Below are positions 1 through 64,000 of a DNA stretch of 64,000 bases, one piece after another. Source of the stretch: Bacteroidota bacterium (lineage in GTDB: Bacteria > Bacteroidota > Bacteroidia > Bacteroidales > Paludibacteraceae). The notes beneath the pieces are model-generated. The model did not search any database and was not told the origin of the DNA. It saw nothing but the letters and a program-made list of their open reading frames with translations. The position numbers and the translations under genes were made by a program. The stretch spans positions 1 to 64,000 of the forward strand of contig JAFNAS010000019.1 in assembly GCA_017860295.1 (NCBI GenBank), given 5' to 3'. Position 1 is the stretch's first letter. Each line of letters opens with the position of its first letter.

Positions 1-432
1 GATGCCCAGAAACTCGGCCGCTTCCACCAGTCCGTTTACCCCGATGGTGAGGTACTGGCGGCTCATATTGATATATCCGGCATCGAACAGCGGCAACATC
101 CCTTTGTCGAGCATATATTTCAGGTTCTCGTTGTAGGCAATCTGCACTTTGTGCACCAAATCGACCACCTCTTCGAGGAAGAAGAGGTAATGTTGTCCTT
201 TGCGTGCCGAATCCTGAATGCAGCGGTTCAGATTGATGGTCAATACGCTTTTGGAACCGGTAGATACCCCTCCGGCTCCCAGCGTGTAACTGAAGCCGTT
301 GTCGGTAATCTCGTTGCGCAGGCGGCAACAGCTACTCAGCGAATCGGCGTTGTCGCTCATGTAGGTAAAGAACGAATGTCCTTCGGCATACATTTCGGCG
401 GTGAAATCACCATATTCCTTATTGGAGGTTTG
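1..432 (-). pseudogene. nrdD: Anaerobic ribonucleotide reductase NrdD, 5'-truncated fragment running off the left edge
   Basis: The minus strand reads as the middle of a class III (glycyl-radical) ribonucleoside-triphosphate reductase: a MSDNADSLSSCCRLRNEI stretch, then GGVSTGSKSVLTINLNR, then LFDAGYINMSRQYLTIGVNG. These are hallmark segments from roughly residues 380-530 of a normal ~700-residue NrdD. Homology begins abruptly near position 420, and an in-frame TAA sits at 433-435, so about the first 370-400 residues are missing. The C-terminal half continues beyond the window. The family reduces NTPs to dNTPs without oxygen. Here the gene is almost certainly non-functional unless it is part of a rearrangement with an intact copy elsewhere. 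Confidence 0.8.
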
Positions 433-498
433 TTAGAAATGGTGGACTCAATACGGATTGAAAGCGGATTTTAAAAGCACGAATCCTCCTTTTCGAAA

Positions 499-729
499 CT
501 ACAAACAGGAGAGTTGGAACTAAAAGCCGGAAAACTGGAACTACAAACAGGAAAACTGAAACTAAAAGCCGGAAAACTGGAGCTAAAAACGGGAGAGTTT
601 GAACTACAAACAGGAGAGCTGAGACTAAAAGGTGGAGAGCTGAAACTAAAAACAAGAGAGTTTGCACTAAAAGGCGGAGGATTAAAGCTACAAACAGGAG
701 AACTGAAACAAAAAGCCGGAGAATTTAGC
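499..729. repeat. Tandem array of 11 units, 21 bp each
   Basis: Eleven consecutive 21-bp units begin with ctacaaacagg or ctaaaagccgg and end near ctggaa or ctgaaa. Two unit types (CTACAAACA and CTAAAAGCC/ACG) partly alternate. The period equals seven codons, so one plus-strand frame reads as heptads of the LELKAGK/LELQTGK kind. No credible start, signal peptide or flanking domain accompanies that frame. The array lies exactly between the truncated nrdD and the decayed nrdG. I read it as a minisatellite, not a gene. Confidence 0.85.
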
Positions 730-764
730 CTCAACCCGGGATTTTTAGGCGAGCCCCAGAACCC

Positions 765-1222
765 GATCTGATGCATTTGGAATACGCCGGAGCATTCGGT
801 AACATATTCGTTGTCAATGTGGTAAAAGCGTTGCTTGGTGGTGGGCGATTTTCATCCGTCTTACGGTTTTATGTAGCAAGCGAGCTCCGGGTAGTCGATA
901 CTGTGTTGCGAGCAACTCTCGGGCAAGTTGTTTTTTTCAGCATATTCAGCTGTTTTTAGTTTGCCCCGACTTATAGTTTATACATGATGTGCCAGACGGT
1001 TTACTTCGGGCGGCTCGGCATCACCTTCCATAAAACAGATGGAGGTGATGGCATAGCCCTATTCTGCCCGTAGCGTATCGATGGAGCTTTTGTCCGGCAA
1101 TTTGCCTTTGTTCAGCTGCAAAGAGAGGCTCTGACACCTTTTGCTGTCGTTCGGACAGTTGATTGGGTCGATAGCCGGCGTCACTTCGTCGGAGAGCTCC
1201 TTCTGCCGGAAAATAACTATCC
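765..1222 (-). pseudogene. nrdG: Decayed anaerobic RNR-activating protein NrdG
   Basis: One minus-strand frame keeps the order of a Bacteroidales NrdG (radical-SAM activase of NrdD): ELSDEVTPAIDPINCPN, then ITSICFMEGDAEPPEVNRLA, then TTKQRFYHIDNEYVTE near the end. It contains four in-frame stop codons (TAG, TAA, TAA, TGA). The CxxxCxxC cluster region is degraded to CPNDSKRC, so the Fe-S binding triad is lost. No frameshift is needed to align the pieces, which indicates decay by substitution. The gene lies upstream of the nrdD fragment on the same strand, the reverse of the usual nrdD-nrdG order. Assignment rests on motif recognition and is fairly but not fully secure. Confidence 0.6.
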
Positions 1223-1289
1223 AAATGTTTCGAAGTTATTTGTTTCAGAGACAGGCTCTCTCTCCAGATTGTGCCAGTGCACCGTTTTT

Positions 1290-1553
1290 TTATTCTTCTA
1301 CAGCATTCTCTTTGGGATGTAACTTGATTTTATTTTCAAAAACAGAAACATCCTCCTTTAGTTTATCAAACTTGGTGGACACATTGTCAAGAAACTCATT
1401 GAACGATTCTTTCACTGCATCCGTGCCCTTTGCTCCTTTTTTGTAGATCTTTTTACGAAGATCCGAGCCTTTAGCCGGAGCAAATAATATACCCAATGCT
1501 ACACCTGTTGCAGCTCCAGCCAATACGCCAACCAATACTTTACCTACACTCAT
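1290..1553 (-). CDS. YtxH-domain small membrane-associated protein
   Basis: This 87-residue protein opens with a glycine/alanine-rich hydrophobic segment (residues ~4-26, VGVLAGAATGVALGILFAP) followed by the AP-KGSDLRKKI motif typical of YtxH proteins, and ends in a charged amphipathic helix. YtxH proteins are small envelope or general-stress proteins of unclear molecular role. It lies in a same-strand group of small envelope genes extending to 6.3 kb. The family call is good; function is unknown. Confidence 0.8.
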   Translation of the reverse strand: MSVGKVLVGVLAGAATGVALGILFAPAKGSDLRKKIYKKGAKGTDAVKESFNEFLDNVSTKFDKLKEDVSVFENKIKLHPKENAVEE

Positions 1554-1589
1554 GATAATTGTTTTTTATATGATTTATAAACGATACTG

Positions 1590-1745
1590 TTACTCAATAG
1601 CCTTTCCTCTGATTATCCGAAGAAGCAATACAATAACAGCCATTACAAGAAGAATATGAATAATGCCTCCGGTGCTCAGGGCAAAAAATCCGATTGCCCA
1701 TGCTACCACCAGCAAGATGGCTACTACATAAAGTGAATTGTTCAT
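1590..1745 (-). CDS. Lmo0937-type 51-residue membrane protein
   Basis: The reading frame opens at 1811, but I place the start at the internal ATG at 1745 (MNNSLYVVAILLVVAWAIGF). This gives 51 residues with two hydrophobic helices separated by a short STGG turn, matching the lmo0937 family of tiny membrane proteins. These often occur beside YtxH/CsbD-type stress genes. No enzymatic role is known. It sits 36 bases upstream of the YtxH-like gene, so the two are probably co-transcribed. Confidence 0.75.
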   Translation of the reverse strand: MNNSLYVVAILLVVAWAIGFFALSTGGIIHILLVMAVIVLLLRIIRGKAIE

Positions 1746-1852
1746 AACAAATGTGTTTGTGTTTTCTGTCCTGTTTGTAATATGCTTCGTGCCGATTACA
1801 TACATTTGCACTTCCTCAAGTGAAGAAGTGCGAATGTGTGTAACGAATGATG

Positions 1853-2491
1853 TTAGAGTCTGAATCCTACAGTGGCCTGATACGTTACGTTCTTATAACG
1901 CGGTGTAGAAGAGGTTCCGTCGCCATGATTTTGAGTGAGATCCCATCCCGCTCTGATGCCGATAACGAAACTACTCAGGTTAATATCCACACCACCTATA
2001 ATTCCCAGTGTATTCTTGCGAACATTGTCGTTTTTAAACTCCTGTTCCTGCACGGTACTGAACGTCGAATAGGTAAAAGAATCTTTCTGTTTTAGCAGAT
2101 AAGAGTACTGTGGACCTGCCAGGATGGTGATAAATGGACTCGGTTTGATAGTAACCAACAAGGGTATATCAATGTAATCGGTAGTACGGGTAAATTTATA
2201 ATCACTTCCGAGAAGATTGCCGGTTCCTTTAAATCCCTTCTGAGCAAACAACAATTCGGGTTGTATGCCAAATAATTCCCCGATGGGGATACCGAGAAAA
2301 ACGCCTGCGACCATACCAAATTTGGCATCTGCATTGAATTGCTCTCCTTGAGAGTCGTATACATTCGAAAGATTTGCGCCGGCTTTGACACCGAATGTAA
2401 TCTTGCTTCGCATGTCATTGTCCATTGTTTGAGCACTACTGCCCAAGGCGATAAAAGTAATGGTTGCGATAACTAAAATTGTTTTTTTCAT
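1853..2491 (-). CDS. PorT-family outer-membrane beta-barrel protein
   Basis: The 212-residue protein has a Sec signal peptide (MKKTILVIATITFIALGSSAQ) and then the TFGVKAGANLSNVYDS opening that marks PorT-like outer-membrane barrels. It alternates hydrophobic and polar strands and ends in an aromatic-rich C-terminal strand (ATVGFRL). Such barrels sit in the outer membrane of Bacteroidetes; most have no assigned substrate. It belongs to the minus-strand envelope gene group. Confidence 0.8.
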   Translation of the reverse strand: MKKTILVIATITFIALGSSAQTMDNDMRSKITFGVKAGANLSNVYDSQGEQFNADAKFGMVAGVFLGIPIGELFGIQPELLFAQKGFKGTGNLLGSDYKFTRTTDYIDIPLLVTIKPSPFITILAGPQYSYLLKQKDSFTYSTFSTVQEQEFKNDNVRKNTLGIIGGVDINLSSFVIGIRAGWDLTQNHGDGTSSTPRYKNVTYQATVGFRL

Positions 2492-2548
2492 TTTGTCTGA
2501 TTTGAAATGTGCTGTTTACTGGTTGTTTTTTGCTGAGATTCGGACGGA

Positions 2549-2983
2549 TTACTTGACATTTTTCACTGTCAGGTCTTTCAACGATGTGCCCAGCGCGTCC
2601 ATATCGTGATTAAATTCCGTCTTAAATTGTGTCCAATCTTCCGACCCATCATCTTTCAAGGTGGTCAGCCTGGTTTTTAAATCGTTGTTTTTCTGTTCCA
2701 ACTCATACAATTTCTTTTCATGTTTGGCTTTGAGCTTTTTGTTTTCATTGGCAATTTTGTCTTTGTATTCTGTGATCCGTAACTCCGAATCACTGATTTT
2801 ACGTGCCGATTCTTGCTTGAATTGATGAATGGAATCTTGCCGTGCCCTGAGCAACTCCTCATTGGCGGTCGCTACATTTTCTTTTGCATTTTCTACTTTC
2901 TGAGCAGAAGACTGGCAACTGTTCAGGAGCATACTGCCACCCATAAACGTTATTACCACGATGGCTAGAATAGGTTGTTTCAT
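2549..2983 (-). CDS. Coiled-coil lipoprotein
   Basis: The 144-residue protein has a lipoprotein signal with lipobox LLNSC (cysteine near residue 23), then a long charged helical region (residues ~30-110) rich in Lys/Glu with heptad-like spacing. It resembles the sll1863-type stress response proteins of Bacteroidetes. It is expected to be anchored to a membrane as a periplasmic coiled coil. It lies between a barrel gene and another lipoprotein gene on the same strand. No catalytic residues are visible. Confidence 0.7.
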   Translation of the reverse strand: MKQPILAIVVITFMGGSMLLNSCQSSAQKVENAKENVATANEELLRARQDSIHQFKQESARKISDSELRITEYKDKIANENKKLKAKHEKKLYELEQKNNDLKTRLTTLKDDGSEDWTQFKTEFNHDMDALGTSLKDLTVKNVK

Positions 2984-3044
2984 CTTGTTGTTTTATTTAT
3001 GAATTTCTGTGATGAATCGCTATTTGCAATTCCATTTTGCATTC

Positions 3045-3488
3045 TTACAGATTTCCTGTGGTTAAAACTATTTCACCGTTCGGATATTGAACGGTTCCAT
3101 CATCTTCGGCCGTTATAAATACTCTATTGGGCTTAGCAGAGGATACGGTCTCGAACGAAGCTTTCATACTTTTGGAAAAACGAGCCGATTTACTGGTTAA
3201 GCGTCCGATATTTTTTGTAACCCGTTCGCCCGATACCATCCAAACGACATACGTAAGTTTCGAGGTTTGCAATCTTTCTACCTCGGCCAAATTATAGATG
3301 TCTACCTTAATGATATAATTCTTATTTCTGTCTTTCTTTACCTTTACCGTTCCTTGGGCAGCCGGCACAACCGACGAGGTTTGGAATTTAGCGCTGGAAG
3401 CACAAGAATTGACTGTACATGCAATGGTAACTCCTAAAAAGGCTAAGGCAATGTTTTTTACGAAAGAGCGCGATACTATTTTTTTCAT
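3045..3488 (-). CDS. Hypothetical lipoprotein
   Basis: The 147-residue product has an N-terminal signal with a VNSCASS lipobox (cysteine near residue 29) and a beta-rich C-terminal domain (KNYIIKVDIYNLAEVERLQ, YVVWMVSGERVTKN, RVFITAEDDGTVQYPNGEIV) resembling an immunoglobulin-like or anti-sigma-associated sandwich. Similar small lipoproteins of unknown role are common in Bacteroidetes. It sits in the envelope cluster and is probably exposed to the periplasm. Confidence 0.65.
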   Translation of the reverse strand: MKKIVSRSFVKNIALAFLGVTIACTVNSCASSAKFQTSSVVPAAQGTVKVKKDRNKNYIIKVDIYNLAEVERLQTSKLTYVVWMVSGERVTKNIGRLTSKSARFSKSMKASFETVSSAKPNRVFITAEDDGTVQYPNGEIVLTTGNL

Positions 3489-3560
3489 TTTGTTGTTTTT
3501 AAAAATTGTGATGTATGCGAATAGGCATTTTATTGATTCTATCTGATATTTGCCCGGTAA

Positions 3561-4097
3561 TTAGTGAATAGCAAGACCGATGGTTGAAACCCCGGTGGAT
3601 ATATCGAGGAATATTCCAATGGTTTTACTTATGTGATATTCGGTACCGATATGTGCATCCAAAAACAGATTGCTTCCGTCCTGATAATAGCTTCGGTCTC
3701 CATTATACCCGTTATCCCACGACGAAGTTGTCAAGGCAAATCCCAGAGAACCGGCCAGATAGAAATCCCATCTGGAGTTGGCATTCAACAGGCGATCAAA
3801 GTAATAAGTACCTTTCACTGCCAATGGAATAACCGTTTCCCTATAATCTCTGTCTCTGTAGGTATAAAAGGTCACAGATGGCGCCAATGTAAACTGCGGA
3901 GCAACATCAAACTCATAATTGAGATTGAACACCGGAACCGATTTTCCTACGTACCCGTAGTATCCCGAGTATCCTCCGATACCCAATCCAATGTTCAGAG
4001 TGCTCCCGTATTTTTCGCTGTAACTGCCATTTTGAGCAGAAACTCCGTTTCCTAATGTTACAAGGAGGAATAAAACTACACAACTTATTGCCTTCAT
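3561..4097 (-). CDS. Secreted outer-membrane beta-barrel protein
   Basis: The 178-residue product has a signal peptide (MKAISCVVLFLLVTLGNGVSAQ) followed by repeating amphipathic strands rich in Gly, Tyr and Phe (LNIGLGIGGYSGYYGYVG, WDFYLAGSLGFALTT). It ends at GVSTIGLAIH without the usual terminal Phe, which is slightly unusual. It is probably a small outer-membrane barrel. No substrate can be proposed. Confidence 0.65.
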   Translation of the reverse strand: MKAISCVVLFLLVTLGNGVSAQNGSYSEKYGSTLNIGLGIGGYSGYYGYVGKSVPVFNLNYEFDVAPQFTLAPSVTFYTYRDRDYRETVIPLAVKGTYYFDRLLNANSRWDFYLAGSLGFALTTSSWDNGYNGDRSYYQDGSNLFLDAHIGTEYHISKTIGIFLDISTGVSTIGLAIH

Positions 4098-4139
4098 TTT
4101 TGTAATCGATTAATTGAATGATTATAATACCCTATGTTG

Positions 4140-4670
4140 TTATTTTTGTCTGTCGTTACTCTCATTTTTGTCCTTATTATCGCGATTATCTCCTCCTTTT
4201 TTATCATTATTATGACTCTTTGCCGGATTTCTCCGGTTGTCTATATTGGGGCGAGGAGCCTCCGCATGATTTTTTCCGGGATGCATTTGCATGTTGTTTG
4301 GTGAGTGATTGCGGTTGCCTCGTCCATACTTTACCTTGTGTTCGCGAAAATGTGTGTATGGCGAATTGCCCCGATAATCGGATATCATTACTTTACGTCC
4401 GTTGTATAAATTGTAATTTCTGTATTGAGCGGGCAGATGTGACCGACGTACCCATTGCTTTCTGTTTTGATAAACAAACATCGATGTTTGCACATCATAA
4501 TAGGCTTCCACGTCCGGCAAATAATAATAGCGAATGTCGGTGTGTCCGGCAGGAGCCCATGGTGGCGGGGTGCCTATATGTACATTAACAGAAAGTTGTG
4601 CTTGCAGGATGCCCGTAAACAGCAACACTATTACAATCAATACTGGTTTTAACGTTCTCATTTTATTCAT
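4140..4670 (-). CDS. Secreted protein with Tyr-rich domain and Asn/Lys/Asp tail
   Basis: The 176-residue product has a signal peptide (residues ~1-24), then a compact domain with PPPWAPAGHTDIRYYYLPDVEAYYD, and a highly polar, low-complexity tail from ~residue 120 (Asn, Lys, Asp, Arg). This arrangement is common in uncharacterised periplasmic proteins of Bacteroidetes. It is the first gene of the run of small envelope genes on the minus strand. No function is assigned. Confidence 0.65.
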   Translation of the reverse strand: MNKMRTLKPVLIVIVLLFTGILQAQLSVNVHIGTPPPWAPAGHTDIRYYYLPDVEAYYDVQTSMFVYQNRKQWVRRSHLPAQYRNYNLYNGRKVMISDYRGNSPYTHFREHKVKYGRGNRNHSPNNMQMHPGKNHAEAPRPNIDNRRNPAKSHNNDKKGGDNRDNKDKNESNDRQK

Positions 4671-5267
4671 ATTTAATTGTTATTTAATGCATAGACAGTC
4701 GATAGCTCCCTTTATTCAGGGCACAGCAAACCGGATCTCTACCCGGAGTAAGTTCGTTGATATATGAACCGATACCGGCTACAAATTCATTTTTAATCCA
4801 CCCATCGTTGCGATAATATTTATCGCAAACCGGATATGATTTCAGTAAAATTGGATGTTGAATCAGAAACAATGGGAGTAATCCATTTCAGGTAGCTGAA
4901 AGTTCCACCAATTCAGGAACTCAGTTTTACTTTGGATAGTCGGGTGACAATAGTCGCAGAAGAGGAGATGTGTATCAACTCAAAGTTAATTGATAGTTGG
5001 ATAGATGCCAAAGGATAGTGACAATTGCAAAATTGTTTTTCTTTGTTTTTTCCTTACGGGTAGCATTTTTTCTCTTCTTAGCTTAGGCCTTCTTTTCAGA
5101 ACCGATTTGATAATTTATTTTGCTTTCAAACATCCCTGAAAACTGGTAGGCGATGTTAGATGCAAAGATCGACATTCAAACGACAACAAATGCAACACAA
5201 TTATGAGAAAGTGTTTCAATATTCACACATTATAGCAAATAGAGGAAAACGGAGCCTGTTAGCCCGG
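4671..5267. other. Gene-poor, AT-rich interval
   Basis: A 62-codon minus-strand frame (4684-4872) exists but shows no family features, signal peptide or neighbour support. The rest contains homopolymer-rich AT sequence. I see no RNA gene, repeat or terminator I can defend. Confidence 0.4.
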
Positions 5268-5606
5268 TCACTCATAGCCACTCTTTATAATGGTCGAAAT
5301 CATTTTGAATCGTTCATTGGCCTTCACCGTATTAGCAGTGTTAGCGGGAATGATGATTGCCTGGCCGGTATTCAACACATTAGATGTGCCATCAATGACA
5401 ATTTCGGCCTTACCATCAATAATCTGGACAAAAGTATCGTAAGGTACTTTTTTCTCAGCCATAGCCTCTCCCGTATCGAACGAAACTACACTGACATTTC
5501 CGGTCGTTTTCTTTATGATTGTTTTAATAACCACAGAATTGGGGATGTATTCAATGATTTCAACAATAATAAGCGCTTTTGCTTTCTCAATTTCTGTTGT
5601 GTCCAT
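5268..5606 (-). CDS. Cupin-domain protein
   Basis: The 112-residue protein is a single beta-barrel cupin: strand pairs around VSVVSFDTGEAMAEKKVP, FVQIIDGKAEIVIDG and LNTGQAIIIPANTANTVKA fit cupin motifs 1 and 2. The metal-binding histidines of motif 1 are absent, and NTANTV stands where motif 2 normally has a histidine. It may therefore bind a small molecule without a metal. Such single cupins beside AraC regulators often act in stress or redox responses. The AraC-type gene lies directly upstream on the same strand. Confidence 0.75.
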   Translation of the reverse strand: MDTTEIEKAKALIIVEIIEYIPNSVVIKTIIKKTTGNVSVVSFDTGEAMAEKKVPYDTFVQIIDGKAEIVIDGTSNVLNTGQAIIIPANTANTVKANERFKMISTIIKSGYE

Positions 5607-5762
5607 ATTGTCGTTAGTTATTGATTGCCTTCATAAAAAAGACCGGTTTTTCAACCAGCCTTTCTGCAAAATTGACTTGAGGGTAATGATTATATTACAC
5701 AACAAAGATGCAATTGTTTATATCAAAATGCATTATACAACTACGACAATAGGTTGTATCAT

Positions 5763-6323
5763 TCACACATCGTCCAGATTACCGCGCCTTTTATCTTTCA
5801 GAATTTTGAAGTGGGTAGGAGTCAGGCCGGTCATTTCCTTAAATTGATTGGAAAGATGAGATACGCTGCTATAATGTAATTTATCAGCTATTTCGGTCAG
5901 GGTGAGTTCGTCATAGACCAACAGTTCTTTAACCTTCTCTATTTTATGCGAAAGATAAAACTTTTCTATTGTAGTGCCCTTCACTTCCGAAAAAAGGTTG
6001 GACAGGTAGGTATAATCGTAATTGAGCTTTTCGCTCAGGTAATCGGAAAGATTGATTTTGATTTGATCGTCTCTGTAATGAACCAATTCTATAATTACCG
6101 CTTTAATTTTTTCGACCAGGATGCTTTTTTTGCTATCCATCAATTCCAGACCGCTTTTTTTCAACGCACTATCAAGAAGCTCTTTTTGTTCAACAGAAAT
6201 AGCATCGTCTACCTCCACTTCACCGAGTTCTATGGTAGTATAATGCACACCGAGCTTTTCCAACTCGGCCTTCACCACCATCTTGCAGCGAATGCAAACC
6301 ATATTTCTAATATAAATTTTCAA
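5763..6323 (-). CDS. AraC-family regulator with N-terminal CxxC metal-type domain
   Basis: The 186-residue protein has a short N-terminal module with C10-I-R-C13, resembling a heavy-metal-associated or thiol-sensing fold. The C-terminal ~100 residues form an AraC double helix-turn-helix (LTLTEIADKLHYSSVSHLSN, then GLTPTHFKILK). The usual sugar-binding cupin domain is missing. In Bacteroidetes this architecture is recurrent and may sense metals or redox state through the cysteines. It probably controls the adjacent cupin and possibly the envelope genes further downstream. Confidence 0.85.
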   Translation of the reverse strand: MKIYIRNMVCIRCKMVVKAELEKLGVHYTTIELGEVEVDDAISVEQKELLDSALKKSGLELMDSKKSILVEKIKAVIIELVHYRDDQIKINLSDYLSEKLNYDYTYLSNLFSEVKGTTIEKFYLSHKIEKVKELLVYDELTLTEIADKLHYSSVSHLSNQFKEMTGLTPTHFKILKDKRRGNLDDV

Positions 6324-6354
6324 GTCATTTTTTTTAATTGAAGTATGAATCTTA

Positions 6355-6362
6355 CAAAAGTA
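6355..6362 (-). promoter_or_regulatory. Bacteroidetes -7 box upstream of the AraC gene
   Basis: The minus strand reads TACTTTTG, matching the TAnnTTTG -7 element, about 32 bases upstream of the AraC-family start codon. I found no convincing TTTG -33 element at the usual 19-21 base spacing, so this is tentative. Confidence 0.35.
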
Positions 6363-6844
6363 CGATGGATTTGGCCTTTATGTTGCTAATAATGAAATTT
6401 ATAATTGGAATGAGAATTAAAGCACAAATAAATTCTGTAAACTTGGGATAAGATGTCGATGATTGTTTTTGAGGGTAAATGTACCGTTAGTTAAAAAAGT
6501 TCGTTTGAAGTTGTGATGAGAATAAACGGGTAGACACCGTTGAGTGAATATTCCCGGACAAACTATCTTTTCCTGTATTTGCAATAACAAAGCAAACTTA
6601 CAAACTGAATTTTTGATAATTTGCTGCATTTATCGAGCTTGGAAACTGATTTTCCAGGTAATTTGCATCCTACTCCGAAATAGTACAATGCATGAAAATA
6701 TCTGTAAATTATTTATAATCAATAAATTTATGTTATTCGTATGTAAATGGGCTTTCTAAAATATGGGATGGGTAACAAATATTCATAATAGATTTGAATT
6801 TATATATTATCTTTGCCATGCAAATAATATAAATAAATCACAGT
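6363..6844. promoter_or_regulatory. Intergenic region with -7 box for the Hc1-like gene
   Basis: This divergent, AT-rich intergenic region holds no gene I can support. Near its right end TATCTTTG at 6808-6815 matches the TAnnTTTG -7 element, 30 bases before the ATG at 6845. The upstream -33 element is not clear. Confidence 0.4.
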
Positions 6845-7018
6845 ATGGAAGAGTTAGTAAACAAAATCAAAGAACAAGTAAGTGTTTTTATTGAAAATGC
6901 AGATCTGCAGGTGGAAAAAAATAACAAGGCAGCCGGTACACGTGCCCGTAAGGCTTCCCTGGATCTGGAAAAAATGCTGAAAGAGTTCAGAAAAGCATCT
7001 GTTGAAGCAGGTAAATAA
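6845..7018 (+). CDS. Histone H1-like (Hc1) small basic protein
   Basis: A 57-codon gene starts at ATG 6845: MEELVNKIKEQVSVFIENAD, then a lysine/arginine-rich segment containing NNKAAGTRARKASLDLEK. This matches the short Hc1/histone H1-like proteins found almost universally in Bacteroidetes, which are thought to bind DNA. Support comes from the -7 box upstream and the strong terminator directly after the stop codon, making it a monocistronic, probably highly expressed gene. Confidence 0.8.
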   Translation: MEELVNKIKEQVSVFIENADLQVEKNNKAAGTRARKASLDLEKMLKEFRKASVEAGK

Positions 7019-7035
7019 ATTTCCCTTCACAAGCT

Positions 7036-7077
7036 AAAAGCACTGCATAAATAGATACTTTATGCGGTGCTTTTTTA
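7036..7077 (+). terminator. Rho-independent terminator of the Hc1-like gene
   Basis: GCACTGCATAAA and TTTATGCGGTGC pair as a 12-bp stem (one G-U) with a short loop and are followed by TTTTTT, 18 bases after the stop codon. Confidence 0.9.
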
Positions 7078-7354
7078 TTAGCCTATATGTTGTTCGATTG
7101 TTGAATGTCAAATAAGCAATAGGATGGAAATCCTAACAACTGCGGAACGCCGAGACCATTAAGTAATAATGACGAATTCAGAGCTTTTGATAAAGACTTT
7201 GAAAAAACGGGAGGTGCATAGTTAACGATGTTTGGAGCACCGATTCTTTCTCTTTTCAGATTCAATCGGATTTTGTAAATTTGTAAGAGGTTTTCGTGCA
7301 TCTCCTGAAATAAAGATCTGTAGGCAAACCTGGAAAATATCAATTATAGAATAG

Positions 7355-8029
7355 ATGCAGCGAAAAATCAGCGCCATATTGTTCGATATGGACGGAGTGT
7401 TAGTCGATTCCGAAGGATTTATTTTCGAGGCGGCCAAGCAGATGTTTGCCGAACATGGTGTGAGGGTGCGTTCGGAAGAGGCACTGGCTTTTGTAGGAAC
7501 CGGGGAGGATAATTTCCTGATAGGTATGGGGCGATTGCATGGTTTCGAGATAGATCTTGCTCGAGATAAAGCACGTACTTATCAATTGTATGAAGAGTTG
7601 GTGAGGAATGAAATGCCCCCGATGAAGGGAGTTACGATGTTTATTCGTCAGTGCCGGGAGTACGGTTTGAAGTTGGCCGTAGCCAGTAGCGCCGACCGGA
7701 TTAAAATCGGCATTAACCTGCGCGAAGCGGGTATGCCGGCGGAAACATTCGATGCTGTGGTTAGTGGAGACGAGGTAAAACGTAAAAAACCTTTTCCAGA
7801 TATCTATCTGTTGGCAGCCAAAAAACTGGGAGTAACAGCCGAAGAGTGTCTTGTGGTGGAAGATGCCGTGAGTGGCGTAACAGCTGCTAAAGCCGCAGGA
7901 ACCAGCTGTTTGGCACTAACTACAAGTTTTTCAGCCGATAAATTGACTGAAGCCGATCATATTGTCGATTCGCTTGAAATCGGACTGGATGAGGTGCTTG
8001 CAAAGTTCCAGCCGGGAACAGTTCATTAA
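7355..8029 (+). CDS. HAD-superfamily phosphatase / beta-phosphoglucomutase-like
   Basis: The 224-residue protein has the HAD nucleophile motif DMDGVLVDS with D11 and D13, a C1 helical cap, motif II VASSAD, the lysine of motif III in KRKKPFPD, and motif IV VVEDAVSGV. This is the beta-phosphoglucomutase/sugar-phosphatase branch (subfamily IA). It is cytoplasmic and acts on a small phosphate ester, probably a sugar phosphate; the exact substrate cannot be read from sequence. It precedes a secreted SGNH hydrolase on the same strand. Confidence 0.85.
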   Translation: MQRKISAILFDMDGVLVDSEGFIFEAAKQMFAEHGVRVRSEEALAFVGTGEDNFLIGMGRLHGFEIDLARDKARTYQLYEELVRNEMPPMKGVTMFIRQCREYGLKLAVASSADRIKIGINLREAGMPAETFDAVVSGDEVKRKKPFPDIYLLAAKKLGVTAEECLVVEDAVSGVTAAKAAGTSCLALTTSFSADKLTEADHIVDSLEIGLDEVLAKFQPGTVH

Positions 8030-8108
8030 AAGAAAAAGAATGATAATGGTCGGAAGATTCTTATTCGGAAGGTGTTTCGGCACCATTCTCTTATCCAAAT
8101 AAAAATAG

Positions 8109-8966
8109 ATGAAAAATATAGTTGTAGTGAGTGTATGCGTACTGTCGGTCGGTTTGACTGTTGTTGCTCAGCAAACAGTGTCGTCGAATGCGCTTAAAGT
8201 GACGATAACGAAAAGTGATGCAACTCTTACCTCGCAGTGGCGCGGTAAACGGGTGGCTTATCTGGGCGATTCGATGACCGACAAACGTCGGGTAGGGACT
8301 ACTTGTGTGTATTGGGAGTATCTGCATGAATTGCTTGGAATCGAACCGTATGTGTACGGTATCAGCGGTAATCAATGGGATGGCATTTATAAACAGGCAG
8401 TGAAACTGCATGAAGAAAAAGGAAAAGAGATAGATGCAATTCTGATTTTTGCCGGAACGAATGATTATAATCATGGTATTCCTTTGGGTAAGTTTTTCAC
8501 TGAAACAACGAAGCGTACCAATTATAACGGAGTGGTGGTGACTCGCAAGTATCGTACTCCGGTGATTGACAATGCCACCTTTTGCGGACGCATCAATAAA
8601 GTGATGCAATACCTGAAAAATAATTATCCTCAACAGCAGATTGTTGTTATGACCCCCATTCACAGAGGATATGCCAGATTTAGCGAGAAAAACGTGCAAC
8701 CCGACGAAAACTATTGCAACGGACTTGGTCTGTATCTCGACTCGTATGTCGATATGTTGAAGCGGGCGGCCTCGTATTGGGCCGTACCGTTGATCGATCT
8801 CTATTCTTTGAGTGGGCTTTATCCGTTGTCCGATGCTCACGTACAGTATTTTCATAATGCCGATACCGATCGCTTGCATCCTAATGCCACCGGCGATTAT
8901 CGTCTGGCAAGAACCATTCAGTATCAATTGTTGGCCTTGCCATCTACCTTTGTGTTAAATCGTTAA
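8109..8966 (+). CDS. Secreted SGNH/GDSL-family hydrolase
   Basis: The 285-residue protein has a signal peptide (MKNIVVVSVCVLSVGLTVVAQ), the block I serine in YLGDSMTD (S55), a GTNDY block III and the Asp/His pair in DRLHPNATG near the C-terminus. SGNH enzymes deacylate carbohydrates or lipids; here export to the periplasm and the nearby glycan locus favour a glycan esterase. Twelve bases separate it from the next gene. Confidence 0.85.
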   Translation: MKNIVVVSVCVLSVGLTVVAQQTVSSNALKVTITKSDATLTSQWRGKRVAYLGDSMTDKRRVGTTCVYWEYLHELLGIEPYVYGISGNQWDGIYKQAVKLHEEKGKEIDAILIFAGTNDYNHGIPLGKFFTETTKRTNYNGVVVTRKYRTPVIDNATFCGRINKVMQYLKNNYPQQQIVVMTPIHRGYARFSEKNVQPDENYCNGLGLYLDSYVDMLKRAASYWAVPLIDLYSLSGLYPLSDAHVQYFHNADTDRLHPNATGDYRLARTIQYQLLALPSTFVLNR

Positions 8967-8978
8967 AAATATACAGTT

Positions 8979-9272
8979 ATGTCAGTCGTAATGGAATTTG
9001 CCATGTTTCCGATGGATAAAGGGTTGCATGTGAGCAGGTATGTAAAACAGGTGGTGGAGATGGTAGATGCTTTACCTTATCGCAGTGAACTGACACCGAT
9101 GGGTACCATTGTAGAATGCACTACCATGGACGAATGTCTTAACGTACTCTTAAAAGCCAATGCCTTGTTGGAAACGGTTGCCGACCGAATCTATTGTACT
9201 GCCAAATTTGATAATAAACCGGGTAAAACCGATCAGATGGAACACAAAGTGGAGGCGGTAAGAAAACCGTGA
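8979..9272 (+). CDS. MTH1187-family thiamine-binding protein
   Basis: The 97-residue protein matches the MTH1187/YkoF-like fold: MEFAMFPMDKG at the start, the TPMGTIVE strand, and a ferredoxin-like beta-alpha-beta layout. Members bind thiamine or its precursors in the cytoplasm. It follows the SGNH gene by 12 bases and is probably co-transcribed, although no functional link is evident. Confidence 0.8.
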   Translation: MSVVMEFAMFPMDKGLHVSRYVKQVVEMVDALPYRSELTPMGTIVECTTMDECLNVLLKANALLETVADRIYCTAKFDNKPGKTDQMEHKVEAVRKP

Positions 9273-9348
9273 TTGAGCAGAGAGAGTTTATTTGTGAGAC
9301 ATTCTCTTCTTTAAGTGAAATTTTTAATGAAAAAATCATACGTGGAAG

Positions 9349-9379
9349 TTGGCTTTATTTTATATAAAGTTTATCTTTG
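9349..9379 (+). promoter_or_regulatory. Bacteroidetes-type promoter for the ECF sigma gene
   Basis: TTGG at 9349-9352 and TATCTTTG at 9372-9379 fit the -33/-7 pair with a 19-base spacer. The predicted start site is about 30 bases before the ATG at 9417. Confidence 0.55.
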
Positions 9380-9416
9380 TGAGTTCCCAATAAGGAATAA
9401 TTGAGTTTTCTGCACC

Positions 9417-9986
9417 ATGATAGATCACGAAGAGTACATTGTATCACAGTTAAAAGAAGGGAACGAGAGTGCCTACCGATATTTGTTCGACAAATATTAT
9501 GTAAGGCTATGTCGGGTAGCCAAACTTTACACGAAGGACTCTTATGTGTCTGAAAATCTGGTAGGCGACTTGATTTTTTATCTTTGGGAAAACCGCGAGT
9601 CTATGCATATTCATACCTCGTTAAGTTCCTATCTTTTTACCTCTATTCGCAATCGTTGTCTCAACTACCTGCAACAATCAAGTGTGATGTACGAATCACG
9701 CTTTCCACTTGCGTCGACCGATATGTTTGAGGATATTTCGATCGAATCCGATTCTCCATTGGGTATTATCATCGAAAAAGAACTTGAATTGAAAATGAAT
9801 GATTCGATAGAGCATTTGCCAGTCGAATGTAGAAACGTATTCAAATTAAGCCGATACGAAAATCTCAGTTATGACGAAATAGCGGAACGTATGGGGATTT
9901 CGGTCAATACTGTGCGCTACCATATCAAGAATGCTTTGTCGTCTTTACGCGCCAATTTGAAGGAATATCTGATCCTATTTTTTTAG
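9417..9986 (+). CDS. ECF RNA polymerase sigma factor (Bacteroidetes type)
   Basis: The 189-residue protein has sigma region 2 (ESAYRYLFDKYYVRLCRVA) and a region 4 helix-turn-helix (SYDEIAERMGISVNTVRYHI). It directs RNA polymerase to target promoters, in this family usually those of an adjacent SusC/SusD locus. The FecR-type anti-sigma gene follows after 105 bases, and an STN-domain SusC lies beyond. This is the standard cell-surface signalling arrangement: substrate binding at SusC, then FecR, then the sigma factor. Confidence 0.92.
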   Translation: MIDHEEYIVSQLKEGNESAYRYLFDKYYVRLCRVAKLYTKDSYVSENLVGDLIFYLWENRESMHIHTSLSSYLFTSIRNRCLNYLQQSSVMYESRFPLASTDMFEDISIESDSPLGIIIEKELELKMNDSIEHLPVECRNVFKLSRYENLSYDEIAERMGISVNTVRYHIKNALSSLRANLKEYLILFF

Positions 9987-10091
9987 TGTAATTCTTCGCC
10001 CGGAGAAAAAAAGCATACTATCTCTTATTTTTAACATTTTTGGACTACCCAAAACTTTTTTCACATTGTCTTATCAATAGAACCCAAATTA

Positions 10092-11105
10092 ATGAATAAT
10101 TACGATTTAACTCAAGATCAAATTGACTCGCTCATTATCAATGTACTGGGTGGTGTAGCCAATGCCGAAGACGAAGGAATTCTCAGGCAATGGATGGGGA
10201 AAAGTAGTGCCAACCAGCGTTATTATATGCAAATATGTGATATTTGGGAAAGTTCAAGTGCAGATACAACATCATTCAACAAAGATCAGGCGTATCGTAG
10301 ATTTAAAACTCGCATTGCAGCTCAGGCATTGTCAGCCGAAAAGAGGGGAGTATTCGTTTTATCTCGTTTTGTCCGTTGGACGGCAGTGATAGTGGTGGCA
10401 TTTGTTCTTGGAAGTTTCAGTGTATATGTCTGGAATCAATATTCGCAGAGTTCTAATTTATATACAGTAACAGTACCTTTAGGTTCTAAATCGAAGGTCG
10501 AGTTGCCGGATCACACCACAGTATGGCTCAATGCCGGTAGTAAATTGTGCTATAGTCCCGATTTTGCAAAACGTAGTCGTCAGGTTTCCTTAGAAGGAGA
10601 AGCCTATTTTGAAGTGGCCAAGAATCCGAAAATGCCTTTCACAGTAAATGGAAGGGAGATGGCTGTAAAGGTATTGGGAACTAAATTTAATGTCCGTTCG
10701 TATCGCGAAGATCCTACCGTGGATATTACTTTGTTGGAGGGTTCAATCAGCCTTACCAATCATTTGGCGGAAAGTCAACTTCCCTGTTTTCTAAAGCCGA
10801 ATGAAAAGGCAACGCTAAACAAAAAGAACGGTCAGATGACCATTGAAGCCGTACAAGCTTCCGACTGGAGCGAATGGACACGCGGCAAACTAGTGTTCGA
10901 TGCCGAACGTTTCGGACAGATTATACGACGACTTGAGCGTGAATACAATGTAACTATCCGGGTACAAGATAAGGAATTGATGAATCGTAAATTCTATGGA
11001 GATTTTCGTAAAGCGCAGTCGATACAGGAAATTTTTGATATTATGACGGCAAGTAATCAATTTCGTTATAAGTTCAAGGAGAGCGTTATTACTGTTTATA
11101 AATAA
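10092..11105 (+). CDS. FecR-type transmembrane anti-sigma factor
   Basis: The 337-residue protein has a cytoplasmic N-terminal helical region that would hold the sigma factor, one membrane helix around residues 95-112 (WTAVIVVAFVLGSFSVYVW), and a periplasmic FecR domain (VPLGSKSKVELPDHTTVWLN; SLEGEAYFEV). The C-terminal DUF4974-type domain (LVFDAERFGQIIRRLEREYN) contacts the STN domain of the partner SusC. It transmits the glycan signal to the ECF sigma encoded upstream. Confidence 0.92.
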   Translation: MNNYDLTQDQIDSLIINVLGGVANAEDEGILRQWMGKSSANQRYYMQICDIWESSSADTTSFNKDQAYRRFKTRIAAQALSAEKRGVFVLSRFVRWTAVIVVAFVLGSFSVYVWNQYSQSSNLYTVTVPLGSKSKVELPDHTTVWLNAGSKLCYSPDFAKRSRQVSLEGEAYFEVAKNPKMPFTVNGREMAVKVLGTKFNVRSYREDPTVDITLLEGSISLTNHLAESQLPCFLKPNEKATLNKKNGQMTIEAVQASDWSEWTRGKLVFDAERFGQIIRRLEREYNVTIRVQDKELMNRKFYGDFRKAQSIQEIFDIMTASNQFRYKFKESVITVYK

Positions 11106-11492
11106 TTCGATTTTCACCTTAGTAATACTAACCTTAAAACACATAACTCATGTTAGAAACCTAACCATTTGCAAAAAAAACCGGAAGATGTTGCAGCATC
11201 TTCCGGTGGAATCGTTCTCTATTGAGCGATTATTGTTTTTGATTCCGCAAAGCTACAAAAACTTTCCGAAACTCATCAACGTAAACATTTATAGTTGTCC
11301 GACAGGAATATCTTCCTGGTATGGAAAAGGTTCTTCTTGCCATTTTTATAATAAATGAGCATGCATCTGAATGAAGATTAACTTTCAGCTTATTAATTGA
11401 TTATGTAATGTAATTCTTGCTTGTAAAACGTTTTTAAAACAAGAAAACAAAGCAAGTATTGTCAATACTCATTAACAAAAAATCATTTTTGT
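11106..11492. promoter_or_regulatory. Regulatory gap before SusC: hairpin and palindromes
   Basis: A perfect 10-bp stem (ccggaagatg / catcttccgg, 11181-11206) with a six-base loop is flanked on its left by a run of eight A, so it would work best as a terminator for the minus strand or as a barrier after FecR. Closer to SusC, agTATTGtCAATAct (11455-11469) is a perfect dyad 24 bases before the ATG, and an imperfect palindrome CTTGTAAAACG...AAAACAAG lies at 11419-11442. These may be contact sites for the ECF sigma or another regulator. Confidence 0.45.
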
Positions 11493-14400
11493 ATGAAAAA
11501 ACTCAGGTATTTTTTATTTTTGCTGGTACTCGTTATGGCAACATCGGCGTTTGCTCAGCAAAAAAAAGTGACGCTTGCGCTTGAAAATGTAACGGTAAAA
11601 GCGGCTTTAGAGGCTTTGAAATCTCAAAGCGGACTATCGTATTGGTTTGATACCAACGATGTCAATATGCAAAAAGTAGTGTCTGTCAACGTAAAATCCA
11701 AACCAGTTGACGAGGTATTAAAAATAATTCTTCAAGGGCAGGATGTTCGTTATGAAGTAAAGAACGATCATATTGTTATTGCAAAAAGTACGGGATCAAA
11801 TCAAAAGGCGTCAGAAACACAGGTTTTCGGCGAACCCCGAAGAGTATCAGGAAAAATAACCGATGAAAAAGGAAATTTGTTGCCTGGTGTCACGGTAATG
11901 GTGAAAGGTACTTCTGCGGGGACAATTTCGGACGTGAACGGGCATTACGAACTAGGTAAAGTTCCTGCCGGTTCGATTTTGGAGTTCTCTTTTGTGGGAA
12001 TGACCAGTCATACTGTTAAGATAGGTTCACAATCAGTCGTAAATGTTACATTGCGGGAGATGGACACCAAACTGAATGAGGTTGTGGTTGTCGGTTATGG
12101 TACCACTACCAAAAAAGGACTCGTTTCGTCTGTCGTATCTGTAAAAACAGATGAATTGAATAAAGGTGCTATTACCGATGTAGGTCAACTATTGCAAGGT
12201 AAAGCGGCCGGGTTGAATATAACGGTAAGCGGAGATCCTACCCGCCAGTCTAGTGTTATTCTTCGCGGTACTTCAACGTTGAATAGTTCCATGACCCCTT
12301 TCTATGTGATTGATGGTATACCGGGAGCGGACATTTCATTAGTGGCTCCTGATGATATTGAAACCGTCGATGTTTTGAAGGATGCGGCAGGTACATCCAT
12401 TTATGGAAACAGGGCTTCAAATGGTGTGATTATGATTACCACCAAAAAAGGGAAAAAAGGAGCAACACATATTTCGTACAATGGTTATGCCGGCATAGAG
12501 AATGTTACGAATAGCCTAAAACTAATGAATGCTTCACAACTCAGAGCTTTTGCTTCAAGTACCGGACAAAATCTTACGGAAGATACAGGTGCAGATACCG
12601 ACTGGCAAAAAGCAATTCAACGAGGAACAGCTTATTCGACCAACCATAACTTGTCGTTCAATGGGGGAGGCGAGCATAGTAATTACAGTGCTAGTGTGAA
12701 TTATAGTAATAAGCAGGGAATTATTTTGGAAAGCAACCAAAATAAAGTAGTGGCGCGCTTAGCATTTAATCAATATGCTTTTAATGACAAGTTAAAGATC
12801 GGACTTTCAGTTGCTAATGCTAAAGTTAAATCAGATTATGTTCCTTTATTAGGAGCTGTCTTGTATCAAACAGCTTATCATTTACCGACTTCACCGGTTA
12901 AAAATGCAGATGGATCCTTTTATGAAAACTTTACAAAAAATGGATATTTCAATCCGGTTGCTATTATAGACAATGCTCAGAGTCAACAAAAAAACAATAA
13001 TTTAATAGCTGCATTTACGCTTAATGCCAAATTACCATGGGGTTTGACATATGACATGAGCTATTCGTATCAAAATTACAGTGCATTATATGGTGAAGCC
13101 TATAGTTCATACCTTTATCAGTATAATGGAACTGTGTTCTATAATAATCCAGATCCCCCCAGTACACGTTCTATCGTAACATTCTATCCCGGCGGATCGG
13201 CCTTGCGTAGTAGTTATCAAAATACCAATCAGGCTTTTGAAAACTGGTTTACATGGAATAGAACTTTTGGAGTTCATTCTATCAATGCCGTATTGGGTTA
13301 TTCATTGCAAAATGACGAATATGGAGATGGTTTTCAGGCCACTAACGCTAATTTCCCTGTAAATAGTGTAGGGTTCAACAATCTGGCTTTGGGTAATTAC
13401 TCTGCTGTTTCCGGTTATACCGTTAATTTTGGAAATGATCAGGCGTATTATAAAACAAGATTAATATCGAATTTTGCCCGTTTGAATTATAACTATAATG
13501 ATAAATATTATTTTCAAGGATCTTTACGTCGGGATGGTAGTTCGGTATTCGGAAAAAATAACCGCTGGGGATATTTTCCTTCTGTAGGTTTATCTTGGAG
13601 AGCCGGTCAGGAAACGTTTGTTCAGAAATTGAATCTGTTTTATGATTTGAAGTTAAGAGCTAGTTATGGTGTAACGGGTAATTCGACCGGTTTTAATGCT
13701 TACACGGCTCAATTCCTCTCTTCTTCAATGGGTAATTATTATTACAATGGAACTACTCAGGTGACTTATGCACCGAATAAAGCGGCTAATCCTGATTTGA
13801 AATGGGAAAAAACAGCAACTACTAATATCGGATTAGATGCCTCTGTTTTGAAGGGAAGGCTCAATATGACATTTGAATGGTACAATAAGAATACGACCGA
13901 TATGATTTATTCATACTCAACAGAACAGATAATAGTTCCGGCTGGTAGCATTACAGCTAATGGGGGTAGTATCAGTAATCGTGGTATTGAAGTAACCATT
14001 TCGGCCACGCCTATTCAAAATAAGAATTTTACATGGAAATCAAATTTGAACTTAGCGCATAACACGAATAAAATTACAAGTCTTTCCAATTCCTATTTTG
14101 CGACGGTCGACTCAGTGCGCTATACTCAACCGGATGGATCCGGACAAACCGGAAGTACTTTACAAATTATGAAAGTGGGTCGTCCTCTAGGACAGTTCTT
14201 TACTTTGATTTATGCGGGTAAAAATAGTGATGGCGTTTCACAATATCTGGCGAAAGACGGTACATTAACAGTGAATCCAACCACCGCAGATTATCGATAT
14301 GCAGGAAGTCCGCAACCGAAGCTCACATACGGGTGGACCAATAGTTTTACATACAAGAACTTCGATTTAAATATTTTCTTGCGTGGCGTATATGGGAACA

Positions 14401-14765
14401 AAATTTTCAATGCAACACGAGCCGATCTGTTCCGTCCTTCAACGGTAGCATATACCAATATTTTGGTGGATGCAGCTAACGAATCGGTTAAGGATTATAA
14501 TGCTTACAGATACTCTTCCCGTTTTATTGAAAGTGGTAGCTATTTGCGTGTCGAAAGTATGACATTGGGTTATACATTCAAAAGTCCGATAAAATATGTT
14601 GAAAACATTCATTTTTATAGTACTGTAAACAACTTGTTTGTGATCACCAAATATAAAGGAGTGGATCCTGAAGTATATATGGGTGGTACGGCACCGGGAA
14701 TTGATTCCAACAACTTCTATCCTAAAACAAGAACAATTTTGTTCGGAGTCAATGTCAATCTATAA
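11493..14765 (+). CDS. SusC/RagA-type TonB-dependent transporter with STN domain
   Basis: The 1090-residue outer-membrane protein has a signal peptide ending near residue 22 and an STN (secretin/TonB N-terminal) signalling domain at ~25-90 (VTVKAALEALKSQSGLSYWF). Next come a carboxypeptidase-like regulatory domain at ~107-185 (GKITDEKGNLLPGVTVMVKG), a TonB box/plug (LNEVVVVGYGTTTKKGL; TPFYVIDGIPG) and a long 22-strand barrel ending at FGVNVNL. It imports oligosaccharides with the SusD lid encoded next, using TonB energy. The STN domain links it to the upstream FecR/sigma pair. Confidence 0.95.
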   Translation: MKKLRYFLFLLVLVMATSAFAQQKKVTLALENVTVKAALEALKSQSGLSYWFDTNDVNMQKVVSVNVKSKPVDEVLKIILQGQDVRYEVKNDHIVIAKSTGSNQKASETQVFGEPRRVSGKITDEKGNLLPGVTVMVKGTSAGTISDVNGHYELGKVPAGSILEFSFVGMTSHTVKIGSQSVVNVTLREMDTKLNEVVVVGYGTTTKKGLVSSVVSVKTDELNKGAITDVGQLLQGKAAGLNITVSGDPTRQSSVILRGTSTLNSSMTPFYVIDGIPGADISLVAPDDIETVDVLKDAAGTSIYGNRASNGVIMITTKKGKKGATHISYNGYAGIENVTNSLKLMNASQLRAFASSTGQNLTEDTGADTDWQKAIQRGTAYSTNHNLSFNGGGEHSNYSASVNYSNKQGIILESNQNKVVARLAFNQYAFNDKLKIGLSVANAKVKSDYVPLLGAVLYQTAYHLPTSPVKNADGSFYENFTKNGYFNPVAIIDNAQSQQKNNNLIAAFTLNAKLPWGLTYDMSYSYQNYSALYGEAYSSYLYQYNGTVFYNNPDPPSTRSIVTFYPGGSALRSSYQNTNQAFENWFTWNRTFGVHSINAVLGYSLQNDEYGDGFQATNANFPVNSVGFNNLALGNYSAVSGYTVNFGNDQAYYKTRLISNFARLNYNYNDKYYFQGSLRRDGSSVFGKNNRWGYFPSVGLSWRAGQETFVQKLNLFYDLKLRASYGVTGNSTGFNAYTAQFLSSSMGNYYYNGTTQVTYAPNKAANPDLKWEKTATTNIGLDASVLKGRLNMTFEWYNKNTTDMIYSYSTEQIIVPAGSITANGGSISNRGIEVTISATPIQNKNFTWKSNLNLAHNTNKITSLSNSYFATVDSVRYTQPDGSGQTGSTLQIMKVGRPLGQFFTLIYAGKNSDGVSQYLAKDGTLTVNPTTADYRYAGSPQPKLTYGWTNSFTYKNFDLNIFLRGVYGNKIFNATRADLFRPSTVAYTNILVDAANESVKDYNAYRYSSRFIESGSYLRVESMTLGYTFKSPIKYVENIHFYSTVNNLFVITKYKGVDPEVYMGGTAPGIDSNNFYPKTRTILFGVNVNL

Positions 14766-14828
14766 AATTCCGCAAAGGATATTCGTAAAAATATCATAAG
14801 GAGCTTATAACAAATAAAAGATCTTCAT

Positions 14829-16427
14829 ATGAAAAAATTAAAATATTTTCTATTGTTGGCAATATTGCCAGTGCTGTTTGTATCCTGCTATGATCTGGAT
14901 GTGCCCATTACTACTCAAATTACTGCTGATGCTTATCCTTCGGATTCGGCCGGATATGTTTCTACGGCAGGAATAGTATATTCAAAATTCAGAGAGAACT
15001 ATGCCATGGCGTATTATTTCACTACTGAGTTGAGTACCGATGAAGCAATCTTACCTGCTCGCGGAGGTAACTGGTTCGATAACAAAGGATACCGCTATTT
15101 TCACTATCATGAATGGACTCCAGACTATGGTTGGGCAAATACTTGCTGGGATTGGTTATCTGGAATTATCGGATATGACAATCAGGCAATGTATATTCTG
15201 GAAGCAAATATGCCTGCCGGTAGCCAGAAAACCCGTATGTTAGCCGAGCTTAGAACGATGCGTGCGTTGTCCTATTTCTATTTTATGGATCTTTTTGGTA
15301 ATGTACCTATCTATACCACATACGGTAGCTTCGAACAAAAAGCAAAATCGGATCGTACGGAGGTATTCAATTTTATTGAAAGTGAACTGAAGGCATGTGT
15401 CGGAAATCTTACCACTGACGTTAGTGCTTTAACCTATGGCTATCCAACCCAATATTTGGCTTATTCTTTGTTGGCGAAACTATATCTGAATGCTGAATAT
15501 TATACAGGTACAAAGCGTTATGATGATTGTATTGCAGCTTGCGATAAAGTTATTAGCTCAGGCAAATATTCGTTGGCTACAAGGAGTCAATACCTGAAAA
15601 TGTTCTATCCGGACAATGGTCCGTCGACGCCAGAGTTTATTTTTGCGGTTCCTTATAATCCGTCTTATACTTCTGGATATATGTATCGTGCCCGTTATGA
15701 TGTGCCACGTTCGGAACAAGCTAAATTTGGTCTTCCATTTAAACCGAGTGCTCCTGAAAGTACACTCCCTGAATTCTATGCTAATTTCGATGATCCCAAT
15801 GATGTGCGAAACGGACAATGGTTAACAGGATTACAATATTTGAATGATGGCGTGACTCCTGTTACAGTTACTACTACCAATCAGGGTTATAATCAATTCT
15901 ATTCTGGTAGTGATCCTAAAGGAACCTATACGTATCAGGTAAATTTGTCCCCCAATGTAACTCTTCGTCAGGATTCATTATTATTTGACTGCGGAAACGA
16001 TGAAATTGCCTGGAACATGGGGTATCGTAACATCAAATTCTATCCCGATGCCACTTCTACCAGCCGTAATCAGAATAATGATATGCCGGTATTCCGTTAT
16101 TCGGATATTCTCCTGATGAAAGCAGAAGCAATACTTCGTGGCGGCACTGCTACAAATGGCCAGACTGCGTTATCGTTAGTAAACACTGTTCGTGCTAACA
16201 GAACAACCTCTTCTGCATGGACAACTATTACACTGGATAGTATTTATAACGAGAGAGCGCGTGAATTTGCGTATGAAACATGGCGTCGTAACGATATGAT
16301 TCGTTTCGGTAAGTATGAAGGCAAATGGGGATTTAAGAAAGATGCAAGTGTTTATCGTCGTATTTATCCGATTCCTACCACGGCTTTGAACTTAAATAAA
16401 AAATTGACTCAGAATCCGGGTTATTGA
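14829..16427 (+). CDS. SusD/RagB-type surface glycan-binding lipoprotein
   Basis: The 532-residue lipoprotein has lipobox LFVSC (C20) after MKKLKYFLLLAILPV and the SusD helical TPR fold with ELRTMRALSYFYFMDLFGN, a signature of the family. The C-terminal region with RREFAYE-like NERAREFAYETWRRNDMIRFG is also typical. It caps the SusC transporter and captures oligosaccharides at the cell surface. It begins 64 bases after SusC. Confidence 0.95.
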   Translation: MKKLKYFLLLAILPVLFVSCYDLDVPITTQITADAYPSDSAGYVSTAGIVYSKFRENYAMAYYFTTELSTDEAILPARGGNWFDNKGYRYFHYHEWTPDYGWANTCWDWLSGIIGYDNQAMYILEANMPAGSQKTRMLAELRTMRALSYFYFMDLFGNVPIYTTYGSFEQKAKSDRTEVFNFIESELKACVGNLTTDVSALTYGYPTQYLAYSLLAKLYLNAEYYTGTKRYDDCIAACDKVISSGKYSLATRSQYLKMFYPDNGPSTPEFIFAVPYNPSYTSGYMYRARYDVPRSEQAKFGLPFKPSAPESTLPEFYANFDDPNDVRNGQWLTGLQYLNDGVTPVTVTTTNQGYNQFYSGSDPKGTYTYQVNLSPNVTLRQDSLLFDCGNDEIAWNMGYRNIKFYPDATSTSRNQNNDMPVFRYSDILLMKAEAILRGGTATNGQTALSLVNTVRANRTTSSAWTTITLDSIYNERAREFAYETWRRNDMIRFGKYEGKWGFKKDASVYRRIYPIPTTALNLNKKLTQNPGY

Positions 16428-16438
16428 TTCATATACTT

Positions 16439-16496
16439 GAAAAGTGGCTGTCGACCCTGTGATGATGAACTGTGTTGTTGCGGGTCGGCAGTTTTC
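16439..16496 (+). terminator. Stem-loop after SusD
   Basis: CTGTCGACCC pairs with GGGTCGGCAG (one mismatch), framed by GAAAA and TTTTC. It is 12 bases after the SusD stop and could terminate or attenuate transcription, keeping SusC/SusD levels above those of the downstream enzymes. Confidence 0.6.
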
Positions 16497-16561
16497 TATT
16501 TGTAAGATAGATTATTTAAATAATGTTGTTTTAGCTAAAGGTATTTATATATATATTTGAT

Positions 16562-17704
16562 ATGGGACAGGAAAAGGCGGTACAATCGGAGCGTTTGTTG
16601 TCATTGGATGCATTGCGTGGATTTGATATGATGTGGATAATCAGCGGGGAAATCATCATACATGCTTTGGCAAAAGCTTCCAACGATCCGGTATCTATGT
16701 GGATGTCCAATCAGTTGCATCATACGCCGTGGAACGGTTTCACTTTCTATGATATGATCTTTCCGCTGTTTATTTTTATAGCCGGAATATCGATGCCGTA
16801 TTCGTATGGTAAAAAGTTGGAAGGTAAAGAAAATGAAGCATTGAGAAGATCAAAGCGACAGGCATATCTGGCGTTGGTAAAACGGACTTTTATCCTGATA
16901 GTATGTGGTATGGTTGTGAATAAAGCATTACAATTCAATGGTTACGAACAAACCCGTTTTGCAAGCGTGCTCGGGCGTATTGCTGTTTCCTGTTTTTTTG
17001 CCGCTATTATTTTTCTGAACTGCGGACTGCGGACGCAGATTGTTATTTTTCTTACATTGCTAATAGGTTATTGGATTTTAATGATAACAGTGCCGGTACC
17101 GGGGCATGGAGCCGGTGATCTGACAAAAGAAGGAAATCTGGAGGGGTATGTCGACCGGCTTTTTTTACCCGGAAAATTGCATCGCGTGGTGTATGACCCC
17201 GAAGGAATTCTTTCAACCATTCCGGCTATCGGGACAGCCATGCTGGGTGTCTTTACCGGACAATTTTTACGGAAAGAATTCGACTCGTTGAATCGTTTTA
17301 AAAAGAGCCTATTTATTGGCGGTGCGGGTATTGTTTTGCTCATATTAGGTCTGTTGTGGAATATTGTTTTCCCGATCAACAAAAACATGTGGACCAGCTC
17401 GTTTGTATTGTTTGCCGGAGGCTGGAGTTTGTTGTTTCTCTTTGTTTTTTATCTTGTGATCGATGTATGGGGTGTGAAAAAATGGTGTATGCCTTTTGTT
17501 TGGATCGGGACGAACTCTATTCTGATCTATATGGCTGCGCATGGTATCATCGATTTTCAATATACCTCAACTTTCCTGTTTGGTGGCATGGTTCAATCTT
17601 TGTCCGAAGCATGGCAGGAAGTGTGGATCGGCTGTGGTATTCTTCTTATTCAGTTGGTATTAGTCTATTTCCTATATAAAAAAAGATGGTTTCTGAAGGT
17701 GTAG
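16562..17704 (+). CDS. HGSNAT-like membrane acetyltransferase (DUF5009 type)
   Basis: The 380-residue polytopic protein starts with RLLSLDALRGFDMMWI, then has LHHTPWNGFTFYDMIFPLF and a luminal DPEGILSTIPAIGTAMLG segment. These are the signatures shared by DUF5009 proteins and human heparan-alpha-glucosaminide N-acetyltransferase. The histidine before WNG corresponds by eye to the active-site histidine region of HGSNAT. About ten membrane helices are visible. The family moves acetyl from cytoplasmic acetyl-CoA to a sugar amine on the far side of the membrane. It is followed by a GH89 gene, the enzyme that acts directly after HGSNAT in lysosomes. Confidence 0.8.
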   Translation: MGQEKAVQSERLLSLDALRGFDMMWIISGEIIIHALAKASNDPVSMWMSNQLHHTPWNGFTFYDMIFPLFIFIAGISMPYSYGKKLEGKENEALRRSKRQAYLALVKRTFILIVCGMVVNKALQFNGYEQTRFASVLGRIAVSCFFAAIIFLNCGLRTQIVIFLTLLIGYWILMITVPVPGHGAGDLTKEGNLEGYVDRLFLPGKLHRVVYDPEGILSTIPAIGTAMLGVFTGQFLRKEFDSLNRFKKSLFIGGAGIVLLILGLLWNIVFPINKNMWTSSFVLFAGGWSLLFLFVFYLVIDVWGVKKWCMPFVWIGTNSILIYMAAHGIIDFQYTSTFLFGGMVQSLSEAWQEVWIGCGILLIQLVLVYFLYKKRWFLKV

Positions 17705-17776
17705 TCAATGCATAAATCGGGCTTCTCATCTAACCAAAAATTAAATTGTTACTAACCGAATCATTATCTTATTATT

Positions 17777-19984
17777 ATGACTCTCTTCAGAAACCTCTTT
17801 CTACTTCTGTCTCTGATTGTATGGTCGGTCTCTCGGGCTGCCGGTTTGTCGTCGGAGGCTTCGCAAGCATTGATAAAACGGATTATTCCTGAACATGCCG
17901 ATCAGTTTGTTGTGGAACCGTTGGCGGAAAACAATGAGAAAGATTGCTTCGAAATCTTTAATCGTGGCAATAAAATCGTGCTGGCAGGTAACGACGGAGT
18001 AGCAATTGCTTCGGCACTCTATTACTATTTGAATGAATATTGTCATTGCCAGATTACCTGGAATGGCGTAAACATGAACCTTCCGGCGCAATTGCCGAAG
18101 GTGACACAGAAAATCACTAAAAACTCACCTTACGAATATCGTTACTACCTTAACTATTGCACATACAACTATAGTATGAGTTGGTGGGATTGGAACCGAT
18201 GGGAGAAGGAAATCGACTGGATGGCACTTCATGGCATCAACATGCCGCTGTCCATTACGGGCGAAGAATATGTGTGGAACGAAGTGTACAAAGAGATGGG
18301 CTTTACTGACAAAGAGTTGGAGAGCTTCTTTTGTGGTCCGGCCTATTTTTCGTGGTTTTGGATGGGCAATCTGGACGGGTGGGGTGGTCCGCTGCCTCAA
18401 TCGTGGATGAACCGTCAGAAGGATCTTCAACTTAAAATTCTGCAACGCGAGCGGGAACTGGGAATGAAACCTGTATTATCGGCTTTTACCGGTCACGTTC
18501 CGGTAACTTTCAAAGAACGGTTTCCCAATGCAAAACTGAAGCAAACCAACTGGAATAATGGTTTTGCAGACACCTATATTCTCGATTCGGAAGATCCGAT
18601 GTTTGCCGAAATTGGGAAGAAATACCTGCAAAAACAGACGGAGTTGTTTGGTACCGATCACCTCTATTCGGCCGATACGTTTAACGAAAATGAACCCCCT
18701 TCCAATGACCCGGAGTTTCTCTCGAAACTGAGTGCCAGGGTGTATGAAGGAATGCGTCAGGCCGATCCCGATGCGATTTGGGTGATGCAGGGCTGGTTGT
18801 TTTTTAGTGATCGTAAGTTTTGGAATGCACCTCAGGTAAAGGCGTTGCTCGATGCCGTGCCCAACGACAAGATGATTCTGCTTGACCTGATTACCGAATA
18901 CGAACCGGTTTGGAAACGGACCGAAGCCTATTACGGCAAGCCTTGGATCTGGAATATGCTGCACAATTTCGGTGGCAATATCAGCTTGTTCGGGCAAATG
19001 GAGAAGGTTGCGTCACAACCGGCTGCTGCCCTCAATGACCCGGCTTGCGGAAAACTAAAAGGCATCGGTTTGACGATGGAGGCGATAGAACAGACTCCGG
19101 TCATGTACGAACTGATGATGGAAAATACTTGGCGAAATTCGGCTATCGATCTCGATTCATGGTTGAAATCGTACATTCGTAATCGCTATGGAAAAGGTAC
19201 TGTAGCCTCTAATGCCGATATGTTCAAAGCATGGCAAATCTTGAAAAATACGGTTTATAATGGGAAAGAGATACGCGATGGCGCCGAATCGATCCTCACC
19301 GGGCGGCCTACATTCGACTCTATCGCTAAGTGGACCAAAACGAAGCTGAATTATAACCGAGCCGATCTGATTCCGGCCTGGGATCTATTCGTTCGTTCGG
19401 CAGTTACCTATTCAATTAGCGATGGATTTCAATATGATTTGGTGGATATTACCCGTCAGGTATTGGCCAATTATGCCCGTCCGTTGCAACGCAAATGGGT
19501 ACAGGCGTATCAGGATAAAAATTTGTCTGCATTTCAAAAATACAGCAAGCAATACATCGAATTGATTGACGATATGGATAAACTGCTGGCTACCCGTACC
19601 GATTTTCTTTTGGGAAAATGGATTGCGGATGCCCGTAGTTGCGGAACGACTGAATCGGAAAAAGTGCTTTACGAACGCAATGCCCGCGACCTGATTACGC
19701 TCTGGGGCGATGCAGACAGCCCGTTGCACGAATATTCGTGTCGTCAGTGGAGTGGATTGCTGAACGATTTTTACAAAGTGAGATGGCAAAAGTTTTTTGC
19801 CGAAGTCGAAAAATCGATGGTCTCGGGAAAATCGATGGATGTAGTAGCCTTTGACGAAGAAATTGCCCGGTGGGAGTGGCAATGGGTAAACGAGCACAAG
19901 AATTTCGCTACTCAAGCTTCGGGCAATAGTGTGGTGGAAGCACTGCGTTTATATAAAAAATATAGGAATCAACTTACTAATTAA
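17777..19984 (+). CDS. Alpha-N-acetylglucosaminidase, GH89 family
   Basis: The 735-residue secreted enzyme (signal peptide ~1-22) matches NAGLU/GH89 along its length: a small N-terminal domain, then the TIM-barrel with SMSWWDWNRWEKEIDWMALHG, GEEYVWNEVY, GPAYFSWFWMGNLDGWGGPL. The two catalytic glutamate regions are ADTFNENEPP (~residue 302) and GLTMEAIEQTP (~435). GH89 removes terminal alpha-linked GlcNAc from heparan-type chains, gastric mucin or other glycans. It likely works in the periplasm, downstream of SusCD import and next to the HGSNAT-like gene. Confidence 0.93.
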   Translation: MTLFRNLFLLLSLIVWSVSRAAGLSSEASQALIKRIIPEHADQFVVEPLAENNEKDCFEIFNRGNKIVLAGNDGVAIASALYYYLNEYCHCQITWNGVNMNLPAQLPKVTQKITKNSPYEYRYYLNYCTYNYSMSWWDWNRWEKEIDWMALHGINMPLSITGEEYVWNEVYKEMGFTDKELESFFCGPAYFSWFWMGNLDGWGGPLPQSWMNRQKDLQLKILQRERELGMKPVLSAFTGHVPVTFKERFPNAKLKQTNWNNGFADTYILDSEDPMFAEIGKKYLQKQTELFGTDHLYSADTFNENEPPSNDPEFLSKLSARVYEGMRQADPDAIWVMQGWLFFSDRKFWNAPQVKALLDAVPNDKMILLDLITEYEPVWKRTEAYYGKPWIWNMLHNFGGNISLFGQMEKVASQPAAALNDPACGKLKGIGLTMEAIEQTPVMYELMMENTWRNSAIDLDSWLKSYIRNRYGKGTVASNADMFKAWQILKNTVYNGKEIRDGAESILTGRPTFDSIAKWTKTKLNYNRADLIPAWDLFVRSAVTYSISDGFQYDLVDITRQVLANYARPLQRKWVQAYQDKNLSAFQKYSKQYIELIDDMDKLLATRTDFLLGKWIADARSCGTTESEKVLYERNARDLITLWGDADSPLHEYSCRQWSGLLNDFYKVRWQKFFAEVEKSMVSGKSMDVVAFDEEIARWEWQWVNEHKNFATQASGNSVVEALRLYKKYRNQLTN

Positions 19985-19990
19985 TACATT

Positions 19991-21538
19991 ATGAGATACA
20001 AATTCTTTAGAACAGGACTGTTTACTGTGATGTTATTCCTGCCTATTTGTCTGTTTGCCCAGTCTAAAGTGATAAATATTATCTCTTTGGGTGCCAAAGG
20101 AGACGGCGTTACCAAAAATACGGTTGTTATTCAAAAGGCAATCGATCAGGTTTCGACTGCCGGCGGCGGACAAGTAATTATTCCCTTCGGTCGGTTTGTA
20201 ACCGGCGTTATTGTCATTAAATCGAATGTTGATTTGCATTTTGAAAAGGGAGCTTACCTGCTGGCAAGTACTCAACGGATTGATTATGGAAAAGGGCCGG
20301 CATCGGCGCTCATTGTAGCCGACAAGGCAGAACATATAGCCCTAACCGGTTATGGAATTATTGACGGCAGGGGAGAAGAAGTTGTAAAAGATCTTCAGGT
20401 ATTGCTTGAGGCTGGAATATTGCAGGATAAAGAGTGGAAAACCGTGAACCCCTGGCATCAGGTTCGTTCGGCAGAAATCAATCGTCCTATGCTCATTAAT
20501 TTTGAAAATTGTAATGATGTACAGGTTCGCAATATTGAACTCAAAAATGGTTCGTGCTGGGTGCAACGTTATGAAAACTGCCGTAACATGGTATTCGACG
20601 GCATTAAGGTGGAAAGTAACACCTACTGGAATAATGACGGTATAGACCTTGTAGATTGTGAGAACGCGGTTATTACCAATAGCTTTTTCAATGCCGACGA
20701 CGATGGCATTTGCCTCAAATCGGAAAAACGGAATCATTGCTGCGAGAATATTACCGTCGAAAACTGTATCGTCCGTTCGAGTGCCAATGCCGTGAAACTG
20801 GGTACGGCTTCGTGGGGTGGTTTCAAAAATATCTCCATTCGAAACATCAAGGTGTACGATACTTTCCGTTCTGCTGTGGCCATAGAGTCGGTTGACGGTG
20901 GCATATTGGAAAATATCGATGTGAGCAATATCAAGGCTGTCAATACCGGCAATGCCTTTGTAATTCGTCTCGGTCATCGCAACAAAGACGAGGTAATCAG
21001 TCAGGTGCGCAATGTCTCCATCCGCAACATGACGGTGGAAGTACCCAAAGAAAAGCCGGATAAAGGCTATCCAATGGAAGGTCCGTTGGTGAAAGCGCCT
21101 CACAATATTTTCCCATCTTCCGTAACTGGTCTTCCCGACCATTCTGTGCAGAATGTAAAACTGGAAAATATCGAAATCGTATATCCTGGTGGTGGAGACA
21201 AAAACGTGGCTTGTATTGCCATCGACTCTTTGGCGAAGGTTCCGGAAAATCCGGCCGGTTATCCTGAATTCTCGATGTTCGGCGAGTTGCCTGCATGGGC
21301 ATTTTATAGCCGCCACGTGGAAGGTTTACAGATGTCGAATGTGCGTGTCTCCTACAAAGAGGAAGACTTTCGTCCTGCATTTGTTTTCGACGATGTAAAA
21401 CAATTGCAACTGGACAATGTTAACGTGATGAGTGCCAAGAATATTCCGGTGATTGTGCTGAATAATGTTAATGGCTTTGATGCACGCACCGTCCAATTGC
21501 CTTTCGACAATACAACCGGCATTGTGACGTTAAAATAA
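19991..21538 (+). CDS. GH28-family glycoside hydrolase (polygalacturonase-like)
   Basis: The 515-residue secreted protein is a right-handed beta-helix. It has an N-terminal NIISLGAKGDGVTKNTVVIQ segment and the catalytic DD motif in NADDDGICLKS. The usual GH28 HG motif is replaced by SSANAVKLGTAS, so activity on galacturonan is uncertain; related Bacteroides enzymes act on rhamnogalacturonan or other uronides. The gene begins six bases after GH89 and is therefore in the same transcript. Confidence 0.88.
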   Translation: MRYKFFRTGLFTVMLFLPICLFAQSKVINIISLGAKGDGVTKNTVVIQKAIDQVSTAGGGQVIIPFGRFVTGVIVIKSNVDLHFEKGAYLLASTQRIDYGKGPASALIVADKAEHIALTGYGIIDGRGEEVVKDLQVLLEAGILQDKEWKTVNPWHQVRSAEINRPMLINFENCNDVQVRNIELKNGSCWVQRYENCRNMVFDGIKVESNTYWNNDGIDLVDCENAVITNSFFNADDDGICLKSEKRNHCCENITVENCIVRSSANAVKLGTASWGGFKNISIRNIKVYDTFRSAVAIESVDGGILENIDVSNIKAVNTGNAFVIRLGHRNKDEVISQVRNVSIRNMTVEVPKEKPDKGYPMEGPLVKAPHNIFPSSVTGLPDHSVQNVKLENIEIVYPGGGDKNVACIAIDSLAKVPENPAGYPEFSMFGELPAWAFYSRHVEGLQMSNVRVSYKEEDFRPAFVFDDVKQLQLDNVNVMSAKNIPVIVLNNVNGFDARTVQLPFDNTTGIVTLK

Positions 21539-21663
21539 CATCTTTAAAATCTACGAATTGCATTGATTGACCGAATAAAGTGAATAATTGAATAAACGTG
21601 TGTCTATACGTGTTTTTCACTGTGATTTGTGGATTTTTTACTCTGATACCAATTCAGCATAGA

Positions 21664-24039
21664 ATGATAAACCGGAAAGTCTTTTTGTGTTTTTTGAGTG
21701 GATTGTCGTTTCTGCTTTTTGCTCAACGTCCTGTCGATAAGGTCTATCCATGGCTCGATTCGGCTCATTCGCGCTGGTTCTACTTTTCATCGGCTTGTCG
21801 TCCCTTCGGAATGGTAAGCCTGTTTCCCGATAACCGGACGGACGAAGACTGGGACAGCGGTTATCGCTATGAAGTGGACTCGATCCTCGATTTTAGTCAT
21901 CTGCACGAATGGCAATTGGCTGGAGTAGCGGTAATGCCGGTCAGCTTTCGGAAGCGGGAAGAGACCAAACTTTTCTATGACTATTCTTCTCATTTTTTAC
22001 ATTCCAAGGAGATTGTTCGTCCGGGCTATCATTCCGTGTTTCTGGAAAAATATAAGCTTCGTGCCGAATTGACTGCCACCAACCGGGTCGGTTTTCATCG
22101 TTATTCCTATCCGAAAGAGACCGAACAGGGAGTCATATTCGATCTCGGAAAACATCTTGGCCCTTCGGATATTTCGGAAGGCGGCTTTATAAAAGTGAAT
22201 GATCATGAAATCCGGGGCTATGTGGTCAATGCTCCAACATTCCGACGGAGTCGCAGCACAACCGTCTATTTTTGTGCGGTATTCAATCATCTGGTGAAAG
22301 AAATTATGCTGAAAGAAGGCGATCAACTGCAAAAAGGAATCGGTCGGTGGAGCGGTAAAAAGGGGGTTATGCTGGCAACCTTTGCTAACCGGTCGAATGA
22401 GCCGTTATTGATGAAGGTTGGTATTTCGTACACCAGCGAGGAGGGAGCTGCCAATAACCTGAAAGCAGAAGCTCCGGGGTGGAACTTTGATGCCGTAAGA
22501 AAAGATGCCGAAAATCAATGGAATGATATGCTTTCGCGCATCAAGATTGAAGGCGGTACCGAACTTCAGCAACAGCGTTTTTATACCGATCTGTGGCATG
22601 CCATTCAGGGACGTCGTGTCATCAGTGATGCCGATGGAAAATATACCGACTGTACTGAATCGCAACCGATAGTGCGTCAATTACCGTTGGGAGCAAACGG
22701 TAAGCCCAAATTCAACATGTACAATTCCGATGCGTTCTGGGGTGCACAGTGGACGCTCAATACCTTGTGGCAACTGGTTTATCCCGAGGTGGCCGAAGAG
22801 TTTTGCAATTCGTTTATTAAGTACTACAAGAATGGTGGCCTTATTCCCCGTGGCCCGTCGGGAGGTAATTATACCTATGTGATGACAGGAGCTTCGTCTA
22901 CACCTTTCTTTGTCAGTGCATGGCAGAAAGGTATCCGTGGTTTCGATGTTGAAACGGCTTATGCAGGCTTGAAGAAGAACCATCTGCCGGGCGGTATGAT
23001 GAGCAAAATCGGCTATGAGCATACTACATCCAGGGGCGGTGGATTGGAATTTTATATGGAAAAGGGGTATGTGCCTTATCCGCTTTCGGATACCATCTAT
23101 GGAATGCATCAGGATGGTGGTGCCATTACCCTCGAGAACGCTTATCAGGACTGGTGTCTGGCGCAATTGGCAAAAGCTTTGGGTAAAACGGAAGATGCAG
23201 CGTACTTTACCCATCGTTCGGAAAACTACCGGAATATTTATAACGCTAAAGAACGGTTTATGGTTCCGAAAGATAAGTATGGTAACTGGCAGAAACCGTT
23301 TGATCCGCTGATTACCAACAAAGGATTCGAAGAGGGCAACAGTGCCGAATATACATGGTTTGTGCCGCACGATTTGACGGGCTTGTTTTCACTGATGGGA
23401 GGCGCCGATTCTGCAATTGTCCGACTCAACAGACAATTTGAAGTTTCCGAATGGCATCGTTTCTGTAACGAGCATCCGGAGATGTCAGAACCGGGAGTGG
23501 TGGAATTTGGTGCCGCAAAAGCACCGTCGGCAGCCCGTAAATTTATCAACGATCAACGCACGTGGACTAACTATTCCAACCAACCGGGCACGCAGATGGC
23601 TTTTATTTTCAATTATGCAGGCGCTCCGTGGCTCACGCAATACTGGAGCCGCATGGTGGTGGATAGCGCCTACAGCAAGGTATCGCCTTACTATGGCTAT
23701 AATGGTGACGAAGATCAGGGAATGATGGGTTCGCTGAGCGTATTGATGAAGCTGGGACTTTTTCAGATGACGGGTGGTTGCGATGCTGATCCGAAATATG
23801 AACTGGGCAGTTCCTTATTCCGCAAAGTTGTTATAACTTTGAACCCGAACTATTACAAAGCAAAAAAACTGATAATCGAGACAACTCACAACAATGCTCA
23901 GTCGCCTTATATTCAATCGGTGCTATTGAATGGAAAGCCGTTGCAACGCTTTTATTTCCGACATTCCGATATTGTGAACGGCGCACATCTGTTGATCGAT
24001 ATGGGAACCGAACCCAATAAAAAATGGGGCAAAGAATGA
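21664..24039 (+). CDS. GH92-family alpha-mannosidase-like enzyme (divergent)
   Basis: I chose ATG 21664 over the upstream GTG 21598 because it starts a good signal peptide (MINRKVFLCFLSGLSFLLFAQ). The 791-residue product has GH92 features throughout: PWLDSAHSRWFYFSSACRPFGM, SGYRYEVDSILDFSH, a central FNMYNSDAFWGAQWTLNTLW and FNYAGAPWLTQYW. The C-terminal motif reads GDEDQGMMGSL rather than the usual GNDDxGxMSSW, so calcium or base positioning may differ. GH92 enzymes are calcium-dependent exo-alpha-mannosidases of N-glycans and mannan. Confidence 0.85.
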   Translation: MINRKVFLCFLSGLSFLLFAQRPVDKVYPWLDSAHSRWFYFSSACRPFGMVSLFPDNRTDEDWDSGYRYEVDSILDFSHLHEWQLAGVAVMPVSFRKREETKLFYDYSSHFLHSKEIVRPGYHSVFLEKYKLRAELTATNRVGFHRYSYPKETEQGVIFDLGKHLGPSDISEGGFIKVNDHEIRGYVVNAPTFRRSRSTTVYFCAVFNHLVKEIMLKEGDQLQKGIGRWSGKKGVMLATFANRSNEPLLMKVGISYTSEEGAANNLKAEAPGWNFDAVRKDAENQWNDMLSRIKIEGGTELQQQRFYTDLWHAIQGRRVISDADGKYTDCTESQPIVRQLPLGANGKPKFNMYNSDAFWGAQWTLNTLWQLVYPEVAEEFCNSFIKYYKNGGLIPRGPSGGNYTYVMTGASSTPFFVSAWQKGIRGFDVETAYAGLKKNHLPGGMMSKIGYEHTTSRGGGLEFYMEKGYVPYPLSDTIYGMHQDGGAITLENAYQDWCLAQLAKALGKTEDAAYFTHRSENYRNIYNAKERFMVPKDKYGNWQKPFDPLITNKGFEEGNSAEYTWFVPHDLTGLFSLMGGADSAIVRLNRQFEVSEWHRFCNEHPEMSEPGVVEFGAAKAPSAARKFINDQRTWTNYSNQPGTQMAFIFNYAGAPWLTQYWSRMVVDSAYSKVSPYYGYNGDEDQGMMGSLSVLMKLGLFQMTGGCDADPKYELGSSLFRKVVITLNPNYYKAKKLIIETTHNNAQSPYIQSVLLNGKPLQRFYFRHSDIVNGAHLLIDMGTEPNKKWGKE

Positions 24040-24046
24040 TTTATTC

Positions 24047-24105
24047 ACCATTAAGAAATTAAGGGTGTTAAGAGAATTTCTTAATTGGCTTAATGCCTTA
24101 ATGGT
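24047..24105. terminator. Inverted repeat between the two GH92 genes
   Basis: ACCATTAAG (24047-24055) and CTTAATGGT (24097-24105) are perfectly complementary, with further TTAAG/CTTAA pairs inside. There is no clear U-run, so it may be a processing or stabilising stem-loop rather than a terminator. Confidence 0.45.
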
Positions 24106-24140
24106 TGATTTATTGTACCTGTAATTTATTTACGTACAAA

Positions 24141-26426
24141 ATGAAACGTTTGTTTTTGATCTTGAACCTGCTTGGAGTTATTGCTTTCAGTCAATTGATG
24201 TTGGCCGGAAACCATTTTCAATACGTTGATCCGTTTATCGGTACGGGTAAGGGAAAAGGCGGTCTGGGCAATGTAACGATTGGGCCTTCCTGTCCGTTCG
24301 GAATGATAAAACCGGGACCGGACAACAATAAAGCTTCCAATAGTGGATATTTGGCGGATACGTTACAGCCGGTTTATGGTTTTAGTCAAACGCACGTCAG
24401 TGGTACCGGCGGCGGACCGAAATATGGTAACATTTCCGTGATGCCTTTCTCCGGTGATTTGGAATCGGTTACCCAAGCATCACTGCGCACACGCGAGATA
24501 GCCAAAGCCGGTTATTATAGTGTTGATCTTAAAAAATGGAATATCCGAACGGAGATTACCGTTTCGCCTAAAGTCGCTTTTTACCGTTTTACATACGGCA
24601 GTAAAACCAAGTGTCTGAAGATTGATTTAGGTCAGTTTTTGGGAGAGAAACCTGTTCCCGACTATCGGGAGGCGCAACAATTTGTGGGCTCGGAGATAAA
24701 GATCGAGTCGGACAGGGAGATCAGCGGCTATTCGCGCGTTCGTGGCGGTTGGAACAACGGAACAGCATATACTGTCTATTTTTATGCGGTGGCCGATCGT
24801 CCGTTTAACCGCTTTACCACATGGAAGGGAAATTTGTTGAGCAAAGGGGCCAACGTGCAGGTCGATACCGGGGAGAAAACCGGAGCCTTGCTTTATTTTG
24901 ATGATGCCTCCGGGGATACCATACTACTAAAGATAGGAATCTCGTTTATAAGCACTCTCAAGGCAAAACAGAATATGGAACAGGAGGTGCCGCACTGGAG
25001 TTTTACTCAACTGCGTACCGAAACGGAAAATCGCTGGGAAAACTTCCTGAAACGGGTGGAGATTTCGGAAGATGCTACACCTGATCAGAAGAAAATGTTC
25101 TACACTGCGCTCTATCACACCCTGTTGATGCCGGCCGACCGCACGGGTGAGAATCCGGGGTGGACTTCCGATCAGCCTTATTACGATGATTTTTATGCTA
25201 TTTGGGATACGTATCGTTCGTCGCATCCGCTCATTACGCTGATAGCCGAATCGCGACAAGTGGATATTGTAAAGGCATTACTCGATATTTACAAGCACGA
25301 CGGCTACATGCCCGACGCCCGTAGCGGTAACTGCAACGGCCGCACGCAGGGCGGTTCCAATGCCGAAGTGTTGATTGCCGATGCCTATGTCAAGGGGCTG
25401 AAAGGCATTGATTATGGACTCGGCTTGCAGGCGATGCTCAAGGATGCGATGGTTCCTCCGGGTGGAAATGAAGAGAAGGAGGGCAGGGGAGGCCTCACCG
25501 ATTACAACACGCTGGGTTACATTTCCGATCGTTTTGTGCGTGCCGGTAACCGTACGCTGGAGTATTCGTACAACGATTATTGCATCGCCCGGGTGGCAAA
25601 AGGGTTGCATCGCATGGGTGAATATCGTCGTTTTCTGAAGCAATCGGACAACTGGCAAAACCTTTGGCGCGACATCGAAGATCATGGCGCTCGTGGCTTC
25701 ATTATGCCCAAAGATGCCTCGGGTCGCTGGATCGACACTATTCCCTGCGATATTGCGAACGGACAACGGGATTTTCTGTTGTACACTCCGACGGCGCAGG
25801 ATTGGCCCAACTGCCTTTGCTGGTGGTGTGGTTTTTTCTACGAAGCGGGTTCGTGGGAATATTCGTTGTCTGTACCGCATAACATACAGAAAATCATAGA
25901 GAAATCGGGAGGCGAAGATGCTTTTAAAAAAAGGCTGGATACTTTATTCGAGAACGATTATTATAATGTGGGTAACGAACCCTCATTTCTTACTTCGTGC
26001 CTCTATCACTGGATCGGCAGACCCGACCTGAGCAGCGAACATACCCGTAAAATCATTACCGACAATTACGATGCTTCACCGTCCGGCATTCCCGGCAACG
26101 ATGATTCGGGCGCGATGTCGTCGTGGCTCGCTTTTCACCAGATGGGACTCTATCCCAACGCTGGGCAGTCGTACTATTTGATTACCTCTCCGTTTTTCCG
26201 CCAGACGAAGATCCACATGGAAAACGGAAAGTCGTTTGTCATTACGGCCAGGAATCTGTCGACCAAAAACCGTTTTATCAAGTCAGCAATGTTGAACGGA
26301 GTGAAATTCGATAAAGCCTGGATCGAACATGCCGATATAGCTGCCGGAGGAGAACTTTTGCTCGAAATGGCCGATAAACCATCGGACTGGGGAACCAAAC
26401 AGTTACCTCCTTCCGGAGAATTTTGA
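24141..26426 (+). CDS. GH92-family alpha-mannosidase
   Basis: I chose ATG 24141 (MKRLFLILNLLGVIAFSQLMLAG signal peptide). The 761-residue product is canonical GH92: YVDPFIGTGKGKGGLGNVTIGPSCPFGMIKP at the start, GFSQTHVSGTGG, FYTALYHTLLMP, IWDTYRSSHPL, and the catalytic C-terminal GNDDSGAMSSWLAFHQMG. It hydrolyses non-reducing alpha-mannose residues in the periplasm. The pair of GH92 genes suggests two different linkages in an N-glycan- or mannan-like substrate. Confidence 0.93.
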   Translation: MKRLFLILNLLGVIAFSQLMLAGNHFQYVDPFIGTGKGKGGLGNVTIGPSCPFGMIKPGPDNNKASNSGYLADTLQPVYGFSQTHVSGTGGGPKYGNISVMPFSGDLESVTQASLRTREIAKAGYYSVDLKKWNIRTEITVSPKVAFYRFTYGSKTKCLKIDLGQFLGEKPVPDYREAQQFVGSEIKIESDREISGYSRVRGGWNNGTAYTVYFYAVADRPFNRFTTWKGNLLSKGANVQVDTGEKTGALLYFDDASGDTILLKIGISFISTLKAKQNMEQEVPHWSFTQLRTETENRWENFLKRVEISEDATPDQKKMFYTALYHTLLMPADRTGENPGWTSDQPYYDDFYAIWDTYRSSHPLITLIAESRQVDIVKALLDIYKHDGYMPDARSGNCNGRTQGGSNAEVLIADAYVKGLKGIDYGLGLQAMLKDAMVPPGGNEEKEGRGGLTDYNTLGYISDRFVRAGNRTLEYSYNDYCIARVAKGLHRMGEYRRFLKQSDNWQNLWRDIEDHGARGFIMPKDASGRWIDTIPCDIANGQRDFLLYTPTAQDWPNCLCWWCGFFYEAGSWEYSLSVPHNIQKIIEKSGGEDAFKKRLDTLFENDYYNVGNEPSFLTSCLYHWIGRPDLSSEHTRKIITDNYDASPSGIPGNDDSGAMSSWLAFHQMGLYPNAGQSYYLITSPFFRQTKIHMENGKSFVITARNLSTKNRFIKSAMLNGVKFDKAWIEHADIAAGGELLLEMADKPSDWGTKQLPPSGEF

Positions 26427-26484
26427 TGGAGCATCAAGTTGAAAGTACTCAAGAATGTCGTTGTATTTACATAACTATTTAAAT

Positions 26485-28149
26485 ATGAAACGTAAACGAT
26501 ACATTTTATTTTTCATTTTGTCTTTGACAATGGCCGGATGGATGTCGGCTCAAACTGCGACGAAGAAACCGGCAATAGGTTTGGATCGGCCTAAATTGGT
26601 GGTCGGCATTATTATCGATCAGATGCGGTGGGACTACCTCTATCGTTATTACGACAAGTACGGTCAGGGTGGCTTCAAACGATTACTCAACGAAGGTTTT
26701 TCGTGCGAGAATACCTTTCTCAATTACATTCCTTCCATCACCGGAGTTGGACATGCATCTATCTTTACCGGTTCGGTACCCTCCATACATGGCATTGCGG
26801 GCAATTCGTGGATTGATCCGGTAACAGGCAAATCGGTCTATTGTACCGACGATCCCACAGTGGATGCGGTCGGTGTGGCTTCTTCTCCCAAAGGGAAGAT
26901 GTCGCCGCGCAATCTGCTGGCTACTACTATCACTGACGAGTTGCGCATGGCTACCAATTTTCAGTCGAAAGTAGTAGGCGTGTCACTCAAAGACAGGGCG
27001 TCTATTCTTCCTGCAGGACACAATCCTACGGCAGCTTTCTGGTTCGATGAGGCCAGTGAACGGTTTATAACCAGTTCGTACTACCTGCCTCAATTACCCG
27101 AATGGGTTCGGACTTTTAACGATGACAAACCGGTGGCGCAACTGATTGCAGGTGGATGGAATACCTTGTTGCCGATTGCGCAATACACCGAAAGTACGCC
27201 CGACGATTCGCCTTGGGAGGGTTTGTTGGCAGGAGCCGTAAAACCGGTTTTTCCATACGATCTGAAAAAAGCTTTTGCGTTAGATCGTACTTCGTTTGAA
27301 CAGACGCCATTCGGAAATACACTCACCTTGCAATTTGCCCGTGCAGCTATCGACGGTTATCGGTTGGGACAGGAACGAACAACCGATTTTCTGACGATCA
27401 ACTGTGCGTCGACCGACTATGCAGCTCATCTTTACGGCCCAAACTCCATCGAATTGGAAGATATTTATCTGCGTCTCGACCGCGACCTGACTTCGTTCTT
27501 CGGGTATCTCGATACGAAAGTGGGGAAGGGAAACTATCTGGTATTCCTGACTGCCGATCATGCCGGAGCAAATTCGGAAGGCTATTTGGCCGCACATAAA
27601 ATGCCGACCGGCTTGCTGGATGAAGGGATTGCATCGAATCTGAAAAAGTGTGTAAAAGAGACGTTTGGTTCCGATAGGCTCATTGCCAGGGTCAATACAT
27701 TTCAGGTCTCTTTTAATAATCGCCTAGTGGATAGCCTGCAAATAGATCGCGAGAAACTGAAAGCGTTTGTCGTCAATTTTTTAAAACGTCAGCAGGGTAT
27801 TTTATATGCTGCCGATCAGGAGAAACTGGCTATCAGTTCTATTCCCGAGCCCATCAAAACCATGGCGATCAACGGATACAATCCGCAACGGAGCGGCGCG
27901 GTTCTTTTTATTCCGCAAGCCGGATGGACACCGTCGTTCTATGCCAAAGGAGCCAATCACAGTCTCTGGAATCCGTACGATACCCATATTCCACTCTTGT
28001 TTATGGGTTGGAAAATAAGACATGGAGCCATCTCCCGAAGGGTGCAGATAACTGATATTGCAGCAACCGTTGCCGCCTTGCTGCATATTCAAATGCCCAG
28101 CGGATGTATCGGTTCGCCGGTGACGGAGATCACAGACAGCGGTAAGTGA
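26485..28149 (+). CDS. PafA-type alkaline phosphatase, secreted
   Basis: ATG 26485 gives a 554-residue protein with a signal peptide ending near MSAQ. It belongs to the alkaline phosphatase superfamily: PKLVVGIIIDQMRWDYLYRY, the nucleophile region SITGVGHASIFTGS with a threonine, and metal-binding ATADH-like FLTADHAGA. PafA-type enzymes release phosphate from many monoesters in the periplasm. As last gene of the glycan locus it might strip phosphate from phosphorylated sugars, but a general phosphate-scavenging role is equally possible. Confidence 0.85.
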   Translation: MKRKRYILFFILSLTMAGWMSAQTATKKPAIGLDRPKLVVGIIIDQMRWDYLYRYYDKYGQGGFKRLLNEGFSCENTFLNYIPSITGVGHASIFTGSVPSIHGIAGNSWIDPVTGKSVYCTDDPTVDAVGVASSPKGKMSPRNLLATTITDELRMATNFQSKVVGVSLKDRASILPAGHNPTAAFWFDEASERFITSSYYLPQLPEWVRTFNDDKPVAQLIAGGWNTLLPIAQYTESTPDDSPWEGLLAGAVKPVFPYDLKKAFALDRTSFEQTPFGNTLTLQFARAAIDGYRLGQERTTDFLTINCASTDYAAHLYGPNSIELEDIYLRLDRDLTSFFGYLDTKVGKGNYLVFLTADHAGANSEGYLAAHKMPTGLLDEGIASNLKKCVKETFGSDRLIARVNTFQVSFNNRLVDSLQIDREKLKAFVVNFLKRQQGILYAADQEKLAISSIPEPIKTMAINGYNPQRSGAVLFIPQAGWTPSFYAKGANHSLWNPYDTHIPLLFMGWKIRHGAISRRVQITDIAATVAALLHIQMPSGCIGSPVTEITDSGK

Positions 28150-28168
28150 TAGGTCGTGGTTGGTACTG

Positions 28169-31100
28169 CTATGAAATCTCTACCGTACTGATGCCATTGT
28201 TTTTTTTCAAGACCTGAATTTGAACGGGAATGCGTTCTTTCAGACTATCCACATGCGAGATGATGCCGATCGATTTGCCTTGTGCTTTTAGCGTCTCCAG
28301 TGTTGAAATTACCGTTTCGAGGGTATTGTTGTCCAGCGTTCCGAATCCTTCGTCGATAAAGAGCGATCCGATGCTGACATTGTTGCTTGCCAGATCGGAT
28401 AAGCCCAATGCCAGCGAGAGACTGATCAGAAACTTCTCTCCTCCGCTCGATGTGTCTACCAGGCGTGTTTCGTCGGCCTGATAGTGATCGACCAGTTTGA
28501 AGTTAAGTTCTTCACCTGTTTTGTATTGCGCATTGAGTTGTAACGAATAGCGTCGGTTGAGCTTGTAGAGATGCAGGTTGGCCAAGTCGATCAGATTCTT
28601 CAGCGTCAGCCGTTGCACATAGGTGTTGAGAGCATCCTGCGATCCGCCCAGAACCGACATTAAGTTCGTCCACTTCCGGAAGATTGTCTCCTGCATCTCA
28701 ATCTCGGCCACAACGCGGGCATTGCGCTGTTTGATTTCGTTGTTCTTACGGAAACTCTCTGCAATCTCGCCTAATCGTTGTTGCAGTCTCTCCTTTTCGT
28801 CGTTTATCCGAAGTTGTTTTGCCTGTGTCTCTTCGAGCGTGGCGTCGGGCTTCAGCTCCTTCTCCAGCTTTTCCAGTTCGGCGGCGGTAGTGGTGTCAAG
28901 AGTCTGCAGCGCTATCCGGCGCTCTTCGATACTTTTGCGAATTTGTATGTAGTATGTCCGCTTCTCTTCCGTCAGCAGCGCGGCGGTAAGCTCTTCTCTC
29001 TTTGCGAAACTACTTTCGGCAATTGCGTCATTCAGTTGTTGCAACGTGGTTGCCAGCAGTGTTCTGTTCTCCTGCAACTCTTTTTCCGTAGTCGATTTTT
29101 CGGTTGTCACTACCGTTTGTCGCTCCTTCAGCAGGGCGAGGCGGTTGCGGGCTTCCGTCTCCGTCTTTTTGGTTCGTTCTACAGCCTCTTGCAATTCGGT
29201 ACGTTTCGTATTCGTTTCCATTTCAAGCGGTAGAATCGATCGACGCTCTTCGGTAAAAACGGTCAGCTCTTTTCCGAGTGTTGCAAGCTGCTTCTCATTT
29301 GCTAACATCTCGTTTGTTTTGGCTGTCATCTGCTCCACGAAATTGGTGATTTCCAACAGGCATTGCTGTAACTGATGTCTCGTTGCGGTCAGTTGCTTCT
29401 CATTTTCGTTGTAAGTCCTGACTGTCTGTTCCAGTTGCATAATCAGTTGAAGCGTCTCTTCCGGCTTGGGTAGCTGCACGGTGCAATCGGCAAGCTGAGG
29501 TGCCAGTTTTCGTTCTATTTCTCCGTTTTCGGCATTCAGGCGCTTCTGTTCCTCTTCGTTCGTCGAAATGGAGGCGGTGCTGTTTACGTTTTCGGTGGTC
29601 AATTCAATCTGCCGGAGTTCGAGCGCTTTCAGTGTTGTTTCCACACTTTTGACCGCCTCTTGCTTGTTGTCTTTTTGCTTTTGTAACTCTTGCGAACCGG
29701 CAATCTGTTTCGAAAGAAGCGTTTGACTCTCTTCCAATGTTTGCAATTGCGCTTCGAGAGCTGCCGTGTTAGCTATGTCGGATGCCGATTTCATTTCCGT
29801 GAACTTAGCCTTCGTCTCTTGTAATTCGTTCTCATTGTCAGACAACTGTTGCATCAGGCTTGCCAACCCGGCGTTGCAGCGCGTTAGTTCGAGGTTGACC
29901 GCCTGTTGTTCGGCTTTCAGCTTTTCGAGCCTGGCTTTGCGTTCGTCGAGCCGTTGTTTGCTCTCCGAAATTTCCACTCCGGCATAGTGTTGCACCAGCG
30001 GATGGGTGGTCGAGCCGCACAAAGCGCAGGGTTCTCCCTGTTTCAACTTCTTGCGTTCGGCTTCGAGACTCACAATGTAACGATCTTTTTCGTACAACTC
30101 CTCGGCATCGGCCACCGATTGTGTGGCAGTCTGTATTTCGATAGCTAACCGTCCGGTTTCTTCCGACAGCTCTTGCTGTTTTGTTTGCAAGGTTATTTGT
30201 TGACCGGTGAGTGTTTGTCGATTTGTATTCAGTTTGTTGTAAGCGCTCGAGAGTTGAATCGATGTGCGTACCTGCTCCTTTCGGGTGTTCAGGGTATTTT
30301 GTTCTGCCAACAGATGTTCGATATCCGCTTTTGTAAGTTGATCCTGAATTGCTTTCAGTTCGGCACTTAGCGTTGCCAGTTTCTCTTTTTCCGCCGTATG
30401 ACTTTTTCCGATCTGCTCCAGCGTAACACTATTCTCCTGCAAAACGGTTTGGGCTTTGACTATGTTTTCGCTCAATGCCGTCATTCGCTCCCGGTTACTC
30501 TTGCGTTTCGTCAGTTGTCGGCTCCACTCTCCCAACTGTTTTCCTATTGCCGGAATGTAGGGATGTTCCTCGAAATAGGACTGAAGTTGCGTTGCCGTGA
30601 CTTGAAGCGTCTTTTCTTCGTTTGTTTTTGTTTGCAACGACGATAATAAGCCGGCATGGCTCTTTTCCAACTCTTGCTTCGTGGTTTGTTTGTCGGTAAT
30701 CGCTGTTCTACATCTGTTTATCTGTGTGTCCAGTGCCGTTACTTTCTCCAGTAGTGGTTGCCAGTCGCGTGCCAACTGTTCGCTCTCCTCCGTTTTTGTG
30801 TGGCAATCGTTCTCTTCGGCAACGGCGATCGTTAGTCTTGCATCCAGATCGATCTGCTCCGTTTCGATAGCCGTTATCCGTGTCTCCTTTTTCGTCTGCT
30901 CTTGTTCCAATCGCTCCGTTTCAGTCACTATAGCCTTGAAGGGTTCGGCTGCTTCGTGCTTTTCGAGTAACCGAAGCAGGGGAGTGCTTGCTGCCGTTTC
31001 GTTTTCCAGTTGTGTCCAGCCCGTGGCAATCTCCTCTTTTTGTTGTTCCAGCTTGCTCCGTTGCGCATACCATTGCAACACCTCTTCCACTTTGCGTAAA

Positions 31101-31828
31101 TCGTTTTGTAACTCTTCCTGATTGTTTTGTAACTGCGCAGTTTCCGCTTTCAACAGGTTCACACTCTCTTCATCCAGTAGGTCGGCTGTATTTATTTTGT
31201 TGCGGATCTGTTCCAGTACTTTTTTCTCGTCCGCTATTCTGTTTTTTAATGCTTCGCCTATCTTGCGGTAGATTTCGTCGCCGGCTATCTGTTGCAAGAG
31301 TAACCCTTTTTCCGAATTCTTGGCCGACAGGAAAGCGGCAAACTCGCCCTGTGCCAGCAACACCGAACGCAGAAACTGTTCGTAATTGAGCTGGGTGATT
31401 TCTATGATTTTTTCATCGCATCCAGTTTTTGTTTCGGCAACGATTTGTTCCGTGGTGAGGTTTTTCAGGCGTACTGTCTCCACCGGTTTGCCCAACGCCT
31501 TCCCGGTGCTGCTTGTCAACCGGATGTTCCACTGTGCTTCGTAGCGTTGCTGTTGCGCTTCGAACGTTATCCGTGCCATGGCCGTTGCCGCACCGTAACT
31601 TACCACATCCTCCAGTCGTGCTACATTGCCCGATTTTTCAAAACGCGGCACCTTCCGATAGAGCGCAATAGTGATGGCATCCAGTAGCGTGGTCTTTCCC
31701 GCACCGGTGGGACCGGTTATGGCAAACAATCCGACATCCTCAAAGCGCGGTTGTTCGAAATCGATCACAATCGGCATCTCGCATTGGAGGGAGTTGATAT
31801 TCTGGAGTTCTATTTTCAGTATCTTCAT
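28169..31828 (-). CDS. sbcC: Exonuclease subunit SbcC (AAA ATPase)
   Basis: The 1219-residue SMC-like ATPase has Walker A GPTGAGKTTLLDA (~39-51), very long coiled coils on each side of a zinc hook CALCG (near residue 602), and a C-terminal ABC signature DTSSGGEKFLISLSLALGL with Walker B LFIDEGFGTLD. With SbcD it forms the Mre11-Rad50-type nuclease that opens hairpins and processes blocked DNA ends. It starts six bases after sbcD and converges with the PafA gene, 19 bases away. Confidence 0.95.
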   Translation of the reverse strand: MKILKIELQNINSLQCEMPIVIDFEQPRFEDVGLFAITGPTGAGKTTLLDAITIALYRKVPRFEKSGNVARLEDVVSYGAATAMARITFEAQQQRYEAQWNIRLTSSTGKALGKPVETVRLKNLTTEQIVAETKTGCDEKIIEITQLNYEQFLRSVLLAQGEFAAFLSAKNSEKGLLLQQIAGDEIYRKIGEALKNRIADEKKVLEQIRNKINTADLLDEESVNLLKAETAQLQNNQEELQNDLRKVEEVLQWYAQRSKLEQQKEEIATGWTQLENETAASTPLLRLLEKHEAAEPFKAIVTETERLEQEQTKKETRITAIETEQIDLDARLTIAVAEENDCHTKTEESEQLARDWQPLLEKVTALDTQINRCRTAITDKQTTKQELEKSHAGLLSSLQTKTNEEKTLQVTATQLQSYFEEHPYIPAIGKQLGEWSRQLTKRKSNRERMTALSENIVKAQTVLQENSVTLEQIGKSHTAEKEKLATLSAELKAIQDQLTKADIEHLLAEQNTLNTRKEQVRTSIQLSSAYNKLNTNRQTLTGQQITLQTKQQELSEETGRLAIEIQTATQSVADAEELYEKDRYIVSLEAERKKLKQGEPCALCGSTTHPLVQHYAGVEISESKQRLDERKARLEKLKAEQQAVNLELTRCNAGLASLMQQLSDNENELQETKAKFTEMKSASDIANTAALEAQLQTLEESQTLLSKQIAGSQELQKQKDNKQEAVKSVETTLKALELRQIELTTENVNSTASISTNEEEQKRLNAENGEIERKLAPQLADCTVQLPKPEETLQLIMQLEQTVRTYNENEKQLTATRHQLQQCLLEITNFVEQMTAKTNEMLANEKQLATLGKELTVFTEERRSILPLEMETNTKRTELQEAVERTKKTETEARNRLALLKERQTVVTTEKSTTEKELQENRTLLATTLQQLNDAIAESSFAKREELTAALLTEEKRTYYIQIRKSIEERRIALQTLDTTTAAELEKLEKELKPDATLEETQAKQLRINDEKERLQQRLGEIAESFRKNNEIKQRNARVVAEIEMQETIFRKWTNLMSVLGGSQDALNTYVQRLTLKNLIDLANLHLYKLNRRYSLQLNAQYKTGEELNFKLVDHYQADETRLVDTSSGGEKFLISLSLALGLSDLASNNVSIGSLFIDEGFGTLDNNTLETVISTLETLKAQGKSIGIISHVDSLKERIPVQIQVLKKNNGISTVEIS

Positions 31829-31834
31829 AAAGCG

Positions 31835-33040
31835 TTACTCCTTTTCAATTACCGACTGCAATATCTCATTAAACGCATCCAGCATTTCGGGTTGTGTATG
31901 CAGGTCGATCTGCTGCTCTTTGCATTTCAACCGGAAAACTTCTGTCGGGTTGAGTGTCTTGATCTGTTGTGCCTGATCGACCAGACTTTGCAAATGGTCA
32001 TATCGGCGCTCCTCCAGTACCGTTACCTTCAGCAGTTCCAATGCGAGCTCTTTTGCATAGTCCTGAATCTCTTTGTAGCCGGTGATTGCCTCCTCTCTGT
32101 TCTTCAAAATTACCTCCGCCCACGGTATTAACGAGTGTGTTCCGGCAGCCAGCAGGCTGAGTTGTGCTTTGCACTCGGCCACCGAACCCGCTATCTGTAC
32201 AATTTGCCGAAATGCAGGAACGGTTCTGTTCGTAATCGTCAGCGATTCGCCGGTCTCCAACTCGATAATATTTTTTTCCTGTCCCGCTTCACTGAAGCTT
32301 AACGGATAAGGCGATCCCGAATAGCGGATATATTCTTTGCCTCCTACCTGTTGTGTTCGGTGCAAATGGCCCAGTGCCACATAATCGAACACTGCGGGGA
32401 AGTCATCGGCGCCGATATCACCCAGATTGCCTACATAGATGCTCTGCTCGCTTTCGGAAGTGCAGCCACCGATGGCAAACAGATGTCCCATGGCAATTAC
32501 CGTTGTTCCTTCCCGCTTCTTTGCTTCGCAACAGGCGGCCGCTTCCCTGAAATGGTTGACCAGTGCGGTTTTATAGCGGTTGACAATCTCTTCGGACGAC
32601 TCTGCTGCAACGGCCCGGCGAATATCCTGATCGCGCAGATACGGAACTGCCGCCACAATCACCTGTTCGTCGCCCACCGTCACGGTGAAGATCTCCTCAT
32701 CGATAGATCCGCTTGCTTTGCCGACCACCCGAATGGAGAGTGCATTCAGTAACTCTTTCGGAGCATTCACCGTTCCGGGTGCATCGTGATTGCCTCCGGT
32801 AATAATCACCTCTTTGCAACAGGTACCATGCAATCGAATCAGAAAATCGTAGTATAATTTTTGCGCTTGTGTCGATGGAACTCCCACATCGAACAGATCG
32901 CCCGACAGCAACAACAGATCGATGCCGTGTACATCGATATAGTCGATCAACCAGTCAAGAAAAAGCGTCTGCTCTTCGAGTTGCGACTGTTCCAGCAGGC
33001 GATGTCCCAGATGCCAGTCGGATGTATGTAGGATTTTCAT
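31835..33040 (-). CDS. sbcD: Exonuclease subunit SbcD
   Basis: The 401-residue metallophosphoesterase has MKILHTSDWHLGH, SGDLFDVG, GGNHDAPG and ALGHLHRTQ, the motifs that bind the two metals of SbcD/Mre11. It supplies the nuclease activity of the SbcCD complex in DNA repair. It is first in a two-gene operon with sbcC. Confidence 0.95.
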   Translation of the reverse strand: MKILHTSDWHLGHRLLEQSQLEEQTLFLDWLIDYIDVHGIDLLLLSGDLFDVGVPSTQAQKLYYDFLIRLHGTCCKEVIITGGNHDAPGTVNAPKELLNALSIRVVGKASGSIDEEIFTVTVGDEQVIVAAVPYLRDQDIRRAVAAESSEEIVNRYKTALVNHFREAAACCEAKKREGTTVIAMGHLFAIGGCTSESEQSIYVGNLGDIGADDFPAVFDYVALGHLHRTQQVGGKEYIRYSGSPYPLSFSEAGQEKNIIELETGESLTITNRTVPAFRQIVQIAGSVAECKAQLSLLAAGTHSLIPWAEVILKNREEAITGYKEIQDYAKELALELLKVTVLEERRYDHLQSLVDQAQQIKTLNPTEVFRLKCKEQQIDLHTQPEMLDAFNEILQSVIEKE

Positions 33041-33145
33041 ATATTTGTGTCGGTTATCTGCTTATAAGGTTTGGCATCCATCGTTACTTTTTGCTGCGTA
33101 GCTAGACTGTCCATACACTCTGAATAAAGTTTGCGCTGAATCTAT

Positions 33146-33320
33146 CGTCCCGAAAGGACTTACAATGCCATAGGTATGACAAGTTTATAGCAATAGTGAA
33201 ATATAGAAAGCCGAAGAGTGCCGTAGGAACGGCACATGCTAATCTATCAAAGCAATCTAAACCGGTTTGTTGTGACGAACCATTGGAGTTGATAAACAAG
33301 TCAAGCCGACTTCATTGATT
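33146..33320 (+). repeat. Dispersed repeat, copy 1 (left flank of island)
   Basis: Segments AATCTATCGTCCCGA, AATGCCATAGGTATGACA, GTGCCGTAGGAACGGCA and GCCGACTTCATTGAT recur in the same order and orientation at 40845-41022. Short palindromes (GTGCCGTAGGAACGGCAC) would fold into hairpins. This is an interspersed noncoding element of a kind common in Bacteroidetes genomes. A 65-codon minus frame inside it is a repeat artefact. Confidence 0.7.
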
Positions 33321-33524
33321 AAGTCAACCAACAGCTTTTGCCGCTCAGCTACCAATGAAGTACCGGGAACTACATAATGCCCTGTTTGTTTATTACTTCT
33401 GTTTGTTCTACCGTAGTTCCCTCTTCTTGGAAGAGGGAGTGAGGAGAGCTTTTAATTCAAAATAGTACATTATATCGCTCCTACTACTTATAGTGAATTA
33501 GGTCGACTGAAATGTGACGCGACA

Positions 33525-34433
33525 CTAGAAACGCATAAAGAAATCCCACGTCTCTTTTGCTATCCAGTTGACATCCGATCCGGGATCTTTAACGTTGTCG
33601 GTATGACCACCCACAAACGAACCGAACATCACCGGATATTCCGCAGGAAGTCCTTTAATTTCAGTGGTGACATGAGTCGGTGTTGTAGCTAACGGTAATT
33701 CCGGCAATTGGTTTAAGCCATTGTCTTCGATGTGTGTCAATACACAATACTTACCACCTTGCTTTTTTTCATCCGAATTGACATATTTGCAAAGACCGTC
33801 CTGCGTACCTGTTGTGCTAAAGTAGGCTAACGGTTTGTGCTTGTTTTCCGGAAGATAAATATTCCAGTTGGCCGGAGCATAACAAGCAACAGCACGAAGA
33901 TCACTCTGAAATTCTAAAGATAACGAATAGGTAAACATGGCACCAAAGCTAAATCCGCAGCAAAATATACGGGAAGTGTCGATGCTTAGTTTATCTTTGA
34001 ACAGTTGAAGCATATCGGCAAAGAAGATATGGTCTTTATCATCACGTGCACGCCAGGGAGTTTGGTCGGTATATCCTTGAGGTGCAACGAAAATAACAGG
34101 AACATTGTCTTTTTCGGCATAGGTTTTAAGGCCATAATAATTATTATCAACCATTGTTTTCATACTTCCCCCCATCATGTGCATGGTAAAAATCAAACGG
34201 TACGTTTTGTTTTTGTCGTAGTTCTTGGGAATATCGATGGTATATTGGCGGGTAAGCCCTGCACTTGTGATGGTATACGTCCCGCTCTTAAAATCTCCGA
34301 GTTCTTTACCGTAACCGGCACTGGGAGTTGGCATATTTTTCAGGTGACGGGCAACTTCGACCGGTTTATCTGATTGTGCATTGAGCGCAAAAAAGGAAGC
34401 TAAAAGGATAAATAGTACAACTGTTTTTTTCAT
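33525..34433 (-). CDS. Secreted CE1-like esterase (feruloyl/acetyl esterase type)
   Basis: The 302-residue protein has a signal peptide (MKKTVVLFILLASFFALNAQ) and an alpha/beta-hydrolase fold with the nucleophile elbow GFSFGA (S162), an oxyanion region TMHMMGGS and a GGHTDN histidine near the C-terminus. It resembles LpqC/PHB-depolymerase-like and feruloyl esterases that release acyl groups from plant polysaccharides. It lies alone between a dispersed repeat and the AT-rich operon. Confidence 0.8.
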   Translation of the reverse strand: MKKTVVLFILLASFFALNAQSDKPVEVARHLKNMPTPSAGYGKELGDFKSGTYTITSAGLTRQYTIDIPKNYDKNKTYRLIFTMHMMGGSMKTMVDNNYYGLKTYAEKDNVPVIFVAPQGYTDQTPWRARDDKDHIFFADMLQLFKDKLSIDTSRIFCCGFSFGAMFTYSLSLEFQSDLRAVACYAPANWNIYLPENKHKPLAYFSTTGTQDGLCKYVNSDEKKQGGKYCVLTHIEDNGLNQLPELPLATTPTHVTTEIKGLPAEYPVMFGSFVGGHTDNVKDPGSDVNWIAKETWDFFMRF

Positions 34434-35072
34434 CGTTCATGATTTTTAAATGATTCTTGGTTATTTCTTATTACTTTCTATGCATCAGACACTGCTGTGC
34501 GTTTCTTTACAAGGCAAAGATACACATATTCCTGCTTGAGCGTATGCCAATTGTGGAAGGTTGGGTGCGTCGCTTGCGGATTGAATGGCTGAATAACTGA
34601 ATGATTGAGTGATAGAATGATTGAATGTATGCGCTTTGGAGAGCTATACTCTTTTCTGTTTTGGTTGCTTACTCAATGCTCTGTTGATCTCCGATCTGTT
34701 CATTGTCATCAGCGTCACTTGTTCTCCGATTACTTCATTGCCGTCTGCTTTAGCTGACGGGTTGGGTTCAATGTTTGCTATAGGCTTTAGCCAAATAGTG
34801 TTTCGGCTGAAGCCGTTTTTGCTTCTCTCTCTGTCGGTTGAAACTGACGTCAATCGAACTCTGTCGTTATCACTGTGTTCTGATGCGATACCTTATTGCT
34901 CGGAATTGTTGCAAGTATGCTTTGCAAAAGAGTGGCAGGAGAGAAAGCTGGATGTGATTATATCAGTCGTCATTATAGATCAAATTAATCTTTCATATAA
35001 AAGAAATATTTGATAGTAGAGATAAGATAGTGATGAAAATGGTGCAAGGGTTATAGAAAAATATCAAATATC
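34434..35072. repeat. Intergenic region: period-8 repeat and hairpin cluster
   Basis: From 34581 to 34627 the sequence repeats with period ~8 (variants of CTGAATGA). Between 34741 and 34850 three short hairpins follow one another: CCGTC...GACGG (34741-34760), GGCTTTAGCC...GGCTGAAGCC (34783-34814), and GTCGGTTGAAACTGAC. The last type is a familiar dispersed hairpin family in Bacteroidetes noncoding DNA. A 130-codon plus frame crosses this region but has no gene-like features. Confidence 0.5.
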
Positions 35073-36914
35073 TCATTTTACGATTAATTCGTATTTATCC
35101 TCGAAAAAGAGGTTTAATGTATTACGATTATCTTCGCGAAGTACAAATTCAACTTCTTGATCAGTTAATTCACAAATACCAAAATTTCTAATATAATTTC
35201 CATTTAGAGAAAAGTAATTTGATGAATATGGCTTACTTGTGGATTTAATGTAGTACCAGAAAACACTTGATTCCATTATCTTCTTCAAAATGATCATTTC
35301 AGTTTCTGAACTTCCAACTACAGCCAATCCATTATAAAAAAGAAGATCTTCATCTGAATTAATTATAAAACTTGGTGTTCTGTCAGAGTATTTAGGAAAG
35401 AACATTTTGTTCTTAGTCTTTTCTAAAGATTGAGTTCGACCAAATGCAAACCAATTTTCGTATTTGCCATTTCCTTTATCTCGTCCGGCTAAAATGCTTC
35501 GTTTCTTTCTTAAGTACTTATATGCTTCAGGATATTTTTCTTTAATTAATTCTTCAGATAATAATTTGGGCTTTGCTTGTTGATCGTATGGAAAAATGAC
35601 TTTTTCTTTTAGCTCACTTAATATGACTTCACGACTTAGCTTGTTTGAATTCACGATGTCTTTACAAATACCTTTTTCAATTCGGTATAAACTGCCATTT
35701 TGCAAATAAAAATAATTTTCATCCTCACTGACGGGTTTGAAAATGTAAATATCGTTTTTAAGCGTGGCTATACCATGCCTTGTTTGATAAAGCTCACCAA
35801 ATGGTATGCCTGTAGATTCGATCCTTGAAATTACTTTATTGTCTTTTAGATTCCATCCTTTTTTTGAATCAAGTAGATTATAATCGATTTTTTTAAAAGA
35901 ATGGCTATTTTTCAATTTAATACTGTCGGCAGAAGCGTATGATATGAAGTTTTGTTTGCGGTTCTCAATAAAGCAAATGCAGGTATATGTGTTTTTGGAT
36001 TTAAAAACTTGTTCGGATCCAAAATCAATTATACTAAATACAAGAGATACCCTTTGGAAATAATCTCGCAATGCTCTACCATTTAAACTTTTGAAAAAAG
36101 AATTCATCGTTATGAAGCCAAGAAATCCATTTAGTGATAAATTTTCGATTGCAATTTGAAAAAATGGAATATAAAGATCTGAATTTCCGGATTTGCATAC
36201 TTCCCATTTTTTTAGCTTTTCCTTAGTCTCTTCTTCGAGATTTCGAGCACAAACATAAGGAGGATTTCCTAAGATTGTGTCAAATCCGCAGAATTGTTCA
36301 ATCTTTACAGACCAATCGAAATCAAGTGAGTCTCCCTGAAACAAATTAAATATAAAATGTTCCTCATCTTCACCTACACTTATTGCCAATAACGACAGTA
36401 AAAGTTTTGATCTGTTTATTGAGTAATCCTGAATATCTAATCCAAAGATGTGATCTCTAAAAATATTTGAGTATGATTTGCTTGTTTTTTGTTTCAATGT
36501 AATTGATGCATTTAATAAGAAGCCACCACAACCACAAGCTATATCTGAAATTTTAAAAGCATTTGAAATTTCAGTTCGCTTTCCAATCGTTTGGTTAACT
36601 ATATATTCCCTGATATAGGAGGGGGTGTATATAGCACCATTGATTATTCTATCGGCAGGAGAAATTACAAATTCAAAAAGTTCTATAAGTTCTTCAAATC
36701 CAAACTGTCCTTTTTCACGTGAAATAACTGATATGAAATTGATTAGTTTGGCGTATTCTTCAGTATTTGTTTTGAGGATAAGATACTCTTTGAGTAATTT
36801 ATTGTGAGAGAACTGAATCTTATTTATTTCAAGAAAAGCTGAAACAATAAGTCGGTCAACATCCATTGGAACTGTTGAACAATGTTGACTTAGATATCTA
36901 TAGCTGTTTTTCAT
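35073..36914 (-). CDS. Eco57I/TaqI-class adenine-N6 DNA methyltransferase
   Basis: The 613-residue protein has the IYTPSYIREYIV lead-in (~95-106), SAM-binding motif I DIACGCGGFLLNA (124-136), GLDIQ (158-162) and catalytic NPPY (217-220), as in type IIG and TaqI-class enzymes. The C-terminal ~300 residues resemble a TaqI-type target-recognition domain (TRHGIATLKNDIYIF; FGRTQSL; YSSNYFSLNG). No PD-(D/E)xK nuclease domain is visible, so cleavage would need a partner, plausibly the HNH gene just upstream, which overlaps it by four bases (ATGA). Base composition is much more AT-rich than SbcCD or the nif genes. Confidence 0.85.
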   Translation of the reverse strand: MKNSYRYLSQHCSTVPMDVDRLIVSAFLEINKIQFSHNKLLKEYLILKTNTEEYAKLINFISVISREKGQFGFEELIELFEFVISPADRIINGAIYTPSYIREYIVNQTIGKRTEISNAFKISDIACGCGGFLLNASITLKQKTSKSYSNIFRDHIFGLDIQDYSINRSKLLLSLLAISVGEDEEHFIFNLFQGDSLDFDWSVKIEQFCGFDTILGNPPYVCARNLEEETKEKLKKWEVCKSGNSDLYIPFFQIAIENLSLNGFLGFITMNSFFKSLNGRALRDYFQRVSLVFSIIDFGSEQVFKSKNTYTCICFIENRKQNFISYASADSIKLKNSHSFKKIDYNLLDSKKGWNLKDNKVISRIESTGIPFGELYQTRHGIATLKNDIYIFKPVSEDENYFYLQNGSLYRIEKGICKDIVNSNKLSREVILSELKEKVIFPYDQQAKPKLLSEELIKEKYPEAYKYLRKKRSILAGRDKGNGKYENWFAFGRTQSLEKTKNKMFFPKYSDRTPSFIINSDEDLLFYNGLAVVGSSETEMIILKKIMESSVFWYYIKSTSKPYSSNYFSLNGNYIRNFGICELTDQEVEFVLREDNRNTLNLFFEDKYELIVK

Positions 36915-37471
36915 TGAATTGCTCTAAGATTTTTTAAATAATCTTGGTATTTAAAAGATACTTGAATATATAGTTCCATAGCTAGCTCATTGTGAGTACT
37001 CTCAATTAGTACCCGAAGATCAGTTAATTTTTGTTCTAATTGCTCTAACATCCAAATTATACTATATCTTTTCAAATATAATTTTAGCTTTATATACATA
37101 TATTTGGCAGACTCAGATTCTTCTTTTGGATATATGTTACCGAATTCATCTCTATAAAAATACAAGTTATAGTCTGTATCTACAGGATCTAAATAGGTTC
37201 CGCAATCATTTCCTTTAGCTCTATTCACGTAAGAGCAGCAATATACAAGATTAGAATAGTTTGTCTCAAGCTCTGGGTATATTGATTTTGGTTTAAAATG
37301 GTCTATTTGAAAATTTGTCTTTCCGCCAAACCAAAAATCTGAACATCCAGTATAACCACATCTTGATTTAAAATCGTCAGCAAGATATGTCTTGTAGTAT
37401 CTGTAATCTGAAAATTGTTTGCCAGAATAAGTCCTTTCTGGAATGACATTTCGAAAAAATAATTCAGTCAT
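36911..37471 (-). CDS. HNH-family endonuclease
   Basis: The 186-residue protein has a CGYTGC zinc/structural pair (38-43), the core QIDHFKPKS (55-63) giving the catalytic Asp-His, and a downstream NYSNLVYCCSYVNRAKGN (71-88) with the asparagine and further cysteines. This is the McrA-like HNH fold. A C-terminal helical part (~115-186) could bind a partner. It overlaps both the receiver gene (8 bases) and the methyltransferase (4 bases), implying translational coupling. It is the probable effector nuclease of the operon. Confidence 0.85.
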   Translation of the reverse strand: MTELFFRNVIPERTYSGKQFSDYRYYKTYLADDFKSRCGYTGCSDFWFGGKTNFQIDHFKPKSIYPELETNYSNLVYCCSYVNRAKGNDCGTYLDPVDTDYNLYFYRDEFGNIYPKEESESAKYMYIKLKLYLKRYSIIWMLEQLEQKLTDLRVLIESTHNELAMELYIQVSFKYQDYLKNLRAIQ

Positions 37472-38090
37472 CTTTTTTTTCTAGTGTTTTTGTTAGGTCG
37501 TCTACTTTTTTAAGAAGTTCAGACAAATCAGAAGCTTGTTGATCATCTCGTAAAATGTTAGATATACGGCTTTCCTTGTCTAAGGCCTTTTCTATTTTGG
37601 AATCAAGGTCTGATAATTCTTCTTTTTCTATGGCATCAAGTTTTCTTTTTTTACTTTCAGCGATTAATTCTAAAAGTCTTTTTTCTTCTTTTTCTATTTT
37701 GTGTTTGTATTTTTCTATTTGAGCTTTGACTCTTTCTAAAAAATTTTCACCTTCATCCAACTCTTTTTTTTCATAAATAATATTGACGTCTTCTCCTTTA
37801 GATATAGCATCATCTTCATAGGATGTTAAAATAAAAACGGGAAAGCCTTCTCTCTTTTTTAAAAAATGACTGACTAAATTAGTGCCATCATAGTGTATCG
37901 TGGAAAGTTGTTCCGCAAAATCAAAATCAGAAATAATGGCATCAACATGACTTTCCAAAATTTCGTTACAAGTTGCTTCAATGTCATTCTTTGGAATAAT
38001 TGGAATCACGTCAAAATGATTATATGAAAATCGTTGGAATCTTCTTGTGTCAGATTGATCTTCATCAATGTACGCAACTTTATATTTCAT
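37464..38090 (-). CDS. Receiver-domain protein with coiled-coil tail
   Basis: The 208-residue protein has a response-regulator receiver fold: acidic pair YIDED (D9-D11), phospho-acceptor D55 in IISDFDF, T89 in ILTSYED and a lysine at ~108 in YEKKE. After residue ~115 it is a charged coiled coil (EKYKHKIEKEEKRLLELIAE) and has no DNA-binding or enzymatic output domain. It starts four bases after the upstream ATPase/kinase-like gene. The likely role is a phospho-switch between the sensor and the nuclease/methyltransferase through protein contacts. Confidence 0.85.
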   Translation of the reverse strand: MKYKVAYIDEDQSDTRRFQRFSYNHFDVIPIIPKNDIEATCNEILESHVDAIISDFDFAEQLSTIHYDGTNLVSHFLKKREGFPVFILTSYEDDAISKGEDVNIIYEKKELDEGENFLERVKAQIEKYKHKIEKEEKRLLELIAESKKRKLDAIEKEELSDLDSKIEKALDKESRISNILRDDQQASDLSELLKKVDDLTKTLEKKDD

Positions 38091-38094
38091 AATA

Positions 38095-40428
38095 CTACAG
38101 ATTATGCGGTAATGTAACTCTTATTTTAAAATTTGGTCTCGATTGTAAAATTTCTACATCTCCATTATACTCATCAACAGTAGATTTCACAATCCACATT
38201 CCTAGTCCTGTACCGATTTTTTCACCGGTTTTATCATCTCTTTTGGTCGTAAAAAACGGTTGAAATATTTTATTGGGATCTGTAATCTCCTCTAAAAGCC
38301 CTGGGCCATAATCTTGATAAATAAGATTAATTCCATTTGTCTCTAGTGGGTTAAAACTAAAACTTAACTGGATCTCTCGGATATTTCCAGAATCTTTTCG
38401 CTTGTAAGCATCAACAGAATTTGTGATGAGGTTATTAAAAATACCATCCAAATCAATTTCGTATCCTTTAAAATAAACGTCCTTAAATATTCCTTTGTTT
38501 ATAGTCAATTTGATATTTCGTCTTGATAGTAAGGAATTCCACATTTTTCCAAGGCTTTCTATATATGTGACCAAATTTATCACTTTTCTTGTTCTTTTAT
38601 CTTTTCTTACAGATGAAATTGAAAATTCAAGCCAAGATTTTAATCTTTCATCCTGTTTTCTCATATCAGATAGCATGATATAGGGATCAAAGAACTCAGG
38701 AAGTTGATTTAACTTGTTGAGATCAATAATTTGCTCTAATACATTCTTAAGCTCTTCTGTCCTAGGTAAAATGCTGTCGGTGTGGTTTCTAAATTCATGT
38801 GCGAATGATGTGACAATTAAACCCGCACTTGCTAAAACTCTTAAAATTTTTTGCTCTTCCTGTAATTCTTCAACATCTTCTTTGTAAGCCTCAATGGCAC
38901 TTATCAAAGTCTTTTTTTCTTCATTAGGGTCAATAGTCTCTTGATTGCTTTTGTTTTCTTTTTTGCTTTTAATTATTCTATCGGCATCTTCTTTTGCTTT
39001 ATTTTTCTTGTTGTTTTCATCATATATCTTTTTGAGTGTCATCATTATTTGATTCCTATCTTGCTCAAAAATTTCAATTATAGATTTTAAAACTTCTTTA
39101 AATAAAGCGAAGGTGTCGTTTTCTTGTAATCCCTCACGGCTTGATTTGTCCTCAAAATTTATATTATCAATTCTCGAAATATTTACAATACCATATACTT
39201 GTTGAGGACGTACTCTATATCCAGGTCTTGTCACAGTTGGATTGCTTAATGCTCTTTTCCCAAGGTCTAACCAGTCAAAAGAGCTGCTCTTTGTTTCTCC
39301 ATAGGGCCTTACTCTGAAATTATCTCTGAATATTTTAATTCCACCAAATTTTTCCAACCAACTGGTGCGATTGTTATAATTGACAGATTTATACGGATAT
39401 TTACTAATATCTTCATCTTTTTCTTGTCCACCACCTCTTTTTAAGAAATAAAATGAAAATGTAAAAGGCCCGATCTTACTTAGATTATTGTTTTTATCAA
39501 TATCTTTATAACCAGCAATAAGAGTTTCTAGTTTTGTGGAAATTTCAAATTTTCCTTTTTCAAATGCAGAGAATTTATATTGTGGCTGATTTAATTTTGA
39601 TTTTTCAAAAAAACCAATTCTCTTTAAATCTCCAAAATTTAATTCATTCCTGTAAACTTCAATATTAACTATTTGATTATCAAAAACAGTTGCTGAGACT
39701 TTATAATCATAATCATCACAAATAGATGGAGAGACTTTTCCATATTTATCAGGTTCTAATGTGCTGAATAGGAATAATTGAAAAATATTTGTATCTAAAG
39801 GTGGAACTAATATTTCCAAATTTGAAAATAATGATTGCGTAGCTCTTGCATCCCACATATCCTTTAGATTCTCAATGGAAATGAGAGTCCCTTTTTCTTC
39901 TTTCCAAAAGTCAATAATTGATTTATTAAATCCAGTGGAGTGTTGTATGCCAATTATTTCTTGCAATAAATTGCTGTTGCCAATTTGTATTGTTGCCTTT
40001 ATGTCAGATATTACAGCCCCAGTATTGTTAAATTGATCCCAATCGACTTGCCAAATAATACTTTCGGAGTTTGACATTTTTGTTAGTATTATACTGGATT
40101 TACCAAGTCGATCTAATGCAAATCTACCAATTCCTTTAGCTCCAGTTTTTACCCGAGATTTTGTTTTGAAATTAATTTTTTTATCATCAGTTCCAATGGT
40201 CATCCATTGTTTTTTGATGATTGTTTCAGACATGCCATCTCCATTATCTAATATTCTAATAATATCATTTAGAGCATCAATGATAATGACACAGACAGAA
40301 GCATCAGCATCGTAGCTATTTTTTACTAATTCTATAATAGCACCTTCTGCATTGGCAAAGTTTTCTTGTCCAATAAGCCGTGCTGTTCTTGCCGAGACTG
40401 TGAATGGAATTTGAGTATTTTCTATCAT
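38095..40428 (-). CDS. Double-GHKL protein: Hsp90/MORC-like ATPase plus histidine-kinase core
   Basis: The 777-residue protein carries two Bergerat-fold ATPase modules. The N-terminal one (~20-210) has ELVKNSYDADA (33-43), DNGDGM (61-66) and GAKGIGRFA (96-104), like Hsp90, MutL and MORC. A middle transducer-like region (~210-430) and a lysine/glutamate coiled coil (~455-530) follow. The C-terminal part is a histidine kinase: H-box SFAHEFRNH (H544), N-box FNNLITNSVDAY (664-675), DYGPGL (706-711) and GTGLGMWIV (739-747). No membrane segments are present. It heads the operon and is expected to phosphorylate the receiver encoded next. The N-terminal module may clamp or sense DNA. Confidence 0.88.
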   Translation of the reverse strand: MIENTQIPFTVSARTARLIGQENFANAEGAIIELVKNSYDADASVCVIIIDALNDIIRILDNGDGMSETIIKKQWMTIGTDDKKINFKTKSRVKTGAKGIGRFALDRLGKSSIILTKMSNSESIIWQVDWDQFNNTGAVISDIKATIQIGNSNLLQEIIGIQHSTGFNKSIIDFWKEEKGTLISIENLKDMWDARATQSLFSNLEILVPPLDTNIFQLFLFSTLEPDKYGKVSPSICDDYDYKVSATVFDNQIVNIEVYRNELNFGDLKRIGFFEKSKLNQPQYKFSAFEKGKFEISTKLETLIAGYKDIDKNNNLSKIGPFTFSFYFLKRGGGQEKDEDISKYPYKSVNYNNRTSWLEKFGGIKIFRDNFRVRPYGETKSSSFDWLDLGKRALSNPTVTRPGYRVRPQQVYGIVNISRIDNINFEDKSSREGLQENDTFALFKEVLKSIIEIFEQDRNQIMMTLKKIYDENNKKNKAKEDADRIIKSKKENKSNQETIDPNEEKKTLISAIEAYKEDVEELQEEQKILRVLASAGLIVTSFAHEFRNHTDSILPRTEELKNVLEQIIDLNKLNQLPEFFDPYIMLSDMRKQDERLKSWLEFSISSVRKDKRTRKVINLVTYIESLGKMWNSLLSRRNIKLTINKGIFKDVYFKGYEIDLDGIFNNLITNSVDAYKRKDSGNIREIQLSFSFNPLETNGINLIYQDYGPGLLEEITDPNKIFQPFFTTKRDDKTGEKIGTGLGMWIVKSTVDEYNGDVEILQSRPNFKIRVTLPHNL

Positions 40429-40538
40429 TTCAATGTCGTTCTTGATTAAGCAACTGAAAGACTACAGGAGGTCTTCTAAATCTCTTCGAAAAGCCATTTT
40501 TACATTTTAGTATCTATATACTTCGTTTATATAAATCG

Positions 40539-40712
40539 TTAATTACTATAACATTTAAGTATATTCAAAGTGGATTGTATCTCATTAATTTCTCCTCTTG
40601 AAACTATTCTTGCACTCTTATCAAGCTACTCTGCTAATGATTTACTGCTTAGATTTTTTAAATAATATTGCACCAATGCTATTGATCGCGTTTTTACTCA
40701 AACAAACTGCAT
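40539..40712 (-). pseudogene. Broken small XRE-type regulator upstream of the island operon
   Basis: A 57-codon frame from ATG 40712 reads, after an early TGA, as SIALVQYYLKNLSSKSLAE, then a TAG, then LDKSARIVSRGEINEIQSTL. This follows the pattern of the small XRE helix-turn-helix proteins that sit before restriction genes (KxLAExLgKsxxtVSRwxxNexQPSLxxL). Two in-frame stops make it a probable pseudogene, or one copy of a decayed control gene. It lies 110 bases upstream of the double-GHKL gene on the same strand. Confidence 0.45.
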
Positions 40713-40718
40713 TGTATG

Positions 40719-40726
40719 CAAAGATA
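40719..40726 (-). promoter_or_regulatory. Candidate -7 box for the island operon
   Basis: The minus strand reads TATCTTTG, a full TAnnTTTG match, immediately before the broken XRE frame and about 290 bases before the GHKL gene. No clear -33 element is seen. Confidence 0.35.
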
Positions 40727-40844
40727 ATTACTTTTTATGAATGAAGTCATCTTGACTTTTCGTTATCTATTCAATTTTGTGTAAAACAGGCATAAAGTAT
40801 CGTACCTACGGTACTTTATTCTACCCCGAAAACATGTCTTGCTA

Positions 40845-41022
40845 TAAATCTATCGTCCCGAGGAACTTAAAATGCCATAGGCATGACAGGTTTATAGAAA
40901 ATAGTCAACAAATCAAGCTAAAAATTCCGTAGGAATGGCATAGGTTGAAACATCAAAATAACTTGCACCTTGTTTGTTTTGGCAAATCATCGACATTGCA
41001 GAGAAAGTTAAAACGACTTCAA
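40845..41022 (+). repeat. Dispersed repeat, copy 2 (right flank of island)
   Basis: This is the counterpart of 33146-33320: AAATCTATCGTCCCGAGG, AATGCCATAGGCATGACA, TTCCGTAGGAATGGCAT and ACGACTTCAATATCAAT occur in the same order and orientation. Just before it, GTACCTACGGTACTTT (40801-40816) is a related short palindrome. The two copies form direct repeats about 7.7 kb apart, bracketing the esterase and the four-gene operon. Confidence 0.65.
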
Positions 41023-41206
41023 TATCAATATTACTGTAGAAGAGCTATAAATTGGAATGTGAAAGTTGCTTTTCGATATTTTTTGTCCAATAACTTTCTT
41101 TGTAGACGGTGCTATACGGGTAGTCAAATTTCCGTGTTCAAACCACACATTGCCTATTAGCAGAGTAGTAACTAAATATCTATTTTTACTATCGAAAAAC
41201 TTTTAA

Positions 41207-41237
41207 AAAGGGCGAAACCTGTGCGGCTTCGCCCTTT
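41207..41237 (-). terminator. Terminator of the regulatory-fold gene
   Basis: AAAGGGCGAA and TTCGCCCTTT form a 10-bp stem. On the minus strand the stem is followed by a T-rich tail (CCCTTTTTAAAAG), eight bases after the stop codon at 41245. Confidence 0.85.
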
Positions 41238-41244
41238 CGGTTCT

Positions 41245-42147
41245 CTACTTCTTCACCAGCGCTATTTTCAGCTCTATCAGTCCGGTGCCCGGTATATTGA
41301 GGGTAACCTCCTGACCGACATAGTCGATGCGCGATACGCTCACCTGATATTCGCCGTCGTTAAGCGATTTCACATAGAAGCTGCCGCCGTCGGCGGTCAT
41401 CTTTTCCAGTATCACCGTGCCGTTTTGTCGGAAAACGAATTTCACACCCTTCAGTTTGTCACCCGTGGCGCTGTCGCTGGCCATCCCTCTCACCGTCATG
41501 GAGCCTTTGCGCACCACCACGGGGCGTGTGTCGTAATACTCATTAAAGAGTTCCGGTTGCGTGTTTTCAAGCATATCCACCAGCAGGTCTATCTTTTTCA
41601 GCACGGCGGTCGTATCGGCTATTGCCTTCTCCAGTTGATCGGTAGTCTGTTTCTTCTCAATAGTGCCCTCTTTCGGCACCTCCGAACCCACTTTAAAGGC
41701 GTCGATAGCACTCTTCAGCACGGTTTGCGTGTCGGCTGTCACCCCATATTCGGCCAATACCGACAGATTTTTTTGTCCGGCATTGTAAATCACCATACAG
41801 CCATTCACCAGGTCGTTAGGGGTGTAGCGGTTGAGGAGAGTTTCCGAATAGTCTACCTCCTGAAGCAGGGCCTCTTTGTCGTTGAGTACGGCATACGCCT
41901 TGATGCGTTTGACCGTTTCAACCACTTTTTTTATCAAATCACTCCTTAAGTTCTCTTTTTGGGTTGTCAACCCCGAGATGTCTTTCTCCTGTTGTTCGCC
42001 CAACACCTCTATCTGCTTTAAAAGCAGTTCGAGGGCCTCTAAAAGTTTTGTAAACATAGGCAATGTGGAGAGCAATGCCAGATTCTTCACTAAAAAATCA
42101 TAGACGCGTCGGAACATCGACAACGCACTTTTTTGTTGTTTGTTCAT
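41245..42147 (-). CDS. Helical protein with C-terminal carboxypeptidase-regulatory-like domain
   Basis: The 300-residue protein has an all-helical N-terminal part (~1-205; MNKQQKSALSMFRRVYDFLV) and a C-terminal beta-sandwich at ~215-300 (GMASDSATGDKLKGVKFVFR; GEYQVSVSRIDYVGQEVTL), matching the carboxypeptidase regulatory-like fold. There is no signal peptide, which is odd because this beta fold is usually extracytoplasmic. The role is unknown. It has its own terminator and is followed upstream by noncoding repeats. Confidence 0.65.
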   Translation of the reverse strand: MNKQQKSALSMFRRVYDFLVKNLALLSTLPMFTKLLEALELLLKQIEVLGEQQEKDISGLTTQKENLRSDLIKKVVETVKRIKAYAVLNDKEALLQEVDYSETLLNRYTPNDLVNGCMVIYNAGQKNLSVLAEYGVTADTQTVLKSAIDAFKVGSEVPKEGTIEKKQTTDQLEKAIADTTAVLKKIDLLVDMLENTQPELFNEYYDTRPVVVRKGSMTVRGMASDSATGDKLKGVKFVFRQNGTVILEKMTADGGSFYVKSLNDGEYQVSVSRIDYVGQEVTLNIPGTGLIELKIALVKK

Positions 42148-42412
42148 AGTATAAGTTGTTTAAAATGACACTATGTGAGATTAATTAAAGCCAAAAATAT
42201 GTAATATATTTCACATTGCAACAAGTTTAATAAAGATTAATATTTTTTTATTTTTCGGGTTGGCTGTTTTATGTTTGTTACAATAGGTGCTTTATATGCC
42301 GTTTTTGTTGTTCGATGTAGTTATTTTATGCTTTTAATCCCTATAAAGTGAAATGCTTTGTGGTGTCTAAATATGAAAATTAAATATCAACGTTTGGCTA
42401 CTATTTGTTTAT

Positions 42413-42832
42413 CATTCTATTTTGTTTGCACTTGATCGCTCATTGTTCTGCAACCATTATCTTCTGCTTTGAAACCATCGCATTCTGTTATCGTTTCATT
42501 GCTCTATGTTTGGTCACCATCGATCGATATTTCGCTATCATCGGCTTCTGTTTGCTCACCATCGGTCTCTGCTTTGCCACCATTGCCGTGTGCTTGGTTA
42601 CCATCACTGTGTGATTCCGTTTCATCGCCGTGTGCTTGGTCACCATCGTCGTGTGTTTCCATTCCATCGCCGTGTGCTTGTTTGCAATCGCCGTGTGCTT
42701 TTAGTTCATCGCTCTATGTTTGGTTATCATCGGCTTCTGCTTGCTCACCATCGGTCTCTGTTCGGTTACGATATTGTTCTGCTTTTTTTTCATCGGCTTC
42801 TGTTTATTCACCATCGACTTGTGTTCGGCTTT
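42413..42832. repeat. Tandem array of about 20 units, 21 bp each
   Basis: Units begin with CATCG and continue as CCGTGTGCTTGGTCAC, GCTTCTGTTTGCTCAC or TCTCTGTTCGGTTAC. They remain strictly in phase for 420 bases with 30-50% divergence between units. Minus-strand translation gives heptads of the MVTKHTA/MVSKQKP kind broken by stop codons, so I do not call a gene. It is the second array with a 21-bp period in this window. Confidence 0.85.
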
Positions 42833-43216
42833 ACCCTCTATCCGGTAATCCGGTATCGTTCTCCTTGTTACAGACGATCGGATACCGTGACGAATCCCCA
42901 TTTATAGGTATTGTTTCGTACCGTACGGCAATGCTATCTTTGCGCATAAATTGGGATGCAACCGTTCTTTTTGTTTCGAATGGAGAGAATAAAAAGCGTG
43001 CGACCCTAAAAATCAGGCGATAAAGGGGTGTTGTCCGATTCAAAGCGCCTCTCTTCGGGAGAGAGGTTGGGTCCAGACGATAAATATCTGGCTCCGTCAC
43101 AAAGTCGTAGGGAGGAGTCTTTTGTCGTTGACAATTATCTGTCGACTGTTGACAGCTTTCTTTGCACCCTCTACAGGACTTCTGTTTCCGGCGTATTGAA
43201 ATATAAATCATGCGAT
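42833..43216. other. Intergenic region upstream of the PepSY gene
   Basis: There is no supported gene. The plus frame opening at 43028 continues into the PepSY gene, but its first 63 codons look noncoding. GCGCCTCTCTTCGGGAGAGAGG at 43047-43068 holds a short inverted repeat (CCTCTC/GAGAGG). Confidence 0.4.
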
Positions 43217-44329
43217 ATGAAAAAATTGTTTTACAAACTTCATCTGTGGCTCGGTCTGGTGTCGGGACTATTGGTTTTTGTCATTGCTCTCACGGGGGCG
43301 CTTTATGCGTTTCAGGCGGAGATCTCTTCTATCGGTTCTTACCGGCATGTTACTGCGCGGCAGACGCCGATGCTTCCGCCTTCGCAATGGCAGGCCATTG
43401 CCGAGCAACAGTTGCCCGGTAAAAAGGTGAACGAGATTCGCTATGACGGTCCTTCGAAAGCGGTTCAACTCGCTTTTTACGGCTACAATCCGACCTATTA
43501 CTACATCGTCTTTCTCGATCCGTATACCGGCAACGTTCGGAAGGTGAAAAATATGGATAAAGATTTCTTTCGCTTTGTTATGCGCGGACATTTCTACCTT
43601 TGGCTTCCTCCCGCAGTGGGACAACCGCTGGTAGCGGGGGCTACGTTGCTGTTTCTGCTGGTTGTTGTGTCGGGTCTTGTTATCTGGATTCCACGCAATG
43701 CGGCAACCATCAAAAACCGGCTGCTATTGCGATGGAAAAAGGGGGTGGGTTGGCCTCGCGTCAACTACGATCTGCATGTGGTGGGCGGAGTGTATGCCAC
43801 CCTTTTTGCACTGATTTTTGCGCTGACCGGTTTGGTGTGGGGTTTCCCCTGGTTTGCGCAGCAGCTGCACCGTTTAGCGGGTGGTCAAACCTCATTGCGT
43901 TACAACGATGTGACTCCCTATCGCCATCCGGCAGACACTTTGCGGGCAACGGAGCCGATAGACCGGGTGTGGTTGCTGATGCGCAAAGCTTATCCCGATG
44001 CTGCCTCCGTCGAGATTCGTCCTCCGCGCACCGACACCACCTTAGTGGTGGCCAGTGCTTCGCCGTGCAACGACAAATACTGGAAAACAGACTATCGCTA
44101 TTTCGATCGGTATACGTTGAAAGAGGTAAAATCGGAGACCATCTACGGTCGCTTTGCCGACACCAATGCGGGCGATAAGTTGCTACGAATGAACTACGAC
44201 TTGCACACCGGCGCTATTCTCGGATTACCGGGAAAAATCATTGCCTTCCTCGCCAGTCTGTTTATTGCCGGCTTGCCACTCAGCGGCTTTATCATCTGGT
44301 GGCGCAGGCGAAAGAAGCGCCGGGCGTGA
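43217..44329 (+). CDS. PepSY-associated transmembrane protein
   Basis: I start at ATG 43217 (MKKLFYKLHLWLGLVSGLLVF), giving 370 residues with four membrane helices (near 13-35, 140-160, 190-215 and 340-362) and PepSY regions between them (ALYAFQAEISS; YDLHVVGGVYAT; MNYDLHTGAILGLPGK). The conserved histidines in KLHLWLG, MRGHFYLWLP, YDLHVVGG and YDLHTGAILG fit the family's presumed heme ligands. Related proteins act as inner-membrane iron/siderophore reductases beside TonB receptors. It lies next to the nitrogenase cluster, so an iron-supply role is plausible. Confidence 0.85.
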   Translation: MKKLFYKLHLWLGLVSGLLVFVIALTGALYAFQAEISSIGSYRHVTARQTPMLPPSQWQAIAEQQLPGKKVNEIRYDGPSKAVQLAFYGYNPTYYYIVFLDPYTGNVRKVKNMDKDFFRFVMRGHFYLWLPPAVGQPLVAGATLLFLLVVVSGLVIWIPRNAATIKNRLLLRWKKGVGWPRVNYDLHVVGGVYATLFALIFALTGLVWGFPWFAQQLHRLAGGQTSLRYNDVTPYRHPADTLRATEPIDRVWLLMRKAYPDAASVEIRPPRTDTTLVVASASPCNDKYWKTDYRYFDRYTLKEVKSETIYGRFADTNAGDKLLRMNYDLHTGAILGLPGKIIAFLASLFIAGLPLSGFIIWWRRRKKRRA

Positions 44330-44342
44330 AATGCTGTTTGCA

Positions 44343-44570
44343 TTAACCCTCGGCTCTCTCGCAGACCATCAATTCGGTGATCTCTCTGCCGGCACACCCT
44401 TTTTTGCGGATGCCGGCTTTGACCACGGCTCCCGGTTCCAGCAACAGGGCAGACTTGGAGAGTTCCATCGAACGAAACTCGCCTTTTTCGTTCATGAAAA
44501 TGTAGAAAGGCACGTTTTCGAAACTGCTTATTTTGACAAGCGTAAGTATTTCCGCCGTTTCATTGTCCAT
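44343..44570 (-). CDS. Small hypothetical protein
   Basis: The 75-residue frame (MDNETAEILTLVKISSFENV) has mixed alpha/beta character, two cysteines (KKGCAGRE; MVCERAEG) and no signal peptide. I do not recognise a family. It is on the same strand as the nif genes but separated from nifA by 338 bases and convergent with the PepSY gene. Confidence 0.5.
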   Translation of the reverse strand: MDNETAEILTLVKISSFENVPFYIFMNEKGEFRSMELSKSALLLEPGAVVKAGIRKKGCAGREITELMVCERAEG

Positions 44571-44908
44571 TGCATCCTCCTTATCGACTTTGTTTTCTCC
44601 GTACTATATTTCTAATAAAAAGTGTGCCAACAATGTAAACGACACACAACCAATCGGTTTTATGTGTTCTTCGTATGTTGCAAGATTACATTTGTGTGTT
44701 TTCTTTGCCTCTTTGTTACAAAAATGTGTATTGCGCTGGTTGCCTTCATCGATGCCGGAGTTTCTTAAGAACAAGTCCCGTGCGCGTGGTTTCAATTGCA
44801 CTGTTTTCGGTAGCTTTCGATGTGTTGGAGGAGAGAATGGCTGATGGGGGTACGACAAAAGAAGAGTAGGGTGATTGGAGTCCGACGATTGACAGGAAAA
44901 CGGTAATG
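44571..44908. other. Gap between the small hypothetical and nifA
   Basis: Short frames exist on both strands but none has gene-like features. I see no terminator or promoter motif that I can support. Confidence 0.4.
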
Positions 44909-46540
44909 TTATTCCGGCACACTGTTCTCGCGGTATTTTCGGTAGTCGATATCGAATTTTTGCATTCTCAGACTCAGTATCCTGCGGCTCAGACCCAGCT
45001 CTTTGGCCGTTGCCGAAATATTTCCCTTGTGAAACGTCAGCGACTCTACAATCATTTCCAGCTCAAGCGAGTCGAGTTTGGCAATCAGTCCGTTGCTGTG
45101 AGAATGTTTAGCCGATATCGGGGTTTGCAGCGAGAGCGGGAGATCATGCGTGTGTATAATATCGTCTTCTGTCAGAATAACGGCACGCTCGATCACGTTT
45201 TCGAGCTCTCTTACATTGCCCGGCCACGAGTAGGTCATCAACATCTCCTGTACGGTAGAGGGAATACGTTTTATCTCTTTCTCGAACTTCTTGCCGAATT
45301 TAGCCACAAAAGCTTCGGCAAGGATAATGATGTCGCTGCTACGTTCCCGTAGCGGAGGAATCACAATGGGAAAAACATTGAGCCGGTAGAACAAATCCTC
45401 GCGAAAGGTGCCGCTCTTGACCATCGATTCCAGATTGCGGTTGGTGGCTGTGATAATGCGGATGGATACTTTGATCGATTTGTTGCCACCCACACGTTCG
45501 AAGGTTCGCTCCTGCAACACACGCAACAATTTTGCCTGCATGGGTAACGACAGTTCGCCCACTTCGTCAATAAACACCGTACCGCTGTTTGCCTCTTCAA
45601 AACGTCCTTTCCGCATAGCATCCGCTCCGGTAAAAGCCCCTTTCTCATGGCCGAACAGTTCGCTTTCTATCACACTTTCGGGCAATGCGGCACAGTTGAA
45701 TTTAATAAAAGGGGCATCGGCATCCGGACTGTTGTAATGAATGGCGCTTGCCACCAGCTCTTTGCCCACTCCGCTTTCGCCCAATAGCAATACGGTCGAT
45801 TTGGTTTGCGCTATTTTGCTAATCAGCGAGTATACTTCCTGCATCGGTTTGGAATTGCCGATGATGTTGGAGGGTCGAAACCGCTCTTTCAACGCATCCC
45901 GCAGGCGTTCGTTCTCTTTTTTCAGATGCGATTTGTTTTCGTTTTCCAGCAAATAGAGTTCTACCGCTTGTGCAATCATCGAGGCAATAATGCCCAGCAT
46001 CTCTACATCGTAATTGAGCTGTTCCGGATCGCGGCAAATCCGTTCGACACTGATTGCACCCAATACTTTGTCGCCCCGCAGAATAGGGATGCAGACAAAG
46101 GAGAGTTCCGAATCGGCCGGATTTTCCACGCTTTGTGTTTTGTTCAGAAAATTGGGCTCCTCGCTGATACGGGGTACCACAATCATTTTACCCGTCTCTA
46201 CCACTTTGCCGGTAATTCCTTCGCCGATGGAGTAGACGCCGCGTGTCTCTTCTTCTGTTGTCAGTCCGATACTGTCGTGGATAAAAATCTTTCCTGTCTT
46301 ACTGTTGTAAAGATTCACCATGCCGCGTATCACCCCCATATCTTCTTTCATGATCTTGAGCAGTATGCCGAGCGTTTCGGAAAGATTCCGGTTGTTAATC
46401 ACCGTTTTGCTCATCTGAAAGAGAGGCGATAGCATAGCACCCCGACAAATTATTCTTGAGTTGAGCCTGATCATCTGACAATCGGTTCCCTGACAGAAAT
46501 GGTTGGCTTTTTTTGTAGTCGTGTTGGGAAGAGTATTCAT
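44909..46540 (-). CDS. nifA: NifA/AnfA-type sigma-54-dependent activator
   Basis: The 543-residue protein has an N-terminal GAF domain (~45-190), a AAA+ sigma-54 interaction domain with Walker A GESGVGKE and the GHEKGAFTGA loop, Walker B GTVFIDEVGEL and WPGNVRELENV, and a C-terminal Fis-type helix-turn-helix (NISATAKELGLSRRILSLRM). It activates nitrogenase promoters with RpoN. The linker after the AAA+ domain has no CxxxxC pair, so it lacks the oxygen-sensing cysteines of alpha-proteobacterial NifA. It overlaps nifV by four bases. Whether it should be called AnfA is open, since the only nitrogenase here is the Fe type. Confidence 0.9.
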   Translation of the reverse strand: MNTLPNTTTKKANHFCQGTDCQMIRLNSRIICRGAMLSPLFQMSKTVINNRNLSETLGILLKIMKEDMGVIRGMVNLYNSKTGKIFIHDSIGLTTEEETRGVYSIGEGITGKVVETGKMIVVPRISEEPNFLNKTQSVENPADSELSFVCIPILRGDKVLGAISVERICRDPEQLNYDVEMLGIIASMIAQAVELYLLENENKSHLKKENERLRDALKERFRPSNIIGNSKPMQEVYSLISKIAQTKSTVLLLGESGVGKELVASAIHYNSPDADAPFIKFNCAALPESVIESELFGHEKGAFTGADAMRKGRFEEANSGTVFIDEVGELSLPMQAKLLRVLQERTFERVGGNKSIKVSIRIITATNRNLESMVKSGTFREDLFYRLNVFPIVIPPLRERSSDIIILAEAFVAKFGKKFEKEIKRIPSTVQEMLMTYSWPGNVRELENVIERAVILTEDDIIHTHDLPLSLQTPISAKHSHSNGLIAKLDSLELEMIVESLTFHKGNISATAKELGLSRRILSLRMQKFDIDYRKYRENSVPE

Positions 46541-47664
46541 AGCAGTTTGTTTAATGCATGATGAGAGAGATATGTTTTGAATAGTTTGGCTGCATCTACG
46601 TTTCGCGAAAGCGACATTCGGTGACGCATCTCTTTCAGAAAATCATCGATCAGTTCGTCCGAAAGATCATATCCTTCTGTTTTAGCCAGATGGTGTATTG
46701 CTTTCCGTCCCGAATGTTTTCCTACCACCAGTTTGCGGTTCCGCCCTATTTGTTCGGGATTATAAAACTCGTAGGTCTCCGGATTTTTCAGTATGCCGTC
46801 TACATGAATGCCCGATTCGTGCGTGTATACTTTCTCACCGAAAATCGGTTTGCGGTCGGGGAGGGGACTTGCCGTCAAACGGGCTACCGATTCGCATAAA
46901 TCTTTTAGGGCAACGAAGTCGAAATCGTTTAATCCGCCTTTGAGGTAATGAACGATGCCTGCAAACTCTTCGAGCGATGTGTTACCGGCTCGTTCGCCCA
47001 GTCCGAGTACCGAACAGGAGATGATTTCCGCTCCGTTTTCCCATGCAGCGAGCGCATTGGCCGATGCCAGCCCGAAATCGTTGTGTCCATGAAAATCGAT
47101 GGGGATGCAAATCGTCTCTTTCAGAAACGAAACGAGTCGTGCTACCTGTGCCGGTGTCAGAATACCCAATGTATCGGCTATTCTCACCCGCTTGGCTCCG
47201 AGTTGCTGTGCCGTCAGAAAGATCTCCTGCAGAAACAGCGGGTCGGTTCTTGAAGAGTCTTCCGCTCCGAACGAAATGTCTAATCCGTGCGACGATGCCA
47301 ATGCAAATATCTTTTCCATTTGAGGCTTCAGCCACTCCCGGCTCTGTCTCATTTTGGCTTTCAACAGGATGTCGCTGGTAGGTGAAGAGAGATGTACCGA
47401 TTTTACTCCCGATTGGAGCGAAGCAATCACGTCACTCTCCAGCAGCCGGTTCCAGGTCATGATTTCAGCCTTCAAACCGAGACCTTGCAATGCTCTGAGA
47501 TTTTTCAGCTCCTCTTCTCCCATCGAAGGGATTCCGGCTTCGATAATGGCAATGCCCAACCGATCCAGACAGGAAGCGATGTGCAACTTCTCTTTATTGG
47601 TAAAGTAAACACCCGGCGATTGCTCGCCGTCGCGTAAGGTAGTATCAAGAAGAATCGGACGCAT
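46537..47664 (-). CDS. nifV: Homocitrate synthase NifV
   Basis: The 375-residue protein has the HMGL-like TIM barrel: LLDTTLRDGEQSPGV at the N-terminus, FHGHNDFGLASANALAAWE, and GERAGNTSLEE, with a C-terminal domain containing THESGIHVDGI and GKHSGRKAI. It condenses acetyl-CoA and 2-oxoglutarate to homocitrate, the organic ligand of the nitrogenase cofactor. The nitrogenase context favours NifV over lysine-pathway homocitrate synthase or LeuA. It is co-transcribed with nifA (4-base overlap). Confidence 0.93.
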   Translation of the reverse strand: MRPILLDTTLRDGEQSPGVYFTNKEKLHIASCLDRLGIAIIEAGIPSMGEEELKNLRALQGLGLKAEIMTWNRLLESDVIASLQSGVKSVHLSSPTSDILLKAKMRQSREWLKPQMEKIFALASSHGLDISFGAEDSSRTDPLFLQEIFLTAQQLGAKRVRIADTLGILTPAQVARLVSFLKETICIPIDFHGHNDFGLASANALAAWENGAEIISCSVLGLGERAGNTSLEEFAGIVHYLKGGLNDFDFVALKDLCESVARLTASPLPDRKPIFGEKVYTHESGIHVDGILKNPETYEFYNPEQIGRNRKLVVGKHSGRKAIHHLAKTEGYDLSDELIDDFLKEMRHRMSLSRNVDAAKLFKTYLSHHALNKLL

Positions 47665-47773
47665 AAAATTTCCTTTTAATGATTCTGAGCATGGACTTGT
47701 AAAGCGTGTGTCGACAAGGTATCAGTCAAGGTTTTTTTATGCTTGTGGAAATGGTTATTCCACCGTTGAGAGA

Positions 47774-48682
47774 TCAGTCAGGAAACTCACTATCCTGATT
47801 GATAAAATCCGGCAATTTGTCGTCATGTATAAAATCCCATTTCATCCAGTCCGTTTTGCAGGGCAACACACCGGATTGAGGCGTGATGAATCCTGCTTGC
47901 GTCAGTTTTGATGCAAACTGCTCACTATAGAGGTGATCGATCCACTGGTGGTACGTGGCAAGTTTGCCCTTTTTCACCAGAATATGAATCGGAACCGGAA
48001 TAAAGCCGTCTGTCGGCCATATTATTTTATAGTTTGTGTTTTTTATCTTGTGGGCATAAGAGTAGGGCATCACATACAACAGGGCATCGGTTACCTGGAC
48101 ATTGTTAATGGACAACACCATCTGCTGAGGGCTTTCTCCTCCTATTAGATTGCCGGCAAGTTGTCGGATAGCGCTGTCGCCACCTATCTTAGCGTACGGA
48201 TAGAAAAAGGCATCGTAATAATGTTCTTCCGAACTGCTGTATATAATGCTTCGTTTCAGACCGGGATGCAACAATTCGTACCATTCGGAAGGCAGTTTTT
48301 GAGTGCCGAAACGGAATTTGTCGGCCACTATCACCATTGCATCGGTAGCAAAGGTTCCTACCAGATTGGCAAACGGTTGATAAAACATAGCATATTGACC
48401 CGGAACGGGATAATGGAGATAGTCGAAAAGAGCACCGGCAATACCCGAATGTTTGCAAAAATGGGTGCGCAGCTCTCTGAATCCTGAAGTGATTAATATG
48501 TCGGGTATACCGGAAGCACCTGAAAGCGGGTTGTTATGTCCTGTTTCATCCTTGGGAAATACCTGACGCATGATGTCGGATAAGTTTTCCGGACATTGAA
48601 TTCTCCATTGCGAAACTTTCCGGAATAAATCCCGTTTTCTTTGTGTTCCGGCACAAGCTGTATAGAATAAAATAGGGCTCAT
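47774..48682 (-). CDS. Solute-binding-protein-like protein without signal peptide
   Basis: The 302-residue protein resembles type-2 periplasmic binding proteins of ABC transporters (GIPDILITSGFRELRTHFC; DAMVIVADKFRF; LIGGESPQQMVLSINNVQVTDALLYVMPYSYAHK; IIWPTDGFIPVPIHILVKKG). It has no Sec signal or lipobox, so it is probably cytoplasmic unless the start is wrong. No permease or ATPase gene is adjacent. It lies between nifV and nifB, so a role in metal or anion handling for cofactor assembly is possible but unproven. Confidence 0.6.
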   Translation of the reverse strand: MSPILFYTACAGTQRKRDLFRKVSQWRIQCPENLSDIMRQVFPKDETGHNNPLSGASGIPDILITSGFRELRTHFCKHSGIAGALFDYLHYPVPGQYAMFYQPFANLVGTFATDAMVIVADKFRFGTQKLPSEWYELLHPGLKRSIIYSSSEEHYYDAFFYPYAKIGGDSAIRQLAGNLIGGESPQQMVLSINNVQVTDALLYVMPYSYAHKIKNTNYKIIWPTDGFIPVPIHILVKKGKLATYHQWIDHLYSEQFASKLTQAGFITPQSGVLPCKTDWMKWDFIHDDKLPDFINQDSEFPD

Positions 48683-49164
48683 TCGTTACTAAATTCTGTT
48701 AGTTTGTATCGAGACGTCTGCATCCCGGGAAGTGGTCGCATCTATTTGATGCAATTTTCAACGGTATGTGTTTCATTCTCTTTTGCTTTATCGGTTGTCG
48801 TATTTGCGCTCGATATTTACCGTATTACAAATTATATTCTCGTTATCCATAATAATGAATAAACATAGAATGTGACTGTTCGTTTTCTTGTAAAAACTTG
48901 TAATACAATATTTGTATGCCATATTCGATATGTTTATAAATGAATAACGATAGTTCAGAAAAATGCGTTATAATCAATAATCATACAACGCAGTGTTTTT
49001 ATACAGAAATAGATTCAAATTGCGTGCCAACTGCTAACTATCTTGTTTTCAAAAGACATACTTTCGGACGGATTACATATATGTAGAAATGACTCTCGAA
49101 CTGTACGGATAGGTACATAATTTATCTTTTTTTACAAGGCTTTCAAAGCTTGAATAGGCCTTAT
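48683..49164 (-). promoter_or_regulatory. Intergenic region with sigma-54-like element
   Basis: At 49014-49029 the minus strand reads TGGCACG, four bases, then TTGAA. The -24 half is perfect and the -12 half deviates from TTGCW. It is about 330 bases upstream of the binding-protein-like gene, a long leader. The remainder is AT-rich with no gene visible. Confidence 0.35.
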
Positions 49165-50430
49165 TCATTCGGAAAGTGATGCCGAATCGCACCTACATGA
49201 AGAGCTGCATCCCGAGAATTCCGATTTGCATAGGGTCGGGATGGGAATGTTTCGATATACTGCATCTAATCCGGCATCGATCAGGCCATTCATCCGAATC
49301 ACCTTTATTCCGTTTTCCTGAAGGACACGCATCGGAGTCTCTCCAACGCCACCCACCAGCACTGCCTGGCAATCGATCAGTGTTTTATCGGCAAGTGTTT
49401 TCCAACGCTCGGAACCGCCGCCCTGAGGGGGAGTATTGCGTGTCTCTACAAAGTGATACCCGTTGTGCGACTGTTCGAAAATATAGAGTTTCAGAGCTTC
49501 GCCAAGATGCAGATTTACTAATAAGCCCTCTTGTGTCGCTACGCCCACCCGGGTACGGCCTTCGCCGCGATTGATCACCATTGTAGAAAACTGTCCGATC
49601 ATATCCATTGCTTCGGTACTATCTTTACCCAACAATCCGGCAGCATCGGCACGGCAGCGGGCACAGTGCGCCATCGGTCGGATCTGTTTTGCTACTTTGG
49701 TCTTCAGCTCTTTCATAGAGGCTTTCGACGGCTCTTCCATATATTCGAATCGTGTGTTTTCGGTCGGATAGATCGGGATGCAGTTCATCGTGTCGGCACC
49801 CAATTCGGCCACCTTTTGTGCGAGCGCCTCTACCTCCTGATCGTTGATGCCGGGACAAACTACCGTGTTGATCTTTACTATGATGCCTTTGGCTTTCAGC
49901 AACGGGATGCACGCCAGTTGCTGTTCGAGCAAAATAGTAGCGCCCTCTTTGCCGCGATACACCCGACGCTGGTAACGTACCCACGAGTAGATCTTTGCCA
50001 GCGTATCCACGTTCAACGAATTGATGGTGAGTGTAACATGGGTTACTCCCAACTCGGTAATCTTGTCGATATGTGGTGCCAGTTCCAGTCCGTTGGTAGA
50101 CAAACAGAAAATTATATCGGGAAACTCGTTTTTCAGTATCTCCAGCGTTGTGACGGTTTCCACCGCATTGGCAAACGGATCGCCGGGACCTGCGATGCCC
50201 ACCACGCTGATGTTATCCATTTTTGCAGACAGCGCTTTCAGGTAATATACTGCCTGCATGGGTGAGAGCACCGTGCTGGTAACCCCGGGGCGGCTTTCGT
50301 TGACGCAATCGTACTTGCGGTTGCAGTAGGCGCACTGTATGTTACACTTCGGGGCTACCGGAAGGTGAACGCGTGCTTGGGTATGTTTTGCCTTTTCGTT
50401 AAAACAGGGGTGTAGTGTTATATCTTTCAT
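49165..50430 (-). CDS. nifB: Nitrogenase cofactor biosynthesis radical-SAM protein NifB
   Basis: ATG 50430 (MKDITLHPCFNEKAKHTQAR) gives 421 residues. The radical-SAM triad is C29-NIQ-C33-AY-C36, preceded by HPCFN and followed by NRKYDC, all NifB signatures. GIAGPGDPFAN is the SAM-binding GGE-like segment. A C-terminal NifX/NafY-like domain (~300-400; RVGVATQEGLLVNLHLGEA; VGGVGETPMRVL) is fused, and the protein ends in a cysteine-rich tail (GCSSSCRC). NifB makes the Fe8S9C core common to Mo, V and Fe nitrogenase cofactors. It is required even when only the Fe enzyme is present. Confidence 0.95.
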   Translation of the reverse strand: MKDITLHPCFNEKAKHTQARVHLPVAPKCNIQCAYCNRKYDCVNESRPGVTSTVLSPMQAVYYLKALSAKMDNISVVGIAGPGDPFANAVETVTTLEILKNEFPDIIFCLSTNGLELAPHIDKITELGVTHVTLTINSLNVDTLAKIYSWVRYQRRVYRGKEGATILLEQQLACIPLLKAKGIIVKINTVVCPGINDQEVEALAQKVAELGADTMNCIPIYPTENTRFEYMEEPSKASMKELKTKVAKQIRPMAHCARCRADAAGLLGKDSTEAMDMIGQFSTMVINRGEGRTRVGVATQEGLLVNLHLGEALKLYIFEQSHNGYHFVETRNTPPQGGGSERWKTLADKTLIDCQAVLVGGVGETPMRVLQENGIKVIRMNGLIDAGLDAVYRNIPIPTLCKSEFSGCSSSCRCDSASLSE

Positions 50431-50850
50431 TTGTTTGTTTTTTAGATAAAAGAGCAAAGAACAGAGAGTAAAGACAATCTGCATCTGCTTAGCGGATCAT
50501 CCTTTCGGTTGGAGCGATGTTCAAGCGCATGGGTATTTCGTGCATTCGTTTTTATTTTTTAGCAAGAAGATGTAGAAACCTGGAAGTGATTGCCGTAAGC
50601 GGCGTTATTACACCCATCCTCACATCCTCAAATCCCCACATCCCCAAATCCCCAAATCTTCACATCTTTATCTTTGACGTTTGCATCTTCACTGGTTTCG
50701 TCGGCATTTGAAGAGCTCCTCTTTGTTAGCTTTGAGAATGCTCGTTGCCGTCTCAGCTTACGGGCAATTTGTCGGGTAATGGCAATGTGCATAATTGATT
50801 GTTTGGTGTATCATAGTGAAGGATAATAGACAACAGAACGTATTGCATTG
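50431..50850. other. Gap upstream of nifB with period-8 repeat
   Basis: From 50615 to 50669 an eight-base unit (variants of CCCCAAAT and CCTCACAT) is repeated about six times. Near nifB, AGAGCAAAGAACAGAGAG (50452-50469) echoes a similar stretch upstream of the anfO-like gene. No gene or clear promoter is seen. Confidence 0.5.
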
Positions 50851-51552
50851 TCAGCATGTGCCGCAACCTCCCGAAGAACAGCCACCTCCGCCTTCGTTGC
50901 TGAAGCGAATGCGTTGCCGTTCGGTAATGCCCGTTTCGAAATCGATCGGTTCTACCACAGCACGCAACAAACCGTCTTCCGTTTCTGTTATATCGTAATG
51001 GAGTTTCATCAATACCATGGCCGATTCAAACCATTTGGGTATATGGTTGCAGTCGATGGTCAGTTTCCGAAAATTGGTTTTTTGTATGAACGGAATCAAC
51101 AGGTCTCTTGAATTGAGGTCGCAATCTTTGTCGAGAATGGCCGCCAGATTGATTTCGTAACAGTCATCCGCTTCGTCTCCCACCGGAACAGGACGTACAT
51201 TCTGCTTCACCTGTGCTTTTTTTACTTTGGCCAACTCCTCTCTTACTTTGTCGAGCAGGTGAAAAAGAAATATACCTTTGAATTGCCACGTTCCCACTTT
51301 AAATTCTTCCAGCACCACTTTGGCAAACCCTTTGATACTGTCAATGACCAACAGCTCGCAATCTTCAAATTCGGAAAGCAACAGTTTTATATTCGTGCGT
51401 ATCTCATTCATACTTGATGCGCCGGAAAGGTCGAATGGAATTTGATTGACACAAAGCCATTCGCCCGACTCGTCGGAAAAGAGATCGACGACTCCTGCTG
51501 CCGAAAAAGGCAATACGTTGCCGGTTTCATCTACAAATACGGCTATCTTCAT
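50851..51552 (-). CDS. anfO: AnfO-family iron-only nitrogenase accessory protein
   Basis: ATG 51552 (MKIAVFVDETGNVLPFSAAG) gives 233 residues. The opening, SGASSMNEIRTNIKLLL and CELLVIDSIKGFAKVVLEEF fit the AnfO nitrogenase accessory family. The C-terminus is GGGGCSSGGCGTC, a glycine/cysteine tail able to bind metal. AnfO follows anfK in Azotobacter (anfHDGKOR); here two extra genes intervene. The molecular role is not settled; assembly or protection of the Fe nitrogenase is the usual guess. Confidence 0.75.
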   Translation of the reverse strand: MKIAVFVDETGNVLPFSAAGVVDLFSDESGEWLCVNQIPFDLSGASSMNEIRTNIKLLLSEFEDCELLVIDSIKGFAKVVLEEFKVGTWQFKGIFLFHLLDKVREELAKVKKAQVKQNVRPVPVGDEADDCYEINLAAILDKDCDLNSRDLLIPFIQKTNFRKLTIDCNHIPKWFESAMVLMKLHYDITETEDGLLRAVVEPIDFETGITERQRIRFSNEGGGGCSSGGCGTC

Positions 51553-51693
51553 GTGTTTTAATTTTAGAAAGAGCAAAGAATAAAGAACAAAGAGAATCTA
51601 TAAAAAAGCTATGTTTCTCTGTGTTATTAAGAATAACGATCCAGCCCGTTCTTTCCTGCATATTTCGTTTGTTAAATCAAGCAGACAGTTTGC

Positions 51694-52164
51694 CTATTTA
51701 AAATATTTACCGGTGATTTCCAACGGTGTCACCTCAATGATTCCGGTTGCTTTAAGCATGGCAGCCGGATAGCTTTTTCCGACATGTTGCGGCGTATATT
51801 TTTTCACAACTTCGTCCAGTACTTTTATTTTGAGCGTTTCATCATCGATCGGTTTTGCCGATCCCAGCACAATTACGCTTTGATAATCGGTATTGGTATC
51901 GCAGGGCAATTCGGGATCGTGTATCAATCCGTTGAGTTTGAAAACCTCAAAGCCTACCTTGGGATTTGCCTTGAGATAATTTAGTTTTTGCCCGGCGCAT
52001 AGTCCGTGTATATAGATCTTTGCATCTATCAAAACAAAATGTACGGGGGTGATATAGGGAAACCCTTCAGGAGATACGGTTCCCAGATTGCCGACCTGTT
52101 CGGTTGACAATAGAGCGGTAATTTCATCCTGCGACAGCGGATGTTCTTTCATTCGTCCTTGCAT
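51694..52164 (-). CDS. Pyridoxamine 5'-phosphate oxidase-family flavoprotein
   Basis: The 156-residue protein has the split-barrel FMN-binding fold: LSTEQVGNLGTVSPEGFPYI, PVHFVLIDAKIYIHG, KLNYLKANPKVGFEV. It resembles NimA-like members that bind FMN or heme and reduce small substrates. It lies 21 bases after the HEPN-like gene inside the nitrogenase cluster. A redox or oxygen-protection role would fit but is inference. Confidence 0.8.
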   Translation of the reverse strand: MQGRMKEHPLSQDEITALLSTEQVGNLGTVSPEGFPYITPVHFVLIDAKIYIHGLCAGQKLNYLKANPKVGFEVFKLNGLIHDPELPCDTNTDYQSVIVLGSAKPIDDETLKIKVLDEVVKKYTPQHVGKSYPAAMLKATGIIEVTPLEITGKYFK

Positions 52165-52185
52165 ATCTGTAATTTGTTTGGGTAA

Positions 52186-52635
52186 TTAAAAAGAGAAAAC
52201 GGTTTCCGATTGGGCCAGCTCTTTAACTTGTTCAATGCGGTTTTGATCGAAGAGTCGTTGTACTTCCGTACACAAAAAGAGAACATTCTCCATGTCCGAC
52301 TCGTCAGGATTCGGATGCCGGTATTCATCGATAGAGCAAATTCCGAAAATCCAGTCCATTGCCTTTATGCGCTTGTTCAACTCAGGGGAAATATCCACCA
52401 CTGTTTCCGCCGTTTTCATCAGTGTGATATAATTATGATTGCGTGGATCTTCCCCATATAAATCGCATATTGCCACCAGATAACGTTCCAGAGCTACCGA
52501 AGCGATATTGAATACCAGGCTGGGGCGCATACCCTGATTCTTAAATGTCAGAGCGCATTGATAGTAAGCCTCTCCATCCTTATAATCGGTAAAAAAAGCC
52601 TCATCGTCTATCACCACTTCATCAATTTCAATCAT
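52186..52635 (-). CDS. HEPN-like helical protein in the anf operon
   Basis: The frame opens at 52752, but it overlaps anfK until 52731, so I place the start at ATG 52635 (MIEIDEVVIDDEAFFTDYKD). The 149-residue product has a HEPN-type four-helix pattern (SLVFNIASVALERYLVAICD; NHNYITLMKTAETVVDISPE). The classical RxxxxH RNase motif is not evident (RNHNY only), so nuclease activity is doubtful. It directly follows anfK, the relative position of anfO/anfR in Azotobacter. I cannot tell whether it replaces AnfR. Confidence 0.6.
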   Translation of the reverse strand: MIEIDEVVIDDEAFFTDYKDGEAYYQCALTFKNQGMRPSLVFNIASVALERYLVAICDLYGEDPRNHNYITLMKTAETVVDISPELNKRIKAMDWIFGICSIDEYRHPNPDESDMENVLFLCTEVQRLFDQNRIEQVKELAQSETVFSF

Positions 52636-52730
52636 ATAAGTTTGTTTTAGAATGTAGTATAAACACCGATACCCTTCGCGGGCACCGGTGCTCCGTAAAA
52701 ATGATAGTATACTTACTAAGAGAAATTGTT

Positions 52731-54122
52731 TTACCATACATTCAGCACCCACTCTTTGTTGTGCTTGTACTCCATGTCTGTAAAGATGGTGTTGGCCATC
52801 TCTTCAGCCAGCCAGATGGCACCATCATAGCCAACGACCGGATGCCGGAACCCACCGGCACGGTCGTATACGGGATAACCCAGCCGCACCATGGGGATGT
52901 TGTTGTCGATAGCCACAAAACGACCTTTGGAATGCCCGAGAATCAAGTCGAGTTTCAATCCTTTGTTTTTGATACGGTCTTCCAGTTCCCAGAAGTCAGC
53001 ATTGGTTACAATTTCCATTTCGAACCCGACACCTTCTTTCAACGCTTTAATTCGGGGATCGGCGTTGTATGTGCCATTGTCGTCGCCTAAAAGCAACAAT
53101 ACGGGTTCCATTTCCAAATCGATGCAATACTCTGCCAAACCAATTACTAAATCAGGATTGCCGTAAATGGCCACTTTTTTGCCTGCTAAAAACATGTGCG
53201 ACACATCGGCAATGGCATCAAGCGCAATACCTCTTTTACGCACCAACGACTGAGGAATGGCTTTTCCGCTCATTTTTTTTACATTGGCAAGAAACGTATC
53301 GGTGTTGCGGATACCGATGGGTGTCGGGCCGATGATGGCAGGAACCTCAAACTCGTTTTCGAGATATTTTGCCGCTTTTGCACCTTCATATTTGTTCAGG
53401 GCAATAGTTCCGATGGCGTTTGCAGTGCTTTGCAAATCGGCAATGGTGGTTTCGCCATGCGACACATGGTTTCCGTCGGGCATAATGGGTGAATCGAAAG
53501 TTTCGATGTCAAATAGGACTGTTGCATCTACCTCCATGGCAGCCAGTAACGACTTTAGCTCCGTGACATCGGCAGGATTAACCCAACCGGTCAGCAGGTT
53601 GATTTTACCATTGGTCTTATCGCTCTTTGTTGCAAAGTGTTCGACTATGGCCTTCACAGCCACGTCGTATCCGCTTATCTGACTCCCTACAAAACTGGGA
53701 GTATGGATAGGGATCAGATGCACTTCGCGACCGGCATATTTTTCTTTCAGCAGGCCGGCCTCCAGTTTTTGCACAACACCATCCACATCATCGCCGATAA
53801 CCTCGGTAGAACAGGTGGTGATGATCGGAATAACTTTCAGGTCGGGATAGCGCATCAGCAACACATCCACACCCTGTTCCACGCGGTGCAATGCACCGAA
53901 TACCGCCGCGTCTTCGTGTACGGATGAGGATGCCAGTTCAAAGCTTTCTTTGAAATGTTGCGACATCGTTAACCGCACAAACATCACGCATCCCTGACCG
54001 CCGTGAACAAGACCGATACAATCTTTAATGCCAATGCTGGCATATTGCGCACCTGCCGGTTGGCAGGTAAAAATCGGGTTAATTGTTCCGACTCTATCTT
54101 TTGCTTTTAATTCACAACTCAT
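52731..54122 (-). CDS. anfK: Iron-only nitrogenase beta subunit AnfK
   Basis: ATG 54122 starts MSCELKAKDRVGTINPIFTC, the AnfK N-terminus, giving 463 residues, as in known AnfK (about 462) and shorter than NifK. P-cluster cysteines are in FTCQPAGAQ, HGGQGCVMF and TTCSTEVIGDD. The C-terminus HNKEWVLNVW is also AnfK-like. With AnfD it forms the catalytic component that reduces N2. It starts 74 bases after anfG. Confidence 0.95.
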   Translation of the reverse strand: MSCELKAKDRVGTINPIFTCQPAGAQYASIGIKDCIGLVHGGQGCVMFVRLTMSQHFKESFELASSSVHEDAAVFGALHRVEQGVDVLLMRYPDLKVIPIITTCSTEVIGDDVDGVVQKLEAGLLKEKYAGREVHLIPIHTPSFVGSQISGYDVAVKAIVEHFATKSDKTNGKINLLTGWVNPADVTELKSLLAAMEVDATVLFDIETFDSPIMPDGNHVSHGETTIADLQSTANAIGTIALNKYEGAKAAKYLENEFEVPAIIGPTPIGIRNTDTFLANVKKMSGKAIPQSLVRKRGIALDAIADVSHMFLAGKKVAIYGNPDLVIGLAEYCIDLEMEPVLLLLGDDNGTYNADPRIKALKEGVGFEMEIVTNADFWELEDRIKNKGLKLDLILGHSKGRFVAIDNNIPMVRLGYPVYDRAGGFRHPVVGYDGAIWLAEEMANTIFTDMEYKHNKEWVLNVW

Positions 54123-54196
54123 AATTTTAATTTTGCTGTAAAAAATAAGTCTATCCGACAACAATCAAATTTGCCGTCTGAAAAACTATTTTTCTG

Positions 54197-54559
54197 TTAA
54201 TACTGTTGCTTAATAAGTTCTTGATTCAAAGAACCTTTTACCATGGTAAAGTCCATTCGTTCTTTCAATAAATCCAGAATCTGAGCAATGTCATCTTTGG
54301 ATGTTTCTGTTATCCAGGGGAAATATCGTTTAAAAGCCCCGGCCAAAGACATTGCTTCACTCCAATAGTATCTGTCGGCAGTAGTATCATCGTCCTTCGC
54401 ATTTTCTCCACGCAGTACTTGTTTGGTTTTCGTCAGAATTCGTTCATTCTGAATTAACCGGTCCCATCCGCGTGAGTTGTATTGCCATAAACAATGTTTG
54501 GATATATACCATTCCAGTTGAGCCATTTTCTCTTCGGCTACATTTTTATCCATAATCAT
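54197..54559 (-). CDS. anfG: Iron-only nitrogenase delta subunit AnfG
   Basis: The 120-residue protein has the VnfG/AnfG fold with a central SRGWDRLIQNERIL and FPWITETSKDD. A delta subunit is diagnostic of alternative (V or Fe) nitrogenases and absent from Mo enzymes. Its position between anfD and anfK is canonical. Twelve bases separate it from anfD. Confidence 0.92.
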   Translation of the reverse strand: MIMDKNVAEEKMAQLEWYISKHCLWQYNSRGWDRLIQNERILTKTKQVLRGENAKDDDTTADRYYWSEAMSLAGAFKRYFPWITETSKDDIAQILDLLKERMDFTMVKGSLNQELIKQQY

Positions 54560-54570
54560 TCTTTTTTATT

Positions 54571-56223
<1,653 letters not shown>

Positions 56224-56226
56224 TTA

Positions 56227-56598
56227 CTATAAAGCAGTATCTCCGCTTTCTTTCGTTCTAACTCTCAGGGCATTGTCGGTGGGACAAATAAATATTTTCC
56301 CGTCTCCGATATAACCTGTCTTGTTGGTTTTGACCAGTGCGTTGACAATCGTATCCACGTCTTCATCCTTGGCAACAATTACAAGCATACGTTTCGGGAT
56401 GAATTTCATCCCCGATACGCGCCCTTTGGCTAAAGTTTCTTTGCCGATTTCGATGCCGGCGAGTTCAGTGTTGATGCCTCGCTGGTTGCCCCTGCCCAAC
56501 ACGGGAATGGCGGTAACCGAAGGAATGTTGAGGTCGTCAAGGCTTTTTTTCGTGGCATTCATTTTGCTCGGACGTATGAAGGCAATTATTTCTTTCAT
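56227..56598 (-). CDS. nifI2: Nitrogenase PII-family regulator NifI2
   Basis: The 123-residue GlnB-like protein (MKEIIAFIRPSKMNATKKSL) has the PII fold with an extended T-loop region (GRGNQRGINTELAGIEIGKE), a NifI2 trait, and the C-terminal GYIGDGKIFICP. With NifI1 it binds the nitrogenase component in response to 2-oxoglutarate and ATP levels and switches activity off when ammonium is plentiful. Confidence 0.92.
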   Translation of the reverse strand: MKEIIAFIRPSKMNATKKSLDDLNIPSVTAIPVLGRGNQRGINTELAGIEIGKETLAKGRVSGMKFIPKRMLVIVAKDEDVDTIVNALVKTNKTGYIGDGKIFICPTDNALRVRTKESGDTAL

Positions 56599-56677
56599 CT
56601 GTTTATGTTTTTATTTTTACACTAAGGCTGCATAGAACTTCTCCGTCGGAACGGGGTTCATTCTATAACCGGTTGAT

Positions 56678-56995
56678 TTATATTTCGGTAGAACCGGTAC
56701 GTACCGTCAATGCTTTCTCTACCGGTGAGATAAATATCTTACCATCCCCTTCGTTGCCGGTATATGCCTTGTATTGAATAATTTTAAGCACTTCATCTAC
56801 CGATTTATCTTCGACAACGATGATGATAAGCATTTTGGGCAATTCGTCATAATGTACATTGCCTACGGTTAATCCCTTTTGTTTTCCTCGCCCGAATACA
56901 GGGAGTTTTGTCATCGAATAAAAACCGGCTTCCGCTAAACCGTCGGTCACAACATCCGCCGTTTCGGGACGGACAATGGCTCTAATCATTTTCAT
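56678..56995 (-). CDS. nifI1: Nitrogenase PII-family regulator NifI1
   Basis: The 105-residue PII-like protein (MKMIRAIVRPETADVVTDGL) has the short T-loop of NifI1 (GRGKQKGLTVGNVHYDELPK) and NEGDGKIFISP. It pairs with NifI2 directly downstream. Placement between anfH and anfD is the hallmark of the NifI-type switch-off system, known from archaea and anaerobic bacteria. Confidence 0.92.
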   Translation of the reverse strand: MKMIRAIVRPETADVVTDGLAEAGFYSMTKLPVFGRGKQKGLTVGNVHYDELPKMLIIIVVEDKSVDEVLKIIQYKAYTGNEGDGKIFISPVEKALTVRTGSTEI

Positions 56996-57049
56996 GTTGT
57001 TATGTTTTTGAAATTTAGAAACAAGTTTGATCTTTTTTTGTTTGGTTCA

Positions 57050-57106
57050 GAGTCTCTTAAATGTCTTTTTAACCCCTGAAGAAGAGGCTAAAAAGACGTT
57101 TGAGTC
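57050..57106 (-). promoter_or_regulatory. Long intercistronic stem-loop between anfH and nifI1
   Basis: AAATGTCTTTTTA (57059-57071) and TAAAAAGACGTTT (57089-57101) pair over 13 bp (one G-U), with an inner CCT/AGG closing a GAAGAAG loop. No U-run follows in the direction of transcription. It is likely an RNA processing or stability element in the 360-base gap (56996-57355), whose remainder shows no gene. A small CATCC/GGATG hairpin lies just after the anfH stop. Confidence 0.6.
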
Positions 57107-57355
57107 CGTCAAAAATGAAGTAGAAGAGTTACCCGTATGAGTGATGGCAAAAGTTCACAGCGTTTCGTTGCGGATAACCGATTTCGGATCATTTTCCCGG
57201 AAGCAGATACTATTGAAATAAAGGTTAATAATTGGCACGAACGAAGTGTGCAATGTGCCGGATAGTAGCAATCTTTGTATCCGAAGATTCAAAAGAGGGC
57301 TTTTTGCAATCTGTTATCAACTCAAATGGATAGAGAACATCCTGAACCGGATGAA

Positions 57356-58192
<837 letters not shown>

Positions 58193-58257
58193 TTAGATGA
58201 ATAAATAAAATTGAACTATATTCTGAAACACAATCGTTGTTCATTTTAGTTTATATA

Positions 58258-58273
58258 GACAAGGAGCGTGCCA
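58258..58273 (-). promoter_or_regulatory. anfH: Sigma-54-like promoter upstream of anfH
   Basis: On the minus strand TGGCACG (complement of 58267-58273), four bases, then TTGTC resembles the -24/-12 consensus TGGCACG-N4-TTGCW; the -12 C is replaced by T. It lies about 78 bases before the anfH ATG, and a NifA gene is in the same cluster. Confidence 0.5.
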
Positions 58274-58819
58274 CAAGGTATAAAGCCGTTGATTGTACTG
58301 ACCGGAAGCGAAGCGTCGTCGTGATGTAATTATCTAACAATCACTGAATATTGAAGTGATAAAAAATATGGAAAATAAATTCAGAGCGACTCGGCTTGAT
58401 GGAAATTCGTTCCTGGAAGGTGAACCAAAGGGAACATAATACCGATATTTTGTTCGTTTTCGAACACCTGTGGTATCCGGTTAAAACTGGTAAGTGAACA
58501 GTAAAATAGTATCCCGATAATATTGTCTTACAGGTATGGCTTTCGATATCGGAATAGTTCGTTGTGCAAATCTCTTTCACCTATTCTGATGATAAACGGG
58601 CTGCAATATCGCTATTATTGGGGATTGCCGGCGGCATCCGGTACCGATACCTTTGCACTGTCAATTCATTAGTTCTGATTTGCCCTGAATAATTTTTGAA
58701 TGATGTTAGTGATGATGTGAGTCCTCCTTTATGGCATGTTTCCTTTCGGGAATACATGTCATACTGGAAAGGAGGATCTCCGCGAAACAAATTACAAACC
58801 GAATTTTACAACCGACAAT
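58274..58819. promoter_or_regulatory. Divergent control region between anfH and flavodoxin
   Basis: At 58321-58343 GTGAT...ATCAC encloses TGT-N9-ACA (58325-58339), close to the NifA upstream site TGT-N10-ACA and about 55 bases upstream of the sigma-54-like element. Plus-strand promoter elements for the flavodoxin are not clear. Short frames here show no gene features. Confidence 0.35.
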
Positions 58820-59329
58820 ATGAAAAAAATAGCACTTATTTACGGAAGCACTACCGACAATACAAAATGGATAGCCGAACGGATTGCTGCGAAATTATCG
58901 GCATACGAAGTGGATCTGATCGATGTGGCAAGGCTCAAGGCCGAACAGTTGGCGCAATATTACAATCTTATTCTGGGAACCTCTACCTGGGGCGCGGGCG
59001 ATATTCAGAACGATTGGGAGAGCTTTCTGCCCAAACTGAAAGACGTCAATTTGAGTGGAAAGGTGGTGGCACTGTTCGGATTGGGCGACTCTTACTCTTA
59101 TGCCGATACCTTTGTGGACGGAATGGCGCAACTCTACGAAGCGGTCAAAGACAGAGGTTGCACCGTTGTGGGGGCCGTCTCTCCCGACGGTTACGTACAT
59201 GCGTCGTCCAACGCTGTGGTAGACGGAAATTTTGTGGGACTTCCGCTCGATCAGGATAACGAAAGCGACCGCACTGATGCACGAATCGATGGTTGGCTTT
59301 CCGAAATCGAATCGTTGTTTATCGGTTAA
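58820..59329 (+). CDS. Flavodoxin (NifF-like)
   Basis: ATG 58820 (MKKIALIYGSTTDNTKWIAE) gives 169 residues. The FMN phosphate loop is YGSTTDNT (8-15); the flavin-flanking aromatics are in GTSTWGAGD and GLGDSYSYADTF. It is a long-chain flavodoxin of NifF type. Being divergent from anfH, it is a good candidate for the electron donor to AnfH, though it could instead replace ferredoxin under iron limitation. Confidence 0.9.
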   Translation: MKKIALIYGSTTDNTKWIAERIAAKLSAYEVDLIDVARLKAEQLAQYYNLILGTSTWGAGDIQNDWESFLPKLKDVNLSGKVVALFGLGDSYSYADTFVDGMAQLYEAVKDRGCTVVGAVSPDGYVHASSNAVVDGNFVGLPLDQDNESDRTDARIDGWLSEIESLFIG

Positions 59330-59340
59330 AATCGTTTGCT

Positions 59341-59685
59341 ATGACAGTTCTGATGCATCATATCTACGAATATAAAAAGGGGTTGCGCAATCTAGTGCTA
59401 CACACCATGAATGCTGCCGACAGAGTACAGGCCGAACGGCGGTTGCAACACCAGCATATCGACTACCTGATATGCCCCGTGAGCGAGACCAAAATCAATA
59501 TTTTTTTCGGTGCGGAAGCTTGTGTGGCGGTTGTCCGTCATTTCGGCGATAAAAAACTCAATCGGTTTACGCCCGAAGAGGATTTTATACTGGGCATTAT
59601 GCTCGGTTACGACCGGGTAAGGCAATGCAACCGTTATCTGCAACGACGGCAGGATGCCGGATACGACTTACAGGCAGTGTCGTAA
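59341..59685 (+). CDS. DUF2023-family protein
   Basis: ATG 59341 (MTVLMHHIYEYKKGLRNLVL) gives 114 residues with FFGAEACVAVVRHFGDKKLN and FTPEEDFILGIMLGYDR, matching DUF2023, a family found next to flavodoxin genes. It starts 11 bases after the flavodoxin stop, so the two form an operon. Function is unknown; a flavodoxin partner or maturation role is likely. Confidence 0.85.
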   Translation: MTVLMHHIYEYKKGLRNLVLHTMNAADRVQAERRLQHQHIDYLICPVSETKINIFFGAEACVAVVRHFGDKKLNRFTPEEDFILGIMLGYDRVRQCNRYLQRRQDAGYDLQAVS

Positions 59686-60042
59686 GTCCCGTTTTTTCAG
59701 CAATCCTTTTGCGCTTCGCTACGAAAGAAAATCGTTTGTTTTTTATCGGTACCTTTTCGGAAACCGCAAGTTTCCCGGAACACAGACCTCATTCCGATCG
59801 CATTGCGCCTTCGTGCGTTTTGCCTATCGGTAGTATTTGCCGACAACAAAGGATGCATCTCATTCTTCGTGCTGTTTTGTGCAGTCTGTTCCCAACAGTT
59901 CAGGGGGCAGCATCACCCGCTATTATGTCAAATTATTAATTACCTATATGTTATGAAACGAGCATGATTCGTAAACTCTCAAACACGGATGGAAACTTAT
60001 CATGCGAGTTCTATCCGACAACTATCTAAAAATTATTTACGG
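59686..60042. other. Gap upstream of the TonB-dependent receptor
   Basis: No gene is supported. The plus frame from 59989 runs into the receptor gene but its first 18 codons lack a signal peptide character. I see no clear Fur-like or sigma-54 site. Confidence 0.4.
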
Positions 60043-62445
60043 ATGAAACAAAATTTTCTTTTCTTACGTCTGTTTACTGCGGTTCTCCTTTTGTGGAGTG
60101 TTACGGTTGTATTGCAGGCGCAACAAAAACAATCGATAGTCAGTGGCCGCATTTTTACCTCCGACGGTAAGCCTGCGCCCGGCGTCAATATCCTTATCGA
60201 AGAGCTGAAGAGGGGTGGGGAGTCCAACCGGCAGGGTACGTATGCACTTGCCAACGTACCGGCAGGGCATTACACGCTTGCTTTTTCGTTTATAGGTCTG
60301 CAAACCATCAAAGTCACTGTCGATGTTCGTGCAGGAGAGAATCTGCATCTGTCGGATGTGACGCTGTCGGAGAATGCGGAGAAATTGCAGGAGGTGGAGA
60401 TCGTTGCGCAACGATCCGATCGCTTTTCGCAGAAGTCGAGCGAGTCGGTTGCCAAGCTTCCGCTCAGCGATTTGGAAAATCCGCAGGTATACAATACCGT
60501 TACGAAAGCGGTGCTTAAAGAGCAGGTGGTTACCAATCTGAACAATGCGCTGAAAAATGCCACCGGCATCACACGTCTTTGGGAGAGTACCGGTCGTGGT
60601 GGCGACGGAGCCGAATATTACACCATGCGCGGCTTCTCTTTGCAGCCTACCATTGTCAATGGCGTGGCCAATATCAACAATGGAGCGCTCGATCCGGCCA
60701 ATGTAGAGAACATTGAAGTGATAAAAGGCCCTTCGGGAACGCTCTACGGAGGCAACCTTATCTACTACGGCGGGTTGATTAATATCAACACCAAGAGACC
60801 ATACGATACGTTTGGCGGCGAATTGGGATATATTACAGGTAGTTACGGTTTACAACGCATGACAGCCGATTTCAATACGCCTCTGAGTCCGAAAGCTTCG
60901 TTGCGTTTGAATGCAGCTTACCATTACGAGAACTCTTTTCAGGATGCCGGGTTTACCAAATCGATCTTTATCGCACCGAGTTTCAAGTTCAAAGCCTCCG
61001 ATCGTCTCACCTTCCTTATCAATGCCGAATACAAATCGGGTGAGAGCGCCAATGCTCCCATGTTGTTCCTGAGCCGGTACAGTAAGCTTTCATTCTCGAA
61101 CCTCGATCTCTTTGCTGCAAATTATAAGAAGTCTTACACCAGCAATGCGCTCACCATTCAAAACCCTACTTTCGGAATGCAGGCGCAGGCGCTCTATAAA
61201 ATAGGCAATGGTTGGAGTTCGCAAACTATTTTGTCGTCGGGCAATACCAAAACCGACGGGTACTATCAATACCTTTGGGATCTGGCCAACGGCAGCAATT
61301 TCATTCGCTACATATCAAAAAGAAACGGACAAACCAACACACTGGACTTGCAACAGAACTTTATGGCCGACCATACGATCGGACAGTTCCGCAATCGTTT
61401 GGTAGTAGGTATCGATTATCTTCAGAAAGAGATTCGGAGCAATAGCACCGGATGGGTCTCCGATGGTGTTGTCTCTTTGTCCGGTCAAACCGACACCGGA
61501 ACGCTTACCACCCAGGGTGTCGACGCTCTGCTTTCCGCTTCGCAGGAGGGTTTGTCCACTGCCACCACAAAGATTTGGAGCGGATACGTTTCCGATGTGT
61601 TCAACTTCACTCCGCAGCTTGCAGCCTTGGTAGGTTTGCGTGTCGACAACTTTCACGGAATTCCCGGATACAGTACCGAAGAGATTAAGAGTCAAACGAC
61701 ATGGTCGCATAAAGTAGGGCTGGTCTATCAACCCATCCTCGAAAAGCTATCGTTCTTTGCCAACTATATGAACGGTTTTCAAAACCTCGATCCGGTAGAG
61801 GTTTCGGATGTCGACGGCAGCAATACCACCCTCAAGATCCTGAAACCCGAAAAGGCCAATCAGTGGGAAATCGGCCTCAAGACCAATCTGCTGACCGATC
61901 GCATCGCTCTGACGGCAAGTTATTACAGTATTCTGGTCTCCAACAAGTCGATGACCGATCCCAACAATGTAAACAACACCGTGCAGGACGGTCAGGTAGA
62001 GAGCAAGGGAGTAGAGGTGAGCTTGGTTGCCAATCCTTTTGCCGGACTGAACCTTATTTCGGGCTACAGCCACAATTATAATAAGGTGACCAAAGATGCT
62101 GCCGACGGAGGATACCTTGGGCTGCGCACCGAAGAGGCAGGTCCTGCCGATCTGTTCAATCTGTGGATCAGTTACAAGCCTATGTTCGGAGCGTTGAAGG
62201 GTTGGGGCATCGGTTGCGGAGCCAATTATGCCGGCGAACACAAAACCCTGAATCGCTACACCACGGGAACCTTTACTTTACCCGCCTATACCGTCTTCAA
62301 TGCCCTGATTTCATACAGCGGCGACAATTATACCGTCAGTCTGAAAGGCGATAACATCGGCAATAAGTACTATTACAGTGGTTGGAGCACCGTAACACCG
62401 CAGAAGCTACGTACCATCTCCGTAGCCTTGAACTATAAATTCTAA
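60043..62445 (+). CDS. TonB-dependent siderophore-type receptor
   Basis: ATG 60043 (MKQNFLFLRLFTAVLLLWSV signal) gives 800 residues: a carboxypeptidase-like domain (~35-115; SGRIFTSDGKPAPGVNILIE), a plug domain with VEIVAQRSDRFSQKSSESVA and NVENIEVIKGPSGTLYGGNL, and a 22-strand barrel ending LRTISVALNYKF. It matches siderophore receptors, not SusC. It probably imports a ferric chelate with TonB. The iron-rich nitrogenase locus next door makes iron supply a sensible role. Confidence 0.9.
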   Translation: MKQNFLFLRLFTAVLLLWSVTVVLQAQQKQSIVSGRIFTSDGKPAPGVNILIEELKRGGESNRQGTYALANVPAGHYTLAFSFIGLQTIKVTVDVRAGENLHLSDVTLSENAEKLQEVEIVAQRSDRFSQKSSESVAKLPLSDLENPQVYNTVTKAVLKEQVVTNLNNALKNATGITRLWESTGRGGDGAEYYTMRGFSLQPTIVNGVANINNGALDPANVENIEVIKGPSGTLYGGNLIYYGGLININTKRPYDTFGGELGYITGSYGLQRMTADFNTPLSPKASLRLNAAYHYENSFQDAGFTKSIFIAPSFKFKASDRLTFLINAEYKSGESANAPMLFLSRYSKLSFSNLDLFAANYKKSYTSNALTIQNPTFGMQAQALYKIGNGWSSQTILSSGNTKTDGYYQYLWDLANGSNFIRYISKRNGQTNTLDLQQNFMADHTIGQFRNRLVVGIDYLQKEIRSNSTGWVSDGVVSLSGQTDTGTLTTQGVDALLSASQEGLSTATTKIWSGYVSDVFNFTPQLAALVGLRVDNFHGIPGYSTEEIKSQTTWSHKVGLVYQPILEKLSFFANYMNGFQNLDPVEVSDVDGSNTTLKILKPEKANQWEIGLKTNLLTDRIALTASYYSILVSNKSMTDPNNVNNTVQDGQVESKGVEVSLVANPFAGLNLISGYSHNYNKVTKDAADGGYLGLRTEEAGPADLFNLWISYKPMFGALKGWGIGCGANYAGEHKTLNRYTTGTFTLPAYTVFNALISYSGDNYTVSLKGDNIGNKYYYSGWSTVTPQKLRTISVALNYKF

Positions 62446-62455
62446 ACAAAAAAAG

Positions 62456-62496
62456 AACCGGCAAAGAGCTTCTTCCAAAAAGCATCTTTGCCGGTT
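62456..62496 (+). terminator. Terminator after the receptor gene
   Basis: AACCGGCAAAGA and TCTTTGCCGGTT form a perfect 12-bp stem beginning 11 bases after the stop codon, followed by a short T-rich stretch. Confidence 0.9.
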
Positions 62497-62674
62497 TATT
62501 GTTCTGTTCTCTTTCCGTTTATTGTGCCGCTTATCTGCCTGAACCGAAATATTCCATTATTATCAAGCTATGCGGAGGCTCTTTTGTATATCTGTCATTG
62601 TGTGATGCAGTCTATTTTCACTGTACCTCCGGTTCATAGTGTTACTGTTGTGTGCCGATTCTTATCTGTTGTTT

Positions 62675-63814
62675 TTAGTCCGTTAATAAATCATCTAACT
62701 GAGCAACCATTTTATCGATATCACTTGTCTTGATTGTCAAAGGTGGCATGAATCTCAGGGTATTGAGTTTGAATCCGATCACATTTCCCTTTTCAAACAG
62801 CGAATCGCTTAGCTGTTTTCCATCAAAACTCTCTTTCAATTCAAGTGCAAGCATCAGTCCGCAGGCTCTTACCTCTTTCACTTTATCCGTATGTTTATTC
62901 CATACCTGTTCGAGCTGTTCTTTAAAATAACGTCCGACAGTATCGGCTCTCGCAATTAACTCTTCCTCTTCGATGATTTTAATGACTTCAAGTCCGATGG
63001 CACAACCGAAAGGATCATTTTGATGCGATTGCGCATATCCGAACGGGGTTCGGTTGAAGCTTTCCGCTATATCCGAAGATACGGTGACTGCGCTGACCGG
63101 AAATCCGTTCCCCAACGCTTTGCCCGTTACAACGATGTCCGGTGTAATATTATACTGTTGAAATCCGAACCATTTTCCCAATCGTCCTATGCCTGTTGTC
63201 ACCTCTTCGGCTACAATCACGCATTTGTTCTTCTTTGCCTGGGCTGTCAGTTGTGTAATAAATTCGGAACCCGGAAATTGAACCATCTCAACCGAAGCAC
63301 CTCCCACTTCCAACACCAAAGCGGCTATTTCAGTATAATCAATATGCGCGATGTCGTTTAAATTGTTGAATGCAATGGTCATCAAACTGCCGTTGTCTTT
63401 TGATATCCGACCGAAACCATAGGAACTCAGGAATGAATTATCGATCTTCAGTATCTTCGTTCTACCTGTTAGGTGTCTTGATAAGGTTATTGCCATATTG
63501 ACGGCTTCAGAACCGGAACTCAAGAAGACACTCGAACCCTGCCGAAAACCGATTAATCGTTGTAGTTCCGCCGAAAGTTCTTCCGCATACCGGTTCCGAA
63601 AACGATAACCATGATGCACCGATTCCACAGCCTGTTTTGCAACCACTTTGGCTATTCTGTCGTTGCAATGTCCTATATTTGTACACCACACACCCGATTC
63701 AAAATCGATATACTTCTTCCCTTCGGAATCATATTGATAACAATCTTTCGATCGTACAATTACTTTCTCACTGGAAGAATAAAAAGGAATTATCCCGTCG
63801 TTCATTTGTTTCAT
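62675..63814 (-). CDS. Class III PLP-dependent aminotransferase
   Basis: The 379-residue protein has DFESGVWCTNIGH, LSSGSEAVNMAI and the PLP lysine in VVTGKALGNGFPV (~residue 235). In the motif that binds the PLP ring nitrogen, the usual DEVQTG reads EEVTTGIGRLG, a known variant in some class III enzymes but unusual. It is in the fold of acetylornithine, 4-aminobutyrate and related aminotransferases; the substrate is not predictable. It converges with the receptor gene. Confidence 0.85.
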   Translation of the reverse strand: MKQMNDGIIPFYSSSEKVIVRSKDCYQYDSEGKKYIDFESGVWCTNIGHCNDRIAKVVAKQAVESVHHGYRFRNRYAEELSAELQRLIGFRQGSSVFLSSGSEAVNMAITLSRHLTGRTKILKIDNSFLSSYGFGRISKDNGSLMTIAFNNLNDIAHIDYTEIAALVLEVGGASVEMVQFPGSEFITQLTAQAKKNKCVIVAEEVTTGIGRLGKWFGFQQYNITPDIVVTGKALGNGFPVSAVTVSSDIAESFNRTPFGYAQSHQNDPFGCAIGLEVIKIIEEEELIARADTVGRYFKEQLEQVWNKHTDKVKEVRACGLMLALELKESFDGKQLSDSLFEKGNVIGFKLNTLRFMPPLTIKTSDIDKMVAQLDDLLTD

Positions 63815-63868
63815 CTCTTTTTTATCTGATTTTGAGGATGGAAGTCTGGCGGATGGCTTGTCGCCATG

Positions 63869-64000
63869 CTACCGCTCTTTGGTCGGTAACGAAACGATTC
63901 TCTCGGACAACATTGTGGCAAAATCTGTTTTTTGATACAGTACATGATCCATCTCAGCCAAAACCCTACGTTCAATGTTTAGTTCTAAAAACCAATTGTT
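63869..64000 (-). CDS. 3' end of a minus-strand gene, cut by the window edge
   Basis: The last 43 codons read LELNIERRVLAEMDHVLYQK, then TDFATMLSERIVSLPTKER and a TAG at 63869-63871. I do not recognise the family. It is upstream of the aminotransferase on the same strand, with a 54-base gap, so both may be in one operon. Confidence 0.5.
   Translation of the reverse strand, partial: NNWFLELNIERRVLAEMDHVLYQKTDFATMLSERIVSLPTKER

Follow-up and report, generated by a model that had tools for sequence, protein, structure and literature searches.

Detocs (DtcABC) applies two-component logic in defense and has a nucleosidase effector, and the core genes of BREX and DISARM comprise PglZ, BrxC, a helicase, or others. 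At restriction-modification (R-M) loci, a HEF_HK/Response_reg_2 two-component pair was described in 2021 by Bellieny-Rabelo et al. (PMC8011034). In the available part of that paper, the pair consists of a soluble kinase with an N-terminal HATPase_c_3 and a C-terminal HATPase_c domain and an adjoining receiver-type gene, is associated with R-M genes across several phyla, and has HNH and N6/N4 methylases mentioned among its neighbors. Iyer et al. 2008 (PMC2292703) described paraMORC and MORC ATPases of R-M operons, in which a GHKL domain is followed by a further domain and HNH genes are sometimes neighbors. The Shedu protein VcSduA carries a GHKL ATPase at its N terminus, which its nuclease needs in order to defend, and the substitutions E27A and K557A each abolish activity, as stated in the accessible portion of PMC12137116.

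The operon described here lies in a 64,000-nucleotide stretch of a Bacteroidota genome (the window) and encodes a double-GHKL kinase (K), a receiver (R), an HNH nuclease (H), and an adenine DNA methyltransferase (M). The explanation that we favor, with a little more confidence than doubt, is that K-R-H-M is a horizontally moving restriction system in which M would modify and probably recognize DNA and K-R would relay a signal to H. Like the HEF_HK pair, it has a double-GHKL kinase adjoining a regulator and R-M genes. The preliminary description had proposed an R-M module whose nuclease is licensed by a phosphorelay. The invariance of H544 in K and D55 in R and the conservation of the unit agree with a phosphorelay module, but the word "licensed" presupposes a control direction beyond what sequence can reveal. 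Such logic at R-M loci also has a precedent, the family of double-GHKL kinases with a receiver-type partner described in 2021 (PMC8011034).

Comparison with described systems

Response_reg_2 (PF19192) matched 0 of 83 receivers at an E value of ≤0.01, with matches in 8 of 395 genomes of the window's phylum and to one such protein by hmmscan as the positive control. HEF_HK (PF19191) matched 0 of 57 kinases at the same threshold, this model having matched nowhere and so being without a positive control. The three Response_reg_2 loci examined contain a C5 methylase, a kinase near 1000 amino acids (aa), and a regulator near 530 aa, unlike K-R-H-M. In addition, the K-R-H-M kinases form a branch of their own (split support, 0.97). 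By the Pfam test, this branch, with its HNH and N6-methylase genes, is distinct from the HEF_HK pair.

The other systems differ from the operon in gene content. No nucleosidase domain as in Detocs occurs in K, R, H, or M, which provide an HNH nuclease and a DNA methylase. H belongs to the PtuB-like HNH group known from Septu and retrons Ec78/Eco7, but no PtuA ATPase or reverse transcriptase is found among the four proteins, and a kinase and a receiver stand instead. The window operon carries an adenine methylase and, in contrast to Ssp phosphorothioation systems, no phosphorothioation genes. The BREX and DISARM core genes were matched by neither K nor R and were absent from the 25 of 61 families shown for H. 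VcSduA is a single protein with a PD-(D/E)xK nuclease and, in the accessible portion of PMC12137116, has no kinase core, receiver, or methylase, whereas for the paraMORC/MORC ATPases the available text of PMC2292703 has 0 mentions of "receiver," "response regulator," or "two-component."

No single system of PADLOC-DB 2023 accounts for the four genes, in line with the preliminary description, which had assigned them to no named system. Among open-licence PMC papers, no description of the four-gene set was found, and the part of PMC12839542 available, on BREX-related systems, has nothing on it. HATPase and REC are among the abbreviations of the predicted-systems figure of DefensePredictor (PMC13092281, available in part), and K-R-H-M may therefore overlap with one of its predictions.

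Locus organization and sequence setting

In the open reading frame (ORF) analysis of the window, the operon spans positions 35073 to 40428 on the minus strand (Table 1), with a 4-base gap between K and R and overlaps of 8 bases between R and H and 4 bases between H and M. These values reproduce the coordinates and spacing of the four packed genes as first described.

Table 1. Features of the K-R-H-M locus (positions in the window)
Feature	Position	Strand	Basis
K: double-GHKL kinase, 777 aa	38095..40428	−	ORF, Pfam domains, fold prediction
R: receiver, 208 aa	37464..38090	−	ORF, aligned relatives, fold prediction
H: HNH nuclease, 186 aa, PtuB-like	36911..37471	−	ORF, Pfam and PADLOC matches
M: Eco57I-class adenine DNA methyltransferase, 613 aa	35073..36914	−	ORF, Pfam and PADLOC
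AT-rich stretch (~30-33% GC) containing the K-R-H-M operon	35001..41000	.	GC content

The preliminary description had also called the locus an AT-rich, repeat-flanked island. The G+C content over 35 to 41 kb is indeed 30 to 33%, compared with 39 to 52% in the 8 kb on each side, but low values recur elsewhere in the window (33 to 37% at 5 to 7 kb and 36 to 39% at 11 to 15 kb). Repeat copies do stand on either side of the operon, at 33131 to 33251 and 40839 to 40957. A hydrolase-like gene (33525 to 34433) separates the left copy from the operon, and the repeat was rejected as evidence of transfer because it has 9 matches in the source genome, counting the query itself and the left copy. The hydrolase-like gene, which adjoins the operon, has relatives with 83 to 91% identity in 4 other genomes of 40 relatives. 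When an empty site was sought in 3 of these 4, only the hydrolase-like gene aligned to the window, and the empty site is therefore not definable.

Conservation and spread of the four-gene unit

Among the best 80 of 487 kinase relatives on genome contigs, R follows K at all 80 loci and H and M are also present at 76; the other 4 loci all end at a contig edge. All four genes are thus found at 76 of the 76 loci that do not end early, which is beyond chance, in a sample that favors intact sets because the baits came from four-gene systems and only the best 80 relatives were taken. The co-occurrence of the four families in this order, suggested earlier as a check, is borne out by these loci. With a receiver-profile bait, 5 of 395 genomes of the window's phylum matched at an E value of <1e-30, and the 4 besides the window's own all carry K-R-H-M. 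K-R-H-M holds as a conserved unit across many bacterial groups, which by record title include Bacteroidota, Proteobacteria, Campylobacterota, and Paenibacillus, with Methanolobus, Verrucomicrobia, and others represented by metagenome bins only. A phage collection yielded only two distant kinase matches, in records without annotation; in phage record L129, the match is flanked on one side by a C5-methylase-like gene and on the other, where the receiver would be, by a 438-aa gene that had no Pfam match.

Copies also occur on plasmids and on 3 of the 5 viral contigs found, and a TraG-like conjugation ATPase gene cluster (one member checked by Pfam) lies within ~6.5 kb at 8 of 85 loci. Such settings would suit a stability or exclusion module by which a mobile element retains its own conjugative element or bars rivals, phages being unimportant. 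We consider this highly unlikely, and the neighboring genes, of which no family recurs at more than 8 of the 85 loci, argue against it. Such a module would be compatible with the restriction system that we favor, the target alone being different. Among the flanking proteins (nearest ORFs of 120 to 899 aa, 128 of 129 with one omitted, and without a control set of unrelated proteins), no family shown matches more than 3 of 128 at 1e-10, and known defense genes are seldom nearest neighbors; defense-island enrichment around K-R-H-M is weak.

Predicted properties of the four proteins

The family calls made earlier for the kinase, the HNH protein, and the methyltransferase were all recovered with Pfam. 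K contains HATPase_c_3 at residues 27 to 148 and HATPase_c at residues 657 to 775, and both domains were found in 57 of 57 kinases tested. From the N terminus, it comprises an Hsp90/MORC-like ATPase, a middle domain, a long helical linker, the helix bearing H544, and a histidine-kinase ATPase. H544 is invariant in 86 of 86 systems, and Glu33 of the first ATPase is present in all 83 sequences covering that position. In Foldseek searches, the C-terminal part matched the cores of ZraS, CpxA, and HK853 with E values of 1e-10 to 4e-12 and TM-scores by target of ~0.5 to 0.6. The N-terminal part matched Hsp90 and MORC2 (E value, ~1e-10) with low TM-scores of 0.26 to 0.30 by query and 0.33 to 0.39 by target, and the model is poor in the residues leading up to H544 (526 to 542). 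By sequence profile, the N-terminal part of K also matches MORC3 at 2.6e-7, and PADLOC-DB 2023 gave weak local matches only. We interpret K as an ATP-driven Hsp90/MORC-like clamp, probably dimeric, joined to the core of a histidine kinase; profile matches establish the domains, and the fold is a prediction.

R has the pocket residues D9/E10, D55, T89, and K108, with D55 found in 86 of 86 systems and T89 and K108 in 84 of 86 each. The window protein itself has no convincing Pfam match and nothing meaningful in PADLOC-DB 2023; 36 of 83 aligned receivers match Response_reg at an E value of ≤0.01 (best, 6.2e-6, the curated cut-off not being shown to be reached). Its AlphaFold model (mean pLDDT, 83.8) retrieved mainly receivers and response regulators among the 50 Foldseek matches listed. 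The C-terminal part (~116 to 206) is helical in place of an output domain, and no DNA-binding output was seen in R, as the preliminary description had held. In sequence and models, the residues and folds of a phosphorelay are present: a His ahead of the histidine-kinase ATPase and, in the receiver, an Asp pocket.

M matches Eco57I (1.8e-27) and N6_Mtase (2.1e-18) and has the motif NPPY at residues 217 to 220; both prolines of NPP[YF] are found in 86 of 86 systems. The PADLOC-DB 2023 hits of M are to methyltransferase models of types II and IIG, with an MTase_II label at 1e-104, and M is partially similar to PglX/DrmMI. Judging by its family and intact motifs, M would methylate adenines of host DNA at target sites of its own.

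The HNH_4 and HNH models both recognize H barely above their cut-offs. It has D57-H58, N74, and N83, of which H58 and N74 are conserved in 86 of 86 systems, and in both CxxC pairs the second Cys is replaced (T41 and V82). H appears to be a cutter of DNA or RNA, as predicted from its sequence. PADLOC PtuB models match 83 of 83 H proteins, and an H profile retrieves PtuB from solved structures of Septu and retron complexes. PtuB of Septu PtuAB and PtuB of retron Eco7 both cut tRNA-Tyr (PMC13096335 and PMC11555353, each available in part), and H may therefore not cut DNA. These likenesses would fit abortive infection, in which K-R senses infection and frees H against host RNA such as tRNA, M being a sensor or a safety mark. 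We regard this as unlikely: a DNA methylase stands beside H at all 76 loci that do not end early, which points to DNA, and the PtuB-like HNH group is broad, with weak PDB matches (best, 1.6e-4).

Methyltransferase exchange on a conserved chassis

In 78 of the 86 systems, Spearman correlations of pairwise identities were 0.75 for K-R, 0.64 for K-H, and 0.72 for R-H, and those with M were 0.25 (K-M), 0.22 (R-M), and 0.17 (H-M). Among the 362 pairs with kinases at least 50% identical, 102 had a relative BLAST score of M under 15%, and no pair had such a score for H. On the kinase tree (82 tips), the M family changes ~16 times, compared with an average of 29.6 in shuffles. At kinase identities of at least 50% in all 86 systems, the correlations were 0.76 (K-R), 0.67 (K-H), and 0.79 (R-H) and 0.55 (K-M), 0.43 (R-M), and 0.49 (H-M), and this narrower gap indicates that M is partly coinherited. 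What is new here is that K-R-H moves as a chassis on which M is swapped for methylases of other families. The exchange of M is of whole genes. Recognition-domain swaps inside M were also considered and rejected, with no sharp identity drop in one part of M in 13 close pairs.

An HNH nuclease and an Eco57I-class methylase are a plausible type II pairing. An ordinary type II R-M pair, in which H and M each recognize one common site on their own and K-R does no more than adjust activity or timing to cell state, would agree with this pairing, with the MTase_II label of M, and with the small HTH gene found immediately upstream in 32 of 86 systems, which we take to resemble R-M control genes. We nevertheless judge it quite unlikely, since H does not follow M in the 362 pairs, K and R accompany H and M at the 76 loci that do not end early (in a search that began from K), and H is only ~190 aa across systems. 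In the favored restriction system, sequence recognition would more likely come from M than from H, because M is replaced while K-R-H stays. Methylases of different families can have a common target, and replacement of M is therefore no proof of changed specificity.

Proposed mechanism

In the mechanism that we propose, M would mark adenines at its own sites in host DNA, and an M/K assembly would encounter DNA on which the mark is missing, or some other sign of invasion. The N-terminal ATPase of K, driven to close by ATP, would then act through the helical linker on the H544 helix. H544 would be phosphorylated and the phosphate passed to D55 of R, as the invariant residues suggest. R presumably acts on a protein, because it has no DNA-binding output, and H is the most likely target, because its gene overlaps that of R and covaries with it. 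Fusions joining R to H or to K were absent from the 86 systems, and the action of R on H thus rests on gene order and covariation. Phosphorylated R would switch H on or release it, and H would cut nucleic acid. A comparable gating of a nuclease by a GHKL ATPase in defense is reported for another protein, VcSduA, in the accessible portion of PMC12137116.

A second cassette and a possible wider class

Restriction usually relies on a nuclease, or its complex, reading DNA directly. The same genome contains a second double-GHKL kinase and receiver-like cassette, in an SspB-SspC-SspD-kinase-receiver-X operon. The two cassettes may belong to a general class of two-component restriction, to which we give somewhat less than an even chance. 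In such a class, an Hsp90/MORC-histidine-kinase fusion would read DNA modification and fire a nuclease via a phosphorylated receiver; modification modules and effectors would be plug-ins, and methylase exchange would retarget the system with the nuclease unchanged. If so, gating of the nuclease by a histidine-aspartate relay would add a new principle of control, the unexplained kinase and receiver genes of R-M loci would gain a suggested role, and a testable link would join MORC-like ATPases to modified-DNA sensing. A chassis taking methylases of different families would show a change of specificity with the nuclease kept. The plug-in modules in this class would comprise N6-methyladenine, 5-methylcytosine, and phosphorothioate, with HNH and an unknown protein X as effectors. 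On a Hymenobacter plasmid, a kinase-receiver-X set is followed by an N-6 methylase gene.

The four-gene unit and its proteins

The genes of the window operon are separated by a 4-base gap and then by overlaps of 8 and 4 bases. The double-GHKL histidine kinase (K) contains HATPase_c_3 and HATPase_c domains, and its predicted model (mean pLDDT, 82.2; pTM, 0.78) matches the histidine-kinase cores of ZraS, CpxA, and HK853 over ~240 to 280 columns, with TM scores by target of ~0.5 to 0.6 (Foldseek). The model also matches Hsp90 and MORC2 over ~480 to 530 columns (Foldseek E value, ~1e-10), with low TM scores of 0.26 to 0.30 by query and 0.33 to 0.39 by target, and a sequence-profile match to MORC3 at 2.6e-7 provides a second line for the MORC relation. 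Residues 526 to 542, the linker preceding H544, are poorly predicted, so the exact dimerization helix is less certain. The receiver (R) has D9/E10, D55, T89, and K108 at the usual positions and helices C-terminal of the receiver part. H is a PtuB-like HNH protein, and M is an Eco57I-class adenine methyltransferase; among solved structures, phmmer relates it to BseCI and to an adenine-specific methyltransferase (8cxz, 7lni), which we take to be CamA.

Locations of the operon and other features (L numbers are fetched relative loci; C11 and C21 are other contigs of the window's genome)
Feature	Location	Strand	Remarks
K-R-H-M operon, four genes, transcription order K, R, H, M	window 35073-40428	-	
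543-aa protein	window 44909-46540	-	residues 205-531 match PADLOC RtcR_PspF2--CARF_AAA_HTH, 8.9e-113
Dispersed intergenic repeat	window 33131-33251, 40839-40957		
Repeat region	window 42392-42828		21-base period
Small HTH gene (example)	L072:7808-8008		
HTH, SspB, SspC, SspD, double-GHKL kinase, receiver-like protein, protein X, in order	L147:6912-9001 and L143:77-8484		C11
Kinase, receiver, X, then N-6 DNA methylase, no Ssp genes	L149:9590-16173		Hymenobacter plasmid
C5 cytosine methylase, then GHKL protein (706 aa or more)	L003:279-3609		C21

A kinase-alignment search of genome_contigs returned 487 relatives, the best 80 of which were kept. The preliminary description had proposed searching genomes for the four families together in this order, and they were found: among the best 80 of 487, R lies immediately downstream of K in all 80 loci, and H and M are also present in 76, ordered K-R-H-M in 73 and M-K-R-H in 3 (L019, L055, and L094). 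The four loci without H and M (L028, L034, L058, and L073) all run off a contig edge. Together with six plasmid loci, three of five viral contigs, and the window, the 76 loci make up 86 complete systems. Their taxonomic spread is based on record titles, and the archaeal systems and those of several rarer phyla come from metagenome bins, where mis-binning is possible. With mechanical start codons, the median spacing is 1 base for K-R, -4 for R-H, and -4 for M; a few copies (L009, L012, L038, L047, and L051) are frame-broken.

Since the bait derived from four-gene systems and covered the top 80 only, a separate check used the receiver profile as bait. At E values of <1e-30, it had matches in 5 of the 395 genomes searched from the window's phylum, namely, the window's own and four others, the latter all K-R-H-M; one of these four (G025) is apparently the same record as L042, so the check is not fully independent. 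Weaker matches (reaching 220 of the 395 genomes at an E value of 1e-4) resemble ordinary response regulators, as judged solely by short matches in long frames.

Conservation of active residues

Residue conservation was scored over the 86 systems. H544 of K, D55 of R, and H58 and N74 in the HNH motif of H are invariant. Position 545 of K is E in 63 systems and D in 23, K108 of R is K in 84, and Glu33 of the N-terminal ATPase of K is present in all 83 systems covering that position. NPP[YF] is kept in M, with one system having K for N at position 217. Given this conservation, both ATPases of K, the proposed H544-to-D55 relay, and the enzymes H and M look to be under selection. The second Cys in both CxxC pairs of H is substituted, always jointly and mostly by T and V, in 34 of the 86 systems (window 36911-37471 and 33 others); all four Cys are retained in 51, and one protein is truncated.

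K, R, and H vary together, and M is exchanged

Co-variation was analyzed in 78 of the 86 systems, omitting three near-identical and five fragmented ones. Pairwise identities among K, R, and H correlate at Spearman values of 0.64 to 0.75, whereas those of M correlate poorly with K, R, or H, at 0.17 to 0.25, and the three tested differences in correlation never reached zero in 300 half-samples. With all 86 systems, the values are 0.62 to 0.73 versus 0.23 to 0.35 with M. The gap shrinks among the 421 pairs of these 86 with K at least 50% identical (0.67 to 0.79 versus 0.43 to 0.55 with M), and M is therefore partly co-inherited.

The 78-system set contains 362 pairs whose kinases share 50% identity or more; the relative BLAST score is under 15% for M in 102 of these pairs and for H in none. 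The pair L030 and L031 shares 66%, 53%, and 62% identity in K, R, and H versus 20% in M. Single linkage divides M into five families (42, 32, 2, 1, and 1 members), which differ at the BLAST level and have the N6-methylase core in common, and leaves H as one. M family changes on the kinase tree number ~16 over 82 tips (17 after collapsing weak nodes), versus a shuffle mean of 29.6, which indicates that M is inherited yet often replaced. An H reading M's site alone should change along with M. Mainly because H varies with K and R, we infer that site recognition may be supplied by M, or by M with K, with the caveat that methylases may act on the same target even when their families differ.

Related kinases with other partners

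The same kind of kinase occurs at Response_reg_2 loci (L140 to L142) and beside C5 methylases (L013, L098, and L129). The gene in the receiver's place matches Response_reg at 2.8e-5 in L013 and has no Pfam match in L098 and L129. A tree combining 82 kinases of K-R-H-M systems with seven kinases that have such other partners, including Ssp genes (see below), separates the two groups with a support of 0.97.

In the window's genome, such a kinase (732 aa, double-GHKL) also lies beside Ssp genes on C11, downstream of SspD. SspB matches PDB 6juf at 5.5e-24, and SspC and SspD have PADLOC E values of 0 and 1.1e-90, respectively. The receiver-like protein (368 aa) has a sub-threshold iREC match and is followed by protein X (253 aa); among 198 genomes of the phylum, the window's own is the sole carrier of this receiver at 1e-20. 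The Hymenobacter plasmid proteins share 42% (kinase), 33% (receiver), and 27% (X) identity with those of C11, and a Paraburkholderia plasmid carries a kinase with 27% identity along with a methyltransferase gene and two more genes aligning only weakly with C11 counterparts (17% and 19%). Judged from two good loci, the C11-type kinase-receiver-effector set again looks like a chassis with a swapped modification module, phosphorothioation versus methylation. The C21 locus is a third GHKL-linked modification locus of this genome.

Comparison with published loci and proposed mechanism

Bellieny-Rabelo et al. (2021) described soluble HATPase_c_3-HEF_HK-HATPase_c kinases with a Response_reg_2 partner near restriction-modification genes, with C5 methylases conspicuous and HNH and N6/N4 methylase neighbors also shown (PMC8011034). 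K-R-H-M kinases, in contrast, fail the HEF_HK Pfam definition, in a test without a positive control since that model matched nowhere in the search, and the receivers fail the Response_reg_2 definition, the model of which does detect its intended family in 8 of the 395 genomes. ParaMORC ATPases were sited in restriction-modification operons by Iyer et al. (2008) (PMC2292703). Searches of open-license papers gave no description of the four-gene set, and there is a chance that it belongs to a wider class.

From family knowledge, M would methylate adenine, and K would bind ATP at both ends and phosphorylate R. Genomic patterns suggest that R may act on H and that M may provide recognition. That a GHKL ATPase is able to gate a defense nuclease was shown for VcSduA (PMC12137116). 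The target of H could be RNA instead of DNA, because PtuB proteins are reported to cleave tRNA-Tyr (PMC13096335).

Genomic surroundings

The defense-island signal around the systems is weak. Signs of mobility include AT richness, plasmid copies, and a TraG-like gene cluster nearby in 8 of 85 loci; neither an element boundary nor an empty site could be defined for the window operon, which has no HTH gene within 600 bases upstream. Small HTH genes, of three types, directly precede the operon in 32 of the 86 systems, and the one preceding the L072 system shares 56% identity over 64 residues with the C11 HTH protein. The dispersed intergenic repeat of the window has nine matches in the genome, the query counted. 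The 543-aa protein is probably a sigma-54 activator, going by the name of the PADLOC model.
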